Shown here: one piece after another, positions 1 to 64,000 of the stretch | Layout of the letters: the number at the start of each line of letters is the position of its first letter | How positions within the stretch are numbered: the first letter of the stretch is position 1 | Assembly: GCF_000478825.2 (NCBI RefSeq) | Contig: NZ_CP007542.1 | Span: 1,798,001-1,862,000 of the forward strand | Direction: 5' to 3' | From: Synechocystis sp. PCC 6714 | GTDB lineage: Bacteria > Cyanobacteriota > Cyanobacteriia > Cyanobacteriales > Microcystaceae | DNA length: 64,000 bases | The notes under the pieces: model-generated | What the model saw: the letters and a program-made list of their open reading frames with translations, nothing else | Database searches by the model: none | What the model was told of the DNA's origin: nothing | Translations under genes and position numbers: made by a program

Positions 1-134
1 ATAATGGTGCGGGAAATGGTCACAGCAAAAGTAAAAGTAGATCTTTAACCTGTCTAATTTTGCCATTGCTGGAGAGATAAAATTGAGCCTGGGCAATGAT
101 TTTTACTGCTTCATTCTTACTGCATTTCCTGGTT

Positions 135-1790
135 ATGTTGAGTGATCCTTTTTTGCAACTTCCCACCCCCGATAGTGTCCAAGTGGTCTGGTTTACTGAG
201 TTTGCTGGGGATAACCATTGGGTGCAGTGGGGCCACGATCTGGAACATCGCACAAAAGCCACCACTCAACAGTTAAGCCGCACAAGGGAAGATGAATGGT
301 CCTACACATTCAAAACCTATGACCAGCTTTCCCCCCGACCGATTTGGCGGCACCAAGCGGTGATTACTGGTTTAACAACTGGGGAGACTCTGCCCTATCA
401 AGTTTTTAGTGAAGAGCACCAGCAAATTCAGCACAGTGAGATTTTTTCCCTCCAACCTAGTCCTCCTGCGGAAAAACCATTGAAAATTTTGCTCACCTCC
501 GATCATCAGCTCATGCCTATGGTGGCGGCCAATATTCAACAGGCGATCGCCGTTTATGGTGACTTTGACGCGGTATTCCACGCGGGAGACATGGTTAATG
601 TGCCGGATCGGGCTTCGGAATGGTTTGACGATCGCCGGGGTAGATCATTTTTTCCAGTGCTCCAAGGTCGAGCTTCCGTACAGTTAGGGAACAGAATTTA
701 CCATGGCGGACAAATTTTGCAATCAACGCCGATGTTTCCCTGCCCGGGTAACCATGAAGTAATGGGACGCAATTCCCAAAGTAAAGCATTACATTTGCAG
801 TTTAAAGACGCACGACCCCAGGCGATCGCCGAAGAAGAATATTTTGAACAGCAGGATTTTTCTGACCAGCAATACGATCCCGTTCAAGTTAACCAATGGA
901 TTCAGGACCATTCCTTTAACTTCCAAACCTATCGAGAAATTTTTTCCTTACCCCCCACCCCAGCCCCAGAAAAACAATACTATGCAGTCAGTTTTGGCAA
1001 TATTCGTCTCGTTTCCCTCATGGTCACCAATGTTTGGCGATCCGCCCAACAGAATTTAGCTGTAGCTGGGCGCTATCAAGAAAGCGATCAACAGTTGCAC
1101 GAACCAGAAAATTGGGGCCATGGACAACATATTTTTGAACCCATTACCCCCGGTAGTAGGCAATATGAATGGTTAAAGGAGGAATTAGGCGGGGAAGCTT
1201 TTCGCCAGGCTAAATACAAAATTGTGATGTTTCACCATCCACCCCATAGTTTAGGGGGCAACGTTACCCCACCCTACACCGACCCCCAGCCCTACGAAGA
1301 ATATTCCCCCAATGGCACCATGGTGCACCGCCGTTACCATTACCCCAAAGGGGATGATCAGATTATTAAATATTTGATTCCTTTGCTGGAAAACGCGGGA
1401 GTTCAGCTAGTTTTTTACGGCCATTCCCATCTTTGGAATCGTTTTGTTAGTCCTAGGGGAACCCATTTTTTAGAAACTTCCAATGTGGGCAATAGTTACG
1501 GCGCTCATTTAGCAGATAATCCCCGTTCTTTGCCGGATTTTATCGACCCGAGCAACGATTTTCCCGTAGGCAATCCCAATGGTTTATCGCCCGTTATTCC
1601 CACCATTGCCCCTCTACTCAATGATGAGGGAGAAGCATTACCTTACATTGCCAGTAATAAAATTACAGTTTTTAGCGTGTTGGAAACCAATGACGATGGC
1701 GCAGTGGTGAAAAGCTATTATTTTGACACCATTAAAGATGATAGCGAGGTGGTTTTATTTGACCAATTTATCCTTAGGAGGGACGATTAA
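135..1790 (+). CDS. Calcineurin-like metallophosphoesterase (purple acid phosphatase type)
   Basis: Predicted metal-dependent phosphoesterase of 551 residues. The metallophosphoesterase blocks appear in order: HAGDMVN, PGNHEVMG, MFHHPPHS and YGHSHLWN, which supply the Asp, Asn and His ligands of a two-metal centre. The N-terminal 110 residues look like the fibronectin-like domain that precedes the catalytic domain in purple acid phosphatases. An in-frame ATG lies 39 bases upstream, but the residues it would add are not a convincing signal peptide, so I prefer the ATG at 135. The sugar dehydrogenase gene follows on the same strand after 153 bases. The substrate cannot be read from sequence. 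Family assignment is firm; function is not. Confidence 0.85.
   Translation: MLSDPFLQLPTPDSVQVVWFTEFAGDNHWVQWGHDLEHRTKATTQQLSRTREDEWSYTFKTYDQLSPRPIWRHQAVITGLTTGETLPYQVFSEEHQQIQHSEIFSLQPSPPAEKPLKILLTSDHQLMPMVAANIQQAIAVYGDFDAVFHAGDMVNVPDRASEWFDDRRGRSFFPVLQGRASVQLGNRIYHGGQILQSTPMFPCPGNHEVMGRNSQSKALHLQFKDARPQAIAEEEYFEQQDFSDQQYDPVQVNQWIQDHSFNFQTYREIFSLPPTPAPEKQYYAVSFGNIRLVSLMVTNVWRSAQQNLAVAGRYQESDQQLHEPENWGHGQHIFEPITPGSRQYEWLKEELGGEAFRQAKYKIVMFHHPPHSLGGNVTPPYTDPQPYEEYSPNGTMVHRRYHYPKGDDQIIKYLIPLLENAGVQLVFYGHSHLWNRFVSPRGTHFLETSNVGNSYGAHLADNPRSLPDFIDPSNDFPVGNPNGLSPVIPTIAPLLNDEGEALPYIASNKITVFSVLETNDDGAVVKSYYFDTIKDDSEVVLFDQFILRRDD
543..550. repeat. HIP1 palindrome GCGATCGC (example; dispersed through the window)
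   Basis: The octamer GCGATCGC, usually within GGCGATCGCC, recurs many times in genes and spacers across the whole window; another clear copy is at 4394-4401. This is the highly iterated palindrome HIP1 of many cyanobacterial genomes and supports the taxonomic call. Confidence 0.9.
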
Positions 1791-1943
1791 AAAAATGACC
1801 ACTAATGCTGCTAGATAGGATTAAGCCTGCTATCAAAGTGTAACTTGTCTCCAATTAATAAACCTGCAGCGGGAAGAAGAGCAATTTGGCCAAATTAGTT
1901 AAGGTGGGTAGTTGATGCAAAAAGATGTAGTTGATCAACTATT

Positions 1944-3182
1944 ATGACTATTCCTTCTCTGCTCAAATTATCTTTGCCACTGGTCAGCAGTATTGCCCTC
2001 CTAAACTGTGGGGCACTGCCGGAGGCACAGCGTATGAACGCCGACCAAGGCCAAGCTTCCTCCCAACTCAACAATTCAGCTGAGATTGCCCAGGCAAACC
2101 AAAAAGAAATTACAGCGGTTCCCGTTATCAATGGGTTGGAACACCCCTGGGCCATGGCCTGGCTGCCCAATGGCGATATTTTAATCACTGAAAGGCCGGG
2201 GCGACTCCGCATTGTCCGTAATGGCGTCTTAGACCCAGAGGCGATCGCCGGAGTGACGGAGGTTTCCACTGTGGCCGCCAACCAATTATTTGCTTCCCAA
2301 CAGGGGGGTTTACTAGATATTGCCTTGCATCCCCGTTTTGAAGAAAATCGTTTCGTCTATTTCACTTACTCCCACGGCACCCAGCAAGCTAATCGCACCA
2401 GGGTGGCCCGGGCGGTTTTTGACGGAGAAACACTGACGGATTGGCAAGTCATTTTTGAAGTGGGACAAGCCAAGCCCGGCGGTCAGCATTTTGGCTCCCG
2501 GTTAACTTGGTTGCCGGACGAAACCCTACTAGTTTCCATTGGTGATGGCGGTAATCCCCCGGTTCAACTGGAGGGAGATTTTATTCGGCAACAGGCCCAA
2601 AACTTGGCTAGTCACCTTGGTAAAGTAATTCGCATCAATGATGATGGCACCATACCCGCCGATAATCCCTTTCTAGATAATCCCGAGGCCGCACCAGAAA
2701 TTTGGAGTTATGGCCATCGCAATATCCAAGGCATGGTCCATGATCCCGTTACCCAACAGGTATGGGCCACGGAGCACGGCTCTAGGGGTGGGGATGAACT
2801 AAATCTAATTGAGAAGGGAAAAAATTATGGTTGGCCAGTGGTATCCTTCAGCAAAGAATACAGTACAGGTCAGCTCGTTGCCCCCGTCACATCTCGCCCG
2901 GATACGGTAGATCCGCTCCAGGTTTGGACTCCCGCCATTGCTCCTTCTGGTTTAGCCATCTATAACGGCGATCGCCATCCCGAGTGGCAGGGCACCATTT
3001 TTGCCGGGGGTTTAGTGGATAAAGGCATTCGTCATCTGCGGGTTAATGAAAATAATGAAATTATTAGCGAAACCACCATTCCCATCGGCGACAGGGTGAG
3101 GGATATTCGCCAAGGCCCTGATGGCCGTGTTTATGTTTTAACCGATAACAATAACGGGCAGTTACTACGACTGGAATCGTGA
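1944..3182 (+). CDS. PQQ-type glucose/sorbosone dehydrogenase family protein
   Basis: 412-residue member of the soluble aldose sugar dehydrogenase (GSDH) beta-propeller family, which oxidises sugars in the periplasm, usually with PQQ. Family landmarks seen: HPWAMAWLPNGDILITERPG near residue 66, GGLLDIALHPRF, an SIGDGGN turn, GHRNIQGM and WATEHGSRGGDELN. The N-terminus has a hydrophobic stretch ending in LLNC, a possible but imperfect lipobox, so the protein is probably exported and may be lipid-anchored. The corresponding PCC 6803 gene (slr1608 from memory) is annotated as a quinoprotein glucose dehydrogenase. No PQQ biosynthesis gene is in the window, so activity is uncertain. Confidence 0.85.
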   Translation: MTIPSLLKLSLPLVSSIALLNCGALPEAQRMNADQGQASSQLNNSAEIAQANQKEITAVPVINGLEHPWAMAWLPNGDILITERPGRLRIVRNGVLDPEAIAGVTEVSTVAANQLFASQQGGLLDIALHPRFEENRFVYFTYSHGTQQANRTRVARAVFDGETLTDWQVIFEVGQAKPGGQHFGSRLTWLPDETLLVSIGDGGNPPVQLEGDFIRQQAQNLASHLGKVIRINDDGTIPADNPFLDNPEAAPEIWSYGHRNIQGMVHDPVTQQVWATEHGSRGGDELNLIEKGKNYGWPVVSFSKEYSTGQLVAPVTSRPDTVDPLQVWTPAIAPSGLAIYNGDRHPEWQGTIFAGGLVDKGIRHLRVNENNEIISETTIPIGDRVRDIRQGPDGRVYVLTDNNNGQLLRLES

Positions 3183-3487
3183 ATCTACCGATCAAAACTC
3201 CCACAATAATCTAATTTCTCACCAAAAAGCTATCCGCCCCCCCAAAGGCTGGTTTTCAGCAATTCGGGAGAGCGGTCTAGGGGGTCAGCTTAGTTGAAAC
3301 CTGACTGCCGGAAGGAACTTTAAATGTAGCTAATTCGGGTTTTGGGGAATAGTTACTTCAAAGAACGGCCCCGGCCCACAGCCGGCTAACTTCAACCAAA
3401 CGACCCAGGCACATACTACTTTCTACCATGGGCATCACCTCCTGTATTCCTTAACGGTACTGACTTAAAGGGTGGACGTCTCCCAAG
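3183..3487. other. Convergent intergenic region
   Basis: 305 bases lie between the stop codons of the sugar dehydrogenase (+) and cobB (-). I see no hairpin with a T-run that would be a clear terminator. The only structured item is a short minus-strand ORF with a strong Shine-Dalgarno sequence, listed separately. Confidence 0.6.
3358..3429 (-). CDS. Candidate 23-residue peptide with extended Shine-Dalgarno
   Basis: A 24-codon ORF on the minus strand starts with ATG at 3429 and stops with TGA at 3358. It is preceded by AGGAGGTGAT (3443-3434), a ten-base complement to the usual 3' end of 16S rRNA, with eight bases between AGGAGG and the ATG, which is ideal spacing. The peptide begins MVESSMCLGRLVEV and ends in a short hydrophobic stretch. 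It lies 59 bases downstream of cobB on the same strand. I recognise no family. It could be a real small protein, a leader peptide or a chance match; the initiation site is the only evidence. Confidence 0.35.
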   Translation of the reverse strand: MVESSMCLGRLVEVSRLWAGAVL

Positions 3488-4864
3488 TTAGCTCAAGTTT
3501 TTTTGAAAGGCAAGGCAAGCGGCTAAAAATTTTTCCGCGGGGGAAATTTGACTGCCCCAATGGAGGTGGAGATAGGATGCCTGAACGGTGCCTAAACACC
3601 AACCATCCGTTGTTATTTGGTCTATGGCCAGTAGTCCCCGTTGGTGGTAGAGAGCTTGGCCGGGGAATTTCGTCATCTGGGAACGGTGAAATTCATGGCC
3701 CCGTAGGGATTCTGTTTGCCACAACCAACTGTGGGGATTGATTACCTGGGCTTGGCGGTATCCCAAACTGAGTTTTCCCCCCATGGTAAAGGCGGTGGGA
3801 AGAATCCCCAACATGGGAAAAGTTTGTCCGGTAAAGTCCGTAATGGCTTGGCTAAGATACATCAAACCGCCGCATTCTCCATACACCGGTAGCCCTTGAT
3901 TAATTAGTTGCTTGAACTGATTTTTTAACTGCTGGTTGAGGCTGAGGGGTTCCATAAACAGTTCGGGAAAACCACCGCCGAGGTAAACTCCGTCGATCGC
4001 CGGAGGGAGTTCGACATCTTCTAAAGGGCTAAAGGGAATGAGTTCAAAGCCGCAGCGGGTGAGTAGATCTAAGTTATCGGCGTAGTAAAAGTTAAACGCT
4101 TGGTCCTGGGCGATGGCCAACCGAGCCTGGGGATATTTGGGGGCAAAATCAAACAGGTTAATGGGAGTAGGCAAATTGTTGGGTGTTGCCAGTAGCGGAA
4201 GAAGTTGGGGCCAGTCCAATTGCTGAGCGGCCAAATGGGCTAACTGGTCAAAATATTGCTGAATTTGGGGCAATTCACCACAGGGTACCAACCCCAAATG
4301 GCGATCGGGTAAAGTTAAATCCTGTTGACGGAAAAATACCCCCAGAATAGGAATATCCAAAGGTTCCAAAGCAATTTTGAGTAATTCTAAATGGCGATCG
4401 CCTCCTACCCGATTGAGAATTACCCCGACTAAATTCACCCCCGGTTGCCAATGGCGATAACCTTCAACAATGGCGGCAACGGAACCGGATAAACGTTGGC
4501 AATCCACCACGAAAACGACGGGCAGATTGAGCAAGCGAGCAACGTGGGCAGTGGAACTGTAGTCTGTCAAACCCTGGTGGGGAACCCCGTCGAACAAGCC
4601 CATGACCCCTTCAATCAAACTGTAGGGAGTGCTTTGGCTGTGGTAGTGGAAACAATCTTTGACATAACTTTCAGAAGTTAAAAAAGGATCCAAGTTACGG
4701 CAGGGTCGCTCGGTAATTTGGCTGTGGAACATGGGGTCAATGTAGTCCGGCCCCACTTTGAAGGACTGCACGGCCAATTTTTGTTGGGCCAAGTAGGCCA
4801 ACATCGCCAAAGTAATGGTGGTTTTACCAGCACCGCTTCTTTCCCCCGCAATAATTACCGTCAT
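3488..4864 (-). CDS. cobB: Cobyrinic acid a,c-diamide synthase
   Basis: 458-residue CobB/CbiA-type enzyme that amidates cobyrinic acid (or a precobalt form) at the a and c carboxylates, using glutamine and ATP. The N-terminal half is a dethiobiotin-synthetase-like ATPase with P-loop GERSGAGKTT (residues 7-16) and GVMGLFDG. The C-terminal half is a class I glutamine amidotransferase with YGECGGLMYL (nucleophile Cys near residue 330) and GHEFHRS (His near residue 391). Its ATG overlaps the TGA of the CobT-like gene by four bases, so the two are translationally coupled. Length is normal for the family. Equivalent to sll1501 of PCC 6803, from memory. Confidence 0.93.
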   Translation of the reverse strand: MTVIIAGERSGAGKTTITLAMLAYLAQQKLAVQSFKVGPDYIDPMFHSQITERPCRNLDPFLTSESYVKDCFHYHSQSTPYSLIEGVMGLFDGVPHQGLTDYSSTAHVARLLNLPVVFVVDCQRLSGSVAAIVEGYRHWQPGVNLVGVILNRVGGDRHLELLKIALEPLDIPILGVFFRQQDLTLPDRHLGLVPCGELPQIQQYFDQLAHLAAQQLDWPQLLPLLATPNNLPTPINLFDFAPKYPQARLAIAQDQAFNFYYADNLDLLTRCGFELIPFSPLEDVELPPAIDGVYLGGGFPELFMEPLSLNQQLKNQFKQLINQGLPVYGECGGLMYLSQAITDFTGQTFPMLGILPTAFTMGGKLSLGYRQAQVINPHSWLWQTESLRGHEFHRSQMTKFPGQALYHQRGLLAIDQITTDGWCLGTVQASYLHLHWGSQISPAEKFLAACLAFQKNLS

Positions 4865-5970
4865 TGTTGTTGCTTGTTCTGTCCCAATTCCCGAGCAATT
4901 AAATTTTCAATCAACTCTAGCAACTGTTCCTGACCCCAATTTTTGTAAAGGTGGGCGGCGATCGCCATGGCCCCAGCCCCTACCCCCTCTTTGACAAAGC
5001 CCTGTTCATAGACCTGGAGTTGGGGATAGACGGAAGAAACAAAACTCAGTTGGGAAGCCAACAGGGGCACCGGAGAAAGCAAATTAGCTAAACCGACCGT
5101 ATCACCGCTGGCATCTTCACAAACCCATTTGGTTGTGCCCACCACCAGGCGGGAAAAATCCACTGCTAGATTCCTTTGTCGAGCCAGGGCTTGGATCAGG
5201 GCATACACTGCCAACATTTGGGTTCCGCCGGCCAACATCACCCCCGTACTACGGCTAGCGGCGATCGCCATTCCAGCCACCACGATTTGCATCGGATCTC
5301 CAACGGCGGCCACCACAGCGATCGGGTCCAGATCTCGACTTGGGGAACGATGGCTCAACCCCTGATGTACCAAAGCTAATTTTTGTTGATGATTGCAATG
5401 GGGATGACTACTGTTGACTTTACCCCCGGCGGCGATGCCCAACCCCAACAATATCCCCAGGGCTGTGGTAGTGCCCCCCACCACACATTCGCTCAAAACT
5501 AGATAGCCATCGGCGTGGGCCCGGGCTAACTTTTCGCCCCACCGTAAGCTTTGCTGAAAAAGATGCTCCACTGTCTGCAACGGTAAGGCCTGCCCTGTGG
5601 AGACACAGCGGGCTGCTTGTCCCCCCAGATCAATGGCGGATACGGACGGAGGGACGGGCAAACCGGAATTAAACAAATACACCGGAGTATTAAGGGCATC
5701 CACCAATGCTTTGGTGATGAACACTGGGGAAACCCCAGAAATCAAGGGCGGTAAAGGATATTTAGCCCCTGCCACAGTGCCCCTAACTAAAAATTCCGCA
5801 TCGGCGATCGCCGTAAATTTTCGATCAGCGGGGGTTTTACCGGCGGCGGAAATGCCCGGAATTAACCCAGTGTCAGTGAAGCCCAACACACAGACAAATG
5901 CCGGTGGACAATGACCATGGCGTTCTATCCAGGATAAAGCTTGGTCAGACTGGGTATAAACTGTCAACAT
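4861..5970 (-). CDS. CobT-like protein (nicotinate-nucleotide:DMB phosphoribosyltransferase family)
   Basis: 369-residue protein resembling the cyanobacterial/archaeal CobT-like family, linked to lower-ligand activation in cobalamin assembly. Recognisable segments are GFTDTGLIPGISAAGKTP, GLPVPPSVSAIDLGG, the Gly-rich ECVVGGTTTALGILLGLG and MLAGGTQMLAVYAL. The open frame continues upstream to 6195, but that would overlap aas; the ATG at 5970 starts the conserved part and leaves a 123-base divergent promoter region. It overlaps cobB by four bases, consistent with a shared role in the cobalamin or pseudocobalamin pathway. This form is divergent from enterobacterial CobT, so the exact reaction is inferred. 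Confidence 0.8.
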   Translation of the reverse strand: MLTVYTQSDQALSWIERHGHCPPAFVCVLGFTDTGLIPGISAAGKTPADRKFTAIADAEFLVRGTVAGAKYPLPPLISGVSPVFITKALVDALNTPVYLFNSGLPVPPSVSAIDLGGQAARCVSTGQALPLQTVEHLFQQSLRWGEKLARAHADGYLVLSECVVGGTTTALGILLGLGIAAGGKVNSSHPHCNHQQKLALVHQGLSHRSPSRDLDPIAVVAAVGDPMQIVVAGMAIAASRSTGVMLAGGTQMLAVYALIQALARQRNLAVDFSRLVVGTTKWVCEDASGDTVGLANLLSPVPLLASQLSFVSSVYPQLQVYEQGFVKEGVGAGAMAIAAHLYKNWGQEQLLELIENLIARELGQNKQQQ

Positions 5971-6093
5971 ATTCCTGTAAAAGTGGGCCCAATGCGGAAA
6001 ATCAAGGTCAAATACATTGAATAGATTTAAATTGTCCTTCCTTAGACTCTCTAGCCTTAAAAATAAAGATTTCTCCCTTGTTTCTATCTGATC

Positions 6094-8004
6094 ATGGTTG
6101 CGCCAATTAACTATCACTCTATCCACTGCCTGGCAGACATCTGGGCCATCACCGGGGAAAATTTTGCTGACATTGTGGCCCTCAACGATCGCCACAGCAA
6201 TCCCCCCGTAGCTTTAACCTACGCTCAATTGCGGGAAAGAATTGAAGCTTTTGCCTCTGGCCTACAGGAATTGGGAGTTGCTCCCCATCAACACCTAGCC
6301 ATTTTCGCCGACAATAGCCCCCGTTGGTTCATTGCTGACCAGGGTAGTATGCTCGCCGGGGCGATAAATGCCGTCCGTTCTGCCCAAGCCGATCGCCAGG
6401 AATTGCTCTACATCCTGGAGGACAGCAACAGCCGCACCCTGATTGTGGAAAATCGGCAAACCCTGACCAAACTAGCTCTGGACAGCGAGGAGGTTGATCT
6501 CAACCTAATTGTGCTCCTCTCCGACGAAGCCGCAGATCAAGACGGCGCCATTCCCCAATATAACTTTGCCCAGATTATGGCGATCGGGGAAGGTAAAACC
6601 CCCACTCCCGTTCCTCGCCAAGAGGAGGATTTGGCTACCCTAATCTACACCTCCGGCACCACAGGACAACCCAAAGGGGTAATGCTCAGCCACGGCAACC
6701 TATTACACCAAGTGCGGGAACTGGATTCGGTCATTATGCCCCGCCCTGGAGATCAGGTTTTGAGCATTTTGCCCTGTTGGCATTCCCTAGAAAGAAGCGC
6801 CGAATATTTTCTTCTCTCCCGGGGTTGTACGTTGAACTACACCAGCATCCGCCATTTCAAAGGGGACGTGAAAGAGATTAAGCCCCACCACATCGTCGGA
6901 GTACCCCGTCTGTGGGAATCCCTCTACGAAGGGGTGCAAAAAACCTTCCGAGAAAAATCTTCGGGGCAACAAAAACTAATTAATTTCTTTTTCGGCATTT
7001 CCCAAAAATATATTCTGGCTAAACGCATTGCCCATAACCTCAGTTTGAACCATCTCCACGCTTCGGCGATCGCTCGATTGATGGCCCATTGCCAGGCCCT
7101 GGTGCTCAGTCCTCTGCATCACCTGGGGGACAAAATTGTCTACCACAAAGTCCGACAGGCCGCCGGGGGCAGACTAGAAACCCTCATTTCGGGGGGAGGA
7201 GCCCTGGCAAGACATTTGGACGATTTCTATGAAATCACCAGCATCCCTGTCCTGGTGGGCTATGGGCTAACGGAAACAGCCCCCGTTACCAATGCCAGGG
7301 TCCATAAACACAATTTACGTTATTCTTCCGGTCGCCCGGTCCCCCTGACGGAAATCCGCATTGTTGATTTGGAAACAAAACGGGATTTACCGCCCGAAAC
7401 CCAGGGGTTAGTGTTAATTCGCGGGCCCCAGGTGATGCAAGGCTATTACAACAAACCGGAGGCCACCGCCAAAGTTTTAGACCCAGACGGTTGGTTTGAC
7501 AGCGGAGATTTGGGCTGGGTCACCCCCCAAAACGATCTAATTCTCACCGGTCGGGCCAAGGACACCATTGTGCTCAGTAACGGGGAAAATGTGGAACCCC
7601 AACCCATTGAAGATGCCTGTTTACGCAGTGCCTACATTGACCAAATTATGTTGGTGGGACAGGATCAAAAATATTTAGGGGCTTTGATTGTGCCCAACTT
7701 TGATGCGTTGCAAAAATGGGCGGAAGCTAAAAATTTGCATATCACTTTGCCGGAAGCAACAGCTACAACGGAGGATCTCAACGCCAGCGGTTTGTATGAC
7801 CCCCAAGTGGTGGCCCTATTGCGGGCGGAATTACAACGGGAAGTGCGCGATCGCCCTGGGTACCGGGCCGATGACCAAATTAAAGATTTCCGTTTTGTGC
7901 CAGCTCCATTTTCCCTGGAGAATGGCATGATGACCCAAACTCTGAAGTTAAAGCGCCCCGTGGTGACCCAAACTTACCAACATTTGATTGATGAAATGTT
8001 TTAG
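6094..8004 (+). CDS. aas: Long-chain acyl-ACP/acyl-CoA synthetase
   Basis: 636-residue ANL-superfamily adenylating enzyme. It carries the AMP-binding signature YTSGTTGQPKGVMLSH, GYGLTETAPV, DGWFDSGDLGW and GRAKDTIVLSNGENVEP, covering motifs A3 to A8. In cyanobacteria the single enzyme of this type (slr1609 in PCC 6803) activates free fatty acids onto acyl carrier protein, recycling fatty acids released from membrane lipids; I infer the same here. The ATG at 6094 is the first good start after an in-frame stop at 6064. No clear Shine-Dalgarno is visible. It is transcribed divergently from the CobT-like gene and is followed by a strong palindrome that may end its transcript. Confidence 0.9.
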   Translation: MVAPINYHSIHCLADIWAITGENFADIVALNDRHSNPPVALTYAQLRERIEAFASGLQELGVAPHQHLAIFADNSPRWFIADQGSMLAGAINAVRSAQADRQELLYILEDSNSRTLIVENRQTLTKLALDSEEVDLNLIVLLSDEAADQDGAIPQYNFAQIMAIGEGKTPTPVPRQEEDLATLIYTSGTTGQPKGVMLSHGNLLHQVRELDSVIMPRPGDQVLSILPCWHSLERSAEYFLLSRGCTLNYTSIRHFKGDVKEIKPHHIVGVPRLWESLYEGVQKTFREKSSGQQKLINFFFGISQKYILAKRIAHNLSLNHLHASAIARLMAHCQALVLSPLHHLGDKIVYHKVRQAAGGRLETLISGGGALARHLDDFYEITSIPVLVGYGLTETAPVTNARVHKHNLRYSSGRPVPLTEIRIVDLETKRDLPPETQGLVLIRGPQVMQGYYNKPEATAKVLDPDGWFDSGDLGWVTPQNDLILTGRAKDTIVLSNGENVEPQPIEDACLRSAYIDQIMLVGQDQKYLGALIVPNFDALQKWAEAKNLHITLPEATATTEDLNASGLYDPQVVALLRAELQREVRDRPGYRADDQIKDFRFVPAPFSLENGMMTQTLKLKRPVVTQTYQHLIDEMF

Positions 8005-8102
8005 GGCCTATTGACACAGCCTTAGTTTGACTCCTAAATCCGCCGATAATGGAGGGTTGGAACGCCTTCTTAAAACGACCCAAATTGGACCCATGGGGGG
8101 GA

Positions 8103-8125
8103 GAAATTGAGCTTAGCTCAATTTC
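8103..8125 (+). terminator. Perfect 10-bp inverted repeat after aas
   Basis: GAAATTGAGC and GCTCAATTTC form a perfect ten-pair stem around a TTA loop. It lies 98 bases after the aas stop and 103 bases before the pilG start. There is no T-run after it, so it may be a factor-dependent terminator or a protein-binding palindrome in the pil promoter region. Confidence 0.45.
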
Positions 8126-8228
8126 CGCTTTGAATAGGTCAAGGCAAGGAAGCAAAACCCTAGTCCTGATGGTGGGTAGGCCTACGGTAAGTCCGATAAG
8201 ATATACACATCAATCTTGGGAAAACGCC

Positions 8229-9392
8229 ATGCAGGGAACCCTGAACGAAATTGATCCCCGGAGTATCCTGCGGCTCATTGAATTGGGTCAACGGACGGGA
8301 GAGCTTTTTATCGAGGTTTATCCTCATCAGGGTCGGGGTCAGGTTTTACTGGGTAAGACTGGCTATTGGTTTCTATTTTTCGTCGATGGCAAATTGGTCT
8401 ATGCCGCGGATCAGAATTGTGTCAAGTTGTCCCGCCTCCAGGACTATTTGCGTCATCACGACATCGCCCTGTCTCTGGGGGAAATGGAGCTGGACAGTTT
8501 AGCCCTCAACCACATCCCGGAATATGCCTGTCTATGGCAGTTGCTGTCGAAGAATATTTTGACACCAGCCCAGGCCCACCGCCTTGTTTTAGGCATGGTA
8601 CAGGAAGTATTGTTCGATGTTTTGAGTTTGCGACAGGGAAATTTTGTCTTTGCGTTGGGCTCCGCCCTGGAGCCGGCCCTGACTTCCTTTGCCATCACTC
8701 CCCTATTGGGGCAGATGGGGCAACAAATCCAGGCTTGGAAACAGTTATATTTACACATCCAGTCCCCCGATCAGCAGGTGGCGATCGCCAAGGATCCAGC
8801 CTTAGCCAGTAAAATACCGGCCAAATTTGCCCAACATTTCCGTAGTTGGACCGATGGAGCCATCAGCCTCCGCCAAATCTCCCGCTATCTGCAAAAAAGT
8901 CTGCCGGCCATTGCCCATGGAATCTATCCCTACATCGAATCAGGGGCGATCAACATCCTTCCGAGCCATGAACCCCATAACTCCAAAGACCCATCCTGGG
9001 AAACCTTAACGGACCACACCATCCATAAAATTGTTTGCCTAGATGATGACTACGCCATCGGTAAACAGATTGAACTTTTTTTGACTAACCAAAACCGAGG
9101 TTGCGAAGTGGTGGTACTCCAAGACCCCCTCCAAGCCATGACCACTCTGTTGACCCTACAACCAGACCTGATCCTGTGTGACATCACCATGCCCCACCTG
9201 GACGGCTACGAAATCTGTCGCATGATCCGCCATTCCCCGCGTTTGCATTCCATTCCAATAATTATGCTGACCGGCAAGGACGCCTATCTTGATCGCCTAC
9301 TGGCCCGGATGGCCGGAGCCACCGACTACCTCACTAAACCGTTCACCGAACAGGAACTAATTTCGTTAGTTGAATTATATTGTAAAAAATGA
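8229..9392 (+). CDS. pilG: PatA-type response regulator PilG (DUF4388-REC)
   Basis: 387-residue regulator with an N-terminal DUF4388/PATAN domain (residues 1-230, starting MQGTLNEIDPRSILRLIELG) and a C-terminal CheY-like receiver (about 265-387). The receiver shows the acidic pocket VCLDDD, phospho-acceptor Asp near residue 317 in ILCDITMPHLDG, Thr in MLTGKD and Lys in LTKPF. The frame is open upstream to 8049, but the family begins at the ATG at 8229. It is the first gene of a four-gene chemosensory operon equivalent to slr1041-slr1044 of PCC 6803, required there for type IV pilus assembly and motility. The receiver is expected to be phosphorylated by a CheA-type kinase encoded elsewhere. 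Confidence 0.9.
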   Translation: MQGTLNEIDPRSILRLIELGQRTGELFIEVYPHQGRGQVLLGKTGYWFLFFVDGKLVYAADQNCVKLSRLQDYLRHHDIALSLGEMELDSLALNHIPEYACLWQLLSKNILTPAQAHRLVLGMVQEVLFDVLSLRQGNFVFALGSALEPALTSFAITPLLGQMGQQIQAWKQLYLHIQSPDQQVAIAKDPALASKIPAKFAQHFRSWTDGAISLRQISRYLQKSLPAIAHGIYPYIESGAINILPSHEPHNSKDPSWETLTDHTIHKIVCLDDDYAIGKQIELFLTNQNRGCEVVVLQDPLQAMTTLLTLQPDLILCDITMPHLDGYEICRMIRHSPRLHSIPIIMLTGKDAYLDRLLARMAGATDYLTKPFTEQELISLVELYCKK

Positions 9393-9591
9393 TGATCCAT
9401 TGACCATTGCCTCCTCCCCCCAGCCCCATTGCCGACAACTTGTGGGGAAATTAACCACATCGACGGGCTCCCCGACAAAAAATAATACTGACTGAATTGT
9501 TAAGGGAGCGACTATGATGGAAAATAAACCAGGCAGGATTCGCCAATTTGCTTCGGATCCAGGTTTGCAGTGCCAAGCAGAAAGGACTTTT

Positions 9592-9957
9592 ATGAACGCA
9601 GTTTTGCTGGTTGAAGACAGCTCTAGTCAGCGCGAGATGATATCTGGCATCCTCAAAGACCATGGCTGGCAGGTCACCATCGCCTGTGATGGGGTAGAGG
9701 CCCTAGAAAAATTGCAGAACTTTAGTCCGGACCTAGTGGTGCTAGATATTGTCATGCCCCGCATGAATGGCTATGAGGTTTGTCGCCGCATCAAATCCGA
9801 CCCGAAAACAAAAAATGTGCCGGTGATTATGTGTTCTTCCAAGGGGGAAGAGTTTGATCGTTTTTGGGGCATGCGCCAAGGGGCTGACGCCTACATTGCC
9901 AAACCATTTCAACCGATGGAATTGGTGGGCACCATCAAACAACTACTACGGGGCTAA
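9592..9957 (+). CDS. pilH: CheY-like response regulator PilH
   Basis: 121-residue stand-alone receiver. Asp9 lies in VEDS, the phospho-acceptor is Asp52 in VVLDIVMPRMNG, and the Lys is in AKPFQ. The frame is open upstream to 9514, but ATG 9592 gives the normal CheY length and is preceded by AAAGGA. It lies 199 bases after pilG and 71 before pilI, in the same operon order as in PCC 6803. The expected role is a diffusible output or phosphate sink of the Pil chemosensory system that steers twitching motility. Confidence 0.9.
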   Translation: MNAVLLVEDSSSQREMISGILKDHGWQVTIACDGVEALEKLQNFSPDLVVLDIVMPRMNGYEVCRRIKSDPKTKNVPVIMCSSKGEEFDRFWGMRQGADAYIAKPFQPMELVGTIKQLLRG

Positions 9958-10028
9958 TTGGGAACCAAAGATTACAATGCGACTTCGGTTATGGTCATTG
10001 AGGGTTTTTAGTGAGGTGAAGGGATTTT

Positions 10029-10580
10029 ATGGTTAGTTCTAATCCGGCTGACATTTTCATCGATAGTAGGCAGGAATTTGATCCGGAGTTTCAGGAACTG
10101 CAGGCCCTAGAAGGGGAACTTCATCTCAGGTTTTATTTGCCCTCCCGGGAAGAATTTGCCCTCCCAGCGGTGTCCATTCGGGAAGTGATGCAACAGGAAC
10201 CCGACCGCATTACCCCTATTCCCAATGCATCCCCCCTATTGTTAGGAACCATTAACCTAAGGGGTCAGGTGATTTGGGTGGCAGACCTCGGGCGTTTCCT
10301 GGGTAATAACGTCAATCTCAACACTGACCGGGCGGAAATCCCTGTCATTGCCGTGGAAGATCAAGAGACCCTTTTGGGTTTGGCAATTGACTCTCTCGGT
10401 AATATGGAATGGTTGGACACGGATAATCTTCAGCCGGCCAACAATGTGCCAGATCACATTGCCCCCTACGTCCAAGGGGAGTGGCAAATTCCCGCTGGCG
10501 ATGCCCCATCTTCTCCTCCCCAAATTTTGCGCCTTCTGGACCACGTGGCGCTACTCCGCTCCGCCCGCTGGGCAACTTGA
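10029..10580 (+). CDS. pilI: CheW-like adaptor PilI
   Basis: 183-residue CheW-domain protein. The core motifs ISP-like region FALPAVSIREVMQ, NLRGQVIWVADLGRFLG and VAVEDQETLLGLAIDSLG-like beta strands are present. CheW proteins couple methyl-accepting receptors to the CheA kinase at the membrane. It sits directly between pilH and the receptor gene pilJ, so its partner is very likely PilJ. The roughly 30-residue extension before the CheW fold is acidic (QEFDPEFQELQALEGE) and has no recognisable domain. Confidence 0.88.
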   Translation: MVSSNPADIFIDSRQEFDPEFQELQALEGELHLRFYLPSREEFALPAVSIREVMQQEPDRITPIPNASPLLLGTINLRGQVIWVADLGRFLGNNVNLNTDRAEIPVIAVEDQETLLGLAIDSLGNMEWLDTDNLQPANNVPDHIAPYVQGEWQIPAGDAPSSPPQILRLLDHVALLRSARWAT

Positions 10581-10653
10581 TAATCCGGCTGAGGCAATTA
10601 ATTGATTTTGATCCCCCCTAGCCCACCTAAATCCGACTGAGGAAACCGGCAAA

Positions 10654-13266
10654 ATGGCAACAGAAACCAATTTTTCGCAGCTTTATGGGTTGGCCTACGC
10701 TGCCTATGGACAGGGAGATTATCAAGAAGCATCTTCCCACATTGAACAATTGGCCACTGATTTCCCCGATGATCCCAATGTTTTGTTGCTCCGGGGACAT
10801 ATCTATGTTGGCTTGGAACAGTACGCCTTGGCCAACGAGGCTTACCAAGCTGTAATTCGACTTTCCGATCGCCAGGATTTAATTGATTGTGCCCACCAGG
10901 CCCTGGGGCAAATCCAGGGGAATGGAACCGGGGACAATGGGGCCGATGACCCCTTTGGTCAGGATCAGGATTGGCAAAACAGCCTAGATAACATCGATCA
11001 GGGCATGGATTGGGATACTGGGGTATTTACCGAGGAGGATTTTGGGGAACCAACCCTAGGCCGGGCCCCTACTCCCACCAATCCGGGCATGGATCATCCC
11101 TTTGGCCGTAGCTCTGGGTCCTTTGGTACCAGTGGGGCAAGCAGCTATGAAATCGAACATTTAGATTGGAGTCCGGAGGCCTTCACCGACGATCTCGACT
11201 CGGACGATGAACAAACCATGATGCCCCAAACAGGGGAATCTACCTTTGTGGTGCCACCGGCCTTTGGCGAAGGAGTGGTGGATTTTGCCGATTTAGCGGC
11301 GCAAGTCCCCTCTGCGGGCATGGGAGCAGCGGCGGCTTCTGAATACCCGGATTACCAAAGTTGGGATGGAGGCGATTGGAGCGAAGGCCTGGGCTTGGAT
11401 GAGCCAGAAGTTGTTCCCAATGTGCAGACCCCCACTTCCGGGAGTTATGGTGGCAAGGAATTACCTAGTTTTGATGCTTTCGAGGAAGGTGTTGGCGACG
11501 AGTTATCAGATTTTAACTTGACGGACATTGCTCCGGAGTTGCCAGATTCTTCCCTATTTACCCAGAGCACCGGCCTGGATTTAAGCTCCATGGGCCAGGC
11601 CTATGACACCCAGAGTGGTGATGAGCCAGTTTATGGAGGCGCTAATGCAGCACCGCCGGGCATGGCTACTTGGTTAAAACCGGAGGGGGCCACCACTGGA
11701 GATCTATCCAGTGCCACTAGTCCCTTTAATGACCGCCCCACCAGCGAAGTGGATGCTGGTTTTCTCGGTTGGTTCACCAATGCTTCTCTCTTCAAGAAGC
11801 AAATTTATATGGCGATCGCCTCGGGACTGTTTTCCGGGGTGGTGGTTTTGGTATTGGGCAATGTGGTGGGTCTAGGGGGAAATCCTGGGGATGTGCCTGC
11901 GCCTCCGGGGCAAACCACAGAAGCTCCCGCACAAGGGGCGCCGACCCAGGGGGAAGTAACACCTCCATCCCCTGAGAAAGAAGCAAGCAAACCTTCCCTA
12001 TTGAATCTAGCCCTCCTCACGGCTCTAGCCACGGTGGTCGGTGTCTTTTTAATCAACAGTCTCTTGATGCGACAGATTAAAAGTATTATCGATGATTTGC
12101 AAAATCAGTTTGAATCCATTTACGAAGGTAATTTCAACGTCCGGGCCAAGGTGCGATCGGAAGACGAATTGGGAGCGTTGACCCAAAGGTTTAACTACAT
12201 TTCTCAAGTTATTCTCACTGCCACCAGCGAAGCCCAGGAAAGGGCCGCCACCACCGAAAAAGTAAGGGAAAAATTACAACGACAGGTAATCCGCCTCCTA
12301 GATGACGTGGAGGGGGCCTCCCGGGGAGATTTGACTGTCCAGGCAGAGGTGACAGCGGACGAACTAGGGGCTGTGGCCGATGCCTTTAACCTGACTATCC
12401 AGAATCTGCGGGAAATTGTCCTCCAGGTAAAAAATGCTGCCAAGCAGGTGAATAATAACTGTAAAGACAGTGAATCCTTTGCCCGCAATAATTCCAGCGA
12501 CGCCCTAAGGATGGCGGAGGAATTGGCCGTCACCCTCAACTCAGTTCAACTGATGACGGAATCCATTGAACGGGTGGCAGAAAATGCGCGGGAAGCGGAG
12601 GAAGTAGCCCATACCTCATCGTTAACCGCATTGAAAGGTGGAGAGGCGGTGGAAAGAACGGTGGGGGGAATTCTGCAAATTCGGGAAACGGTGTCGGAAA
12701 CGGCCCGGAAAGTGAAACGGTTAGCGGAAGCGTCCCAGGAAATTTCTAAGATTGTGGCGGTTATATCCCAAATTGCCTCCCGGACAAACTTGCTAGCCCT
12801 AAACGCTTCCATCCAGGCAGCCCGGGCAGGGGAAGCGGGGCGGGGTTTTGCCATCGTGGCGGACGAAGTGCGGCAGTTGGCGGATCGTTCGGCTAAATCC
12901 CTCAAGGAAATTGAACAGATCGTTTTGCAAATTCAAAGTGAGACCGGTTCCGTAATGACTGCCATGGAAGAAGGCATTCAACAGGTAATTGATGTAACGG
13001 ATAAGTCAGAACAGTCGAAACGAGCCCTGGAGGATATTATTGAGGTGTCTAATCGCATTAACACTTTGGTGCGTTCCATCACTGCGGATACAGTCAAACA
13101 ACAGGAGAATTCCGGGGCGGTGTCCAACGTTATGCAGTCCATTGAACTGACGGCCCAGGAGACATCCCAGGAGTCCCAACGGGTGGCAGGATCTTTGCAA
13201 ACCCTGGTGGCCATTTCCCGGGATCTGTTAACTTCGGTAGAACGGTTCCGGGTAGAAAGTAAGTAA
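10654..13266 (+). CDS. pilJ: Methyl-accepting chemotaxis-like protein PilJ
   Basis: 870-residue receptor. Residues 1-90 resemble tetratricopeptide helices ([17 protein letters not shown]). Residues 90-375 form a low-complexity acidic region rich in Asp, Gly, Pro and Ser. Two membrane segments follow, near 387-406 and 449-470, separated by only about 40 Pro/Ala-rich residues; then a HAMP-like region, a second HAMP-like repeat and a long signalling coiled coil with the hairpin tip [20 protein letters not shown] near residue 709. The very short external loop means there is no classical periplasmic ligand-binding domain. Equivalent to slr1044 (ctr1), needed for pilus biogenesis in PCC 6803. The ycf63 gene starts 12 bases downstream. 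Confidence 0.92.
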
Positions 13267-13278
13267 ATCAGGAAAAAC

Positions 13279-14070
13279 ATGGCCGATCAAGGCTCCCGCC
13301 ACTCCCTTAGTCTTTGGTTCCAGCGTTTGGTCGCGGCCTTTTTCCTCACAGGGCAGGTTTTTTTGCATATTCTCCAGGGGCGCATTAATCGCCGCAACAC
13401 CTTGGAGCAAATGAATATGGTGGGGCCGGAATCCATGGCGATCGCCTTAATCACAGCGGGTTTTGTGGGCATGGTTTTCACAATTCAAGTAGCTCGGGAA
13501 TTTATCTACTACGGAGCAACTACTACCATTGGGGGGGTACTTTCCCTATCTTTAACCAGGGAATTGGCCCCAGTGCTGACGGCGGTGGTCATTGCGGGGC
13601 GAGTGGGCTCGGCCTTTGCTGCGGAAATTGGCACCATGCGGGTAACGGAACAGTTGGATGCGCTTTATATGCTCAGGACGGATCCCATTGACTATCTGGT
13701 GGTACCTAGGGTAATTGCCTGTGCTTTGATGTTGCCCATTTTGACCGGACTGTCCTTGTTTGTCGGCATGGCAGGAGGATTAGTAATTTCTTCCAGTCTT
13801 TATGGCATCAATCCGACTATTTTTTTAAATTCTGTGCAAGATTTTACCCAGCTATGGGATGTTTTCGCCTGTTTACTTAAATCCTTGGTATTTGGTGGCA
13901 TCATCGCCATCATTGGCTGTAGTTGGGGTTTAACCACCACTGGAGGAGCCAAGGGAGTCGGGGAATCCACCACCACCGCTGTGGTCACTTCCCTGTTGGC
14001 CATTTTCATCAGCAATTTCTTTTTATCCTGGTTAATGTTCCAGGGCACCGGCGACACCACCCTCGGCTAG
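13279..14070 (+). CDS. ycf63: MlaE-family ABC permease (Ycf63)
   Basis: 263-residue integral membrane protein of the MlaE/TGD1 permease family (plastid Ycf63). It has the family block FVGMVFTIQVAREFIYYGA, TRELAPVLTAVVIAGRVGSAFAAEIGTM and GCSWGLTTTGGAKGVGESTT. Such permeases move phospholipids between membranes together with an MCE substrate-binding protein and an ATPase, neither of which is encoded nearby. The start is 12 bases after the pilJ stop with AGGAAAA in front, suggesting cotranscription with the pil operon. The same gene order occurs in PCC 6803 (slr1045). Confidence 0.9.
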   Translation: MADQGSRHSLSLWFQRLVAAFFLTGQVFLHILQGRINRRNTLEQMNMVGPESMAIALITAGFVGMVFTIQVAREFIYYGATTTIGGVLSLSLTRELAPVLTAVVIAGRVGSAFAAEIGTMRVTEQLDALYMLRTDPIDYLVVPRVIACALMLPILTGLSLFVGMAGGLVISSSLYGINPTIFLNSVQDFTQLWDVFACLLKSLVFGGIIAIIGCSWGLTTTGGAKGVGESTTTAVVTSLLAIFISNFFLSWLMFQGTGDTTLG

Positions 14071-14186
14071 TTTCCAGAATTAACTTGGATTTTGCCCTTT
14101 GCTCCTCCGGGTTTCTGTGGGGACAAAGCTCTGCTAAAGTCGGTTAAACAAATTCTTTTATCTTTTTCACAGCACACCGCCGCCCT

Positions 14187-14438
14187 ATGAATATTTTTGG
14201 CATTGGCTTACCCGAACTAGGTTTAATTTTTGTCATCGCTCTGTTGGTGTTCGGCCCAAAAAAGCTACCGGAAGTGGGTCGGAGCTTGGGTAAAGCCCTG
14301 CGGGGTTTCCAAGAAGCTTCCAAAGAATTTGAGACTGAACTGAAACGGGAAGCCCAAAATTTAGAAAAGTCAGTGCAAATTAAGGCAGAACTAGAAGAAA
14401 GCAAAACCCCCGAGAATAGCCCAGAAAAAACAAGCTAA
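14187..14438 (+). CDS. tatA: Twin-arginine translocase subunit TatA/B/E family
   Basis: 83-residue protein with one N-terminal membrane helix, the conserved hinge [17 protein letters not shown] and an amphipathic helix followed by a charged tail. This is the complete TatA/Hcf106 architecture. It forms part of the translocase that exports folded proteins into the periplasm or thylakoid lumen. It follows ycf63 after 116 bases on the same strand. TatA and TatB are hard to tell apart in cyanobacteria; the short tail favours TatA. Confidence 0.9.
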
Positions 14439-14778
14439 ATTTTGCCTAGCCTTGTCTGGCGATCGCCGCGGTGGGAATAATTCGTCAACGTAGTGGCCAT
14501 GGGGGTAACGGCAGTGGCCTCAATCTGAATAAACCAACCGGAGGAGTAAGCTATATTTGATAGTTATAGGGACTATAACCTGGGTTTTTGTCCCACTTCC
14601 AAAATCTGTTCAGATCCACTCAAATATTTTAATTTTTTTAGCCAACACTTGGCGAAGAAAAATTATAAATCGACAACAATAATATTGTTTGAGGGTCTGT
14701 AAGGGACTTAAATTCAAGCAAAATCCATTACGCATCGGTTACCATCCCCTGGCGGATGACCTTTCCAGCGGAACGTCC
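14439..14778 (+). promoter_or_regulatory. Intergenic region tatA to GGDEF gene
   Basis: 340 bases without a convincing gene. The inverted repeat GTTATAG-GGA-CTATAAC lies at 14563-14579 and is followed at 14583 by GGGTTTTT, so it may act as a weak terminator or operator. AT-rich sequence from 14618 to 14690 probably contains the promoter of the GGDEF gene. Confidence 0.4.
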
Positions 14779-16176
14779 ATGCAAAACTTTTCCCTCAAAA
14801 AAGTATTTAAAAAGCCGGAGATTAAAATCCTACTCCGGCAGTTGGAAGAGTGTTGTGGAGAAAAATTAACTATTATTGACACTGATAGCCATTGTCTGTG
14901 GGGCAAAAATATTGCCTGTTCCCAACACAAAGCCGATATTTATTGCCATGAAATTTTGGTGGGTGCCATAACCGGAGAAATTGCCGAGCATTCCGCCCAG
15001 GCGATCGCCATAGTACTGGGCTATATTGTACAAACGGAATACGAGAAAAAGCAGTTAGCCAAAGATACTCTGCAAAAATATGAAGAAGTGGTTTTCCTCT
15101 CGCAGTTTTCCAATGCCATTGCCACCTGCACCAGCTTAAATGAGGTGATTACTGTTATTAGGGATGAAATTCGTCAAGTAATTAATGTAGATGAAATATT
15201 CTTATATCTGTACGATCAAAGTCAAGATAAGTTAACTCCTTTTTTGTATAAAACAGAAGAATCCCTTCGGAATTTAAAAGCTATTGAAAATATCATTCAG
15301 CGGATATTAGAAGTTAATGGAGTTGAAGTGATTGATGACGTCCAAGATGATCATGATTATCTCAACCATCCTTCCGATATTCGTTCCCTACTTTGCTCAT
15401 CCTTGACCGTACAAAACTCGATTATTGGTGTTTTGGGCTTAGCCCATTACCAGACTAAATATTTTGACTCCACCGATTTAAACCTTTTTTCCACCATTAC
15501 TAGCCAGGTCGCTGCCGCTATCCGCACCGCCCAGTATTACGAAACGATTAAAAATTATTCCCAAACCCTAGAGCTTAGAGTTAGGGAACGGACTCTGGAA
15601 TTAGAATTTGCTAAGCAACAATTGGAGCAGGTCAATCAACAACTCAAACATTTAGCTATTTATGATGAACTGACCCAAATACCTAACCGACGTTATTTCA
15701 CTACCTATTTAGAACAGGAATGGCGACAATGTTTGCGACAAAAATCCCCCATTTCTTTGATTTTATGTGACGTGGATTATTTCAAAAACTATAATGATCT
15801 TTACGGCCACCAAGTGGGGGACCAATGCCTACAAAGTATAGCTAAAATTGTCCAAAGTGCTTTAAAGCGCCCATCAGATGTGTTGGCTCGTTATGGGGGA
15901 GAGGAGTTTATTTTAATTCTTCCCTACACTGACCAACCTGGGGCCTACACTGTGGCCGAGCGTATCCATTGCTATCTAGCGGAAGCACAAATTTCCCATG
16001 CAGATTCTCCCACTAGTCGGTACGTCACCGTAAGCCTGGGCATTGGCACTACCGTACCTCTACTCCATTATCAACCCAGTGATTTAATTAAAATCGCGGA
16101 TCAAGCTTTGTATGCGGCCAAGGCTTCTGGACGGAATCAAACCAGGGGCAAGGTTTTATCTTTTCAATGTGGATAA
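14779..16176 (+). CDS. GAF-GGDEF diguanylate cyclase
   Basis: 465 residues. A GAF-like sensor domain (about 120-270) is followed by a coiled coil (LELRVRERTLELEFAKQQLEQ) and a C-terminal GGDEF domain (about 310-460). The active-site loop is RYGGEEF, and an allosteric RxxD motif (RPSD) stands five residues upstream, as in product-inhibited cyclases, so the enzyme should make c-di-GMP and be inhibited by it. The frame can be opened at a TTG at 14689, but the ATG at 14779 is more likely. The GAF ligand is unknown; no Cys in the usual bilin-binding context is evident. Confidence 0.88.
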   Translation: MQNFSLKKVFKKPEIKILLRQLEECCGEKLTIIDTDSHCLWGKNIACSQHKADIYCHEILVGAITGEIAEHSAQAIAIVLGYIVQTEYEKKQLAKDTLQKYEEVVFLSQFSNAIATCTSLNEVITVIRDEIRQVINVDEIFLYLYDQSQDKLTPFLYKTEESLRNLKAIENIIQRILEVNGVEVIDDVQDDHDYLNHPSDIRSLLCSSLTVQNSIIGVLGLAHYQTKYFDSTDLNLFSTITSQVAAAIRTAQYYETIKNYSQTLELRVRERTLELEFAKQQLEQVNQQLKHLAIYDELTQIPNRRYFTTYLEQEWRQCLRQKSPISLILCDVDYFKNYNDLYGHQVGDQCLQSIAKIVQSALKRPSDVLARYGGEEFILILPYTDQPGAYTVAERIHCYLAEAQISHADSPTSRYVTVSLGIGTTVPLLHYQPSDLIKIADQALYAAKASGRNQTRGKVLSFQCG

Positions 16177-16230
16177 TTAGAATTATGGGAGGAAATTTAA
16201 ACTAATTACCAATTAATAATCAATAAGCCT

Positions 16231-16398
16231 ATGAGTTTAATCTTTTTAGTCATCTTTTTTCTCTTAACCAATGCCATATTTAGCAAGGTGCTGATTAGTG
16301 TCCCTGAATATATTGTCAACCAAGGCACCATGGTGGGAAGGATTGTAATATTGGGAGCAATTATATTTTTAATTAGCTGGGTTATGGGGGATGATTAA
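16231..16398 (+). CDS. Small two-helix membrane protein
   Basis: 55-residue ORF starting at ATG 16231 with two hydrophobic stretches: SLIFLVIFFLLTNAIF near the N-terminus and RIVILGAIIFLISWVMG at the C-terminus. Its stop codon is only three bases before the sbcC start, so the two are almost certainly cotranscribed and perhaps translationally coupled. I recognise no family. The gene is too short for most length cut-offs but has clean membrane-protein composition. Function unknown. Confidence 0.65.
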   Translation: MSLIFLVIFFLLTNAIFSKVLISVPEYIVNQGTMVGRIVILGAIIFLISWVMGDD

Positions 16399-16401
16399 CC
16401 A

Positions 16402-19400
16402 ATGATACCCCAACAATTAATTTTAAAAAATTTCTTAAGTTATCAGGATGTTAGTCTTGATTTTCGGGGATTGCATACTGCCTGTATTTGCGGTGCCAAT
16501 GGTGCAGGAAAATCTTCTTTGCTGGAGGCTATCACTTGGGCAATTTGGGGTAAATGTCGGGCTGAAAGTGAAGATGATGTGCTCCATAATGGCACTGATC
16601 AAGTTAGGGTAGACTTTCAATTTATTAGTAATAATCAGACCTACCGAATTATTCGCAGTCGCCAACGGGGCCGCAGTAGCGTAGCGGAATTTCAAATTAA
16701 AAGCGGCGATAATTTTCGCACCCTTTCTGCTAAGGGTCTCAGGGCGACCCAGGAAAAGATTACTGCCACGTTAAAGTTGGATTACGAAACCTTTGTCAAC
16801 TCTGCCTATCTTCGCCAAGGCCGAGCCGATGAATTTATGTTACGCAAGCCCAGTGAACGGAAACAAATTCTGGCGGATTTATTAAAGCTAGACCAGTATG
16901 AATTATTGGCGACCAGGGCTAAGGATATTTCCAAAGAAGCTAAGGGTAAAATCAATATTCTTAATGACCGCTTACAAGTATTAGAACAGGATTTAAATCA
17001 ACGACCTTATGTGGTGGCTAATCAAGCTAAATTAACTGAGGAAATTACGGCAATACAAACAGAGCAAAAACAAACTGAATGGCAATTACAACAACTACAA
17101 ACTAGTCAAAATCAACGGCAACAATGGCAAAAACAAGCAACTTGGCAACAACGGCAATGCCAGGAATTAGCGATTGAAATTGAACGATTAGATAATCAAC
17201 AGGAAGAAATAAAACAGCAATGTCAAAATTTAGATAAATTACTGGAACAAGAAACAGTAATTAAAGCCAATTTCCAGAATTACCAGAGGTTACAAACTGA
17301 GGAAGTAGCGTTAGCAGAATCTTTCCAACAATATCAAACTTTACAGCAACAACGCCAGAATTTAGAGCAACAGTTACAGCGCACAGAAAATGAATTAGCT
17401 CGGCAAATAGAACAAGAGCTCTTACGCTTAGAGCATTTAGATAAACAGGTGGCAGAATTAGAACCTATATTAGCCCAACAACAGGATATCGAGGCAGAAT
17501 TAAATAAATTAAAAATTGCCAAACAAAACCTCATTCAGCTTGATAACCTACAAAATCAAGTTGCTCCCCTTTTGCAACGTCGTTATGCTCTACAAGCTGA
17601 TTTAGAAAAAGCAAAGGCCCAATGTCAGGCTCAATTAGAACAACGCCAGGCGATCGCCAAACAATTAAAAATAGCGATTGCTGCTATTCCCGAGCAAAGA
17701 AAAGCTTTTCAGGCTTTAGACGAGGAAATTTGCCAATTAAAAAATAAACAAGTTTATCTTAAACGGGTAGAAGAAAAGGGCCAGGAACGGGGCCATTTCA
17801 AAGAACGACTGCAGGAAAATCAAAGGTTATTTGAAAAGCAGTTGCGGGAACTAGAGCAAAAGTTAGATTTGCTGGATAGTCCTGGTGCCACTTGTCCTTT
17901 GTGTGAACAGGGTTTAGATGGCCATTATCATCAACAGGTAATGGAGAAAACTGAACAAGAATGCCAAGAATTACGTAATCAAATTTGGATTCTCAAGGAA
18001 CAAATTACCCTTGCTGATCAAGAATTAGATATTTTACGGAATGAATATAAAGAAATTGCTGATGGTTTAAGTAATTTAGAACAATTACTGCAACACTATG
18101 GACAAATGGAAGCGGAGTTGGAAAGAAGTGGAGAAAACCATGAAAAATTGGTGGAATTAAATGGGCAAATTGCTGACTTAGAGCTGAGCTTAACCCAAGG
18201 AACTTTTGCTGAATCTCTCCAACTTGAATTGACGGCTCTAGAGCGAGAATTAACTAACTTAGCCTACGACGAACAAACCCATGCCCTAGCCCGTTCCACC
18301 GTAGATCAGCTAAGGAAAGGAGAAATTCGCCAAGCTAAGTTGAAAGAAGCCCAAATTAAGTATCGGCAATTAACAGGCGATCGCCCAGGGTTGGAGCAAA
18401 AATTACTGGCATTGCGTTCCCAATTACAAAGTTTGGGCACCAGTTCTCCCCTGCGTCAACAATGGCAACAGGTGGAAGCATCCATCGCTCAATTAAACTA
18501 TGACAGTGAAAGTCACCAACAATTATTGGCAGAATTACGGCGTCAACAGCCCTGGCAGTTACGACATCAGGAACTAGAGCAAGCTCGGCAACAATTACCA
18601 ATCCTGATGCAACGAGGACAGGAATACCAAGCTCTCATTGGCGATCGCCAGCAGGCTTTGCAGGAAAGGCAAGAAGAGTTGGTGCATTTGGAAAAACAGA
18701 TTAGCCAATACGCTGATCATGGGGAGCAGATTCGACTTTTAGAAAATGAATTGACGCAACGAAGACAACACTTAGATCACCTACTGGCAAAAAAAGGTGG
18801 CTTGGAACAATTATTGATTCAAATTGACACGTTGCAGGGAGAATATGAAGAAACTAAACAGCAATTTGAGCAAGCTAAAAAACAATTTCGTATCCACGAA
18901 GAACTGGGTAAAGCCTTCGGCAAAAATGGTATTCAAGCAATGATGATTGAAAACATTCTACCCCAGCTAGAAGCAGAAACTAATTATATTTTGGCTCGGT
19001 TAACGGGCAACCAACACCATATCCAATTTGTCACCCAAAAAGAAGGTAAAAGTAGCACTAAAAATAAACCCAAAATGATTGATACTTTGGACATTCTCAT
19101 TGCCGACGCCCAGGGTACCCGCCCCTATGAAACCTACTCCGGAGGAGAGGCTTTTCGGATTAATTTTTCTATCCGTTTAGCCCTGGCAAAATTATTGGCC
19201 CAAAGGTCTGGTACCGCTTTGCAATTACTAATTATTGACGAAGGCTTCGGTACCCAGGATGCAGACGGTTGCGATCGCCTGGTGGCCGCCATCACCGCCA
19301 TTGCCTCAGATTTTGCCTGTATTCTCACTGTCACCCATATGCCCCAATTTAAGGAAGCCTTTCAACAACGCATTGAAGTGTGTAAAACGGAATTTGGTTC

Positions 19401-19422
19401 CCAGTTAGCCATTGTTAGTTAG
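16402..19422 (+). CDS. sbcC: Exonuclease subunit SbcC (Rad50-like SMC ATPase)
   Basis: 1006-residue SMC-like ATPase. It has Walker A GANGAGKSS near residue 36, long Gln/Leu-rich coiled-coil arms, the zinc hook CPLC near residue 496 at the centre, the signature YSGGEAFRINFSIRLALAKLL and Walker B LLIIDEGFGTQD near the end. SbcC with SbcD nuclease cleaves DNA hairpins and processes double-strand breaks. No sbcD gene adjoins it, unlike in many bacteria. The start ATG at 16402 sits three bases after the preceding small ORF. The length is typical. Confidence 0.93.
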   Translation: MIPQQLILKNFLSYQDVSLDFRGLHTACICGANGAGKSSLLEAITWAIWGKCRAESEDDVLHNGTDQVRVDFQFISNNQTYRIIRSRQRGRSSVAEFQIKSGDNFRTLSAKGLRATQEKITATLKLDYETFVNSAYLRQGRADEFMLRKPSERKQILADLLKLDQYELLATRAKDISKEAKGKINILNDRLQVLEQDLNQRPYVVANQAKLTEEITAIQTEQKQTEWQLQQLQTSQNQRQQWQKQATWQQRQCQELAIEIERLDNQQEEIKQQCQNLDKLLEQETVIKANFQNYQRLQTEEVALAESFQQYQTLQQQRQNLEQQLQRTENELARQIEQELLRLEHLDKQVAELEPILAQQQDIEAELNKLKIAKQNLIQLDNLQNQVAPLLQRRYALQADLEKAKAQCQAQLEQRQAIAKQLKIAIAAIPEQRKAFQALDEEICQLKNKQVYLKRVEEKGQERGHFKERLQENQRLFEKQLRELEQKLDLLDSPGATCPLCEQGLDGHYHQQVMEKTEQECQELRNQIWILKEQITLADQELDILRNEYKEIADGLSNLEQLLQHYGQMEAELERSGENHEKLVELNGQIADLELSLTQGTFAESLQLELTALERELTNLAYDEQTHALARSTVDQLRKGEIRQAKLKEAQIKYRQLTGDRPGLEQKLLALRSQLQSLGTSSPLRQQWQQVEASIAQLNYDSESHQQLLAELRRQQPWQLRHQELEQARQQLPILMQRGQEYQALIGDRQQALQERQEELVHLEKQISQYADHGEQIRLLENELTQRRQHLDHLLAKKGGLEQLLIQIDTLQGEYEETKQQFEQAKKQFRIHEELGKAFGKNGIQAMMIENILPQLEAETNYILARLTGNQHHIQFVTQKEGKSSTKNKPKMIDTLDILIADAQGTRPYETYSGGEAFRINFSIRLALAKLLAQRSGTALQLLIIDEGFGTQDADGCDRLVAAITAIASDFACILTVTHMPQFKEAFQQRIEVCKTEFGSQLAIVS

Positions 19423-19502
19423 TTTAAACTCACGCTTTTTGCTTCCACCTAATTTTGCCAGGAAATTTTTCCAGAGTCGCAAACGACAAAAAGTATGAAA
19501 AT

Positions 19503-20285
19503 TTAACTATGTTTACTGCCATCGGGAAGAATAGCCCCGGTTAACTTAGCTGCCGTTAGTTTGACCATAATCCGATTGCCTGCACCAATTTTAGCCCCCT
19601 GTAAATTAGCTCCACTGAGATCTGCCCCGCTCAGATCCGCACCGACTAAATTGGCCTCCTGCAAATTAGCCCCCCGTAGGTTCGCTTCTAATAAATTAGC
19701 CCGGAAAAGATTAGCCCGAAAAAGATTGGCATTTTCCAAATTAACTTGGTGTAAAAAACTATCGCTCAAATCCGCATTACTTAGGTTAGCCGAGACCATT
19801 TTCCGTCCGGATAAATCCTTTTCTTTTAAGTTAGCCCAACGCAAATCCGCCCCGGTTAAATCTCGATAGTAGGGTCGATTGTGGTTTTCTTGATGATGGG
19901 GGGAGTTAGGACTATGGTTATGGTTGCTCTGCTGATTATGATGGGGCCGAGGTTGACGATCGCCGGGGGGTGGGTAAGGTGGAGGAGATTTGGCCTTTGG
20001 CTTGGATTTAGGTTTAGTTTTGGGCGTATTACCGGGTTGATCGGTTTGAGATGCTTGGGAAGCTTTAGTGGTTATCTCCAACTCCAACATTTCCTTGAGG
20101 CGATCACGGGCTTGGTTAATTTCTTTCAGTTTCCCCGCTGCCTTGGCCAACAGCCGGGGATTATCCCTGGGCAGGCGATCGGGGTGCCACACAAAGGCCA
20201 AATCCCGGTAGGCTTCATTGATTTCCTCCAGGCTAGCCCCCACCTCTAGCCCCAGGATTTCGTAGTAGTGGGAAAACTCTTGCAT
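19503..20285 (-). CDS. J-domain protein with His/Pro-rich linker and pentapeptide repeats
   Basis: 260 residues with three parts. An N-terminal J domain (about 1-70) carries the HPD motif in FVWHPDRLP, which stimulates Hsp70/DnaK ATPase. A linker (about 80-140) is rich in Lys, Pro, His and Asn ([18 protein letters not shown] and a His cluster). The C-terminal part consists of pentapeptide repeats of the A(D/N)LXX type ([17 protein letters not shown]), forming a right-handed quadrilateral beta helix. The zinc-finger region of DnaJ is absent, so this is a class C J protein. ATG 20285 is preferred over one 24 bases upstream because the J domain begins here. Confidence 0.85.
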
Positions 20286-20360
20286 AATCACCGCTGTGCA
20301 ATGGCCCACCTAAAAGCGTAATATAGAAAGGTTGTCAATTTTTAAGATCCCAGAGAAGTC

Positions 20361-20534
20361 ATGGCAGTTCCCAAGAAGAAAACCTCCAAAGCAAAACGTG
20401 ATCAACGCCGGGCCCACTGGCGCAGACAAGCTTCTTCCCAAGCACAAAAGGCTTTATCCCTCGGCAAATCTATTTTATCTGGCCGTTCTACTTTCCTCTA
20501 TCCCCCCGCTGAGGAAGAAGGGGAAGAAGAGTAA
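20361..20534 (+). CDS. rpmF: Ribosomal protein L32
   Basis: 57-residue basic protein starting [20 protein letters not shown], the L32 signature, with the acidic C-terminal tail common in cyanobacteria (EEEGEEE). It is a structural component of the 50S subunit. It is transcribed divergently from the J-domain gene, with a 75-base shared upstream region. Cyanobacterial and plastid L32 lack the zinc-binding Cys pairs found in some other bacteria, as here. Confidence 0.95.
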
Positions 20535-20633
20535 GAATAAATTGTCAGTTAGCTGAATTTAGTATTTAAGGTGAGGGGCGATCGCCAAGGGCAAATCAGT
20601 TTTGGGACAAATAATTAAATTGATTTATGGTCA

Positions 20634-22076
20634 ATGGTTAACCAGTTCCCAAAGCTCCGCCCAACTCCCTACCAAGCAAGCATCGTTGGCATTTTTATCT
20701 TTTCCCTGGTCATACGTTTCTGGAACCTGGGACAGTTCAACGAGTTAGTTTTCGACGAAGTTTACTACGCCAAATTTGCCGGTGACTATTGGCTTGGCAA
20801 TAATTTTTTCCCATCCCATCCCCCCCTGAGCCATTACCTGATTGCTTTAGCCATGGGGTTGGGGGATTTTTTTCCTGTCAATCCAGACCAGGTTAACGAT
20901 CTGACGGGGGCAGTGCGTTCCACCTGGAGTTACCGTTGGCTCAATGCCCTCACTGGGGCCACCATTCCCCTACTCCTGGGGGCGATCGCCTATCTGTTGA
21001 CCCAACGGCGCCTGGTGACATTGTTAACCATGGGGCTATTGGCCTTAGATGGGCTATTTTTGGTGGAATCTCGCTATGCGTTGAATAATATTTACCTAGT
21101 TTTTTTCGGGCTGCTGGGGCAAGCTTTAGTTTTGTGGTATCTACGCCAAGGGAAACTTTGGCAGTTAATTCTGGGGGGCATTAGTTTAGCCTGTGCCGGA
21201 AGCGTCAAATGGAATGGTTTTGCTTTTTTGTTGGGTGTTTATCTCCTTTGGGCAATCGCCTGGGTCAAACCTTTCTTCAACCAGGGTTGGATAACGAGGG
21301 AGAGGCAAGCAAATTCGCTGAAACCATTGGATGGGGATGGACAAAATAATCAAGACTTTCTCTCCCGTTGGTTGATTATTTCCCCGCTGAAATTTGTGCT
21401 CTGGTTGGTGCTGGCACCGATCATTACCTATAGCGTCATTTGGATTCCCCATTTGTTAATGAATGGAGAATATGCTTCCCTGGCTGGTTTTTGGCGCATT
21501 CAACGGGAAACTTGGCAATATCACCGTCGGGTGGGCAATAGCCCTGATATTCATCCCTATTGTTCTCCCTGGTATAGCTGGCTGGTGATGGCTCGACCGA
21601 TCGCCTATTTTTATCAAAAGTCCAGTCGGTTTGGCTTAGTTAATGATGTCCACGCCATGGCCAATCCGATTTTGCTCTGGTTTTCCACCGGGGCGATGGG
21701 GTTGTTATTCGGCACCGTTATCTGGCAAAAAATACGCCAATTTTTCTTTAGGGGAATTAATCCCATCAATGTACCGTTGCGAGGCGTTACCCTCTACATT
21801 GCAGTCAATTACGCCGCTAATCTTTTGCCCTGGCTAGGGGTTAGTCGCTGTACTTTTTTTTACCATTACCTGCCTGCCTATGGCTTTAGTATTTTGGCCT
21901 TGGCATTAATTTTGAGCACCTTGCTAGACAGTCCCCAAAGGAGCCATGGCATCATTGCTTGGACAGTTTTAACCCTAGTGGCGATCGCCTTTTGGTATTG
22001 GTCGCCGATTTTTTTAGGATTACTGTTGACCCCCAGGGGATTTTCCCTCCGTATGCTTTTTCCCAGTTGGATTTGA
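20634..22076 (+). CDS. GT39-family membrane mannosyltransferase (PMT type)
   Basis: 480-residue polytopic membrane protein of the dolichyl/polyprenyl-phosphate-mannose protein mannosyltransferase family. The first external loop has the acidic pair in NELVFDEVYYAKFAGDYW and FPSHPPLSHYL, both diagnostic. About ten hydrophobic segments follow, ending in the conserved SRCTFFYHYLPAYGF block. The predicted role is transfer of a lipid-linked mannose (or other hexose) onto proteins at the outer face of the plasma membrane. The neighbours do not reveal the acceptor. A second GT39-like gene is at 31291-32835. Confidence 0.85.
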   Translation: MVNQFPKLRPTPYQASIVGIFIFSLVIRFWNLGQFNELVFDEVYYAKFAGDYWLGNNFFPSHPPLSHYLIALAMGLGDFFPVNPDQVNDLTGAVRSTWSYRWLNALTGATIPLLLGAIAYLLTQRRLVTLLTMGLLALDGLFLVESRYALNNIYLVFFGLLGQALVLWYLRQGKLWQLILGGISLACAGSVKWNGFAFLLGVYLLWAIAWVKPFFNQGWITRERQANSLKPLDGDGQNNQDFLSRWLIISPLKFVLWLVLAPIITYSVIWIPHLLMNGEYASLAGFWRIQRETWQYHRRVGNSPDIHPYCSPWYSWLVMARPIAYFYQKSSRFGLVNDVHAMANPILLWFSTGAMGLLFGTVIWQKIRQFFFRGINPINVPLRGVTLYIAVNYAANLLPWLGVSRCTFFYHYLPAYGFSILALALILSTLLDSPQRSHGIIAWTVLTLVAIAFWYWSPIFLGLLLTPRGFSLRMLFPSWI

Positions 22077-22151
22077 GCCGGAGACAAAGGTGGAAGTGGT
22101 CTCCCTAGTTACCACAGAGTCGAGACAACCTGGGCTTTCTCCTCGCACCTG

Positions 22152-22610
22152 TTAAATGGGGCGGTACACCACCGCATAGTCCCCTTCCCGGTTATCCGGC
22201 AGTAAAAAACCTTTACGGCAGAGGGAATCAATGGTTTCCTTCACCTTTTGGGGATCTTCTCCGGTGGCCACAATGCACTCGCTCACCGTAGCGCCGATCG
22301 CCTTGGTGGCACAGGTTTTAATAATCAACACATCCAGCCGTTCTATGGGGGTGACCGATGGGGGAGCGGTGACAATGGGAGAGGTATAGGCAGGGGGGAA
22401 ATAATGTTTATGGTTATAAATGGCATTGAACTTTCTCTCATCCATGGTGCCGAGGATGATCGCATCAACAAACCCCAGAATAGAAGGGATGAACGTCCAA
22501 GAAAAAAGGAAATAAACTATGCCAGCAAAAATATTGCCGAGGTAAAACTTATGTAAGCCGAAGCCGCCGAAGAAAACGGCAAAAATTAGGGCAACAAAGC
22601 GATTTTTCAT
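22152..22610 (-). CDS. TM2-domain protein with C-terminal winged-helix-like region
   Basis: 152 residues. The N-terminal 65 residues form a TM2 domain: two membrane helices around a conserved turn, FFGGFGLHKFYLGNIFAGI, followed by GFVDAIILGTMD. The C-terminal half (about 100-152) reads like a small winged helix (GATVSECIVATGEDPQKVKETIDSL...GFLL). The pairing suggests a membrane protein with a cytosolic interaction domain. It is 26 bases downstream of the DUF3598-type gene on the same strand. Function unknown. Confidence 0.75.
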   Translation of the reverse strand: MKNRFVALIFAVFFGGFGLHKFYLGNIFAGIVYFLFSWTFIPSILGFVDAIILGTMDERKFNAIYNHKHYFPPAYTSPIVTAPPSVTPIERLDVLIIKTCATKAIGATVSECIVATGEDPQKVKETIDSLCRKGFLLPDNREGDYAVVYRPI

Positions 22611-22636
22611 AGCGGGTCTGCAAAGAAAACCGTCAC

Positions 22637-23458
22637 CTACTGACGATGCTCAACAACAAAAGCGGAATGGGTCCAAGCCCCCCTATTGTCATAGTAACGG
22701 ATCAGCCTTTGGCGTTCGTTGGGGCGCACCAACCAGCCCATTTCCCCAAAGAAAGGTTGTCCCAATTGCAGGCGATCGGGGGTGCAAGAAGAAGCACCAT
22801 CCGGCAGTAATAGCACTTTGCTGGGGTTGGGGCCGAGAAAATTAATCTGATGACCGCTAACTTTCCCTTGGATCACCGCAGTTTGTCCCCCCATGGTTAC
22901 CCTTTGTTCCACCAAATCCCCGGTTTGGTTTAGGGTAATTTCCCCCTCGCTAACTTCCGGTTCCCGCCAGTCGGGGTAGGCAGTATAAACTTCGCAATGC
23001 CAAGTACCCAACAGTTGCTCCACCGTTAATGCTGGTCTTTCCTGGGCGTTACTCCCCCGGCGAAATTCCCGAATAAAAGTCAAACTGGCCAGGGTTAATT
23101 CCTTGTCATACAGTTGCACGAATCTCATGCGGCGATCGCCGTCCACAAAGCCAAATTCCGCCCCAAATTCACTGAAGGGAGCCAACTGCCATGGCCCCTT
23201 GGAAAAAGCACCGGTGCCAAAAAAGATAATTTGTCGCCCCAGGGAACGGTAATCCTGGCTATAGTCCTGGGTAGGGGGGTCTTGATAATCGGGGTTATCG
23301 TAGCGGCGCAGACGAAACTTGACCAACTTGTTATCTTCTAAGCCTTCCAGGGTGAGGATGGAAGGGGTGTTACTCAACACTTCCCCCTGGGGAGATAGGC
23401 GGGTAAAACTGCCCTGCCATTCCCCCAAGTTTTTGAGAAAATTTTCCCAGTTAGCCAT
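22637..23458 (-). CDS. DUF3598-type lipocalin-like protein
   Basis: 273-residue soluble protein without membrane segments. The start MANWENFLKNLGEWQGSFTR and the repeated beta-strand blocks (WQGSFTRLSPQGE..., LGTWHCEVYTAYPDW) look like two tandem lipocalin/calycin-type barrels of the cyanobacterial and plant DUF3598 family. Family members have no firm general function; some relatives bind pigments or lipids. It lies upstream of the TM2 gene in the same orientation and is divergent from the aldo/keto reductase gene. Confidence 0.65.
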   Translation of the reverse strand: MANWENFLKNLGEWQGSFTRLSPQGEVLSNTPSILTLEGLEDNKLVKFRLRRYDNPDYQDPPTQDYSQDYRSLGRQIIFFGTGAFSKGPWQLAPFSEFGAEFGFVDGDRRMRFVQLYDKELTLASLTFIREFRRGSNAQERPALTVEQLLGTWHCEVYTAYPDWREPEVSEGEITLNQTGDLVEQRVTMGGQTAVIQGKVSGHQINFLGPNPSKVLLLPDGASSCTPDRLQLGQPFFGEMGWLVRPNERQRLIRYYDNRGAWTHSAFVVEHRQ

Positions 23459-23633
23459 GGTTATTTGTCCCTATTTATAGTTTTGATGTTTTTAAAGAAT
23501 CAATCAAGACCATTCTCCCATTTCCCCATCCTCCCTCCCAGACGGGCAAGCTTTTCCAGAAATACTGGTTTATCATCGGGGAAAATATGACTCAGTTTTG
23601 CCAGCTAATTCTGGATTTCCTTCAACCTAACCC

Positions 23634-24578
23634 ATGGAAACTATTCGCCTTGGCCCCAACGGCCCCTCCATTGCTCCCCTTGGCTTGGGTACTTGGTCCT
23701 GGGGAGACACCCTGTTTTGGGCCTACGGTAAAGACTTTGGCCTAGAAGATATAGAGGGGGCTTTCCATGCTTCCCTGGGGGCGGGAGTTACCCTAATTGA
23801 CACCGCTGAAATTTATGGTTTTGGTGAATCTGAGCGTCTGATTGGTCGCTTTTGCCGGCAAGCAGAAGAAAAAGTAGAAATTGCGACCAAATACTTTCCT
23901 TTGCCCTGGCGTTGGCAGCGTTCTGACATTTCCCAAGCTTTGACCGCCAGTCTGGAACGTTTGCAGATGAATACCATTTGTCTGTATCAAATCCATTGGC
24001 CTTTGGAATTTTGGCTCAAAACACCGGATTTTATGGCTGTGTTGGCCGCCGAAGTTAAAAAAGGCCGCATTCAAGCTGTGGGAGTTAGCAACTATTCCGC
24101 CCAGCAAATGGCGATCGCCCATGAATGTTTAGCCGCCCAAGGTATTCCCCTCGCCAGCAATCAGGTGCCCTATTCCCTACTGAACCGGGAGATTGAAAGT
24201 AACGGTATTTTGGCCCAGGCTCGCCAGCTCAACGTCACTATTTTGGCCTACAGTCCCCTTGCCCAAGGCTTACTGACCGGCAAATATCGTCCGGAAAACT
24301 CCCCTACTCTCCAGGGGGCCCGCCGCTTCAATCCTCGTTTTAGTGCTAAGGGATTGCAAAAATTAGTTCCCTTACTTACCCTCTTGGATACCCTGGCAGA
24401 TAAGCATGACAAAACGCCGGCCCAAATTGCTCTGAATTGGCTTATTGCCCAAGGGAACATCATTCCCATTCCGGGGGCAAAAAACGCTTCCCAAGCTAAA
24501 CAGAATGCCGGAGCATTGGGATGGCAGTTAAACCCAGAAGAAATAGAAGAACTGCGTACCGTCACCCAGGGGATTTAA
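23634..24578 (+). CDS. Aldo/keto reductase
   Basis: 314-residue NADPH-dependent aldo/keto reductase. The TIM-barrel landmarks are LIDTAEIYGFGESERLIG (catalytic Asp and Tyr), EIATKYFPLPW (Lys), YQIHWP (His), GVSNYSAQQM, SNQVPYSLLNR and the C-terminal cofactor loop IPIPGAKNASQAKQN. It is closest in layout to plant and cyanobacterial pyridoxal-reductase-like or methylglyoxal-type AKRs. Substrate not predictable. Single gene, divergent from the DUF3598 gene with 175 bases between. Confidence 0.9.
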   Translation: METIRLGPNGPSIAPLGLGTWSWGDTLFWAYGKDFGLEDIEGAFHASLGAGVTLIDTAEIYGFGESERLIGRFCRQAEEKVEIATKYFPLPWRWQRSDISQALTASLERLQMNTICLYQIHWPLEFWLKTPDFMAVLAAEVKKGRIQAVGVSNYSAQQMAIAHECLAAQGIPLASNQVPYSLLNREIESNGILAQARQLNVTILAYSPLAQGLLTGKYRPENSPTLQGARRFNPRFSAKGLQKLVPLLTLLDTLADKHDKTPAQIALNWLIAQGNIIPIPGAKNASQAKQNAGALGWQLNPEEIEELRTVTQGI

Positions 24579-24708
24579 AAACCTGCTTTGTGAAGAAAAT
24601 TTGATTGTGCTTTGCTTTCATCAACAATTTTCCAATGCCCTAGGAGAACTAAAGAATTTAAAAAATTTGATTAGGCTTAACGGCTCAAAAAGAATTTTCT
24701 GAAGGGGT

Positions 24709-25890
24709 CTAACCCTGGTTAAATTCGTATAACAACCAAATTCCCACCCCCAAACCGACAAAATTAGGCAGCCAGGCCGCCAAGGTGGGGGAAATTAACC
24801 CAACAATGCCTAAGCTACCACTGAAAAATCCCAGTATGTAGTAGGCAAAAATAATCACAATGGTTAAACCAAAGCCCGTTGCCCGACTAATCCGTTGGGG
24901 CCTAGCGCCGATCGCCGAACCCACCACGGCAAAAACAATACAAACAAAAGGAAAGGCTAATTTTTGTTCCGTTCTAACTTGAAAAAACTGAATTTTCTTT
25001 TCATCGCCAATTAACTTTAGAATTTTGATATAGTCCTGGGCTTCCGCAATGGTCATTTCATAGGGATCCCGACCCTGCCGGGCAAAATCAAACGCCGATT
25101 TGGGTAGAGCAATCTGTTTATTGGTGAAAGGAACCGCCTCTTGGTAATCTTCCGTTTCCGTCAAACGATAAAGAGTGCCATTAAAAAAATCCCAGCGTTT
25201 ATTGTTATTATTCCAGGTGGCATTATCAGAAAGGACAATATGTTTAAGGTGGTTTTCTGTCCATTGCAACACCGTCAAGTTTTGCATTTCTTTGCCGTCA
25301 AATTTTTCAGCATAAACCAAACTTTTTAAGCGCCGGGCAGTTTGGCCATTCTCAAGCTTAATCTCTTCAAACTCAGGGTAAAAAACATCCCGATTTTGCC
25401 AAAAGGGATGCTCCTCATCAATGGATTCAATCAAAATACTGGTGGCTCGATAGTTGGCCACCGGCACCACCCATTCACTCAGCACAAAAGCCCAGCCCGT
25501 CACCAACAAACTCAGCACCACCGCCGGTAAAATAAGGCGATACAAACTCACCCCACAACTGCGAATGGCGACAATTTCACTGTCCCCACTAAGGCGACCA
25601 AAGGTCATCATGGTGGCTAGCATCACCGCCACAGGTAGGGAATAGGCCAGGAATTCCGGTACTTTGAGCAGTAATACTTCTGCGGCCTTAGCCACCGGGA
25701 GATTTTTTTCAACAATTTTGTTACCTAGATCGGACAAGTTACCGATCGCCAGCCCTAAACTGGCTACTACTCCCACACTGAATAAAAAAGGGGGAATCAA
25801 TTGCCTAGCCACATAGCGGTCCATGAGGGAAATTCCAGGCAAAGAATGGGGCCACTGCCCCAGGTTAGTAAAGGTTTTAGGCAAGAACAT
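24709..25890 (-). CDS. LptF/LptG-family permease (YjgP/YjgQ)
   Basis: 393-residue membrane protein of the LptF/LptG family, which extracts lipopolysaccharide from the inner membrane for transport to the cell surface. Membrane helices occur at both ends (IPPFLFSVGVVASLGLAIG; FVCIVFAVVGSAIGA; GLTIVIIFAYYILGFF), with a central periplasmic beta-jellyroll of about 180 residues. The conserved LMDRYVARQLIPPFLFS block starts at residue 23. ATG 25890 directly follows a GTG that could also serve. Cyanobacteria typically have one such protein acting as a homodimer; I infer that here. Confidence 0.88.
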   Translation of the reverse strand: MFLPKTFTNLGQWPHSLPGISLMDRYVARQLIPPFLFSVGVVASLGLAIGNLSDLGNKIVEKNLPVAKAAEVLLLKVPEFLAYSLPVAVMLATMMTFGRLSGDSEIVAIRSCGVSLYRLILPAVVLSLLVTGWAFVLSEWVVPVANYRATSILIESIDEEHPFWQNRDVFYPEFEEIKLENGQTARRLKSLVYAEKFDGKEMQNLTVLQWTENHLKHIVLSDNATWNNNNKRWDFFNGTLYRLTETEDYQEAVPFTNKQIALPKSAFDFARQGRDPYEMTIAEAQDYIKILKLIGDEKKIQFFQVRTEQKLAFPFVCIVFAVVGSAIGARPQRISRATGFGLTIVIIFAYYILGFFSGSLGIVGLISPTLAAWLPNFVGLGVGIWLLYEFNQG

Positions 25891-25934
25891 CACAGATTTT
25901 CAAGCTTTTTCAATGGCTAAAATTCCTCAAGTCT

Positions 25935-27323
25935 TTAAAATTCCGCATTCATGGGGGTGCGGGGAAAAGGAATCACATCCCGAATATTGGCCATACCGGT
26001 CATGAACTGGACAATGCGTTCAAAGCCCAGGCCAAAGCCCGCATGGGGCACAGAACCGTAACGGCGCAGGTCAAGATACCACCATAGATCGCTTTCCGGT
26101 ATCCCTTGTTCCTGCAGGCGTTGAGTTAATACATCTAATCGTTCTTCCCGTTGGGAACCGCCAATAATTTCGCCAATTTTGGGGGCTAAAATATCCATGG
26201 CGGCGACGGTTTTCCCATCATCATTTAAGCGCATATAGAATGCCTTAATATCCTTGGGATAATCGGTCACAATGGTGGGTCTTTTGAACACAGTTTCCGC
26301 TAAATATCGCTCATGTTCTGACTGTAAATCCACCCCCCAGGTGACGGGATATTCAAACTTCTGATCCGCTTTTTCTAGCAGTTGAATTGCTTCGGTGTAG
26401 GTCAGCCAAGCAAATTCGTTGTTAATGATATTGTCCGCTGTGGCCAGCACTGTGTTATCAATGCGCTGGTCAAAAAATTCCATGTCCTCAGGGCATTTTT
26501 CCAGCACAAATTTAAAAATATATTTTAAAAATTCCTCCGCCCATTGGCGATCGCCTTCTAGGTCACAAAAGGCCATCTCCGGCTCCACCATCCAAAATTC
26601 CGCCAGGTGGCGGGAGGTGTTCGAATTTTCCGCCCGAAAGGTGGGGCCAAAGGTGTAAACATTCTGGAATGCTAGGGCCATCACCTCCGCTTCCAATTGT
26701 CCACTCACCGTCAAATAAGCCTGTTTACCAAAAAAGTCCTGGCTGTAATCAATGCCCTCGCCATTTTTGGGCACCTTCTGCAAATCCAACGTGGTGACAT
26801 TGAATAAATCCCCTGCCCCCTCACAGTCGCTGGCGGTAATGATCGGGGTATGAACCCAAAGAAAACCCCTTTCCTGGAAAAATTGGTGAATGGCCGTGGC
26901 ACAGGCATTCCGCACCCGCATCACTGCTCCAATGGTATTGGTACGGGGTCTGAGATGCCCAATGGTCCGCAAAAATTCAAAGCTATGGCGTTTTTTCTGT
27001 AGGGGATAACTACTGGGATCTGCTCCCCCCAGCAGTTCCAGCTTGCATGCATTTAACTCCACCCGTTGACCTTTCCCCGGCGAAGGGGTCAATTTCCCCT
27101 CAATGGCCACCGCCGCCCCGGTTTGCAGTTGGGTCAATAGGCGATCGTAATCCGGCAAACTTCTCGCCAGCACCACTTGGAGGTTCGCCAAACTGGAGCC
27201 GTCATTAACTTCCACAAAACTAAAATCCTTGAGGGTGCGTTTAGTCCGTAACCAACCCTGGACCATAACCTGGTCATCGGCTTGACCGTGGCGGAGAATT
27301 TCAATAATGCGGCGTTTGTTCAT
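25935..27323 (-). CDS. asnS: Asparaginyl-tRNA synthetase
   Basis: 462-residue class IIb aminoacyl-tRNA synthetase. The N-terminal OB-fold anticodon-binding domain starts [14 protein letters not shown]. The catalytic core has motif 2 [21 protein letters not shown] and motif 3 [22 protein letters not shown]. The wording of motif 2 (ENSNTSRHL) and the absence of an AspRS insertion identify AsnRS. The open frame extends nine bases upstream to a TTG, but ATG 27323 is the natural start. It is followed by the lptF-type gene in the same orientation after 44 bases. Confidence 0.95.
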
Positions 27324-27525
27324 AAACCCCAAAGGATTAACGGATAACAGATAGAAGAGGTACAGTGGGTGCCATTATTAAACCATGGCACTGAGTCAAT
27401 CCTAGGGTAACCAATTCCGACCCAGCAGGCGATCGCCCCCAAACCAGACAATAATCTGACCGGCGGAGAAAAAAATATTTTGACCATCCACAAAAGGTGT
27501 TATGATTGCTAATCGTGAAAGCAAT

Positions 27526-27607
27526 GGGTCGATGCCCGAGTGGTTAATGGGGGCGGACTGTAAATCCGCTGGCTATGCCTACGCTGGTTCAAATCCAGCT
27601 CGGCCCA
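27526..27607 (+). tRNA. tRNA-Tyr (GUA)
   Basis: 82-base class II tRNA without encoded CCA. Acceptor arms GGGTCGA and TCGGCCC pair fully. The anticodon loop is ACTGTAAAT with anticodon GTA, and there is a long variable arm and a T arm GCTGGTTCAAATCCAGC. It lies eight bases before tRNA-Thr on the same strand, so the two form one transcription unit. Confidence 0.96.
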
Positions 27608-27615
27608 TCCCTTTT

Positions 27616-27687
27616 GCCCTTGTAGCTCAGTGGTAGAGCACACCCTTGGTAAGGGTGAGGTCACGAGTTCAATCCTCGTCAAGGGCT
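27616..27687 (+). tRNA. tRNA-Thr (GGU)
   Basis: 72-base tRNA without encoded CCA. Acceptor arms GCCCTTG and CAAGGGC pair fully. Anticodon stem CACCC/GGGTG encloses loop TTGGTAA with anticodon GGT, and the T arm is CGAGTTCAATCCTCG. Its last nine bases overlap the 3' end of the convergent HxlR-type regulator gene. Confidence 0.96.
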
Positions 27688-28062
27688 TTCTCTGGAAACA
27701 GTAACGATACTGCAGTTGCAGACTTCTTGCTCCAGCCATTGGGAGCCCAGTTGGTGCATAGCGGCCAGCACTGGCTGGATTTCTCTACCCTTATCGGTCA
27801 GGGAATATTCCACCCTGGGGGGAATCTCCGGATACACATCCCGGTTGATGATGCCATGGGCTTCCAGTTGCCGTAGCCTTAGGGTGAGAGTTTTCGTACT
27901 GCAACCGGGCAAGGCGTCCAATAGTTGTCCCGTGCGCCGTTGTCCCTGGAATAACTCCCGCAAGACCAAAATTGACCATTTATTGTCGAGTAAATCCACC
28001 ACGTGCTGAATGGGACAAATGTGTCCGGCTGTGAAACAAGGGTCAGCATTGGTTGGGGCCAT
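27679..28062 (-). CDS. HxlR-family transcriptional regulator
   Basis: 127-residue winged-helix regulator. The core reads CPIQHVVDLLDNKWSILVLRELFQG, GCSTKTLTLRLRQLEAHGIINRDVYPEIPPRVEYSLTDKGRE, the full HxlR signature. The Cys in HICPIQHV matches the conserved Cys used for redox or electrophile sensing in HypR/QorR-type members. ATG 28062 is chosen; an in-frame GTG at 28092 is possible. The 3' end, including the stop at 27679, runs into the tRNA-Thr gene on the opposite strand. Target genes are unknown; it is encoded downstream of the S9 peptidase with 144 bases between. Confidence 0.88.
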   Translation of the reverse strand: MAPTNADPCFTAGHICPIQHVVDLLDNKWSILVLRELFQGQRRTGQLLDALPGCSTKTLTLRLRQLEAHGIINRDVYPEIPPRVEYSLTDKGREIQPVLAAMHQLGSQWLEQEVCNCSIVTVSRESP

Positions 28063-28191
28063 GGTGGTGTGGGAAAAACATTTTCGGTCCACTATTCTAG
28101 CTAATGGGGAGTTCGGGCAGCCATTGGCTCCATCTAAGCTGAGGCTTGGAGTCCATTGATTGCCAGCGCTGTGAACCTGGGGGCCGATCCA

Positions 28192-28205
28192 GGGGAATAT
28201 TCCCC
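28192..28205. terminator. Perfect palindrome after S9 peptidase gene
   Basis: GGGGAATATTCCCC is a perfect 14-base palindrome immediately past the stop codon of the minus-strand peptidase gene. It may help end that transcript or bind a regulator; no T-run follows on the minus strand. Confidence 0.3.
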
Positions 28206-28206
28206 A

Positions 28207-30111
28207 TCAATCTTTGGCGGGGTTGAAACCAAACACTTCACCATAAAAAGCCAATTCCGACTCTAGAGCTTTTTTGATGTTAGCGGCAATGCGGAAACCG
28301 TGTTGTTCTTCGGCAAAGGCGACATATTCCACTTTGATGCCCTTAGTCTTAAGGGCTTCCACCATCATTTCCGTTTGGTTGGGCGGCACAACTTTATCTT
28401 CTAAGCCCTGGAAGAAAATCACTGGGCAGGTTAGCTGATCCGCATGGTTCACTGGCGATCGCCGTTCGTATAAATCTTTTCTTTCAGGATAGGGGCCAAT
28501 CAAACCGTCGAAGTAACGGGATTCAAATTTATGGGTATCGGTGGTCAGGGCTGTTAAATCACTAACACCGTAATAGCTAGCCCCGGCTTGAAAAATATCA
28601 TGGAAGGTTAGGGCCGCTAGGGTGGTGTAGCCCCCGGCACTGCCGCCGGAAATAGCCAACTTATTGAGATCTGCTAAACCCTGAGCCGCTAGGTATTTGG
28701 CCGCATTGATACAGTCCGCCACATCGACGATGCCCCATTGACCATGTAAACGCTGACGATAATTGCGACCATAACCCGTACTACCACCGTAATTCACATC
28801 CACATAGGCGAAGCCCCGACTAGTCCAATACTGAATTTTTAAACTAAGGGAGTTACTGGCCGCCGCTGTGGGGCCCCCATGGCTTTTGACCAATAACGGC
28901 GGTAACGTACCAGGAATTCCTTGAAAATCAGTGTTGGTGGGGGGATAGTACCAGGCGTAGGCAGTTTGGCCCTCTTCGCTGGGAAAACTAATGGCCTGGG
29001 GTTGGGCTAGATAGGCCGGGTCTAAAGAGAAATCGCTGGCAACTTTGAGAATTTCCGTTTGCTGGGCGGCAACATCAAGGGCCACTACTGCGGTGGGTAT
29101 GGTGGGAGCACCGCCTAAAAACCAGAGGGTTTTGCCGTCACTACAAAGGGAAGAATAATCACTGTAGGGTAATCCCAAAATGCTTAGTTGTTTGTGGGAC
29201 GGTTTGAGTTTGCCCAACTGCCAAGCACCATCCTGGGTAAAAGCGCAAAGAATGGTATCCGTATCCACAAAGGCATAACTCCGTAGACCAAACACCCAAT
29301 GGGGATAGGCAAATTCCGCATCGAGGGGAAAAACGTTATCCACTTCCCCTTTGTGATAGCGGTACAAATTCCACCAATCGGTTCGATCGCCGACAAAATA
29401 TAAACTGCCATCGGGACACCATCGGGGTTCATGGATGGATTCATTCCCAGCATGGCCAGCAATACAACGAATATTTTCCAGGGCTCCTTGGCCATTGAAA
29501 TCCGCAAGCCATAATTTGGTGACATCCCAGGGCATATGGGGGTGATCCCAGGTAATCCAAGCTAGTTTGTTGCCATCAGGACTAAGGCGGGGAGATGAAT
29601 AAAAATCATGGCCCAGGGCGATCGCCGTTACTTCCCCAGTTTCTAAGCTGATGGCGGCCAGGAAATTTTCTGGTTCCTTTGCTTCTGCACTGTGGCGTTC
29701 ACCAACGGCAATTAATCTTTGTCTGGGTTGATCCAAAACAAAATCTGCAAAACGGCAGTCCGGTGTGTTAGTTAACTGTTGCGGTTCCTGCCCAATACCT
29801 TGAACGTAAATCTGTTGATCCCTGAAATTACTGAAATAAACTCTCCCCGCCGCCACCAAAAAGGCTCCTCCACCGTATTCATGAACTTTGGTTCGCACAT
29901 TGAAGGGGGCGGGAGTCACATCCCGCACAGTGCCATCGGGTTGCCTGTGAACTAGGACATTCCGTCCTTTCTCCATTGCCCTGGCCTCTAGCCAAAAGAC
30001 CTCTTGGCCATCATTCTGCACTGCTCCCAAACCAATACTGCCCGCCAGCAAAGCATCAGCCGTAATTGGCGATCGCCAAGAACCGTAGGGGGCGGTCTGT
30101 TTAGTGGTCAT
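28207..30111 (-). CDS. S9 family prolyl oligopeptidase / dipeptidyl aminopeptidase
   Basis: 634-residue serine peptidase with an N-terminal seven-bladed beta-propeller (about 30-370) and a C-terminal alpha/beta-hydrolase domain. The nucleophile elbow is ISGGSAGGYTTLAAL, the oxyanion/HGG loop is LLVKSHGGPTAA, the acid lies in GLEDKVVPPNQTEMM, and the catalytic His is in EEQHGF. The propeller limits access to short peptides. No signal peptide is visible, so it is probably cytoplasmic. ATG 30111 is favoured over the GTG nine bases upstream. Length is normal for bacterial acylaminoacyl-peptidase-like S9C enzymes. Confidence 0.9.
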   Translation of the reverse strand: MTTKQTAPYGSWRSPITADALLAGSIGLGAVQNDGQEVFWLEARAMEKGRNVLVHRQPDGTVRDVTPAPFNVRTKVHEYGGGAFLVAAGRVYFSNFRDQQIYVQGIGQEPQQLTNTPDCRFADFVLDQPRQRLIAVGERHSAEAKEPENFLAAISLETGEVTAIALGHDFYSSPRLSPDGNKLAWITWDHPHMPWDVTKLWLADFNGQGALENIRCIAGHAGNESIHEPRWCPDGSLYFVGDRTDWWNLYRYHKGEVDNVFPLDAEFAYPHWVFGLRSYAFVDTDTILCAFTQDGAWQLGKLKPSHKQLSILGLPYSDYSSLCSDGKTLWFLGGAPTIPTAVVALDVAAQQTEILKVASDFSLDPAYLAQPQAISFPSEEGQTAYAWYYPPTNTDFQGIPGTLPPLLVKSHGGPTAAASNSLSLKIQYWTSRGFAYVDVNYGGSTGYGRNYRQRLHGQWGIVDVADCINAAKYLAAQGLADLNKLAISGGSAGGYTTLAALTFHDIFQAGASYYGVSDLTALTTDTHKFESRYFDGLIGPYPERKDLYERRSPVNHADQLTCPVIFFQGLEDKVVPPNQTEMMVEALKTKGIKVEYVAFAEEQHGFRIAANIKKALESELAFYGEVFGFNPAKD

Positions 30112-30144
30112 GGAAGTCACAGAGAAGGGGAACTAGTTACCCTT

Positions 30145-31077
30145 TCAGGATACAGAAGCTGGCACCAACTTTTCCTGTTCACTCCAGAACCATTTAATGG
30201 TTTTGGCTAAGCCCTGATCCAAACTGGTTAATTGTAAACCCGGCATTAGGCTCTGGAGTTTTTTCACTCCCAAACATTTAGACTTAGCCCCTACGTAACG
30301 GCTGGTATCAAATTCAATCAGGTGGAAATCGTAGCCCACTTCCTGGCAAATTAATTCCGCAAAGCGACGAATGGTAAATTCTTCCCCCGCTCCAATATTG
30401 ACCAAATTGTTATCCACTGTGGCAGCTAATTCCAAGGCAATGTGGGCAAAATCCTCCACAAAAACTAATTCCCGTTGTTGATAACCATCTCCCCAGAGGG
30501 TGACCGTTTCGCCGTAAAGTTTGCCCCGAATAATCTTGCGGATCAGGTCAAAAATGAAATGCATCTGCCGTCCGTCCGTGTGGTAGCCGGGGCCATAGAG
30601 GGTGGAAGGAACTAGACAGAGATATTTCAGCCCATACTGTTTGTGCAATGCCAACGCCCCCGCATAGAGCATTCTTTTAGTCATGGCGTAGGTGAACAAA
30701 CTATCAATGGGTAAACCAGTAAGATAGTATTCTTCTTCTAGGGGTAAATGGGGATCATAGGCGCAACTGGTACCCATAAAAATTAACTTTGCTTGGGGTT
30801 GTTGACCGTGCCACCAATCAAGCACATTAGTATTTAGCTTTTGGTTGATCAGCCACTGTTCCCCCGGATGGGATAGACAAAAATCCCCCGCTTGGGTCCA
30901 GGCAGCCAGGTGATAAATTTGGTCGAAACTGCCTTTAGCAAATTGATGCAGAGAACCGGCTTGGGTCAGGTCACAGTTGCGGGAATTGATTTTGGTTAGT
31001 TCGTGGCCCTGGGCCTCGAGTTGATTGCAAAGGGTTGTGCCCAAAAATCCCGTACCACCGGTGACCAAAATTTTCAT
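30145..31077 (-). CDS. NAD-dependent nucleotide-sugar epimerase/dehydratase
   Basis: 310-residue extended SDR. The Rossmann motif is ILVTGGTGFLGTTL, the active site has MGTSCAYD and YAMTKRM (YxxxK), and GDGYQQRELVFVEDFA and NIGAGEEFTIRRFAEL are typical of GDP-L-fucose synthase and related enzymes. The best guess is GDP-fucose-synthase-like, but the usual partner GDP-mannose dehydratase is not adjacent, so the sugar is uncertain. It lies 33 bases upstream of the S9 peptidase start on the same strand and 213 bases downstream of the membrane glycosyltransferase gene. A role in surface polysaccharide synthesis is likely. Confidence 0.8.
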   Translation of the reverse strand: MKILVTGGTGFLGTTLCNQLEAQGHELTKINSRNCDLTQAGSLHQFAKGSFDQIYHLAAWTQAGDFCLSHPGEQWLINQKLNTNVLDWWHGQQPQAKLIFMGTSCAYDPHLPLEEEYYLTGLPIDSLFTYAMTKRMLYAGALALHKQYGLKYLCLVPSTLYGPGYHTDGRQMHFIFDLIRKIIRGKLYGETVTLWGDGYQQRELVFVEDFAHIALELAATVDNNLVNIGAGEEFTIRRFAELICQEVGYDFHLIEFDTSRYVGAKSKCLGVKKLQSLMPGLQLTSLDQGLAKTIKWFWSEQEKLVPASVS

Positions 31078-31290
31078 CCGCTTACCTTGAAAAATTCTAA
31101 AAATTATTCCGTCCCACCATCATACAAGGGCAGGTGAAGCCTGTTAGAACTGAGGGCTTTACTCTAGCTTCCATAGCGGCTGGAGAAATCGACAATCAAT
31201 AAAGCGCCACTATTGTCATTATTCCTTAGCAATCTCAACGGCGATCGCCCCCGAATAGGTAGACGGGCCAGCATTAAGCTTTTGCCTCAA

Positions 31291-32835
31291 CTATTGCGGC
31301 GAACCAAAAAACAGGGTAAATTCTCCTGCTTGTCCCCGCTTTTGTAAATTGGCTAAAGCTAGTCTGCTTTGGGCATCTTGGTCGAGCAATAAATAATTTC
31401 CTTCCTTAGCCTTGGTATGCAACTGATTATCGTCCACCGCAATCACCTGGCGATCGCCGTAGAAATCTAAACTGGGACGACTATAGGCAAAGGAAGTATA
31501 AACCAGGGTATTGACAGGAATGCTTTTTTTGATTAACTCCCCCACGGGTTTGACTGCAAAAGCTTCGTTCACTTCCCAGTTCCAGAGGGGACTGGAGAAA
31601 AGAAATAGAAGGGCTACATAGAGCCCCACCACTAGGGTTTTGGCAAATTTAGGGGAAGATTGCAAATATTGCTTGGCACTCCAACCTATGCCAATAAATA
31701 GCACCACCCCCATGATGATAATCACCGGTTTTTGCTCGATGAAACCAGCGTATAATCCTCCCACCAGACCCACCACAGCAGTGAGGGCAAGTAGATAACC
31801 AATTAGCCTAGGATAACGTTGGCGACCTTCTAAATCTGCTAAATAATATCCCCCCATCAGAGCGAAAAAAGGGTAACAAGGGAGTACATACCAGGGCAAT
31901 TTAGTGCCCATGACGGAAATAATCAGCAAAAAGCCGAAGCCAAAGGTGATGGCAACCTTAGCCCAGTCCTGTCGCCATTGTTTTATGGTCATTACCATGG
32001 CGGGAATTAGGAAAAATAGCCAAGGCGCAGTGTATTTGGTAATTTCTAGCAGGTAATACCAAGGGGGCCCCGTATTGCCTTCTAATTCCTTGGTAACTCG
32101 CTCAAAACTGTGAAACTCAAAATGAATCTGCCAAAAAGTTTCCCCATACTGGGCAAATTGGAGTTGGTACCACCACAACACCGGACCAAAACCGATCAAC
32201 AGCCCGAACCAGAATTGCCAGCGCTGAAAAATTCGTCCTTCCCCAAGCCAGAAAATCAAAATTCCCAACAATAATCCCAGAGCTAGCACCAGTAAACCCT
32301 TGGCTAGAGCAATTAACCCCAAACCAATACCTATACCCCCTAACCAATGGGGATTTTTCCGCCCTTTGAGTAAGCAAAGTATCGACCAAAGCAAACAGGT
32401 ATTAATCACCCCATCCAACATGGTTAAACGGCCCAGACGGGCGGTGGGAAGCAGGGTTAGCAATATCGAACTGCTCCATAGTGCCGCTTTAGGGGCAGAA
32501 AAAATTTCCTTCCCCACCAGATATAACAAGGGCACCGCCAGGGCTGACCCCAGAGCCAGGGGCAAACGGGAACTAAATTCATTGATGCCCAGCAGATGGT
32601 AACTGCCCATTACCAGCCAAGTAATCAGGGGCGGTTTGGATAAAAAGGGTTGTCCTAAATAGGTGGGAAAACGCCAATCTCCCCGCAGATAAGTATCCTG
32701 GGCTGTGGTGGCATAATAACCCTCGTCAAAATCTCGCAGGGGCACATTGCCCAAACCGGCGATCGCCAGGATTAGGGCCACTCCGGTGAGTAGCAATAAA
32801 TATTTCCGGTCTGAATTCAGGGAAAAAAAGTTCAA
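31291..32835 (-). CDS. ArnT/GT39-like membrane glycosyltransferase
   Basis: 514-residue polytopic membrane protein of the GT-C fold. The first external loop carries PLRDFDEGYYATTAQDTYL and FLSKPPLITWLVMGSYHLLG, the catalytic Asp-Glu and KPPL motifs of ArnT-type enzymes. Eleven to twelve hydrophobic segments precede a small C-terminal soluble domain. Such enzymes use polyprenyl-phosphate sugars to modify lipids or proteins outside the plasma membrane. The frame opens with TTG at 32835 and there is no ATG in a suitable place upstream, so a TTG start is inferred. It is divergent from the C-DES gene. Confidence 0.82.
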   Translation of the reverse strand: MNFFSLNSDRKYLLLLTGVALILAIAGLGNVPLRDFDEGYYATTAQDTYLRGDWRFPTYLGQPFLSKPPLITWLVMGSYHLLGINEFSSRLPLALGSALAVPLLYLVGKEIFSAPKAALWSSSILLTLLPTARLGRLTMLDGVINTCLLWSILCLLKGRKNPHWLGGIGIGLGLIALAKGLLVLALGLLLGILIFWLGEGRIFQRWQFWFGLLIGFGPVLWWYQLQFAQYGETFWQIHFEFHSFERVTKELEGNTGPPWYYLLEITKYTAPWLFFLIPAMVMTIKQWRQDWAKVAITFGFGFLLIISVMGTKLPWYVLPCYPFFALMGGYYLADLEGRQRYPRLIGYLLALTAVVGLVGGLYAGFIEQKPVIIIMGVVLFIGIGWSAKQYLQSSPKFAKTLVVGLYVALLFLFSSPLWNWEVNEAFAVKPVGELIKKSIPVNTLVYTSFAYSRPSLDFYGDRQVIAVDDNQLHTKAKEGNYLLLDQDAQSRLALANLQKRGQAGEFTLFFGSPQ

Positions 32836-32943
32836 GGGCTGAGTATGGACAGATTCTGACTATTGGACTTGGCTCGCATTTTCCCACGTTCTTGGGGGAA
32901 GTTTAGGTTTTTGTTAAGGTATTTTGTTGATGTTTCCCCACCA

Positions 32944-34125
32944 ATGGCTGACCCTGTGAACCTAATACCCGATCGCCACCAATTTCCTGGCCTAGCCAAT
33001 AAGACCTATTTTAATTTTGGCGGCCAGGGTATTTTGCCCACCGTTGCCCTGGAAGCTATTACGGCTATGTATGGCTATCTACAGGAAAATGGCCCTTTTT
33101 CCATTGCCGCTAATCAACATATTCAGCAGTTAATTGCCCAACTACGGCAGGCTTTGGCGGAAACTTTTAACGTTGATCCCAACACAATTACAATCACCGA
33201 TAACGTCACCACCGGCTGTGACATTGTGCTTTGGGGTTTGGATTGGCACCAGGGCGATGAAATTTTGCTCACCGACTGCGAACATCCCGGCATCATTGCC
33301 ATTGTCCAGGCGATCGCCGCCCGGTTTGGCATTACCTACCGTTTTTTCCCGGTGGCGGCCACGTTAAACCAGGGAGATGCGGCCGCAGTGTTGGCTAATC
33401 ATCTGGGGCCAAAAACCCGCTTGGTTATTCTCAGTCATTTACTCTGGAACACTGGCCAAGTATTGCCCCTAGCAGAAATTATGGCCGTTTGTCGCCGTCA
33501 CCAAGGAAATTATCCAGTGCGGGTTTTAGTGGATGGGGCCCAATCTGCCGGTTCCTTACCCCTAGATTTTTCCCGGTTAGAAGTGGATTATTATGCTTTC
33601 ACCGGCCATAAATGGTTTGCTGGCCCCGCTGGGGTGGGGGGATTGTATATCCATGGCGATTGCCTGGGGGAAATTAATCCGACCTATGTGGGTTGGCGCA
33701 GTATCACCTATGGCGCTAAAGGGGAACCCACCGGCTGGGCTGAAGGGGGCAAACGGTTTGAAGTGGCCACCTCCGCCTATCCCCAATATGCCGGTCTGTT
33801 GGCCGCTCTCCAGTTGCACCAACGGCAAGGCACCGCTGAGGAACGTTACCAAGCCATTTGTCAACGTAGTGAATTCCTGTGGCGGGGCTTGAACCAGTTA
33901 CCCCATGTCCATTGTTTAGCTACATCGGCTCCCCAAGCAGGTTTGGTCTCCTTCACCGTGGATTCTCCCTTGGGCCACCGGGCGATCGTGCAGAAACTGG
34001 AGGAGCAACGCATCTATCTCCGTACCATCGCTGACCCTGACTGTATCCGGGCCTGTTGCCATTACATAACCGATGAGGAGGAAATTAATCATTTATTGGC
34101 TAGACTAGCTGACTTTGGCCCCTAA
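32944..34125 (+). CDS. L-cysteine/L-cystine C-S lyase (C-DES), class V aminotransferase fold
   Basis: 393-residue PLP enzyme of the NifS/CsdA fold. With the ATG at 32944, the Schiff-base lysine in TGHKWFAGP is Lys223, the ring-stacking His in DCEHPG is His114 and the Asp in VDGAQ is Asp197. These agree with the numbering I recall for C-DES of Synechocystis, a cystine lyase that releases persulfide sulfur for Fe-S cluster formation in vitro. The mobile Cys loop of true cysteine desulfurases is absent, fitting a lyase. An in-frame ATG at 32863 would add 27 residues that do not fit the family. Confidence 0.9.
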   Translation: MADPVNLIPDRHQFPGLANKTYFNFGGQGILPTVALEAITAMYGYLQENGPFSIAANQHIQQLIAQLRQALAETFNVDPNTITITDNVTTGCDIVLWGLDWHQGDEILLTDCEHPGIIAIVQAIAARFGITYRFFPVAATLNQGDAAAVLANHLGPKTRLVILSHLLWNTGQVLPLAEIMAVCRRHQGNYPVRVLVDGAQSAGSLPLDFSRLEVDYYAFTGHKWFAGPAGVGGLYIHGDCLGEINPTYVGWRSITYGAKGEPTGWAEGGKRFEVATSAYPQYAGLLAALQLHQRQGTAEERYQAICQRSEFLWRGLNQLPHVHCLATSAPQAGLVSFTVDSPLGHRAIVQKLEEQRIYLRTIADPDCIRACCHYITDEEEINHLLARLADFGP

Positions 34126-34131
34126 AAAGTT

Positions 34132-34148
34132 CCCCCTTGTAAAGGGGG
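34132..34148. terminator. Bidirectional hairpin between convergent genes
   Basis: CCCCCTT-GTA-AAGGGGG forms a seven-pair stem six bases after the C-DES stop and 19 bases beyond the stop of the convergent Tab2-like gene. There is no T-run, so strength is uncertain, but placement fits a shared terminator. Confidence 0.5.
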
Positions 34149-34167
34149 CGAGGGAGGACGTTAAACC

Positions 34168-35046
34168 CTAGATTTGTTCCGTTTCCTGTAATAACCAAAA
34201 ACCGGCAAAAGCCTCACTGTCGGGACTGGCTTGAATGGCTAAAAAGTGAATGCCGTGGGCCAATTTTTTGGCCTGTTCAAAGCCCTTCGCTTCCTGTTCA
34301 CTGGTTTTGTCGATAACGTTGGCCACAATCCAACTATCACTGGCGCCGGTTTCCAGGCGCATAATGGGACGGGGGTCGGTGTTGTATTGCAAATAGCCCA
34401 ATTCCAACCCGGATAACCAAGCGGCAAAGGGTAAGGCCCGGGGGGAAAAGAGGATTAAACCCGGAATGCGGCAATCGGGGCCCAAATTGTAGGGGGAGAG
34501 GGGAAAACTTTCCCCAAAGCTAATCTCCCAATCCGGTAAATCATTGAAATCAGCAGCAGCCAAACTCACCAAGGCCCACTGGTCTCCCCGATCGCCCCGC
34601 ACTGCATCGGGCAAGGCAATGGCATTAAGTTCTGGATACTGCACCGATGTGGAGGAAGCCAACTTAGGGTCGTAGCCCGGTTGTTGGGGATAAAAATTCT
34701 CTAGGCGATCGCTTAACCATTGCTCCAGGGCATAGGTACGCCGACTGGGGGATGGGGGAATGCCAGCTTCTTCACAGGCTTTGCCGATCATGTTATTCAT
34801 CTGACGCCGGAAAAAACGGATCTTTTGGGGCATCTGACCCGCTTCGGCGATCGCCGTTTCGATGGCCTGCCGGAGCCAAACGGAATTGACAGTGGCACTG
34901 GGGCAATACTGGCTGTAGCGGAACAAATCCCCTGGTGACTGTTGCACGGATTGGGGAGATTCACAAATTAGTACTTCCCACACTTTTTTTCCCTCATCAT
35001 CCAATAACGGCCGCGAATAAAAATCCAATTCCCAAGTAACGCCCAT
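34168..35046 (-). CDS. Tab2/Atab2-like RNA-binding protein (DUF1092)
   Basis: 292-residue protein beginning MGVTWELDFYSRPLLDDEGKKVWEVL, the hallmark of the Tab2 family. In algae and plants Tab2/ATAB2 binds the psaB (and psbB) mRNA leader and promotes translation of photosystem reaction-centre subunits. Cyanobacterial homologues are conserved but less studied; I infer a role in thylakoid protein expression or assembly. Other family blocks include PPSPSRRTYALEQWLSDRL and RALPFAAWLSGLELGYLQ. It is convergent with C-DES and divergent from the exported protein at 35286. Confidence 0.8.
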   Translation of the reverse strand: MGVTWELDFYSRPLLDDEGKKVWEVLICESPQSVQQSPGDLFRYSQYCPSATVNSVWLRQAIETAIAEAGQMPQKIRFFRRQMNNMIGKACEEAGIPPSPSRRTYALEQWLSDRLENFYPQQPGYDPKLASSTSVQYPELNAIALPDAVRGDRGDQWALVSLAAADFNDLPDWEISFGESFPLSPYNLGPDCRIPGLILFSPRALPFAAWLSGLELGYLQYNTDPRPIMRLETGASDSWIVANVIDKTSEQEAKGFEQAKKLAHGIHFLAIQASPDSEAFAGFWLLQETEQI

Positions 35047-35285
35047 ATATCAATCAAATATGTGTCAAAGCTAGCCCCAACGGACCAACCGCTATCCTAT
35101 CAAGCAATTGCCCCCGGGTTGCCATCGTTCCATGGCCACGGCAAATAACTGCCACCCCCATCATTGTCGGCCAAACACCACTGAGCTTAAGGTATTCTGG
35201 GAGCAAGGTGCTTTATCCATCGACCTTGATATTGTTTTGAGCACCCGCTCCTCAGTCTTCCATCGCCATAGAGTTTGACCAAAAT

Positions 35286-36110
35286 ATGATCTCCCAGCCC
35301 CAAGGATTTACCCGCCTTCACCGCTCTCCTTTCCGTTTTTTCCCAGCCCGTCGGTTGATGGCTTTGGGGTGGGGCATGGGTTTGATGGCATTGGGAGCAG
35401 TACCTCTGAATGCCGCCACCATTGCCCAAGGGAATGTTACCGATCGCCAGGTGCGGGCTTTGATTGAACAATTTGATGCGGTGGCCAACCAACATGACAC
35501 CGATCGCCTGAAGGAGTTTTTTAGTGCTGAATTTAGCAACAGCGATGGTCTAACCTTTGCCCAGATGGAAACCAGCTTGCAAAAGCTCTGGGAAACCTAT
35601 GACAACTTAACCTACAGCACAGAGTTGAAAAACTGGAAACAGGAAGGACAAGCGGTGGTAGTGGAAACTTTAACCACTATCAGTGGGGAACGACCTTGGT
35701 TGGGTCGCACTGCCCAGCTGAATGGGGAAATTAGCTCCCGCCAAACTTTTATTGATGATAAGCTGGTACGCCAAGAGGTACTTTCAGAGAAAATGGTGCT
35801 GACCGCTGGGGAAGATCCGCCGCAAGTGGATGTTAATGTGCCCCAAAAGGTGCAAGTAGGCCAAGAGTTTGATTTTGACGTAATTCTGCGGCAACCCATT
35901 GGTGAAGATCTCCTGGCAGGCACCGCTTTTGCCCAGAATATAGACCCCAGCAACTATATGGACCCATCCCAAGTGAGGTTGGAGTTGTTGCAGGCTGGCG
36001 GCCTATTCAAACGGGCGATCGCCAGTGAAGATCCCCAATGGTTATCGGCTCTGTTGGTAACTCCTGGGGGCATGGTGATGGTTACTCAAAGGTTAGCGGT
36101 GGTGCCCTAA
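35286..36110 (+). CDS. Exported protein with NTF2-like domain
   Basis: 274 residues. A signal sequence is clear: basic N-terminus (FTRLHRSPFRFFPARR), hydrophobic core (LMALGWGMGLMALGAVPL) and a probable cleavage near NAATIAQ. Residues 50-150 look like an NTF2/SnoaL-type cone (VRALIEQFDAVANQHDTDRLKEFF). The C-terminal part repeats beta-rich segments, including VNVPQKVQVGQEFDFDVILRQPIG. It is probably periplasmic. Its last four bases overlap the end of the convergent SDR gene. No specific function can be assigned; the PCC 6803 counterpart (slr2144, from memory) is annotated as a periplasmic protein. Confidence 0.7.
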   Translation: MISQPQGFTRLHRSPFRFFPARRLMALGWGMGLMALGAVPLNAATIAQGNVTDRQVRALIEQFDAVANQHDTDRLKEFFSAEFSNSDGLTFAQMETSLQKLWETYDNLTYSTELKNWKQEGQAVVVETLTTISGERPWLGRTAQLNGEISSRQTFIDDKLVRQEVLSEKMVLTAGEDPPQVDVNVPQKVQVGQEFDFDVILRQPIGEDLLAGTAFAQNIDPSNYMDPSQVRLELLQAGGLFKRAIASEDPQWLSALLVTPGGMVMVTQRLAVVP

Positions 36111-36853
36111 AATTTCAAGTACTCTGCTCCATCCAAACGAATGGTGGTGCCACTCAAAAAGTCCTGTTGCAGTAAATACAAAGCCGCATCGGTAACCACT
36201 TTTGGGTTACCAGTTTTCTTAAGGGGAATACGCCGCTCGGCATAATCCCGCATAAACTGTTCCGGATCCGGTGCTTCCGGCGCTTCTAAAATCTGCCCCA
36301 GGGCTAAGCCGTTAACGGTGATATTGGGGGCCAATTCCAACGCTAAAATTTCTGTCATATCCCACAAGCCCCGCTTGGTCAGACGATAAACAAAATGATC
36401 TGGCCGGGGCCGGGGAATGCGGGCATCGTTAATGTTAATAATTTTCCCCTGGCGATCGCCGGAAATCTGTTGGGCAAAGGCCTGGGAGAGCTGAAAAGGG
36501 GCCCGGAGGTTAACAGCGAAAATCCATTCCCATAGTTCTAGATCCACCTGGAAAAATTTGTCCTCGAGGGGAAAAACCGAAGCACTGTTGATCAGAATGT
36601 CTACCCCACCAAAAACTTCCTGGGCTTTGGGTATAACTGTTTCTGTTGCTTGGGCATCACTCAGATCAGCGGAGTAGATGAAGGCTTTTCTTCCCAATGC
36701 TTCCACTTCCTGCTGAACCTCTAGGGCCCCTGCCTGGGAATTGCCATAGTGGATAAAGACATTACACCCTGCTTCGGCTAGGGCCACCACCAACGCCCGG
36801 CCCACCCGTATGCCTCCCCCGGTGACCAGGGCTGTTTTTCCAATTAATTCCAT
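36107..36853 (-). CDS. Pteridine-reductase-like SDR
   Basis: 248-residue classical-size SDR. Its cofactor motif is VTGGGIRVGRALVVAL and its YxxxK is YRLTK. The catalytic Ser of ordinary SDRs is replaced by Asp in ININDARIPRP, the pattern of pteridine reductase PTR1 and FolM. The TGGGIRVGRA wording is also PTR1-like, favouring NADPH over NADH. The likely substrate is a dihydropterin, and cyanobacteria do make glycosylated tetrahydrobiopterins, but no pterin gene adjoins it. The stop overlaps the convergent gene end by four bases. Confidence 0.78.
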   Translation of the reverse strand: MELIGKTALVTGGGIRVGRALVVALAEAGCNVFIHYGNSQAGALEVQQEVEALGRKAFIYSADLSDAQATETVIPKAQEVFGGVDILINSASVFPLEDKFFQVDLELWEWIFAVNLRAPFQLSQAFAQQISGDRQGKIININDARIPRPRPDHFVYRLTKRGLWDMTEILALELAPNITVNGLALGQILEAPEAPDPEQFMRDYAERRIPLKKTGNPKVVTDAALYLLQQDFLSGTTIRLDGAEYLKF

Positions 36854-36887
36854 TGTAGTTAGCTAAATTTCTGAATCCTTGGGCAAT

Positions 36888-37172
36888 TTAGGCTTCCACC
36901 TTTACGCCCCGCCAAAAAGCAATGTAGCCCTTAATGTTTTCTGCCTTGGACTTCGGATCGGGATAGTACCAAGCTGCGTCGGCATTTTCCTGACCATCCA
37001 CCACTAGGGTGTAGTAACTGGCGGTACCTTTCCAGCCACAAACGGTGTGGGTGTTGCTGGGCTCAAAATACTGGGGATGGATGCTGTCAGGGGGAAAATA
37101 GTAATTGCCCTCCACCATTTCACACTGGTCACTCTCGGCGAGGACAACCCCATTCCAGATTGCTTTAGCCAT
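36888..37172 (-). CDS. DUF427 protein
   Basis: 94-residue protein of the DUF427 family: MAKAIWNGVVLAESDQCEMVEGNYYFPP, VCGWKGTASYY, AAWYYPDPK and IAFWRGVKVEA cover the whole domain. The family is a small beta-barrel found widely in cyanobacteria and actinobacteria, with no established biochemical function. The frame is open upstream to 37226, but ATG 37172 matches the usual start. It lies 34 bases upstream of the SDR gene and 51 bases downstream of the NarL-type regulator, all on the minus strand. Confidence 0.88.
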   Translation of the reverse strand: MAKAIWNGVVLAESDQCEMVEGNYYFPPDSIHPQYFEPSNTHTVCGWKGTASYYTLVVDGQENADAAWYYPDPKSKAENIKGYIAFWRGVKVEA

Positions 37173-37222
37173 GGTTGTAGGACAGATAAAGTAAACGCCT
37201 TGGATTATAGCCCCTTCTGCAG

Positions 37223-37855
37223 TCAAACTAAACCAGAACGGAGGGCAATGACGGCGGCCTGCACCCGGTCATCAACGGACAGCTTATTCATGATGCCTCG
37301 TACATGGGTTTTAATAGTATTGGTGCTGAGATATAGGGTCTGGGCGATTTCTTGGTTACTTTTTCCTTCCACAATTAATTTCAGCACGTCGACCTCCCGC
37401 TCCGAAAGGCTCGATACATTGGTTTGTCCTTCCGGCACCGGCGGTTTGAGATTTTCCACCACTACCCGGGCAATCTGGGGATCAAGATAGGTGGCCCCAT
37501 CCTGGGCGGCGGCGATCGCTAAAATTAAACGTTCCAGCGTGGCTCCTTTAACGCAATAGGCATCGGCCCCGCTGGCCAAGGCAGCAATGATTTCATTGGG
37601 GAGAGTGTGAGACGTTAACACCACCACATGGATTTGAGGAGAGGTTTTTTTGATCTGTTTGGTGGCTTCAATGCCGTCTAGCCCTGGCAAACCAATGTCC
37701 ATGACAATCAGGTCTGGGTTGAGGGCCGCCGCTTGCTGCACTGCCCCATAGCCATTGTCCACCCGACCAATAATTTCAAAGCGATCATGGGCACCCAAGG
37801 CTTGCTCCAAACCTAATTGCATCAATGGATCATCTTCAACGATCAAAATTTTCAT
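37223..37855 (-). CDS. NarL/LuxR-type response regulator
   Basis: 210 residues. The receiver domain has the acidic pair in VEDDP, phospho-acceptor Asp53 in IVMDIGLPGLDG, Thr/Ser in VLTSHT and Lys in YCVKGA. The C-terminal LuxR helix-turn-helix (about 145-205) reads LSEREVDVLKLIVEGKSNQEIAQTLYLSTNTIKTHVRGIMNKL. It is transcribed divergently from a MASE1 histidine kinase with a 126-base shared promoter region, suggesting a cognate pair. ATG 37855 is favoured over an in-frame start 24 bases upstream. The regulon is unknown. Confidence 0.9.
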   Translation of the reverse strand: MKILIVEDDPLMQLGLEQALGAHDRFEIIGRVDNGYGAVQQAAALNPDLIVMDIGLPGLDGIEATKQIKKTSPQIHVVVLTSHTLPNEIIAALASGADAYCVKGATLERLILAIAAAQDGATYLDPQIARVVVENLKPPVPEGQTNVSSLSEREVDVLKLIVEGKSNQEIAQTLYLSTNTIKTHVRGIMNKLSVDDRVQAAVIALRSGLV

Positions 37856-37981
37856 AAACAGGCAAAGTTCGATTTTCACCCTATGGGGGGAAGTAAAATC
37901 CCCTCCAGTTTAGGCAAAGTTGAGATAGTAATCCCCAGTGCTTAGCAATTCTTTGTACTTGCTTAGTGATTGCCATCACCA

Positions 37982-40198
37982 ATGCTAATTTATCTACCCA
38001 AGTCCCTACGCCAGAGGATGGCCACCACTATTCCCTCTGGGGTATCGGTGATCGTCTTGGGGTTATGCACAGCCTTGACCTATGGGATTCTGGGTGTTGG
38101 CCAACAATGGCTTAGTTTGGGAATTAGCCAGGGCATTGCCCTCACCCTATGGTGGCAGGGAAGCAACCCTGTGGCCCTTGCGGTAGGTTTAACCATTGGT
38201 CCCATGGTAGTGCAAGACAATCTGCCCTTGGCATTGGCCCTAGGGATGATTAGCACCGGCACCATGTTATTGGCCGGCCGAGGTTTACAGATGTTGGAAT
38301 TTTCCCCCCAAGGTCAGCGGCTCCAAGACGGTATGGTTTTTTTGGTGGCCGGAGTGGGTTTTGGCGCCATTTTAACGGCGATCGCCGGGTTGTTATTATC
38401 TCTTTGGCAGGGGGATGGTCGCCTATGGTGGACGGGATCTTTGGCTTGGCTAGGTAGTGCCACAGGAATTTTACTGACCGCTCCATTGATCTTCAAGCTG
38501 AGATATGGCCGCTGGACCTGGCCTTGGCTTAACCCGATTAACGGAATTAAATTGACGGAAGCCCTAGTCTGTGGTGGTCTTTTATTGACGGTGGCCGGAC
38601 TAGTTTTTGCGGGGGACGCATTAATTCCCTTGGCAGACCGGGGAGCCATTTATACCCAGTGGTTAGAATATTTACCCTTTCCCATTGTGGTCTGGGCCAG
38701 TATCCGTTTTCCAGCCTGGGGAGGAATCCTCTCGACTTCCCTATTAGCCATTTGGGCGATCGCCGCCACAATGCAAGGCCATGGCTCATTTAACGTCCAA
38801 AGCGCCGATCAAACTGGGGCGATGATTTTGCTGCAAATGTTCTTTTTGGTGCTGGGCACCACCAGTTTACTTTTATCGGGGGCAGTGAGGGAAAGACAAC
38901 GTACGGAAGAACAGTTACGGGGCAGTTGGGAGCGGGAAAGATTATTAGCGGAGGTGGCCCTACGGGTGCGGCAATCGTTACATTTGGGCACAATTTTTCA
39001 AACCACGGTCACCGAAGTACGGCATTTGTTGCAGACTGATCGGGTTTACATTGCCCTTTTGCAGGGGGAAGGGGAATTGGCAGTGGTGGCGGAATCCTGC
39101 AGTTCTGACTATGTTCCCCTGATCAACCCCCATGCTTTACCCGCTGATAAACCCCGGGAGATGATGATTAGGGCCATTCCTGGCCAAGCGATGATAATTC
39201 ACCACCCTGACCAATTGCCCAAAGGAGATCAACTCCGCCGCAGTTTTTTACGCTATCAGGTGAAAAGTTTACTGGCCATTCCCCTGGCCACAGTGGATGG
39301 GGACTTGGGTCTGATTGTGGCGCACCGTTGTCAACAGCCCCGCCATTGGCAAAAAGCAGAAGTACGCTTACTAGAACAATTAGCCACCCAGGTGGCGATC
39401 GCCATTCAGCAAGCCCAGCTTTATCAACGGGTACAAAGCTTGAATGCCAGTCTGGAAAAGCAAGTGGGGGAACGGACCGCCCAGTTAGAGGACAAAATGC
39501 TGGAGCTACGGGATTTGCAGCAAATGAAGGCTCTGTTTGTGCAAGCTATTTCCCATGATTTACGCACTTCGGTGATGGCCCTACTGATGGTGCTGAAAAA
39601 CTTATTGACCACCGAAGGGGAAGTTCTGACCATCCCCCGCCATCTTTTGGATAGTCTGATCCGCAGTGGCGATCGCCAGTTGACCCTCCTCAATGCCCTC
39701 TGCGAAGAACAAACATCCGAATGTCGTCCCCTACACCTCAACCCCCAATCCTTGCCACTCCAGCCTTTTTTGCAACAAATTTGCCAACAATGGCGATCGG
39801 CCTGTGAACAGCACCAAGTAACTTTAAACTTAAAATGCGACGATAATTTGCCTCCTCTCCAGGGAGACCCCCACTACATCAAACAAGTATTCGACAATCT
39901 TTTAGCCAATGCTCTGAACCATAATCCCCCTGGCATCGCCCTCACCCTAACTGCTCAACCGGAGGGAAATATGGTGCGTTTTATCCTAAGTGACAATGGC
40001 AAAGGCATGGCCAAAGATCAATGTGAACATCTTTTTCGTCTGTATTTACGCAATCGTCACAATCAAAGGCTTACAGGGATTGGTCTTGGTTGCTATCAGT
40101 CTCGGCAAATTGTCGAAGCCCACGGTGGTCATATTGGCGTCACTAGCAGTCCGGGCCAAGGTTCCCATTTTTGGTTTACCCTTCCCCTGACAGTCTAA
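37982..40198 (+). CDS. MASE1-GAF histidine kinase
   Basis: 738-residue sensor kinase. About eight membrane helices (residues 15-305) form a MASE1-type sensor. A GAF domain follows (about 335-480), then a coiled coil (LNASLEKQVGERTAQLEDKMLELRDL), HisKA with His in FVQAISHDLRTSV and a HATPase domain with N box DNLLANALNH, G1 DNGKGM and G2 GIGLGCYQ. The frame could start at TTG 37970, but ATG 37982 is better. It is divergent from the NarL-type regulator, its probable partner. The stimulus of MASE1 domains is not established. Confidence 0.88.
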   Translation: MLIYLPKSLRQRMATTIPSGVSVIVLGLCTALTYGILGVGQQWLSLGISQGIALTLWWQGSNPVALAVGLTIGPMVVQDNLPLALALGMISTGTMLLAGRGLQMLEFSPQGQRLQDGMVFLVAGVGFGAILTAIAGLLLSLWQGDGRLWWTGSLAWLGSATGILLTAPLIFKLRYGRWTWPWLNPINGIKLTEALVCGGLLLTVAGLVFAGDALIPLADRGAIYTQWLEYLPFPIVVWASIRFPAWGGILSTSLLAIWAIAATMQGHGSFNVQSADQTGAMILLQMFFLVLGTTSLLLSGAVRERQRTEEQLRGSWERERLLAEVALRVRQSLHLGTIFQTTVTEVRHLLQTDRVYIALLQGEGELAVVAESCSSDYVPLINPHALPADKPREMMIRAIPGQAMIIHHPDQLPKGDQLRRSFLRYQVKSLLAIPLATVDGDLGLIVAHRCQQPRHWQKAEVRLLEQLATQVAIAIQQAQLYQRVQSLNASLEKQVGERTAQLEDKMLELRDLQQMKALFVQAISHDLRTSVMALLMVLKNLLTTEGEVLTIPRHLLDSLIRSGDRQLTLLNALCEEQTSECRPLHLNPQSLPLQPFLQQICQQWRSACEQHQVTLNLKCDDNLPPLQGDPHYIKQVFDNLLANALNHNPPGIALTLTAQPEGNMVRFILSDNGKGMAKDQCEHLFRLYLRNRHNQRLTGIGLGCYQSRQIVEAHGGHIGVTSSPGQGSHFWFTLPLTV

Positions 40199-40297
40199 CT
40201 CTGAAGCATACCGGTGGAATGTTCAGGCTTTTCCCCAACTTTCCCGGTTCAAACCCCTAGAGCCCCAGTTTTCTTGCTTCACTCCTAAAATTTCACC

Positions 40298-40510
40298 TTA
40301 AAAACTCAGCTTCAAAGCATTGACCGGTACATCATCCCAAGAGCTCACTGTGCGGATTTGGGCAACCCATCCCTGGGCTTTCTGATCCGGAGTCAGATTT
40401 TCCTGCCAGGAACGATGACAATCCTGGGCGGCGACTTCATCCAAACAAGCAATGCAAGCATAGACAATGCCGGTGGGATCTAGTTGTTCATTAACCCAAA
40501 TCTTTTCCAT
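40298..40510 (-). CDS. Small Cys-containing hypothetical protein
   Basis: 70-residue soluble protein starting MEKIWVNEQLDPTGIVYACIAC. It has three Cys at 19, 22 and 31 (CIAC and DCHRSW), a pattern that could bind a metal or form a disulfide, although a fourth Cys is missing and His32 might substitute. The frame is open upstream to 40561, but ATG 40510 precedes the conserved-looking part. It is convergent with the histidine kinase and lies 96 bases downstream of the universal stress protein gene on the same strand. I recognise no family. Confidence 0.6.
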   Translation of the reverse strand: MEKIWVNEQLDPTGIVYACIACLDEVAAQDCHRSWQENLTPDQKAQGWVAQIRTVSSWDDVPVNALKLSF

Positions 40511-40606
40511 GGAGTGTTTTTCCTCGCTAATGGGGACCGCAAATGGAAGCCCTGAATTCAAGACTATCAGAACTTTCTGTCCACCAACAGCAATGGGGGT
40601 AGGTTG

Positions 40607-41068
40607 TTACTGAACAACTAGAACTGAGCAATGCACGTGGTGAATAACATAGCTGCTGACACTGCCCAAAAACACCTCCGCCAAGCCCTTCAGTCCTCTC
40701 CGACCAAGCACCACCAAATCCGCCTCCCAATTTTTAGCCATATCGCGGATCCAGCGTCCCGGCTCTCCGACCTTCCAATCCCATTCACACTCCACTCCAT
40801 GCTCTTTGACCTGTTGAGCAAAGGATTCCAGCCACTGACGAGCCTCCCTTTGTTGTTGCTCCAAGTGTTCTTGAATCACCCGGGAAAACCCAATGGAAGC
40901 CTCTCCATAGAAACTGGGGTAAATGCTCAAATCCTTGCTGTCCACAGGAATACAGTAAAAAAGCATCAACTGCGACGATTCTTTCTGGGCAAGGGCCACT
41001 GCTTGCTTTAAGACTTCCCCTGACAATTCAGAACGATCTAAGGCCACAAGGATTTTTGGGTAGCCCAT
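40607..41068 (-). CDS. Universal stress protein (UspA family)
   Basis: 153-residue UspA-domain protein. It starts MGYPKILVALDRSELSGEVL and ends with the ATP-binding loop GRRGLKGLAEVFLGSVS, matching G-2x-G-9x-G(S/T), so it is of the nucleotide-binding type. Such proteins act in stress survival, often as dimers. ATG 41068 is favoured; the frame is open upstream to 41131. It is probably cotranscribed with the 70-residue gene downstream. Confidence 0.9.
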   Translation of the reverse strand: MGYPKILVALDRSELSGEVLKQAVALAQKESSQLMLFYCIPVDSKDLSIYPSFYGEASIGFSRVIQEHLEQQQREARQWLESFAQQVKEHGVECEWDWKVGEPGRWIRDMAKNWEADLVVLGRRGLKGLAEVFLGSVSSYVIHHVHCSVLVVQ

Positions 41069-41369
41069 GGTGGAAACTCCTGCCCCATTATTTATGGTCC
41101 GGCAAAATATGGTTGAGTTGAACTCTCGCACACACCTTTAATTCTAACTTGCCCAGTTTAACCAACAGAGAACTTGATATCCTCTGCCTGGCATTTATAT
41201 TCATTTCAAATAATTTCGAGACTGCTTAAGTCTTTATTGACAAGCTTTTCGGTGAATTTGACTGCCTCAGTCTTACTGGAAACTACTATACGACGAAAAA
41301 ACGAGCCCAGTTTACTGAACTCGCTTTTTGACCACACCTGATTGAAGTCGACCGGTATGATGTTTGTAA
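41069..41369. other. Intergenic region between Usp gene and tRNA-Arg
   Basis: 301 bases. The only element I can support is the hairpin terminator at 41296-41329. The rest is AT-rich and presumably holds the promoter of the universal stress protein gene near 41070-41160. Confidence 0.5.
41296..41329 (-). terminator. Rho-independent terminator of tRNA-Arg
   Basis: CGAG (41302-41305) and CTCG (41320-41323) close an outer stem, and CAGT and ACTG inside can extend it. The stem is flanked by A6 on the left and T5 on the right, so on the minus strand the hairpin is followed by six T residues, 41 bases past the tRNA end. It could also work on the plus strand. Confidence 0.65.
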
Positions 41370-41443
41370 CGGGCTTGGAGGGACTCGAACCCCCGACCTC
41401 GTGGTCCGTAGCCACGCGCTCTAATCCACTAAGCTACAAGCCC
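41370..41443 (-). tRNA. tRNA-Arg (ACG)
   Basis: 74-base tRNA on the minus strand, without encoded CCA. Acceptor arms GGGCTTG and CAAGCCC pair fully. The anticodon stem CGTGG/CCACG holds loop CTACGGA with anticodon ACG, whose first base is normally edited to inosine by TadA. The T arm is GGGGGTTCGAGTCCC. A -10-like TATGAT lies upstream on the minus strand near 41473. Confidence 0.96.
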
Positions 41444-41573
41444 TAGTCGTTTACCTGACGACTTACAACACTATCATAGGGCGTCGAACTTCCGCAAGCT
41501 TTTTTATTGGGGAGTACTGGGAAGATTTTTGGTACGATAGCAAGGATATTAAATAACCCTTTGGAGAAAATCT

Positions 41574-41690
41574 GTGATTGAACCCCTATTGCTCGGCATT
41601 GTTCTTGGACTGATCCCTGTGACCCTAGCGGGACTATTCGTGGCGGCCTATCTCCAATATAAACGGGGTAACCAATTTAATTTGGATTAA
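41574..41690 (+). CDS. petG: Cytochrome b6f complex subunit 5 (PetG)
   Basis: 38-residue single-helix membrane protein: (M)[19 protein letters not shown] then [18 protein letters not shown], essentially identical to PetG of known cyanobacteria. PetG is needed for assembly and stability of the cytochrome b6f complex in thylakoids. Translation starts at GTG 41574, with GGAG seven bases upstream; no ATG is available. The gene is monocistronic here, with a -10-like TACGAT near 41532. It is easily missed because of its size and GTG start. Confidence 0.96.
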
Positions 41691-41897
41691 CGAATTTTCG
41701 TTATCGCCTTGCCCCCATCGGTCAATTTTTGGCTTTGCCCCAAATAACAAGTAGGGAAACCCCAATTTCAGCAATGGCGAGTTGGGGCCAAATTTTCCCC
41801 GTACTCCGGGCCTCTGGGAACTTGATATAGTTTGACCTGGACTAATAATCAGAAGAGTTGTTTTTTGAGTCTAAAACAACCATTTCTCCTGGCTGGT

Positions 41898-42662
41898 TTA
41901 TCCAAAAAATCCTTTTTTCCTGTTTTTCTGTCGAGAACGATGGAAGTTCTGGGGTGGGAGAGCTACCACTGCCTCTTCCAACGGTAGGCGGCGGACTTCA
42001 TTAGTGAAGATATGAGCTTGGTATACTTCTTGGTTATTAACTTCCAGGGCGGTAAGCCAACCGCTTCTGGGATGGTAGGCTCCGGTGTCGATGTCCAACC
42101 AGCCTGGTCCCGCCACTAATTTGCCAGGCTCCACATCGGCAAAGGTGAAAGTAATGGTGTGGCCGGTGATGATTAGCTTATTAGCAAAATAGGGGTAGGG
42201 ATAACGGTGGAATTCGTCCCTGATCCAACAGAATTGAGTTTCCCCCTGTTCTTCGATGGGCAAATGGGGGTCTACCCCTGCATGCACTAACCAAACATCC
42301 CCCAGGTCCAAGTAGAGGGGTAGGCTTCGCATCCAATCCACATGGCTTTGGGGAATCTGGTGCTGATAACTTTCTAGGGTAGATTGGCCACCGCTGTAGA
42401 TCCAGGCATGGAGAAGTTGGGGAGAAAAGTTAACGCCCCCCACTGCGTCCAACATCATTTGTTCGTGATTTCCCAGCAGGCAATGGTATTTGTTGCCCAT
42501 GACAAAGTCTACTACTTTGGCGCTTTCGGGACCCCGGTCAATCAAGTCCCCCACAAAGTAAACCCCGTCTCTTTCACTGGGGGCGATCGCCTCAAAGAGG
42601 GCATTGAGGGCATTGAAGTGGCCGTGGACATCACCAAAGATAATGCGTCGGGGGTTGGGCAT
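41898..42662 (-). CDS. PPP-family serine/threonine phosphatase / diadenosine tetraphosphatase-like
   Basis: 254-residue metallophosphatase with the PPP signature set: FGDVHGHFNAL, FVGDLIDRGPES, LLGNHEQMM and later His residues in LVHAGVDPHLP and ITGHT. These bind two metal ions and hydrolyse phosphoesters. Bacterial members of this subgroup dephosphorylate proteins or cleave dinucleoside tetraphosphates. The gene lies 231 bases downstream of the spkB-type kinase gene on the same strand, so a kinase-phosphatase functional link is possible but not shown. The C-terminal tail is basic (RSRQKNRKKG). Confidence 0.88.
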   Translation of the reverse strand: MPNPRRIIFGDVHGHFNALNALFEAIAPSERDGVYFVGDLIDRGPESAKVVDFVMGNKYHCLLGNHEQMMLDAVGGVNFSPQLLHAWIYSGGQSTLESYQHQIPQSHVDWMRSLPLYLDLGDVWLVHAGVDPHLPIEEQGETQFCWIRDEFHRYPYPYFANKLIITGHTITFTFADVEPGKLVAGPGWLDIDTGAYHPRSGWLTALEVNNQEVYQAHIFTNEVRRLPLEEAVVALPPQNFHRSRQKNRKKGFFG

Positions 42663-42892
42663 GGATAAATCGGGCAGGGGCAGAAGAAAATTTGAAAAAC
42701 GGTTTAGGATAATTCTGACATCCTATCTTGCCAATCGCTAAGGCGTATGGGGATGGACTCCTTGGGATGACCAAAAATTTCCCTGTTCACAGTCACCTAG
42801 ACTAACTAACCTTAGACTATCGCCGGGTTTAGGCCATAGATTTAAACGGGCAGAGACTTTGCCAATTACCAATGATGGAGTTACCCTTGGTT

Positions 42893-44611
42893 TTATCTCC
42901 TGCGCCCAGAACCAGGCATTACTGTGCGCCAATTTGTTTTGGCTAACTTTAACTGCTCAGGAGATACCTTAGCGGAGCCCAAATCTGCCCCCGAAAAATT
43001 TGCTCCCTGGAGGTTGGCGTATTTAAAATTGACGCCGCTGAGATTGGCTCCCCGCAGGTCTGCTCCTCGCAAATCGGCGTAACCAAAGTAAGCATCGCTC
43101 AGATTAGCATCCTTTAAAATTGCATTTTTCAGCCGTGCCTTACCAAAATCAGCTCTAGTAAGTTCTGCCTGTTCAAAGTTGGCGTTGGTCAAATTAGCTT
43201 GGTAACAATTAATGCCCGGCACAAATGCCTTGGCTAGGATGATACCCACTAAGTTTTGATCAGCAAAATCCCGTTTACCCTGGGCATACTCCGCTAAAAA
43301 ATTCTTGCTGTTCCAGCGTTTGATTTCCTGTTGATTGGCGATCGCCGGCTTGTCCTCTTCCCGTCGAGAAAGCCGTCTTTGGCTGGCCATGTTGTAATCA
43401 ATGCTACCGGGGGCCCCAGCCGCTCCCCCTGGATTAGAAGCAGGGCGTACCCTTGTGGTGGGGGAATCTACATCTTTAATTCTTTCCCTAGGAGCGTTAG
43501 GAGGCTTAGCAGTGCGGGTTTTAATGCCAGTGTTCAAGCTAGTGGAGCTAGGATCCTTTGGGTTAACACTAGTGTTCAATCTTGTGGATGGCTCCCCATA
43601 GTCTGAGGGAGAATTATTCCCGGTGCGGATGCCTGTTACCGGCTCATTACCCGCCCCAGTAAGGGTGGTGAAGGGAGTGGAGACCATACCTTGCATCATG
43701 CCATCTTCGTAAGGCAACATTTCCAGGGCATCCAACACCTGTTGGGCGCTCTTGTAGCGGTGGCGCACCGAAAGTTCCAACATTTTACGGATGATCTCGG
43801 CAAACTTGCTGGAGACAGTGACGTGTTTTTCCCAATCCATTTCCCCCGTTTGACTATTACAATCAATCTCCTTGGGAGTTTTACCAGTTAGTAAGTACAA
43901 ACAAGTTACCCCGGTGGCGTAAATATCGCTGGCGTAAACGGGGCGCATCGCCATCTGTTCCGGGGGGGCAAAACCCGCTGTTCCCACCGCAAAAGCTGTC
44001 AAAGCCGTCTGAGCAGAAGTATTGGAAGCTAGGACTGAATCAATTTGATTTTTCACCGCCCCAAAATCAATTAGCACTAATTTTTGATCTGTCTGACGTC
44101 GAATCAGGTTAGCAGGTTTAATATCCCGGTGAATAACTTTTTGGGAATGGATGTAATCAAGAATAGGTAATATTTCCGTTAAAAACTGTTTAACACTGCC
44201 CTCGGTAAAGGTGCCATTCTTTTTCACTTCCTGGTGTAAATTATGACCCTTAACATATTCCTGAACTAAATAAAACTGTTGATCATCCTCGAAATAATCC
44301 AATAAACGGGGTACCTGGGGATGGTTACCCACCCGTCCGAGGGTTTGGGCTTCCCGCTCAAATAGCTCCTTCGCCATGCGGAATACATTAGGGTCATCAG
44401 TTTGGGGGCGTAACTGCTTGACCACGCAAATAGGGGTTCCCGGCAGTCCCACATCCGCCGCCGCAAAGGTGGCCCCAAATCCTCCTTTTCCGAGTAAGCC
44501 CAAGGTTTGGTAACGACCGTTGAGCCTCAGACTGCTCCCGCAGGCCTGACACACCTGTATGTTATTGGGGTTTTTGGGATGGGGACAATTGGGATTAACG
44601 CAAAAACTCAT
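42893..44611 (-). CDS. spkB: Ser/Thr protein kinase SpkB with zinc ribbon and pentapeptide repeats
   Basis: 572-residue Hanks-type kinase. Cys4, Cys9, Cys21 and Cys24 form an N-terminal zinc-ribbon-like motif. The kinase domain (about 33-300) has GKGGFGATF, the Lys in CVVKQL, HRDIKPANL, LIDFGAVK and GFAPPEQ. A Ser/Thr/Pro-rich linker (about 300-440) follows, then pentapeptide repeats (LTNANFEQAELTRADFGKARL). The layout matches SpkB of PCC 6803 (slr1697), a kinase linked there to motility and oxidative-stress resistance; the Cys motif is thought to be redox-sensitive. All catalytic residues are present. Confidence 0.9.
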   Translation of the reverse strand: MSFCVNPNCPHPKNPNNIQVCQACGSSLRLNGRYQTLGLLGKGGFGATFAAADVGLPGTPICVVKQLRPQTDDPNVFRMAKELFEREAQTLGRVGNHPQVPRLLDYFEDDQQFYLVQEYVKGHNLHQEVKKNGTFTEGSVKQFLTEILPILDYIHSQKVIHRDIKPANLIRRQTDQKLVLIDFGAVKNQIDSVLASNTSAQTALTAFAVGTAGFAPPEQMAMRPVYASDIYATGVTCLYLLTGKTPKEIDCNSQTGEMDWEKHVTVSSKFAEIIRKMLELSVRHRYKSAQQVLDALEMLPYEDGMMQGMVSTPFTTLTGAGNEPVTGIRTGNNSPSDYGEPSTRLNTSVNPKDPSSTSLNTGIKTRTAKPPNAPRERIKDVDSPTTRVRPASNPGGAAGAPGSIDYNMASQRRLSRREEDKPAIANQQEIKRWNSKNFLAEYAQGKRDFADQNLVGIILAKAFVPGINCYQANLTNANFEQAELTRADFGKARLKNAILKDANLSDAYFGYADLRGADLRGANLSGVNFKYANLQGANFSGADLGSAKVSPEQLKLAKTNWRTVMPGSGRRR

Positions 44612-44902
44612 TCCGGTTCACCAGATGGTGTGATGTTGAGACAAACCTGTGCTTCGTCGAATTAGCTAAATTTTCTAAAAGTTAATTAATTTGAGTTATC
44701 AAGATAGTTAGGGCCATTCCATTTTAGGCTAGTTAGCGGGAAACGTTGGCCCATTGAGCCTCCACATCCATAAATTTGTTCCGAAAGGGGTAAAACATCC
44801 ACTGGATTGGTCTAGGAGAATGCCTTCAGCGATACAATGGATCCCGCTGGCACCCCAGAAAACCAAGCAAGCATCAACGGAAATTAGTAGAAAAGGCAAC
44901 CC
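44612..44902. promoter_or_regulatory. Divergent promoter region spkB/pheT
   Basis: 291 bases between divergent starts. It is AT-rich from 44650 to 44720. I see no T-box, attenuator peptide with a Phe run, or strong hairpin that would indicate classical pheT control. Confidence 0.45.
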
Positions 44903-47347
44903 ATGCGTATCTCTGTCAACTGGCTCCAATCCCTGGTGAAACTGAATTTATCTCCGGAAGAGCTTGGGGAATTGCTGACGATCGCCGGTTTGGAAGTGGA
45001 AGAAATCGAGGACCGTCGGAGCTGGGCGGCGGGGGTTGTGCTGGGGCGGGTGATCTCCCGGGAGAAACACCCCAATGCCGATAAACTCAGTGTTTGCGTA
45101 GTAGATATTGGGGCAGAAGAACCTTCCACCATCGTCTGTGGGGCTGCCAATGTGCGTGCAGATATTTTAGTACCTGTGGCTACCCCAGGCAGTTATTTGC
45201 CTAAAGTGGATCTGAAAATTAAACCCGCTAAGTTGAGGGGCGTAAAATCCTCGGGCATGATCTGTTCCCTGGCGGAATTGGGACTGAGCAAGGAGTCTGA
45301 AGGTATTCATATTTTTCCGGACTTGGACTTATCCCTAGGTAGCCCGGTGGCTCCCCTACTGGGCTTAGACGATGTCATTTTAGAAATTAGTCCCACTGCT
45401 AACCGGGCCGATGCCCTCAGTATGGTCGGTGTAGCCCGGGAAGTGGCGGCCCTCACCGGGGGGAAGTTGAGTCTGTCGGAGGTGGAAGAAGTATCGGTAT
45501 CCACCCAGGATTTACCCATTCAGCTGCAGGACACCCAAGCCTGTCCAGCCTATATAGGCACGGTGATCCGGGGGGTAAAAGTCGGCCCTTCCCCGGATTG
45601 GTTGCAACAAAGGCTACTGGCAGCGGGAACCCGTCCCATCAATAATGTGGTGGATGTGACCAATTACGTTCTGCTGGAATGGGGTCAGCCTCTGCATAGT
45701 TTTGACCAGGATAAGCTAGAAAGACTAACTGGGGACAATGGGCTCACTTTAGGTGTGCGGTTCGCCAAGGATGGAGAAACGTTGGTCACCCTGGATAACC
45801 AGGAACGAACACTGCATACCCGAAATTTATTAGTCACTGCCAATGATCAGCCGGTGGCGATCGCCGGGGTGATGGGGGGAGCGGCCACGGAGGTAGATGA
45901 AAATACCCAAAACATCGTGCTTGAATCAGCCCTATTTGACGGGGTAACCATCCGCAGATCCAGCAAAGCAATTAATCTCCGCAGTGAATCTTCCACCCGC
46001 TATGAACGGGGCGTTAACCAATGCGAATTGGACGTGGCCCTACATCGGGCGATCGCCTTAATGACAGCATTGGCCGGGGGCACTGTGGTGCGGCAAGGTA
46101 AGGCCGATCAACGGCAAAACCTAGGCGGGGCAGTGATTAACCTCCGTTTAGAGCGTCTGCAACAATTGCTAGGCCCCATTAATACCCCCCATGGCATTGG
46201 TAACATTACCGCCGTCGATGTGGAAAGGATTTTGTCCGATCTAGGCTGTGGGCTAACCCTACAGTCCAATGGCGACCATCCCGTCTGGGCTGTGACAGTG
46301 CCCTCCTACCGTCAACGGGACATTGAGCGGGAAATTGATTTGATCGAAGAAGTGGCCCGGCTCTACGGCTATGACCATTTCTGTGAGCAGTTACCCCCCA
46401 ATACGATTGCCGGTGGTTTATCCCCCGCTTACCATGCGGAGTTGGCCCTACGGGAAGCCTGTCGAGGAGCAGGTTTGACAGAAGTGGTGCACTACTCCCT
46501 AGTGAAACCCCAAGGACCCGAAGTGGTGCTGGCCAATCCCCTCTTTGCTGAATATTCTGCCCTGCGGACTAATCTACTGGACGGGTTAATCACCGCCTTT
46601 GCCAATAACCAAGCTCAAAACAACGGCGCCCTCAATGGCTTTGAAGTAGGTCGGGTCTTTTGGCAAAACGACGGGAAAATTTTTGAAGCGGATCACTTGG
46701 CTGGAATTTGTGGTGGCCCCCTGATCACCGAGGGCACTTGGCCCCAAGGAGGCAAACCCCAACCCATGGGCTGGTACCATGCCAAAGGCTTGCTAGAAGA
46801 AATTTTTCAACGCTTAGGGGTGACCGTGACCTACAGCGGCGATGTCGAAGGCGCCCGCCAAGACCCCCGATTTCACCCCGGTCGCACTGCCCTATTAACC
46901 TGTGACGGAAAAGTATTGGGGCGCTTTGGTCAACTCCATCCCCAACTACGCCAAGAAAAGGGTCTGATGGATGAAGTTTACGCCTTTGAAATAGATTCAG
47001 CTCCTCTGTACCAAGCCATGGAAACTCAAATTCTTGGTACGCCCCATTTCCGTCCCTACTCTTCCTACCCAGCGGTAGCCAGGGATTTAGCCCTTTATGC
47101 TCCCCTGGAATTAACGGTGTCAGAACTGACCCAGGCCATGGTCAAGGCCGGTGGCAATCTGCTCGAACAGGTGGAACTGTTTGATGAATACCGGGGCCAA
47201 TCCGTCCCCGATGGTCAGCGTAGTCTTGCCTTCAGCCTAGCCTATCGGTTAGGCGATCGTACCCTCACCGATGCCGACGTGGAGCCAGTCCATAACCAAG
47301 TCCGCGAGGCCCTGACCCGACAATTTGCTGTCAGTTTACGTAGTTAG
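44903..47347 (+). CDS. pheT: Phenylalanyl-tRNA synthetase beta subunit
   Basis: 814-residue beta subunit of the heterotetrameric PheRS. In order: N-terminal [14 protein letters not shown], the EMAP-type tRNA-binding domain (about 40-150, [15 protein letters not shown]), B3/B4 editing domain, B5 domain ([14 protein letters not shown]), the degenerate catalytic core, and the C-terminal ferredoxin-like anticodon-binding domain ([18 protein letters not shown]). Full length for the family. pheS is not adjacent; separate pheS and pheT loci are usual in cyanobacteria. Equivalent to sll1553 of PCC 6803, from memory. Confidence 0.95.
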
Positions 47348-47460
47348 GTTAATTTATATTGGTCTATGGTCTAATATTTTTCGCCATGGCAAGAAATTCT
47401 GGGGAGGAAAGACCCACGTCGGAATCTTCGATTTGGCGTGGATAGTTGATATGGTGAGCA

Positions 47461-47913
47461 TTAAAGATCAAGGAAGAAGTTGTCGGACAACTCGTAAACT
47501 TTGGCAATGTCTAGCAGAAAGCTTAGGCATTGTTCCGGGTCCATGGCACTGGGGCGTAGGGTGGTGAAGCCCGAGTATTTTAGTACCAGTGTCCTGACTT
47601 GCTCTGTTGACAAATCATTCACCGTAATGGCTTGCATAGACCAAACCTCAAAGTTTCTTCTTCTGATGGGCACACACTCAATGATCTGGGGTGTGTGGTG
47701 GCGTTCATCTTGCACAATACGGTGGTACGTTTCATTGACTTGTTCGCATTCCCCCTCCAATACCTGCAGAAAAGCCGGTTTACTGTAGCAAAGTAGTCCA
47801 GTGATACCATTAGCAGGATTATTTCTTTGGGAAGACTCCAAAATATCTTTTAAATCCTGGGGCTGCAAACTAGGAATGCCTTGACTGCTGTAGATTAAAC
47901 GATACAAACTCAT
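47461..47913 (-). CDS. pixD: BLUF blue-light photoreceptor PixD
   Basis: 150-residue BLUF protein. All functional residues of Slr1694/PixD are at the expected numbers: Tyr8 and Gln50 (photo-induced proton-coupled electron transfer and flavin hydrogen bonding), Asn32, Trp91 and Met93. FAD is bound non-covalently. In PCC 6803, PixD forms a large complex with PixE in the dark that falls apart in blue light and alters the direction of phototaxis. The gene follows pixE on the same strand after 131 bases, as in PCC 6803. It is convergent with pheT. Confidence 0.97.
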   Translation of the reverse strand: MSLYRLIYSSQGIPSLQPQDLKDILESSQRNNPANGITGLLCYSKPAFLQVLEGECEQVNETYHRIVQDERHHTPQIIECVPIRRRNFEVWSMQAITVNDLSTEQVRTLVLKYSGFTTLRPSAMDPEQCLSFLLDIAKVYELSDNFFLDL

Positions 47914-48044
47914 CTTTTGTCTTTGGTTGTTTTATAAGTTGGGATAAAAGTTTTTCAGTTTGCCATCTAGAATAAGTGGTAGTACATTCTTAAACAAGCC
48001 CTAACTAGCTTTTAAAATTACCACCAAACAGTCCGAAAAAACTG

Positions 48045-49187
48045 TTACGAGCCGACTTTGTTGGCAGGAAGCATTTCCTCCACGCGCCCCAGTAGTTCCT
48101 GGGGAGTGAAGGGCTCGTTTAAATATCCAGAAGCCTGGCAGAATTTAGTACGAATATTGGTGATTAGATTGTCTCCTTTCCCCAACAGTAAAATTGGCAC
48201 GTCCTTAAGTTGATTTGACTTACGGCAAAACGAGCAAAGCTGATAGCCGTTCATATCTGGCAAGTCAGTGTTTATGATAATCAGATTGGGGGGAGAATTC
48301 AACAAAACCGTCAAGGCTCGGAACGGATCATCCAAGACTGAAGTGCGATAACCTGCTTTTTCCAAGGAATAACCCATCATGCGCTGGTGGGCCTCCCTAT
48401 GGTCCACATAGGCCACCAACGGGCGATCGTCCATTTGTATTTCCTGGTAGGGGAGCATTTTAATCTCCCCGGTTTTGACCATTGGCTGAAACATCAGTGC
48501 TAGCTCTAGCGTGCTTATTTCTAATTGACTAGCGATTTCATACAAGCAATTCAAATTTTCCAGACAGTGGTGGAGACGCTTAAGCCAATGTTGGCCATGG
48601 AGATTATTTTTAGCCAGATTTTGCCGTAGGGTTAGCCAATTTTCCACCAGGGGTCGTTGGAAAGGGGAGTTAATGTAGGATCTCAATTCCCACCAATAGC
48701 GGATTTTGTGCTTGATGGGGTTAATGGTCCTTTCTAAATCCAAATTTAAAAACAGTTCACTGAGTTCTTTTTCCTGGTTAAAACGATAGGATGCTTTCGG
48801 TAAAGAAAGTACCTGAACCAGGGCTTCTTGGGTGGCTTGGGTTAGGATCGAACGGGTTTGCTGGAAAGAAAAAATATCTCTTTTCCACAAATCAGAAAGA
48901 AATAGATAATCATCAGCAATTCTTGATGGCAATTCGATGCCTTTTTGCCGTAGAGTGCCGCCGATGAGATAATTCAGCCTTTCCGTACACCCATTGGCAC
49001 TGTTAGCTAAATGGATGCGACCGTCCCCCAAATACACTTGCCAGTAAACAAATTCGTCGAAAGGGTTCTGCACCACCAGTTTACCACTAGCTTTTTGCTG
49101 AACAAGGGCATAAAGAAGTTTGGCGGGAATTGCCTGTTGAATTTGCGAGTTACTTGGGGAAGATAGAGACAAAACTGAGCTGCTCAT
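48045..49187 (-). CDS. pixE: PatA-type response regulator PixE
   Basis: 380-residue DUF4388/PATAN-REC protein. The N-terminal part (about 15-240) starts IPAKLLYALVQQKASGKLVVQNP. The receiver (about 258-378) has phospho-acceptor Asp in IIINTDLPDMNGYQ and ends LNEPFTPQELLGR, where the usual Lys-Pro is replaced by Asn-Glu. The acidic pocket is also atypical (YVDHREA), so phosphorylation may be weak or absent. PixE is the light-controlled partner of PixD and promotes positive phototaxis, probably through the pilus motor PilB. It shares its architecture with pilG in this window. Confidence 0.93.
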   Translation of the reverse strand: MSSSVLSLSSPSNSQIQQAIPAKLLYALVQQKASGKLVVQNPFDEFVYWQVYLGDGRIHLANSANGCTERLNYLIGGTLRQKGIELPSRIADDYLFLSDLWKRDIFSFQQTRSILTQATQEALVQVLSLPKASYRFNQEKELSELFLNLDLERTINPIKHKIRYWWELRSYINSPFQRPLVENWLTLRQNLAKNNLHGQHWLKRLHHCLENLNCLYEIASQLEISTLELALMFQPMVKTGEIKMLPYQEIQMDDRPLVAYVDHREAHQRMMGYSLEKAGYRTSVLDDPFRALTVLLNSPPNLIIINTDLPDMNGYQLCSFCRKSNQLKDVPILLLGKGDNLITNIRTKFCQASGYLNEPFTPQELLGRVEEMLPANKVGS

Positions 49188-49381
49188 TATAATGGTTGGG
49201 CGGTGGATAGGGAGGTAAGTTAATTAGGCTAGTTAATGGGGACAAAGACTGGGCTATGGTTGATTAGTTAGTTGCCTGTTGATAGTGGGCTGATTTTTGC
49301 TAATGTTAGCCAATTTTAGCTGGTAATTACGGGCCCATTAATTACACAATCCCAACGGAGCTGAAGCATCAAAGACACTCT

Positions 49382-50380
49382 CTAAACCTTCGTTAAGGAG
49401 CGCACTTCCACAAAGGATGATTTTTTAAACAGGGCAGTGGCATCCTCACTGTTTAAAGGGCGACTGAAAAGATAACCTTGGCCGTAATCACAGTCCATGG
49501 ATTTAAGGGCAGCTAATTGTTCTACACTTTCCACTCCTTCAGCAACAATTTTTAATGCTAGACGGTGACCCAATTCAATAATACTTTGGAGAATTACTTG
49601 GTTTTTTTCCCTAGTGAGAAGGTCGTCCAAAAAGGATTTATCAATTTTTAGGGTATGGAGAGGCAAGTCTTTCAGGTAGGAGAGGGAAGAATAGCCCACG
49701 CCAAAATCATCAATGGCAATTTGTAAACCCATTTCGCTGAGTTGATTGAGCCGCTTAATTGCTTCTCCTGGTTCGTAGAGCATCAAACTTTCTGTTACTT
49801 CCAAGGTTATTTTCTGGCAGTTTATTTGGGTTTGTTCAATAATATTTTTTACCTCGGCTACTAAATTTGGTTCTTGTAATTGACGTAGGGATAAATTGAC
49901 CGATAGTTTAAACGGGGGGATTCCCTGGGAAAGCCAGCGTTGATATTGCAAACAGCTTTGTTCTAGCACCCAATAGCCCATGGGCACGATTAAACCGGTT
50001 TGTTCAGCTATGGGAATAAACTCTGCAGGGGAGATAAAACCTAAGCGAGGATGTTGCCAACGAATCAGGCTTTCTACTCCCAATAAATGACCCGTTTTGA
50101 TCTCAATTTGAGGCTGGTAATTGAGGTGAAATTTGCCCTGCTCCAGGCAACGTGTCATTTCCCAAGCAAGGTCTTGAATCTGATGGTTAAAGTTGGGAGA
50201 TTGAACAAATTTATTGACGTCATTGGGATGATGGGAGCTGCTGCTAGGATTTGGGGGGCGGAAACTGCGAAACCATCTTGATAAGTCTGCCAACATTTGT
50301 TGAGGTGAGGATACAAAGTTTTGATGTTGGTTAGGGAACCAATGGGGGGTTATGGAACCATGGGAAAACAGGAAGTTCAT
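49382..50380 (-). CDS. EAL-domain c-di-GMP phosphodiesterase
   Basis: 332 residues with a 60-residue Pro/Ser/Asn-rich N-terminus and one EAL domain (about 70-320). The motif is ESL (GVESLIRWQHP). The other catalytic residues are all present: Asn in SVNLSL, Glu in EVTESL, the Asp pair in IAIDDFGVGYSSLSYLKDL, Lys in LKIDKSFL, Glu in VAEGVES and Gln in YGQGYLFSRPL. It should hydrolyse c-di-GMP. There is no GGDEF or sensor domain, so regulation must come from partners. It lies 194 bases upstream of pixE on the same strand, next to the blue-light pair. Confidence 0.88.
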   Translation of the reverse strand: MNFLFSHGSITPHWFPNQHQNFVSSPQQMLADLSRWFRSFRPPNPSSSSHHPNDVNKFVQSPNFNHQIQDLAWEMTRCLEQGKFHLNYQPQIEIKTGHLLGVESLIRWQHPRLGFISPAEFIPIAEQTGLIVPMGYWVLEQSCLQYQRWLSQGIPPFKLSVNLSLRQLQEPNLVAEVKNIIEQTQINCQKITLEVTESLMLYEPGEAIKRLNQLSEMGLQIAIDDFGVGYSSLSYLKDLPLHTLKIDKSFLDDLLTREKNQVILQSIIELGHRLALKIVAEGVESVEQLAALKSMDCDYGQGYLFSRPLNSEDATALFKKSSFVEVRSLTKV

Positions 50381-50600
50381 AACATTTGTTTATCACGAAA
50401 GTCATGGAAGTTATTGATTTTTGAATGAATGAAAGTCAAGCTATTTTTGACAAAAGTTAGGCTTATACACCAAAGTTTTACAGGGACTTTGGCCTGTTTA
50501 TATTTTCTTTACACTGACAAATCCTAACTCAGTTCAGGGAAAAAATTCAATGATCACTAGGGCCGGTTTCCCCCTAATAATACCTTCGCTCTGGTAGGGT

Positions 50601-52277
50601 CTATCGGCTTTGCTGATGGAAGGCTTGGGCAATGGGCATACGCCAACCACTGCCAAAGGCCCGATCTGTGACCTTTAATCCAGGGGCAGCCTGACGGCGT
50701 TTAAATTCTGACTTTTGCACTAGCTGACAAATCTTTAGTACGGTTTCCTCCTCAAAGCCCGCGCTGATAATTTCCCGGGGAGATTGGTGTTTTTCGATCA
50801 ACCCACCCAGGATGCCATCCAAAATGTCGTAGGAGGGCAGGGAGTCAGCGTCTACTTGCCCCGGTTTCAGTTCGGCACTAGGGGGTTTGGTTAAGACGTT
50901 GGGAGGAATAACAATTTGCCCTCGATTAAGCCAACGGCAGAGTTCAAATACTTGGGTTTTGGGCACGTCAGCGATCGCCGCTAGGCCGCCATTCATGTCT
51001 CCGTAGAGGGTGCAGTACCCCACTGCTAATTCAGATTTATTGCCTGTGCTGAGGAGCAAATGACCGAATTTGTTGGCGATCGCCATGAGTAGATTACCCC
51101 GGATACGGGACTGGAGATTTTCTTCGGCAATGCCAAAGGGAGTGTTTTGGAAAAGGGTTTCTAAGGCCCGGTCGTAGGTAGCCATGAGGGGGCCAATGGC
51201 GATGGTCTCGGTAGTAATGCCTAAATTTTTTGCCAGGACTAGGGCATCCTGGACGGAATGGTCAGAGCTGTAGGGGGAAGGCATCAAAACTCCCAGCACA
51301 TTTTCTTTACCTAAAGCCTCCACAGCAATGGCAGCTACTAGGGAAGAATCAATGCCGCCACTCAGACCCAAAATTGCTTTACTAAAACCGCATTTATGGA
51401 AATAATCCCCCACTCCCAACACTAAAGCTTGCCATAATTCTTCCGTGCCTACCAGCGGTAAACTAGCCAATTTTTGTCCAGTCAATTCCCTTTGGTTTAA
51501 GTCGTAATTTAATAGGGCCAAGTCTTCTTGAAACAATGGCGATCGCCCAACAATTTTCCCTTGATCATTGACAGCAAAACTGCCACCATCGAAAATCAAA
51601 TCATCATTACCCCCCACCTGGTTAACATAAATTAGGGGTACGTTAAATCTTTTGGCACTGTGGCTCACTAAAGATTCCCGCAGGAGATGTTTGCCGCAAC
51701 TGTAGGGGGAAGCAGATAAATTAACTACCAAATTGACCCCCTGATCAATTAAATTTATTAAGGGATTAACTTGGTAAAATTTTTGTCCCCAAAACGCCTC
51801 ATCATTCCACAAATCTTCACAAATGGTAACCCCAATTTTGACATTTTTATAGACAAAATATTCACTCCTTGGCGCTGAGACAAAATAACGGTCTTCATCG
51901 AATACATCATAGGTGGGTAATAGACATTTATGAAATCGCTGTTTTATCTGCCCTTTCTCTATTAGTACTGCACTGTTCCATAGCTTTTTTCTCCCCCGGT
52001 ACTCCTCCTGGTCTTGGGGGCTGACAGTCCCCACCAAAACCGCCATGGAAGGGGGGATTTTTTCCGCCAACTGTTGGAGTTCCCCTTCAAGTTGTTGGAC
52101 AAAACTAGGATTAAGCAACAAATCCTTGGGGGGGTAGCCACAGAGAGCTAATTCCGTAGTCAACAGTAAATCTGCTCTCCTTGTCTGGGCCTGGAGGGCC
52201 GCAGTGACAATTTTTGCCGCATTTTCGGCGATCGCCCCAATGGTGGGATTGAGCTGGGCAAGGGCAATGGTGAGCAT
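50601..52277 (-). CDS. nadE: Glutamine-dependent NAD+ synthetase
   Basis: 558-residue two-domain NadE. The N-terminal nitrilase-type glutaminase has the Glu in TTELALCGYPP, Lys in FHKCLLPTYDVFDEDRYF and Cys in VTICEDLWND. The C-terminal synthetase has the P-loop LGLSGGIDSSLVAAI. It converts deamido-NAD to NAD+ with ammonia from glutamine. It lies 49 bases downstream of a NrtR-type NAD-responsive regulator gene, and a palindrome stands in that gap. Full length for the cyanobacterial enzyme. Confidence 0.95.
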   Translation of the reverse strand: MLTIALAQLNPTIGAIAENAAKIVTAALQAQTRRADLLLTTELALCGYPPKDLLLNPSFVQQLEGELQQLAEKIPPSMAVLVGTVSPQDQEEYRGRKKLWNSAVLIEKGQIKQRFHKCLLPTYDVFDEDRYFVSAPRSEYFVYKNVKIGVTICEDLWNDEAFWGQKFYQVNPLINLIDQGVNLVVNLSASPYSCGKHLLRESLVSHSAKRFNVPLIYVNQVGGNDDLIFDGGSFAVNDQGKIVGRSPLFQEDLALLNYDLNQRELTGQKLASLPLVGTEELWQALVLGVGDYFHKCGFSKAILGLSGGIDSSLVAAIAVEALGKENVLGVLMPSPYSSDHSVQDALVLAKNLGITTETIAIGPLMATYDRALETLFQNTPFGIAEENLQSRIRGNLLMAIANKFGHLLLSTGNKSELAVGYCTLYGDMNGGLAAIADVPKTQVFELCRWLNRGQIVIPPNVLTKPPSAELKPGQVDADSLPSYDILDGILGGLIEKHQSPREIISAGFEEETVLKICQLVQKSEFKRRQAAPGLKVTDRAFGSGWRMPIAQAFHQQSR

Positions 52278-52295
52278 GGCTAGGGGGATATTATG

Positions 52296-52306
52296 GTAAT
52301 TATTAC
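52296..52306 (-). promoter_or_regulatory. Candidate NrtR operator upstream of nadE
   Basis: GTAAT-T-ATTAC is a perfect palindrome 19 bases upstream of the nadE start, in the short gap after nrtR. NrtR-family repressors bind short AT-rich palindromes of similar type before NAD-synthesis genes. The assignment rests on position and symmetry only. Confidence 0.45.
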
Positions 52307-52326
52307 TTTAATCTAGGGGAGTCAAT

Positions 52327-53046
52327 TCAGACAAACACCAGGGGTTTATCTTTGAGGGGAGCAAAGGCTTTAGCGTCGAAACGGAAGAGGCTAGCAGGAC
52401 GCCCCACCCCTTTACAAACTTTTTTACCAGTATCTTTAAGAAATCCTAGCTTAAGTAAGCGGGAGCGAAAATTAGAGTAATCAGCAAAATCTTCCCCCAA
52501 AACCGTCGTATAAAGTTGGAATAAATCGTTTAGAGTAAACAGTTCCGGCAAAACTTCAAAGGCGATGGGACTGTATTCTAATTTGTTCCGCAGTCGTTGA
52601 TAACCATAGTCAAGGATTTGGTTATGATCAAAAGCCAATGGGGGAATGGTGGCCACATTATGCCAACTGACTCGATTAAGATTTTTAATCATTAATTGGG
52701 CGTCTTCGTAGCGAATTAAAGCAAAATAGCTCACTGATAAATATCTGACTCCGTACTGTTCCGGTGCTTCCCGGGGATCTCGACCAGGGTTACCAAAGGT
52801 GTAAAGCTGTTCTAAGTAAAGATTTTCGACGGCAATTTTTTCCGATAAAATTCGGTGGGCTGCCCCCTCTAAAGTCTCCCCCGTTCTCACCAATGTACCG
52901 GGAAAACTCCAATAATTTCCATAGGGCTCATCTTCCCGCTTAACCAACAAGACCAATAAACGATGAAGTTGGGTATCGACGGAAAAAATAACGTTATCCA
53001 CACCCACTTTAAAGTCGGCTAAATAGCTTTGTCGAGGCTGGCCCAT
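52327..53046 (-). CDS. nrtR: NrtR-family Nudix-related transcriptional regulator
   Basis: 239 residues: an N-terminal Nudix-like domain (about 10-150) fused to a C-terminal winged helix (about 160-235, FTLNDLFQLYTTVLGEDFADYSNF). The Nudix box is degenerate (GETLEGAAHRILSEKIAVE lacks the REXXEE core), so it should sense ADP-ribose or an NAD derivative rather than hydrolyse it. This is the NrtR architecture, known to repress NAD-biosynthesis genes. Synechocystis slr1690 is a known example; the adjacent nadE gene supports the call. It starts at ATG 53046. Confidence 0.9.
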   Translation of the reverse strand: MGQPRQSYLADFKVGVDNVIFSVDTQLHRLLVLLVKREDEPYGNYWSFPGTLVRTGETLEGAAHRILSEKIAVENLYLEQLYTFGNPGRDPREAPEQYGVRYLSVSYFALIRYEDAQLMIKNLNRVSWHNVATIPPLAFDHNQILDYGYQRLRNKLEYSPIAFEVLPELFTLNDLFQLYTTVLGEDFADYSNFRSRLLKLGFLKDTGKKVCKGVGRPASLFRFDAKAFAPLKDKPLVFV

Positions 53047-53088
53047 AGGATTTTGTGATAATTCGTTTGACCCAATATTGACCGATGC

Positions 53089-53952
53089 TTACCAGTCTGA
53101 TTGTGGCTGACATTGGGGACAAAAGTGAGCTGATCGTCCTCCCAATTTAAGTTTGGCGATCGCCGTACCGCAATGGCGACAGGGCTGTCCAGCTCGGCCA
53201 TAAACCTGGGCCAGGCCACCATAATTGCCGTTAATGCCCGTTACCTGGCGATAATCACTGAAACTAGTCCCCCCAGCGTCAATGGCCGCCGTCAACGTAG
53301 CTTGGATTTGTTGATGGAGTCGTTCACAATCTTGGTGACTGACCTGATTCCCTGGGGTAGTGGGGTGTAAACCGCAAAAAAACAACACCTCATCGGCGTA
53401 AATATTGCCCAAACCCGCCACAAGGGCCTGATCCAAAAGGGAATTCTTTAGGGGACGGCGGCTAGACTTAAGTTTTGCGTACAAATATTCTGGAGTGAAA
53501 TCAGACCCAAATGGCTCTGGCCCCAACTTCCCCAGCCCCGTCATCACCTCCACCCAAGGGCGATCGCCGGGAAGGAGCCATACCTTCCCAAAAGTACGAA
53601 TATCGACAAAACGTAACTCCTTTCCCCCTTCAAACCTAATCACCACCCTGGTATGGAGGGGTCTGTCCCGATTATTTTCCGCCCAGAGCAACTGCCCCGT
53701 CATCCGCAGGTGACATCCCAACCATCCCGCTGGAGTCTCGGCTTCATTTCTTCTCAGTTCCCCAAGCAAATACTTACCACGCCGTTGCCAGCTCACGAAA
53801 CGACAATCGGTAATTCGACTTTGAAAATCTTCTGCAGAAACGGGGTAGGCAAGACTACGGTTAAGTAGCACTTCCCCCCCCTTAATAACCCGGCCGAGGG
53901 TCAAACGATTGAGGCCTCGGCATACTGTTTCAACTTCCGGTAGTTCTGGCAC
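53089..53952 (-). CDS. mutM: Formamidopyrimidine-DNA glycosylase
   Basis: 287-residue Fpg/MutM. The N-terminus PELPEVETVCRGL provides the catalytic Pro (after Met removal) and Glu. Lys in RRGKYLLG is the conserved beta-turn Lys, and a C-terminal zinc finger CRHCGTAIAK...CPQC is intact. It removes 8-oxoguanine and related lesions from DNA, which is relevant next to photosystem genes. The start is GTG at 53952. It lies 34 bases downstream of psaE in the same orientation and could be cotranscribed by read-through. Confidence 0.95.
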   Translation of the reverse strand: MPELPEVETVCRGLNRLTLGRVIKGGEVLLNRSLAYPVSAEDFQSRITDCRFVSWQRRGKYLLGELRRNEAETPAGWLGCHLRMTGQLLWAENNRDRPLHTRVVIRFEGGKELRFVDIRTFGKVWLLPGDRPWVEVMTGLGKLGPEPFGSDFTPEYLYAKLKSSRRPLKNSLLDQALVAGLGNIYADEVLFFCGLHPTTPGNQVSHQDCERLHQQIQATLTAAIDAGGTSFSDYRQVTGINGNYGGLAQVYGRAGQPCRHCGTAIAKLKLGGRSAHFCPQCQPQSDW

Positions 53953-53986
53953 AGTTCAACGATGCAAATTTAGTCCACGGTCAAGA

Positions 53987-54211
53987 CTATTTTGCCGCCG
54001 CTTGCACCAATTCCAATTCACTTTCAGCAAAGTTGTTGGTGTTTACCCCGGAGGCACTACCGCTGAAACCGTTGTAGTTCACCCGGTCGAAGCGGACAAT
54101 CACCGGATAGAGGATACCGCTTTTTTCCACACTAGCAACCGTGCCAACATCACCGTACCAGTAGGATTCGGTGCGTTTGATTCTAACTTTGTCACCACGA
54201 TTTAAGGCCAT
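53987..54211 (-). CDS. psaE: Photosystem I subunit IV (PsaE)
   Basis: 74-residue SH3-like stromal subunit of photosystem [49 protein letters not shown] and [12 protein letters not shown]. It helps ferredoxin docking and cyclic electron flow. Full-length and clearly identifiable. The 482-base upstream region contains its promoter and leader. mutM follows at 34 bases. Confidence 0.98.
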
Positions 54212-54693
54212 AATTTAATTCCTTAGATAATTGCGATTTGTAAAAAACTATCCCGTTTGCTGGTGTCCCAAGGAATCCCCGGGCAACGCCCCAGCCCACT
54301 TAACGCCAAATTCTACCAGCTTTATTCTGCGTCCTCCCCCTTCCCCCGACTTTCCCAAAACAATTCTTTACATATTACGCAGGGAGCCAGTTAGAATGAG
54401 ATCCATTGTGCAGCCAAAGAGAGAAACTTTGTTTTCCCCCAAAGGCATGATCCACCATTTCCACAATACCCCCCTGGAAGGGGATGAAAGTACACGGACT
54501 GATTTACTCTTTTCCCGATAACCTGTAATGCTTACAGGTTTTATCCAATGCAGAGGAGTGTTGCTGCCGGGAAGATATGACAAAAAATTGGTTTAGATGG
54601 TCAAGATAACCAGTGCAAGGAGGACCTAGAAGTTACCATTGCGATGCATTAGTCTGAAAAAATGAGAAGAGTAAATAGAAGTTAAAATGACCT
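54212..54693. promoter_or_regulatory. Divergent region psaE / hybrid kinase
   Basis: 482 bases without a convincing gene; open frames on both strands lack coding character. It must hold the psaE promoter and leader on the minus strand and the kinase promoter on the plus strand. The segment TTTACATATTACGC (54370-54383) weakly resembles the high-light element HLR1. ACCTGTAATGCTTACAGGT at 54522-54540 forms an imperfect inverted repeat (ACCTGTAA/TTACAGGT) that could be an operator or hairpin. Confidence 0.45.
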
Positions 54694-55812
54694 ATGACTA
54701 AGATTTTGGTGATCGAAGACCAGCCAGAGGTTAGACAGAATATAGAGGACATTCTCTCCCTAGAGGATTATGAAGTTATCTCTGCCCCCGATGGGGAAAT
54801 CGGTTTGGCTTTGGTGAAGCAACATCTGCCGGATCTTATTCTTTGCGATGTGATGATGCCCAGGGTAACTGGGTTTGAGGTATTAAAGGCCCTACGCCAG
54901 GACCCCCATTTGGCGGCTATTCCATTTATTCTTTTAACAGCAAAGGCAGACCACCATGCTTTTCGCCAAGGTATGGAGTTGGGCGCTGACGATTACCTGA
55001 CTAAACCCTTCACCATCGATGAACTGCTCCATGCCATCGCTACCCGTTTAGATCAGCATCACCAACGCCAGGCTGAAGTCGAAAGCCGCCTGGATGATTT
55101 GCGTCAGCAAGTTACCCGTTCCCTGCCCCATGAGCTACTGACTCCCCTGAACAGTATTCTGGGCACATCCGAATTGTTGATTAATTTCTACGATGCCCTT
55201 TCCCGGGATGAGGCAATGGAATCGTTTCACGATATCAAAACTTCCGGGGAGAGACTTTACCGGTTGGTGGAGAATTTTCTGCTAATGGCGGATTTGGACC
55301 TGCTGGTGGCTAGCCCCGATCGCCTGGAGGTGTGGCAATCCCGTCTAAGTCGATACAGTGAGTTGCCAGCGAGTTTAGCCCAGGCATTGGAAGATTTGGG
55401 TCAGAATCGTCCCCGCCGCCAGGACCTGGAAATGATGATTGTCCCCCAGCGGATCAAGGTGGCAGAGCCGGATTTTCGAAAAATTTTGGGAGAATTACTG
55501 GACAACGCCTTCAAGTTTTCTCTACCCGGTACGCTGGTGCAGCTGGAAGCTATAATCAGGGACGGCACTTGCCAGTTGACCATCCAAGACCAGGGTAGGG
55601 GCATGGCCCAAGAGGAATTACGTTCTATTGGAGCCCACGTGCAATTCCAGCGTTCTAAATTCGAACAACAGGGTTCTGGACTGGGGTTGACCTTAGCCCA
55701 AAGATTGACGGAACTCTACGGCGGCAAGTTGGCGATCGCCAGTGTTCCGGGGGAGGGCACCACCATCACCATCACCGGCTGGGAATCGGAACCTATCCAA
55801 GCCGACTCCTGA
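54694..55812 (+). CDS. Receiver-histidine kinase hybrid
   Basis: 372 residues in the order REC (1-120), coiled coil, HisKA and HATPase. The receiver has phospho-acceptor Asp52 in ILCDVMMPRVTG and Lys in LTKPFT. The dimerisation helix has His146 in SLPHELLTPLNS. The ATPase has the N box ELLDNAFKFS, G1 DQGRGM and G2 GSGLGLTLAQ. There is no membrane segment, so it is a soluble kinase controlled by its own N-terminal receiver, i.e. a mid-chain phosphorelay component. Divergent from psaE; the stimulus is unknown. Confidence 0.88.
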   Translation: MTKILVIEDQPEVRQNIEDILSLEDYEVISAPDGEIGLALVKQHLPDLILCDVMMPRVTGFEVLKALRQDPHLAAIPFILLTAKADHHAFRQGMELGADDYLTKPFTIDELLHAIATRLDQHHQRQAEVESRLDDLRQQVTRSLPHELLTPLNSILGTSELLINFYDALSRDEAMESFHDIKTSGERLYRLVENFLLMADLDLLVASPDRLEVWQSRLSRYSELPASLAQALEDLGQNRPRRQDLEMMIVPQRIKVAEPDFRKILGELLDNAFKFSLPGTLVQLEAIIRDGTCQLTIQDQGRGMAQEELRSIGAHVQFQRSKFEQQGSGLGLTLAQRLTELYGGKLAIASVPGEGTTITITGWESEPIQADS

Positions 55813-55946
55813 ACTATTCTCAAACTAGTGTTTCTAGGGGACACAAAACCCGCTCCCGCCCTAATCCCGCCCCATTATTGGACTGAATTTCCCCGTTCCC
55901 CCACGGGTGAGAAGAGTCTCCATCTGCCGGTAGTTTAAGTTACTCA

Positions 55947-56996
55947 ATGGATAGCACCCCCCACCGTAAGGCTGACCATATTCGCATTGTCCTAGAAGAA
56001 AATGTATTGGGCAAAGGCATTTCCACCGGCTTTGAAACATTAATGCTGGAACACTGCGCTCTCCCTGCGGTGGATCTAGATGCGGTGGATTTGGGTCTGA
56101 CCCTCTGGGGTAAATCTTTGACTTATCCTTGGCTGATCAGCAGCATGACTGGGGGGACGCCGGAAGCCCAACAAATTAATCTCTTTTTAGCAGAAGTGGC
56201 CCAGGCTTTGGGCATTGCCATGGGACTGGGTTCCCAACGGGCCGCCATTGAAAATCCTGATTTAGCTATCACCTACCAGGTCCGCTCCGTGGCCCCGGAT
56301 ATTTTGCTTTTTGCCAACCTGGGAGCGGTGCAATTGAACTATGGTTATGGTTTGGAGCAGGCCCAACGGGCTGTAGATATGATTGAAGCCGATGCCCTAA
56401 TTTTGCATCTCAATCCCCTCCAGGAAGCAGTGCAACCCGATGGCGATCGCCTTTGGTCCGGGCTGTGGTCAAAGTTAGAAATTTTAGTGCGGGCTTTGGA
56501 AGTACCAGTTATTGTCAAGGAAGTGGGCAACGGTATCAGTGGTCCGGTGGCAAAAAGATTGCAGGAATGTGGAGTCAGCGCCATCGATGTAGCCGGGGCC
56601 GGAGGCACCAGTTGGAGTGAAGTGGAAGCCCATCGACAGACCGATCGCCAAGCCAAGGAAGTGGCCCACAACTTTGCCGATTGGGGATTACCCACTGCCT
56701 TAAGTTTGCGTCAGGTAGTACAAAACACTAAAAATCTGCCAATTTTTGCCAGCGGTGGTATCCGTTCTGGGGTTGATGGAGCTAAGGCGATCGCCCTGGG
56801 GGCAACCTTGGTGGGTAGTGCCGCTCCGGTTTTAGCAGAAGCAACGGTAAACGCCCAACGGGTGTACGACCATTACCAAGCTCGGCTAAAGGAACTACAA
56901 ATCGCCGCCTTTTGTTGTGACGCGGCCAATCTAGCTCAGTTGGCCCAGGTGCCCCTGTGGGATCGAAAGTCCGGACAAAGGTTAAGCGAAGCTTAA
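55947..56996 (+). CDS. fni: Type 2 isopentenyl-diphosphate delta-isomerase
   Basis: 349-residue FMN- and NADPH-dependent IDI-2, which interconverts IPP and DMAPP for isoprenoid, carotenoid and chlorophyll side-chain synthesis. Landmarks: [63 protein letters not shown] and [19 protein letters not shown]. Full length. The SucD-like gene follows on the same strand after 106 bases. Equivalent to sll1556 of PCC 6803, from memory. Confidence 0.95.
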
Positions 56997-57102
56997 GAGA
57001 CATTTTGCTCTGGTTGGCGATACAGTGAAGCTTGCACCGCTTGACCTCGATTTGATCAGTGAGGGGATCAAGTTATAGTTTTTCCTCCAAAACTCTTCCC
57101 CC

Positions 57103-58011
57103 ATGAAGTGGCACAAAGACAGCAAAGTATTATTGCAAGGAATACACCATCCCCTCGGTTTAATCTATCTCGACCAGATGCGGGCCTGTGGTACCCAATT
57201 AGTGGCGGGGGTCAGTCCGGGCCATGGGGGGGAACTAGTGGGGGATCTGCCGGTGTTCGACCTGGTGGACTTGGCCGTCAAAGCCCTAGGCCCCGTGGAC
57301 ATTAGTCTCATTCTCAATCCCCCCTATCGGGTGCTTGATGCAGCCCTAGAGGCGATCGCCGCCGGTATTCGTCAATTGGTAATTGTTTCCGCTGGGGTGC
57401 CACCGTTGGATATGATTACCCTCCTGCGGGAAGCCCAAGCCACCCACACTCTGATCCTCGGTTCCGGCAGTCAGGGCATCATGGTGCCCGAACAGTTTTC
57501 GGTGGGCACGTTTGACCCCAGTTGTTACTTGCCCGGCCCCATCGGCATCATCAGCCACTGCGATCGCCTCACCGACGACATTGCCCAAACCTTGAGTGCT
57601 TCCGGCCTTGGACAATCCATGGTAGTAAGCCTGGGCACCGACGGCCTGAATGGCTCTAACTTTGAACAATGGCTCCAGGTACTGGAGGAGGACGAACGGA
57701 CGGAAACCATTCTCTTACTCGGTCAACCCAACAGCAATGGGGAAATGCGGGCGGCGGACTATGTGGCTTCCGCCATCGAAAAACCGGTGGTGGCCTATCT
57801 AGCGGGACGGGGGGCCAAGATTAAACGACATTTTGGCGATTCCTTGACCATTGTGGCCAATCAACTTTCCCATAAGCGCCCTTTGCTGACCAGCGTTGAA
57901 CAAACGGTGCAGGCCTTTGAAAAGGCCAATATTCCTGTGGCTGAAGCTCCCTGGGAATTACCTATTTTTCTTCCCCTAGCTATGGAAAGCCGTCATGCAA
58001 ACGCTGACTAG
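57103..58011 (+). CDS. SucD-like protein (succinyl-CoA ligase alpha-related), divergent active site
   Basis: 302 residues matching the alpha subunit of succinyl-CoA synthetase over its whole length: N-terminal CoA-binding Rossmann domain (SKVLLQGIHHPLG, VAGVSPGHGGELVGDLPVF) and ligase domain (PGPIGIISHCDRLTDDIAQTL, ILLLGQPNSNGEM, KPVVAYLAGRGA). The GPNCPG loop is GSGSQG, and the phospho-histidine loop GHAGA is missing: the sequence after AGRGA reads KIKRHFGDSLTIVANQ. The corresponding PCC 6803 protein (sll1557, from memory) is annotated sucD. Catalysis by the classical mechanism is doubtful. No sucC adjoins it. Confidence 0.8.
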   Translation: MKWHKDSKVLLQGIHHPLGLIYLDQMRACGTQLVAGVSPGHGGELVGDLPVFDLVDLAVKALGPVDISLILNPPYRVLDAALEAIAAGIRQLVIVSAGVPPLDMITLLREAQATHTLILGSGSQGIMVPEQFSVGTFDPSCYLPGPIGIISHCDRLTDDIAQTLSASGLGQSMVVSLGTDGLNGSNFEQWLQVLEEDERTETILLLGQPNSNGEMRAADYVASAIEKPVVAYLAGRGAKIKRHFGDSLTIVANQLSHKRPLLTSVEQTVQAFEKANIPVAEAPWELPIFLPLAMESRHANAD

Positions 58012-58058
58012 GAATCGAGGAGCATTTTACTCCCATCTGCCCATCCGTTTTTAGAGCT

Positions 58059-58082
58059 GGTTAGTTCACTCTTACACTAACC
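58059..58082 (+). terminator. Hairpin between sucD-like and nucleotidyltransferase genes
   Basis: GGTTAGT and ACTAACC form a seven-pair stem with a ten-base loop, 48 bases after the SucD-like stop, followed by TTT. It is a weak terminator candidate. Confidence 0.35.
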
Positions 58083-58176
58083 TTTCAGCTATGCTGGTTG
58101 GAGTAGCGGGAAGAATCTTGATAGACTGGCGGGAAGCTATGCCAATTTCTGTGATTGAGTTTGAGGAAAATTGTTG

Positions 58177-59343
58177 ATGAAAGCCATGATTTTGGCCGCC
58201 GGCAAGGGCACTCGGGTCAGACCAATCACCCATACCATTCCCAAGCCGATGATTCCTATTCTGCAAAAGCCAGTGATGGAATTTTTGTTGGAATTACTGC
58301 GGAAACATGGTTTCGACCAAATCATGGTTAATGTGAGCCACCTGGCGGAGGAAATAGAAAGTTATTTTCGCGATGGGCAGAGGTTCGGTGTGCAAATTGC
58401 CTATTCTTTTGAGGGCAATATTGTCGATGGAGATCTGGTGGGTAAGGCGTTGGGATCAGCCGGGGGACTGAAGAAAATACAGGAGTTTAATCCCTTTTTT
58501 GACGACACCTTTGTGGTTCTTTGCGGCGATGCACTCATTGATTTAGACCTCACCACCGCCGTCAAGCTCCACCGGGAAAAGGGGGCGATCGCCACCATTA
58601 TCACCAAAACGGTGCCCAAGGAATTGGTTTCTAGCTATGGGGTAGTGGTCACGGATGATAGGGGCAGAATTTTAACTTTTCAGGAAAAACCCGCAGTGGG
58701 GGAAGCCCTAAGCACGGAAATCAACACAGGCATTTACATTTTTGAACCGGAAGTAATTGACTATATCCCCTCGGGACAGGAGTACGATCTGGGGGGAGAT
58801 CTCTTTCCTAAATTGGTGGACAACGGCCTGCCCTTTTATGCAGTCAATATGGACTTTGAATGGGTAGACATTGGTAAGGTGCCGGACTATTGGCAAGCAA
58901 TCCGGGGAGTATTGTCCCGGGAAATCAAAAACGTACAAATTCCTGGCATTGAGGTCAGACCAGGGGTTTACACCGGCATTAACGTGGCTGCCAATTGGGA
59001 CAACATTGAAATTCGCGGCCCTGTGTACATCGGCGGCATGACCCGCATTGAAGACGGGGTAAAAATTGTTGGCCCTTCCATGATTGGCCCCAGTTGCTTG
59101 ATTTGTCAGGGGGCAGTGGTGGATAACAGCGTTATTTTTGAGTATTCTCGGTTGGGCCCTGGTGCCCGCTTAGTGGACAAATTGGTGTTTGGTCGTTACT
59201 GCGTGGATAAAACCGGGGCGGCGATCGATGTGCAGGCCGCCGCTTTAGACTGGCTAATTACCGATGCCCGCCATGCCGCAGTGCAATACCCCCAAGACTA
59301 CCAGCCCCAAAGGGAAATTTCCCAGCTTCTCCAGCCAGAATAG
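58177..59343 (+). CDS. Mannose-1-phosphate guanylyltransferase / NDP-sugar pyrophosphorylase
   Basis: 388-residue nucleotidyltransferase. The N-terminal Rossmann-like domain has the signature ILAAGKGTRVRPITHTIPKP, with LCGDALIDLDL for metal binding, ITFQEKP-like RILTFQEKP and INTGIYIFEP. The C-terminal third is a left-handed beta helix of hexapeptide type (IRGPVYIGGMTRIEDGVKIVG). The PCC 6803 counterpart is annotated mpg (sll1558), making GDP-mannose; glucose-1-phosphate is an alternative. The frame begins with two TTG codons at 58171, but ATG 58177 is the start. A 95-bp MITE-like repeat lies 62 bases downstream. Confidence 0.85.
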   Translation: MKAMILAAGKGTRVRPITHTIPKPMIPILQKPVMEFLLELLRKHGFDQIMVNVSHLAEEIESYFRDGQRFGVQIAYSFEGNIVDGDLVGKALGSAGGLKKIQEFNPFFDDTFVVLCGDALIDLDLTTAVKLHREKGAIATIITKTVPKELVSSYGVVVTDDRGRILTFQEKPAVGEALSTEINTGIYIFEPEVIDYIPSGQEYDLGGDLFPKLVDNGLPFYAVNMDFEWVDIGKVPDYWQAIRGVLSREIKNVQIPGIEVRPGVYTGINVAANWDNIEIRGPVYIGGMTRIEDGVKIVGPSMIGPSCLICQGAVVDNSVIFEYSRLGPGARLVDKLVFGRYCVDKTGAAIDVQAAALDWLITDARHAAVQYPQDYQPQREISQLLQPE

Positions 59344-59404
59344 GGCAACCAAGGGCTCACTCAGTTTGGGTAGAGTTCCAACTCGACCTAGATAGCTAGC
59401 CAAG

Positions 59405-59499
59405 TATAGTTGATTTAATTGAAAGTAAGACACTGACTAAAGCTAAAAGCGTCTTTGGTAAAGACTTTGGTCATCTCAATCTTATTTGAATTGACTATA
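59405..59499 (+). mobile_element. MITE-like repeat, copy 1
   Basis: 95-bp element beginning TATAGTTGATTTAATTGA and ending TTTGAATTGACTATA, so the ends are imperfect terminal inverted repeats of about 15 bases opening with TATAGT. It contains a perfect inner hairpin GTCTTT-GGT-AAAGAC (59451-59465). A second copy in opposite orientation is at 62533-62627; over 95 aligned bases I count 12 differences and no gaps. Size, inverted ends and TA borders fit a miniature element mobilised by an IS630/Tc1-type transposase, which is not in the window. The last five bases overlap the HEAT-repeat gene's stop codon. Confidence 0.75.
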
Positions 59500-60160
59500 A
59501 ATCTAGTTTTTGTAGGGAAAGCTGGGCCGCCTGGCACACCTGGGGATGTTCATCCCGGACCATAAATGTCAAGGCAGAACGACTCTGGTCGCAGGGTAAA
59601 TTACCCAGGGCTTCTGCCAATCTTTGTCGAATTAACCAATCTTCGTGGGAGGCAAAGGCTAAAATTGCTTCCACTGCTTCCACTGCGCCAATTTCCCCCA
59701 GGGCGGCGATCGCCGCTTGTTGTACCACGGCCTCATCACTTTTCAGGGCTTCCAGCAAAACTTCTTTGGCCCGGATGTCCTTTAAATTGCCCAAAGCAAC
59801 CGCAGCGCTGAACCGCACCAGCCATTCTGTGTCTTCATAAAAAGCTCTGCAGAGGGGGTAGAATGCCCGTTCGTCTTCCAGGTAACCTAGGGCCCCCGCC
59901 GCATCGGCCCGGATGCCATAATCCTCATCAGTTTCCAACAGCTTAACCAAAATGGGATAACATTCCTCCGTCTGTTTAATGCCCAGGGCAAATACCGCCA
60001 TGGACCGCACCTGTAACATTTCGTCATCAAGGACTTTTTTGATCAGGGGCACCGCCTCTTCACTGGAATAGGGCCGCAGGGAAGCTAGGGCAATGAGGCG
60101 ATCGCGGGAGTTGGGACTGTCTAGTTGGCTGGCAATTTGTTCGAGGGTCAGGGCTGACAT
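59495..60160 (-). CDS. HEAT-repeat protein (NblB/CpcE-like)
   Basis: 221-residue protein made almost entirely of HEAT/PBS-lyase repeats (SPNSRDRLIALASLRPYSSEEA, DEDYGIRADAAGALGYLEDERA, DEAVVQQAAIAALGEIGAVEA). The repeats are of the type in phycobilin lyase CpcE and the phycobilisome-degradation protein NblB. The PCC 6803 counterpart (slr1687, from memory) is annotated nblB. It could bind phycobiliproteins or their chromophore during bleaching. The stop codon TAG at 59497-59495 is formed by the terminal inverted repeat of the MITE-like element, so the present C-terminus may be shaped by that insertion. Confidence 0.82.
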   Translation of the reverse strand: MSALTLEQIASQLDSPNSRDRLIALASLRPYSSEEAVPLIKKVLDDEMLQVRSMAVFALGIKQTEECYPILVKLLETDEDYGIRADAAGALGYLEDERAFYPLCRAFYEDTEWLVRFSAAVALGNLKDIRAKEVLLEALKSDEAVVQQAAIAALGEIGAVEAVEAILAFASHEDWLIRQRLAEALGNLPCDQSRSALTFMVRDEHPQVCQAAQLSLQKLDL

Positions 60161-60334
60161 AGATAGTTTTCTGAGAATTCATGGTGCTATTGTAACAAAA
60201 CTTTATGAAAGAGCAGGGGCATTTCCCCCTGGCGATCGGTCGGTAAACCCTCCACTGGGAGATTTTCCCCGAGCAACATAATCCCGTAAACTTTCTTAAT
60301 ACAGTTCGTCCCCTGAGGACAGGAGGAAATTGCG

Positions 60335-60634
60335 GTGACCATCACCTTTGTTAAAGAGCAAAAAGATGTCGTGGTAGCCCAGGGAGCAAACCTACGGGAG
60401 AAAGCCCTACAAAATGGGGTTGATATTTATACCCTCAAGGGCAAGTTGATGAACTGTGGCGGCTACGGCCAATGTGGCACCTGTATCGTGGAAATCACAG
60501 CGGGCATGGAGAATCTTTCTCCCAGAACTGATTTTGAAAATAGGGTGTTGCGGAAAAAGCCAGAGAATTTTCGTCTCGCCTGCCAAACCCTAGTCAATGG
60601 CCCGGTGAGTGTGAACACTAAGCCGAAAGGTTAA
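60335..60634 (+). CDS. 2Fe-2S ferredoxin
   Basis: 99-residue ferredoxin with cluster ligands Cys41, Cys47, Cys50 and Cys83 (C-x5-C-x2-C-x32-C). The five-residue first gap differs from the four-residue gap of plant-type photosynthetic ferredoxins and is closer to adrenodoxin/ISC-type spacing, so a specialised, non-photosynthetic electron carrier is likely. It starts at GTG 60335 with a strong AGGAGG nine bases before it. The stop codon is one base from the end of the convergent FHA gene. The redox partner is unknown. Confidence 0.9.
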
Positions 60635-60635
60635 C

Positions 60636-61061
60636 TCAGTTAATGATGGTTTCTTTCGCATCCCCTGGATGGGAGCGGCGGGGTTCATATTCTTCTCCGA
60701 CTTCTTCTCCAGGGATATTTTGTCTAGTTGCCTCCCATGGGGAAGGGCTAACTTCCGACTGCAGTTTGATTTGTATTTTTGGACCAGAACTGGCCAGCCG
60801 CAGTACCATGCCATCCTCGAGGGGAAGTTTGTCCACAGTCTTGCTCTCTAGATAAGTACCATTAGCCCCCAGGTTAATCGCCACCCATCCATCTTGTTCC
60901 CTTTGTAACTCTAGGTGGTGGCGGGACACCACAGCACTGTAAAGTACCACATCGTTATCCGCTGCCCGACCGACACGAATGGCGGACTCAGACTCAAAAG
61001 TCCAACTTTGGACAGGAACACTTTTGCCCGGTAGAAGAAGGGTGAGGGTGATGGCGGACAT
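60636..61061 (-). CDS. FHA-domain protein
   Basis: 141-residue protein with one forkhead-associated domain (about 20-95): IRVGRAADNDVVLYSAVVSRHHLEL and NLGANGTYLESK contain the phosphothreonine-binding Gly-Arg, Ser-xx-His and Asn residues. The C-terminal 45 residues are charged and probably disordered. FHA domains read Thr-phosphorylated proteins, so this may act downstream of Hanks-type kinases such as SpkB in this window, though no direct link is visible. Single gene, convergent with the ferredoxin. Confidence 0.88.
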   Translation of the reverse strand: MSAITLTLLLPGKSVPVQSWTFESESAIRVGRAADNDVVLYSAVVSRHHLELQREQDGWVAINLGANGTYLESKTVDKLPLEDGMVLRLASSGPKIQIKLQSEVSPSPWEATRQNIPGEEVGEEYEPRRSHPGDAKETIIN

Positions 61062-61368
61062 TCAAGTTATGCGTATCGTTGTAATTGACTTAACCAACTG
61101 TTCCCCATTGTACTGTCTGTCCTGCGATTGCATGGGGATATCTTGGGGACATCCGGGATCTCCTTGCCAGTGGGTCACTTTCCCCCAGAGCAAAGGTGAT
61201 CGAGAAAGTTAAGTCGGGGCCACAGGACAGATTTTGCCAGCGCCATGTTTTGCTAATATGGGAAGCCTGACTATCATGCCCAATACGCCAGGCATTGATA
61301 ACAATTAACAACAAATTAACCCTAGAAAATTACCTGACTGCGTTTAGCGAAGGGGAGGACTGACCGCG
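61062..61368 (+). promoter_or_regulatory. Upstream region of aminotransferase gene
   Basis: 307 bases between divergent FHA and aminotransferase genes, without a convincing ORF. A strong Shine-Dalgarno AGGGGAGGA lies at 61351-61359 before the aminotransferase start. The AT-rich stretch 61290-61335 is a likely promoter area. No riboswitch-like structure recognised. Confidence 0.45.
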
Positions 61369-62523
61369 ATGGATAATAAGCAGATGTTGATGATTCCGGG
61401 GCCAACTCCCGTACCAGAAAAAGTTTTGTTGGCCATGGCGAAACATCCCATTGGCCACCGTAGTGGTGACTTTAGCAAAATCATTGCTGAACTGACAGCA
61501 AACCTGAAATGGTTGCATCAAACTGAAAACGATGTGTTGATGCTGACCACCAGCGGTACTGGGGCCATGGAAGCAGGCATTATCAATTTCCTTAGTCCTG
61601 GTGATCGAGTGCTGGTGGGCAATAACGGTAAATTTGGGGATCGTTGGGTTAAGGTTGCCAAAACCTTTGGCTTGGCAGTGGAGGAAGTTAAGGCGGAATG
61701 GGGCAAAGCTCTCGACCCCAATGATTTTAAAGTTCTCTTGGAAGCGGACAGCAATAAAACCATTAAAGCCCTGATTATCACCCATTCTGAGACTTCCACT
61801 GGGGTTTTGAACGATCTAGCCGCCATCAATACCGCTGCTAAAGCCCATGGTGAGGCGTTGATGATTGTCGATGCAGTAACCAGTTTAGGCGCTACTCCCG
61901 TGGCGATCGATGAGCTGGGTTTAGACGTGGTGGCATCGGGCTCCCAAAAGGGCTATATGATTCCCCCAGGTTTAGGTTTTGTGTCTGTCAGTGCCAAGGC
62001 CTGGAAAGCCTACGAAACCGCCACTATTCCCCGTTTCTATCTGGATTTGAAAAAATATAAGAAGTCCACTGACGAAGACAGCTCCCCCTTTACACCTCCC
62101 ATTAATTTAATGTATGGGTTGCAAGCGTCCCTGCAAATGATGCAAGCGGAGGGTTTAGAAGCTATTTTTACCCGCCACCAAAGGCATACCAATGCGACTC
62201 GGGCGGCAATGAAAGCTTTGAATTTACCTTTGTTTGCCCCCGACAATGCTGCCAGTAATGCCATTACCGCCGTTGCTCCCCTAGGAGTAGAAGCGGAAAA
62301 AATTCGCAGTACGATGCGGAAAAAATTCGATATTGCCATGGCCGGTGGTCAGGATCATCTCAAGGGCAAAATCTTCCGTATTGGGCACTTAGGTTTTGTT
62401 TGTGATCGGGATATCCTTAGTTGCATTGGAGCTTTGGAAGCTACTTTGATCGAGCTTGGTTATGAAGGGGTAACTCCTGGAGCCGGGGTGGCGGCCGCCG
62501 CTGGAATTTTGGCTCAAGCTTAA
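61369..62523 (+). CDS. Class V aminotransferase (serine/alanine-glyoxylate type)
   Basis: 384-residue PLP enzyme. The start MIPGPTPVPEKVLLAMAKHPIGHRS, TTSGTGAMEAG, VDAVTSLGATPVAIDELGLD and the Schiff-base Lys in ASGSQKGYMIPPG identify the serine/alanine:glyoxylate aminotransferase family, expected to act in photorespiratory glycine/serine metabolism. The PCC 6803 counterpart (sll1559) has long carried the label 'soluble hydrogenase 42 kDa subunit', which the sequence does not support: there is no hydrogenase motif. The second copy of the MITE-like repeat begins ten bases after its stop. Confidence 0.92.
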   Translation: MDNKQMLMIPGPTPVPEKVLLAMAKHPIGHRSGDFSKIIAELTANLKWLHQTENDVLMLTTSGTGAMEAGIINFLSPGDRVLVGNNGKFGDRWVKVAKTFGLAVEEVKAEWGKALDPNDFKVLLEADSNKTIKALIITHSETSTGVLNDLAAINTAAKAHGEALMIVDAVTSLGATPVAIDELGLDVVASGSQKGYMIPPGLGFVSVSAKAWKAYETATIPRFYLDLKKYKKSTDEDSSPFTPPINLMYGLQASLQMMQAEGLEAIFTRHQRHTNATRAAMKALNLPLFAPDNAASNAITAVAPLGVEAEKIRSTMRKKFDIAMAGGQDHLKGKIFRIGHLGFVCDRDILSCIGALEATLIELGYEGVTPGAGVAAAAGILAQA

Positions 62524-62532
62524 AATTTCTAC

Positions 62533-62627
62533 TATAGTCAATCAAAGTAAGATTGAGATGACTAGGGTCTTTACCAATGACGCTTTTAGCGCCGGTCAGT
62601 GTCTTACTCTCAATTAAATCAACTATA
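62533..62627 (-). mobile_element. MITE-like repeat, copy 2 (inverted)
   Basis: 95-bp element in opposite orientation to copy 1, with ends TATAGTCAATCAAAG and TAAATCAACTATA. The inner hairpin has one mismatch compared with copy 1. It begins ten bases after the aminotransferase stop and may serve as its terminator. It faces copy 1 across about 3 kb. Confidence 0.75.
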
Positions 62628-63243
62628 AAAGTCGTCCATTGAGACTGTCGGAGCGACCAATTAATCTCCCTGCATACCCTTTAAGGTTGCCGGGAGAAAT
62701 TGTCCGTGTTGCTATTTCATGAAACAGTTTGGCTATTCAAAGACTTTAGCTTACGGGCGATCGCCAAACTGGCCCTAAAATATTAAGAATTGTTGCTGTT
62801 TCTTGTTTCATCTGTTAACGTGTGCCTTAGAGAGCGAATTCGACCACGCTGAAACAACTTTAGGAGGCGTTTACCATGCTCCCCATTTATGAGTGCCAGT
62901 CAAGTCACCACACCTTAGACTGAAGAACTAACTTGGACAATGTTCTGGGGCTTGAGTCAGTAGTTATTCCCCCATTGTCTGGAGCATCTTAGCTCCCTCC
63001 ATAGCTGGTGATTTTCCCAGTCGCATTTAGAATCAATTACAGTTTTCAAGCAAGCTTGGTCCTCTGGATTGCCTTGGTTCATTCCCCGCTAGCACCTGGA
63101 ATGCCAAGTGGTTCCTGCGCCATGGAGTTAATGAGACCAGCTATCTCAACTATTTCAACCAATTTAAACAATTCCCCTGTCAACATCCGTTTCGTACCCA
63201 TCTACAGAGGGGAACACGCCTCATATTCCATAGGAGGTAAGCA
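62628..63243 (+). promoter_or_regulatory. Long leader region before SDR gene
   Basis: 616 bases with no full-size gene. From left to right: an AT-rich zone with a HIP1 site near 62757; a 15-codon ORF with ideal Shine-Dalgarno (62876-62923); a stem-loop GGAGC-ATCTTA-GCTCC at 62981-62996; a 48-codon ORF (63101-63247) ending in ATGA overlap with the SDR start; and the SDR Shine-Dalgarno AGGAGG at 63232-63237. The layout resembles an attenuator or translational-coupling leader. Confidence 0.45.
62876..62923 (+). CDS. Candidate 15-residue leader peptide
   Basis: ATG at 62876 is preceded by AGGAGG (62862-62867) with an eight-base gap, the best ribosome-binding site of the region, and the frame reads MLPIYECQSSHHTLD before TGA. 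There is no run of a single regulatory amino acid, though His-His and Cys occur. A stem-loop follows 57 bases later. It may be a leader peptide controlling the downstream SDR, or a small protein in its own right. Confidence 0.4.
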   Translation: MLPIYECQSSHHTLD

Positions 63244-63247
63244 ATGA
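63101..63247 (+). CDS. Possible 48-residue ORF coupled to SDR
   Basis: The frame opens at ATG 63101 and ends at TGA 63247, overlapping the SDR start codon as ATGA. The peptide has no recognised domain; its C-terminal part contains VNIRFVPIYRGEHASYS. No good Shine-Dalgarno stands before it. The overlap hints at translational coupling, but the coding case is weak. Confidence 0.25.
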   Translation: MPSGSCAMELMRPAISTISTNLNNSPVNIRFVPIYRGEHASYSIGGKQ

Positions 63248-64000
63248 ATTTACGTAACAAAACCGCTCTAGTGACTGGATCTTCCCGGGGCATTGGCCGG
63301 GCGATCGCCGAAGAATTGGCAAAACAAGGCCTAGGCAAAATTATCCTGGTGGCTCGCAATCACAATGCACTCCAAAGCTTGGCTGAAGAACTGGAACAGC
63401 GTCATCCCGGGCTAGAAGCCATTGCTTTGCCCCTTGACTTGACCCAACCCGTTGCCGTCAATACGGCGATCGCCAGGACTTGGCGGGATCATGGCCCCAT
63501 TCACCTATTGGTCAACTGTGCTGGGGTGGCCTATCAGAATCCCTTTCTCCATAGCCGCTTCCCGGATGTTTACCAGGAAATTTCCCTCAACTTAATGGGG
63601 TTATATTGCATCACCCGTTGTGTGGCCCGGCGCATGGTTTCCCAAAAAGAGGGCACCATTGTCAACGTCTCGAGCTTAATGGGCAAAGTGGCTGCCCCCA
63701 CCATGGCTACCTATTCCGCCACCAAGTTTGCCATTCTCGGCTTTAGCCAAGCCCTGCGGGGAGAATTGGCCCGCCATAACATCGGAGTAGTCACTCTGCT
63801 ACCGACCCTAACGGACACGGATATGGCCAAAGGTCTGCAAAAATTCCGTTGGGTGAGGGCCATGACTGCCGGCCGGGTAGCCCAATCCCTAGTCAAGGGA
63901 CTAAAGCAAAATCGCAGCGAAATATTAGTGGGTTGGCAGAGCCATCTGGCGGTGTGGTGTCAGCGCTTTGCCCCCCGATTATTGGAGCGGGTACTGCTTT
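63244..64000 (+). CDS. Short-chain dehydrogenase/reductase (3' end beyond window)
   Basis: 252 codons are visible and the frame is still open at the window end. Cofactor motif TGSSRGIGRAIAEEL, NNAG equivalent VNCAGVAYQ, catalytic Ser in NVSSLMGK and YxxxK in YSATKFA are intact, so it is a classical SDR resembling FabG or 3-ketoacyl/sphinganine reductases. The Arg after SSRG favours NADPH. The C-terminal part (GLKQNRSEILVGWQSHLAVWCQRFAPRLLERVLL) is typical of SDRs with a membrane-associated tail. A strong AGGAGG lies seven bases before the ATG. The leader upstream is unusually long. Confidence 0.88.
   Translation, partial: MNLRNKTALVTGSSRGIGRAIAEELAKQGLGKIILVARNHNALQSLAEELEQRHPGLEAIALPLDLTQPVAVNTAIARTWRDHGPIHLLVNCAGVAYQNPFLHSRFPDVYQEISLNLMGLYCITRCVARRMVSQKEGTIVNVSSLMGKVAAPTMATYSATKFAILGFSQALRGELARHNIGVVTLLPTLTDTDMAKGLQKFRWVRAMTAGRVAQSLVKGLKQNRSEILVGWQSHLAVWCQRFAPRLLERVLL

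Follow-up and report, generated by a model that had tools for sequence, protein, structure and literature searches.

Two inverted 95-bp repeats in Synechocystis sp. PCC 6714 as probable copies of a non-autonomous IS630/Tc1-type MITE

Two 95-bp repeats lying in opposite orientation in the window, a 64,000-nucleotide stretch of the Synechocystis sp. PCC 6714 genome, are almost certainly copies of one non-autonomous MITE of the IS630/Tc1 type, here named MITE-A. As judged from its sequence, the family is multicopy, dispersed and TA-bordered, with a target consensus, nested insertions, empty sites and IS630-like ends, including a 26/26 match to the end of an IS630 element, and these properties support an earlier note that had proposed a MITE-like element mobilised by an IS630/Tc1-type transposase. 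The family is new, although elements of its kind are well known.

Copy 1 occupies positions 59405–59499 on the plus strand and copy 2 positions 62533–62627 on the minus strand, each 95 bp long with both flanking TA counted in. Alignment of copy 1 with the reverse complement of copy 2 reproduces the 12 differences over 95 bases, gap-free, that had been described before, and in a search with seed 10 the pair was the sole inverted repeat of at least 40 bases in the window. The ends, TATAGT...ACTATA, form 26-bp imperfect inverted repeats that match at 18/26 positions within each copy; in copy 1, the left repeat, starting with TATAGT, spans 59405–59430 (plus strand) and the right repeat 59474–59499 (minus strand). 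An inner hairpin had likewise been described before; in copy 1 it is GTCTTT-GGT-AAAGAC (59451–59465, plus strand), and it is found both in the sequence and in the predicted fold, in which two inner hairpins sit on a long stem (RNA z −3.59, DNA z −2.33). The inner pairing of copy 2 differs from this (RNA z −2.57).

A whole-genome check, which the earlier note had proposed, uncovered many more copies and left the MITE reading standing. The first genome-wide BLAST gave 42 matches (40 candidates scored), and a search with model R1 (150 of 2,609 candidates scored) found 83 MITE-A copies, whole or partial, with 77 on the chromosome and six on three smaller contigs, such that all four contigs are occupied; with this number the repeat lies far beyond chance. 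One of these copies (G000:C1:483529-483623) is identical to copy 1 at 95/95 bases, and seven pairs of identical copies occur among the 71 copies that are 95 bases long. Per-position variation is 3.0% and 5.9% in the end repeats, 5.6% in the inner hairpin and 14–18% at the two joints. MITE-A is short and carries no transposase gene. A 31-codon frame (+2) is open in 58 of the 71 copies with no signal of selection, and the idea that the net 93-bp insertion adds 31 open codons in frame to a protein was rejected, as changes at the three codon positions number 147, 121 and 131, the synonymous share is the same as for random changes and the surrounding open stretches are mostly short.

BLAST gave no MITE-A match in any of the four congeneric genomes. 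Model R1 likewise found nothing in G001–G003 and five weak matches in G004 (E 0.0056–0.08), two of which were inspected and belong to another family. Under stricter filters, the PCC 6714 genome alone carries MITE-A among 50 genomes of the taxonomic family, with 20 weak matches in G060. BLAST at E 1e-5 detected no MITE-A in plasmid or phage sequences, nor did one exact 27-base core pattern in viral contigs; records of the genome itself are possibly absent from these collections. A length of 95 bp recurs in MITE-A, in a second family of the same genome (MITE-B) and in families of G016 and G018, and one of 94–95 bp in G060, a recurrence that is biased because the search model has a length of 95 too. 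Other lengths exist, namely 106 bp in the G004 family and, as we interpret them, spacings of 127–221 between such ends in G029.

The borders and flanks of the copies point to insertion at TA. Of the 76 whole MITE-A rows (seven partial rows excluded), 70 have a TA on either side and six lack it at one or both ends. The flanks of the 70 TA-bordered rows give the target consensus A-N-T-TA-A-N-T, with A(−3) in 42/70, T(−1) in 40/70, A(+1) in 37/70 and T(+3) in 36/70. Two insertions of MITE-A into MITE-A (L011, L030) and one of an IS630 element into MITE-A (L054) were found, and all three share the target GATT-TA-ATT. The related strains also provide an empty site, for which the earlier note had proposed to look, with the site orthologous to that of copy 1 element-free and collinear in G003 and G004; G001 and G002 are unusable here because they are not collinear. 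The relatives do not preserve the target TA at this site, with a 4-base gap in G003 and CA in G004; at two others, 1776390 and 1226946, they do. Among eight further sites, three gave an orthologous-looking match on a single side, one was unmatched and four crossed the junction. One of these four, C1:1488030, resembled an empty site at first sight and is a paralogous comparison, because it falls within a decayed duplicate of a gene for an FAD-linked oxidase; the oxidase copy just before it is 96% identical to that of G003. For site 3255157, the left flank matches one place in G003 and the right flank three other places.

The two copies in the window bracket four genes, and the assignments made in the earlier note agree with Pfam. 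These are a HEAT-repeat gene (HEAT_2; 59495–60160, minus strand), a 2Fe-2S ferredoxin-type gene (Fer2; 60335–60634, plus strand), an FHA-domain gene (FHA; 60636–61061, minus strand) and a class-V aminotransferase gene (Aminotran_5; 61369–62523, plus strand), whose stop lies 9 bases from copy 2. The HEAT-repeat reading frame terminates within copy 1, which provides its TAG stop codon, a feature absent from the earlier note; the protein ends in ...QKLDL in the window versus ...QKLELPS as read from sequence L078. The copies are inverted, 3,033 nt apart and 87% complementary. It had been suggested that recombination between them could invert the 3-kb block, and a synteny border just right of copy 2 would fit such a device. 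However, gene order and orientation within the block are unchanged in G003, G004 and L078 (possibly the same genome as G004), all without the elements, and thus no inversion is seen. A further 81 copies are scattered elsewhere in the genome, and the partner sites of the border in the genome itself (~C1:1237576 and ~C1:2239941), which correspond to the neighbouring sequence in the relatives, have no match to MITE-A or MITE-B at E 0.001. MITE–MITE recombination behind this border was rejected on the same absence, which a lost copy may explain. We regard a role of the pair as an inversion device as extremely improbable.

Stable folding raises the question of whether the repeats are instead a dispersed, conserved structured RNA or a REP-like regulatory repeat. 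Both window copies fold better than shuffled sequences, in 59 of 74 copies the top-strand fold is the more stable of the two, many one-sided changes preserve the pair via G-U, the position is strongly biased to gene ends and the RNAalifold covariation term for 31 copies is small and favourable (−1.39 of −16.25). Set against this, both-sided changes occur at 0/29 consensus pairs in 31 copies and, among 67 distinct copies, at 0/21 top-strand pairs and 1/15 bottom-strand pairs (four rows), with covariation terms of +0.52 (top) and +0.72 (bottom), which we take as unfavourable. Rfam gave no match within 59250–62800 at E values up to 1, the repeats were not found in congeners, and a structured RNA explains neither the TA borders nor the nested copies. 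Covariation had been named in the earlier note as a test, and compensatory changes are absent on the top strand. Structured RNA as the primary nature of the repeats is, on these comparisons, largely refuted, and we consider it very unlikely; the MITE reading stands.

For the MITE, the published ISY100 serves as the model: a transposase of the IS630/Tc1 type, supplied in trans and working by cut and paste, would bind both end repeats, each starting with TATAG, excise the 91-bp element and insert it at a TA, preferably within the target consensus; the TA would be duplicated upon insertion, for a net gain of 93 bp. An enzyme of the IS630/Tc1 kind is most likely, and there are two candidates. The first is a resident 957-bp IS630, presumably ISY523-like, with three copies alike in their ends and both protein frames; the genome has stop-free DDE_3 stretches. 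It has in common with MITE-A the TATAG ends, the TA borders and an insertion at the same MITE-A TA as MITE-A itself. Beyond TATAG, its ends match the right end of MITE-A at 12–15/21 (subfamily 1) or 11–13/21 (subfamily 2); for the left end the figure is 9–12/21. The comparison with resident IS ends suggested in the earlier note thus yielded the similarity (TATAG) and not an exact match, with 12–15/21 at best, at the right end. The second candidate would be an element, either lost or rarer, that is related to an intact 957-bp IS630 of G016, a genome of another genus. The G016 element has HTH_Tnp_IS630 and DDE_3 domains, and its left end (L031:1501-1526) is identical to the right end of copy 1 at 26/26 positions; the left MITE-A end fits it more poorly (13/21). 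The G016 proteins are ~56–68% identical to those of uninterrupted resident IS630 copies, and in the PCC 6714 genome the resident IS630 is the sole match to the G016 DNA (67–68%). The left end of MITE-A is a poor fit to every IS end tried (9–13/21 beyond TATAG). An end-pattern search of the genome with three mismatches allowed found no intact IS with exact MITE-A ends; its 52 matches are MITE-A ends, except for three MITE-B ends. With similar but poorer ends, the resident IS630 remains a candidate source of the partner enzyme. The core of MITE-A is not recognisable in the resident or the G016 IS630, and hence simple internal deletion of either does not account for MITE-A. An origin of the core from an IS interior was rejected, with best local scores no better than those of shuffles; in the nearest case, the MITE-B core against the G016 IS630, 31 of 200 shuffles reached the score.

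Both families are concentrated between convergent genes. MITE-B, also 95 bp long, has one copy in the window (41196–41290, minus strand; 96.8% identical to the MITE-B consensus over 95 bases) and was seen at no fewer than 31 places, 28 of which had flank enough for a context count; it is undercounted because the R1 list missed 3 of 4 MITE-B copies in a sampled 400 kb plus the window. With gene contexts from a crude ORF caller (at least 100 aa), 46 of 74 intergenic MITE-A copies and 20 of 27 intergenic MITE-B copies lie between convergent genes. Convergent gaps make up ~12% of intergenic sequence in the 400-kb sample, which we placed between listed MITE-A positions, and 15% in the window (8 of 43 gaps), corresponding to an approximately fivefold bias for both families. 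Such a bias could mean that the elements are kept at convergent junctions as two-way transcription stops, a role acquired after insertion, and copies that have a near-identical sister show the bias as strongly (18/32) as the others do (24/44). On the other hand, a terminator scan listed no site within either window copy, selection against insertions into promoters, operons and genes would yield the same pattern, and subfamily 1 is found more often within ORFs (4/15 versus 3/61 others, p 0.025; p 0.45 under an alternative definition), where ORF-internal counts vary between 8 and 7 by run for the same 76 rows. We hold two-way stops to be unlikely, and are similarly doubtful of the broader proposal that the IS630-type MITEs of this genome are steered into, or kept at, convergent junctions as two-way transcription insulators, in effect a mobile terminator kit.

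Taken as MITEs, the two families (83 copies and at least 31) are an addition to a much-studied cyanobacterial genus and account for a large set of intergenic repeats; no description of either in Synechocystis was found in the literature searched. Their target consensus, nested sites and empty sites provide a natural data set with which to ask what transposase serves a MITE, and also why MITEs accumulate between convergent genes. REP repeats are tied to tyrosine transposases (RAYT) and are not known to duplicate a TA. Length and TA borders speak against MITE-A being a REP or BIME. REP repeats resemble MITE-A in being palindromic and in favouring convergent and unidirectional intergenic space, and differ from it in their length of 20–40 bp (PMC3733652). 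The MITEs of Anabaena 90 (PMC3542288) and Microcystis (PMC11448079) and Nezha are all short, non-autonomous, multicopy and mostly intergenic like MITE-A, a comparison made by description and not by sequence. No IS evidently corresponds to the MITEs of Anabaena 90 (PMC3542288), and a 187-bp Microcystis MITE, unlike MITE-A, is tied to ISL3 with 8-nt direct repeats (PMC11448079). ISTcSa is given a count of 0 in strain 6714 (PMC4060947). This element, also named ISY100, belongs to the IS630/Tc1/mariner family and is described from Synechocystis PCC 6803; in contrast to MITE-A it is 947 bp long and encodes its own transposase (PMC2170065). Likened by description and not by end letters, the two share a duplicated TA target and imperfect end repeats, which in ISY100 are 24 bp long (PMC2170065).

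The 95-bp repeats at 59405–59499 (+) and 62533–62627 (−), present as the earlier note had described them, lie in opposite orientation, align pairwise without gaps over 95 bases with 12 differences and form the only inverted repeat of at least 40 bases that an inverted-repeat search found in the window (contig C1, 1798001–1862000). They belong to MITE-A, a real multicopy family of IS630/Tc1-type MITEs, ordinary in kind. BLAST with copy 1 gave at least 42 matches in the host genome, whose four contigs (3,485,441, 108,692, 103,516 and 41,240 bases) total 3,738,889 bases; 40 candidates were scored. R1, a sequence model built from 31 copies, gave at least 117 (150 of 2,609 candidates scored), of which at least 83, at 47 bits or more, constitute one family, MITE-A. 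These 83 copies are spread over the chromosome (77) and contigs C3 (four), C2 and C4 (one each), with 43 on the plus and 40 on the minus strand; 71 measure exactly 95 bases, five measure 94 or 96 and seven are partial. Among the matches listed, the other 34 scored 22–28 bits, and all 28 of those inspected belong to a second family of 95-bp elements, MITE-B, which totals at least 31 copies with three more found in the window (41196–41290, −) and in a 400-kb sample. The cores of the two families are weakly related (16 of 35 positions, p 0.0075). Because identical copies exist, MITE-A has probably been active recently, to judge from its sequences. A plasmid stretch of the host genome matches 11 plasmid records, all from Synechocystis. 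The literature searches listed no description of MITE-A, which, as far as they show, is a new family. The genome paper on PCC 6714 lists 11 IS630 for that strain and ISTcSa zero times; neither 'MITE' nor 'repeat' occurs in its main text (PMC4060947) or in the transcriptome paper (PMC5386190).

TA flanks both ends of 70 of the 76 whole copies, and the flanks, aligned on TA, follow the consensus A-N-T-TA-A-N-T (A 42, T 40, A 37 and T 36 of 70). At two loci, L011 and L030, one MITE-A is nested in another, and the host copy becomes whole again once the inner one and a single TA are removed. At L054 it is the resident IS630 that has entered a MITE-A, at the TA position used by the nested copies, and at L060 a MITE-A is inserted in an IS630. 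Another nested insertion occurs at locus L289, where a 23-base MITE-A left end (14701–14723) is followed by an apparent transposase gene, which we take to be of IS701 type. The copy 1 locus is present without the element in the congeners G003 and G004, and in L078, a locus whose numbers nearly equal those of G004 and which may come from the same genome, 94 bases separate the flanks; the target TA is not kept, with a 4-base gap in G003 and CA in G004. In this region, collinearity does not extend to two further congeners, G001 and G002, and the downstream side of copy 2 has no synteny in relatives. When eight other sites were compared jointly with relatives, matches at four of them crossed the junction: an ungapped match with TA in G003 (1776390), a match that keeps TA and stops 3 and 12 bases past it (1226946), one with gaps at the junction and TA not kept (818903), and a paralogous case with TA kept (1488030). 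Three of the remaining sites had an orthologous-form match on one flank only, and one had no match. At L005 (1202–1756; about C1 1487731–1488285) a MITE-A lies inside a decayed second copy of an FAD-linked oxidase gene, preceded by a well-preserved copy.

Inversion of the 3-kb block between the two window copies, also put forward in the earlier note, did not hold up, as the sequence left of copy 1, the inter-copy segment and the aminotransferase gene are collinear on one strand in G003, G004 and L078. The sequence right of copy 2 is located elsewhere in G003 and G004, and a rearrangement border therefore lies near copy 2; synteny breaks at 62524–62753, directly right of the aminotransferase gene, with the two sides about 0.8 Mb apart in G003. 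The host sites matching the relatives' neighbours (about C1 1237576 and 2239941) gave no MITE match, and a MITE-driven inversion has no support. The aminotransferase is 96% identical to its Synechocystis salina LEGE 00031 counterpart, and nine bases separate its stop codon from copy 2. The HEAT-repeat gene (59495–60160, −) has copy 1 at its 3' end, and its protein seems to have been shortened by the insertion by about two residues, because the element supplies the stop TAG and the C-terminus reads QKLDL, compared with QKLELPS in L078 (read by eye from the printed sequence). Four promoter-like sites occur in 59300–62800 (chance expectation 4.2); three, at 59383–59410, 62509–62538 and 62622–62651, have the MITE TATAGT end as second hexamer and are directed inward.

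The proposal of an IS630/Tc1-type transposase stands in outline. The host genome contains 16 DDE_3 domain stretches, 15 of them over the cut-off, and the main group is the resident IS630, an element of 957 bp including both TAs. Its ends read TATAGCTAAATGAAATAA... and TATAGCTAGTTAAAATAAC..., and it carries an HTH_Tnp_IS630 reading frame overlapped by a DDE_3 frame; loci L055, L056 and L057 have these same ends and the same two protein frames. Beyond TATAG, its ends match the MITE-A right end at 12–15 of 21 positions in subfamily 1 and 11–13 in the rest. In G016, a genome of another genus, the left end of an intact 957-bp element, whose DNA matches the resident one at 67–68%, has the same 26 bases as copy 1's right end. 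None of the IS ends tried is a good fit to the MITE-A left end (9–13 of 21). These comparisons support the IS630 assignment well but do not single out a partner: the resident enzyme has roughly an even chance of being it, and a lost or rarer relative a slightly lower one. For ISY100, published work describes cut-and-paste at TA by an enzyme of this type, with the terminal 30 bp on each side being enough in vitro (PMC2170065).

Both window copies fold better than shuffled sequences (z −3.6 to −2.3), as expected of an inverted repeat. A conserved structured RNA family is slightly favoured by the covariation term for 31 copies (−1.39), but both-sided changes affect none of 29 pairs in that set. 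With 67 distinct copies, such changes are absent from all 21 pairs of the top strand and present in one of the 15 on the bottom strand (in four rows), and the term becomes +0.52 and +0.72 (plus taken as unfavourable); Rfam gave no match up to E 1 in 59250–62800. MITE-A is very unlikely to be a structured RNA family. A weak RNA-level effect may remain, because many one-sided changes leave a G-U pair and, in 59 of 74 copies, the top strand has the greater stability. A coding insert was rejected, open frame +2 having no codon-position bias.

BLAST found no MITE-A in the four congeners; with R1, three gave no match and G004 five weak ones (E 0.0056–0.08), two of which, on inspection, are a 106-bp element with similar ends. 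Among 50 family genomes surveyed with stricter filters, the host is the only carrier, and G060 gave 20 weak matches. G016 and G018 have their own 95-bp elements with ends in common, the G016 core being unrelated to that of MITE-A (6 of 35 positions). Elements of 94–95 bp with this end type occur at six G016 loci (L172, L178, L182, L185, L188, L191) and in G060; the common length may reflect search bias.

On a crude ORF map, 74 of the 83 MITE-A copies are intergenic, eight lie inside ORFs and one at an edge. The intergenic copies lie between convergent (46), tandem (24) or divergent (4) genes; in a 400-kb genome sample, convergent spaces make up 11.8% of the intergenic sequence by length and contain 12.3% of its TA dinucleotides, and divergent ones about 30%. 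For MITE-B, 20 of 27 intergenic copies are convergent and none divergent, and the excess is about fivefold in both families; the resident IS630 lies between convergent genes in three of four cases. The ordinary reading is that copies landing close to promoters or within operons or genes are lost. In favour of such loss, subfamily 1 is found more often inside ORFs (4 of 15 vs 3 of 61, p 0.025; p 0.45 by a second definition of youth); partly against it, the bias is undiminished in copies with near-identical sisters (18 of 32, vs 24 of 44 others). REP repeats have been described as leaning in a similar way (PMC3733652).
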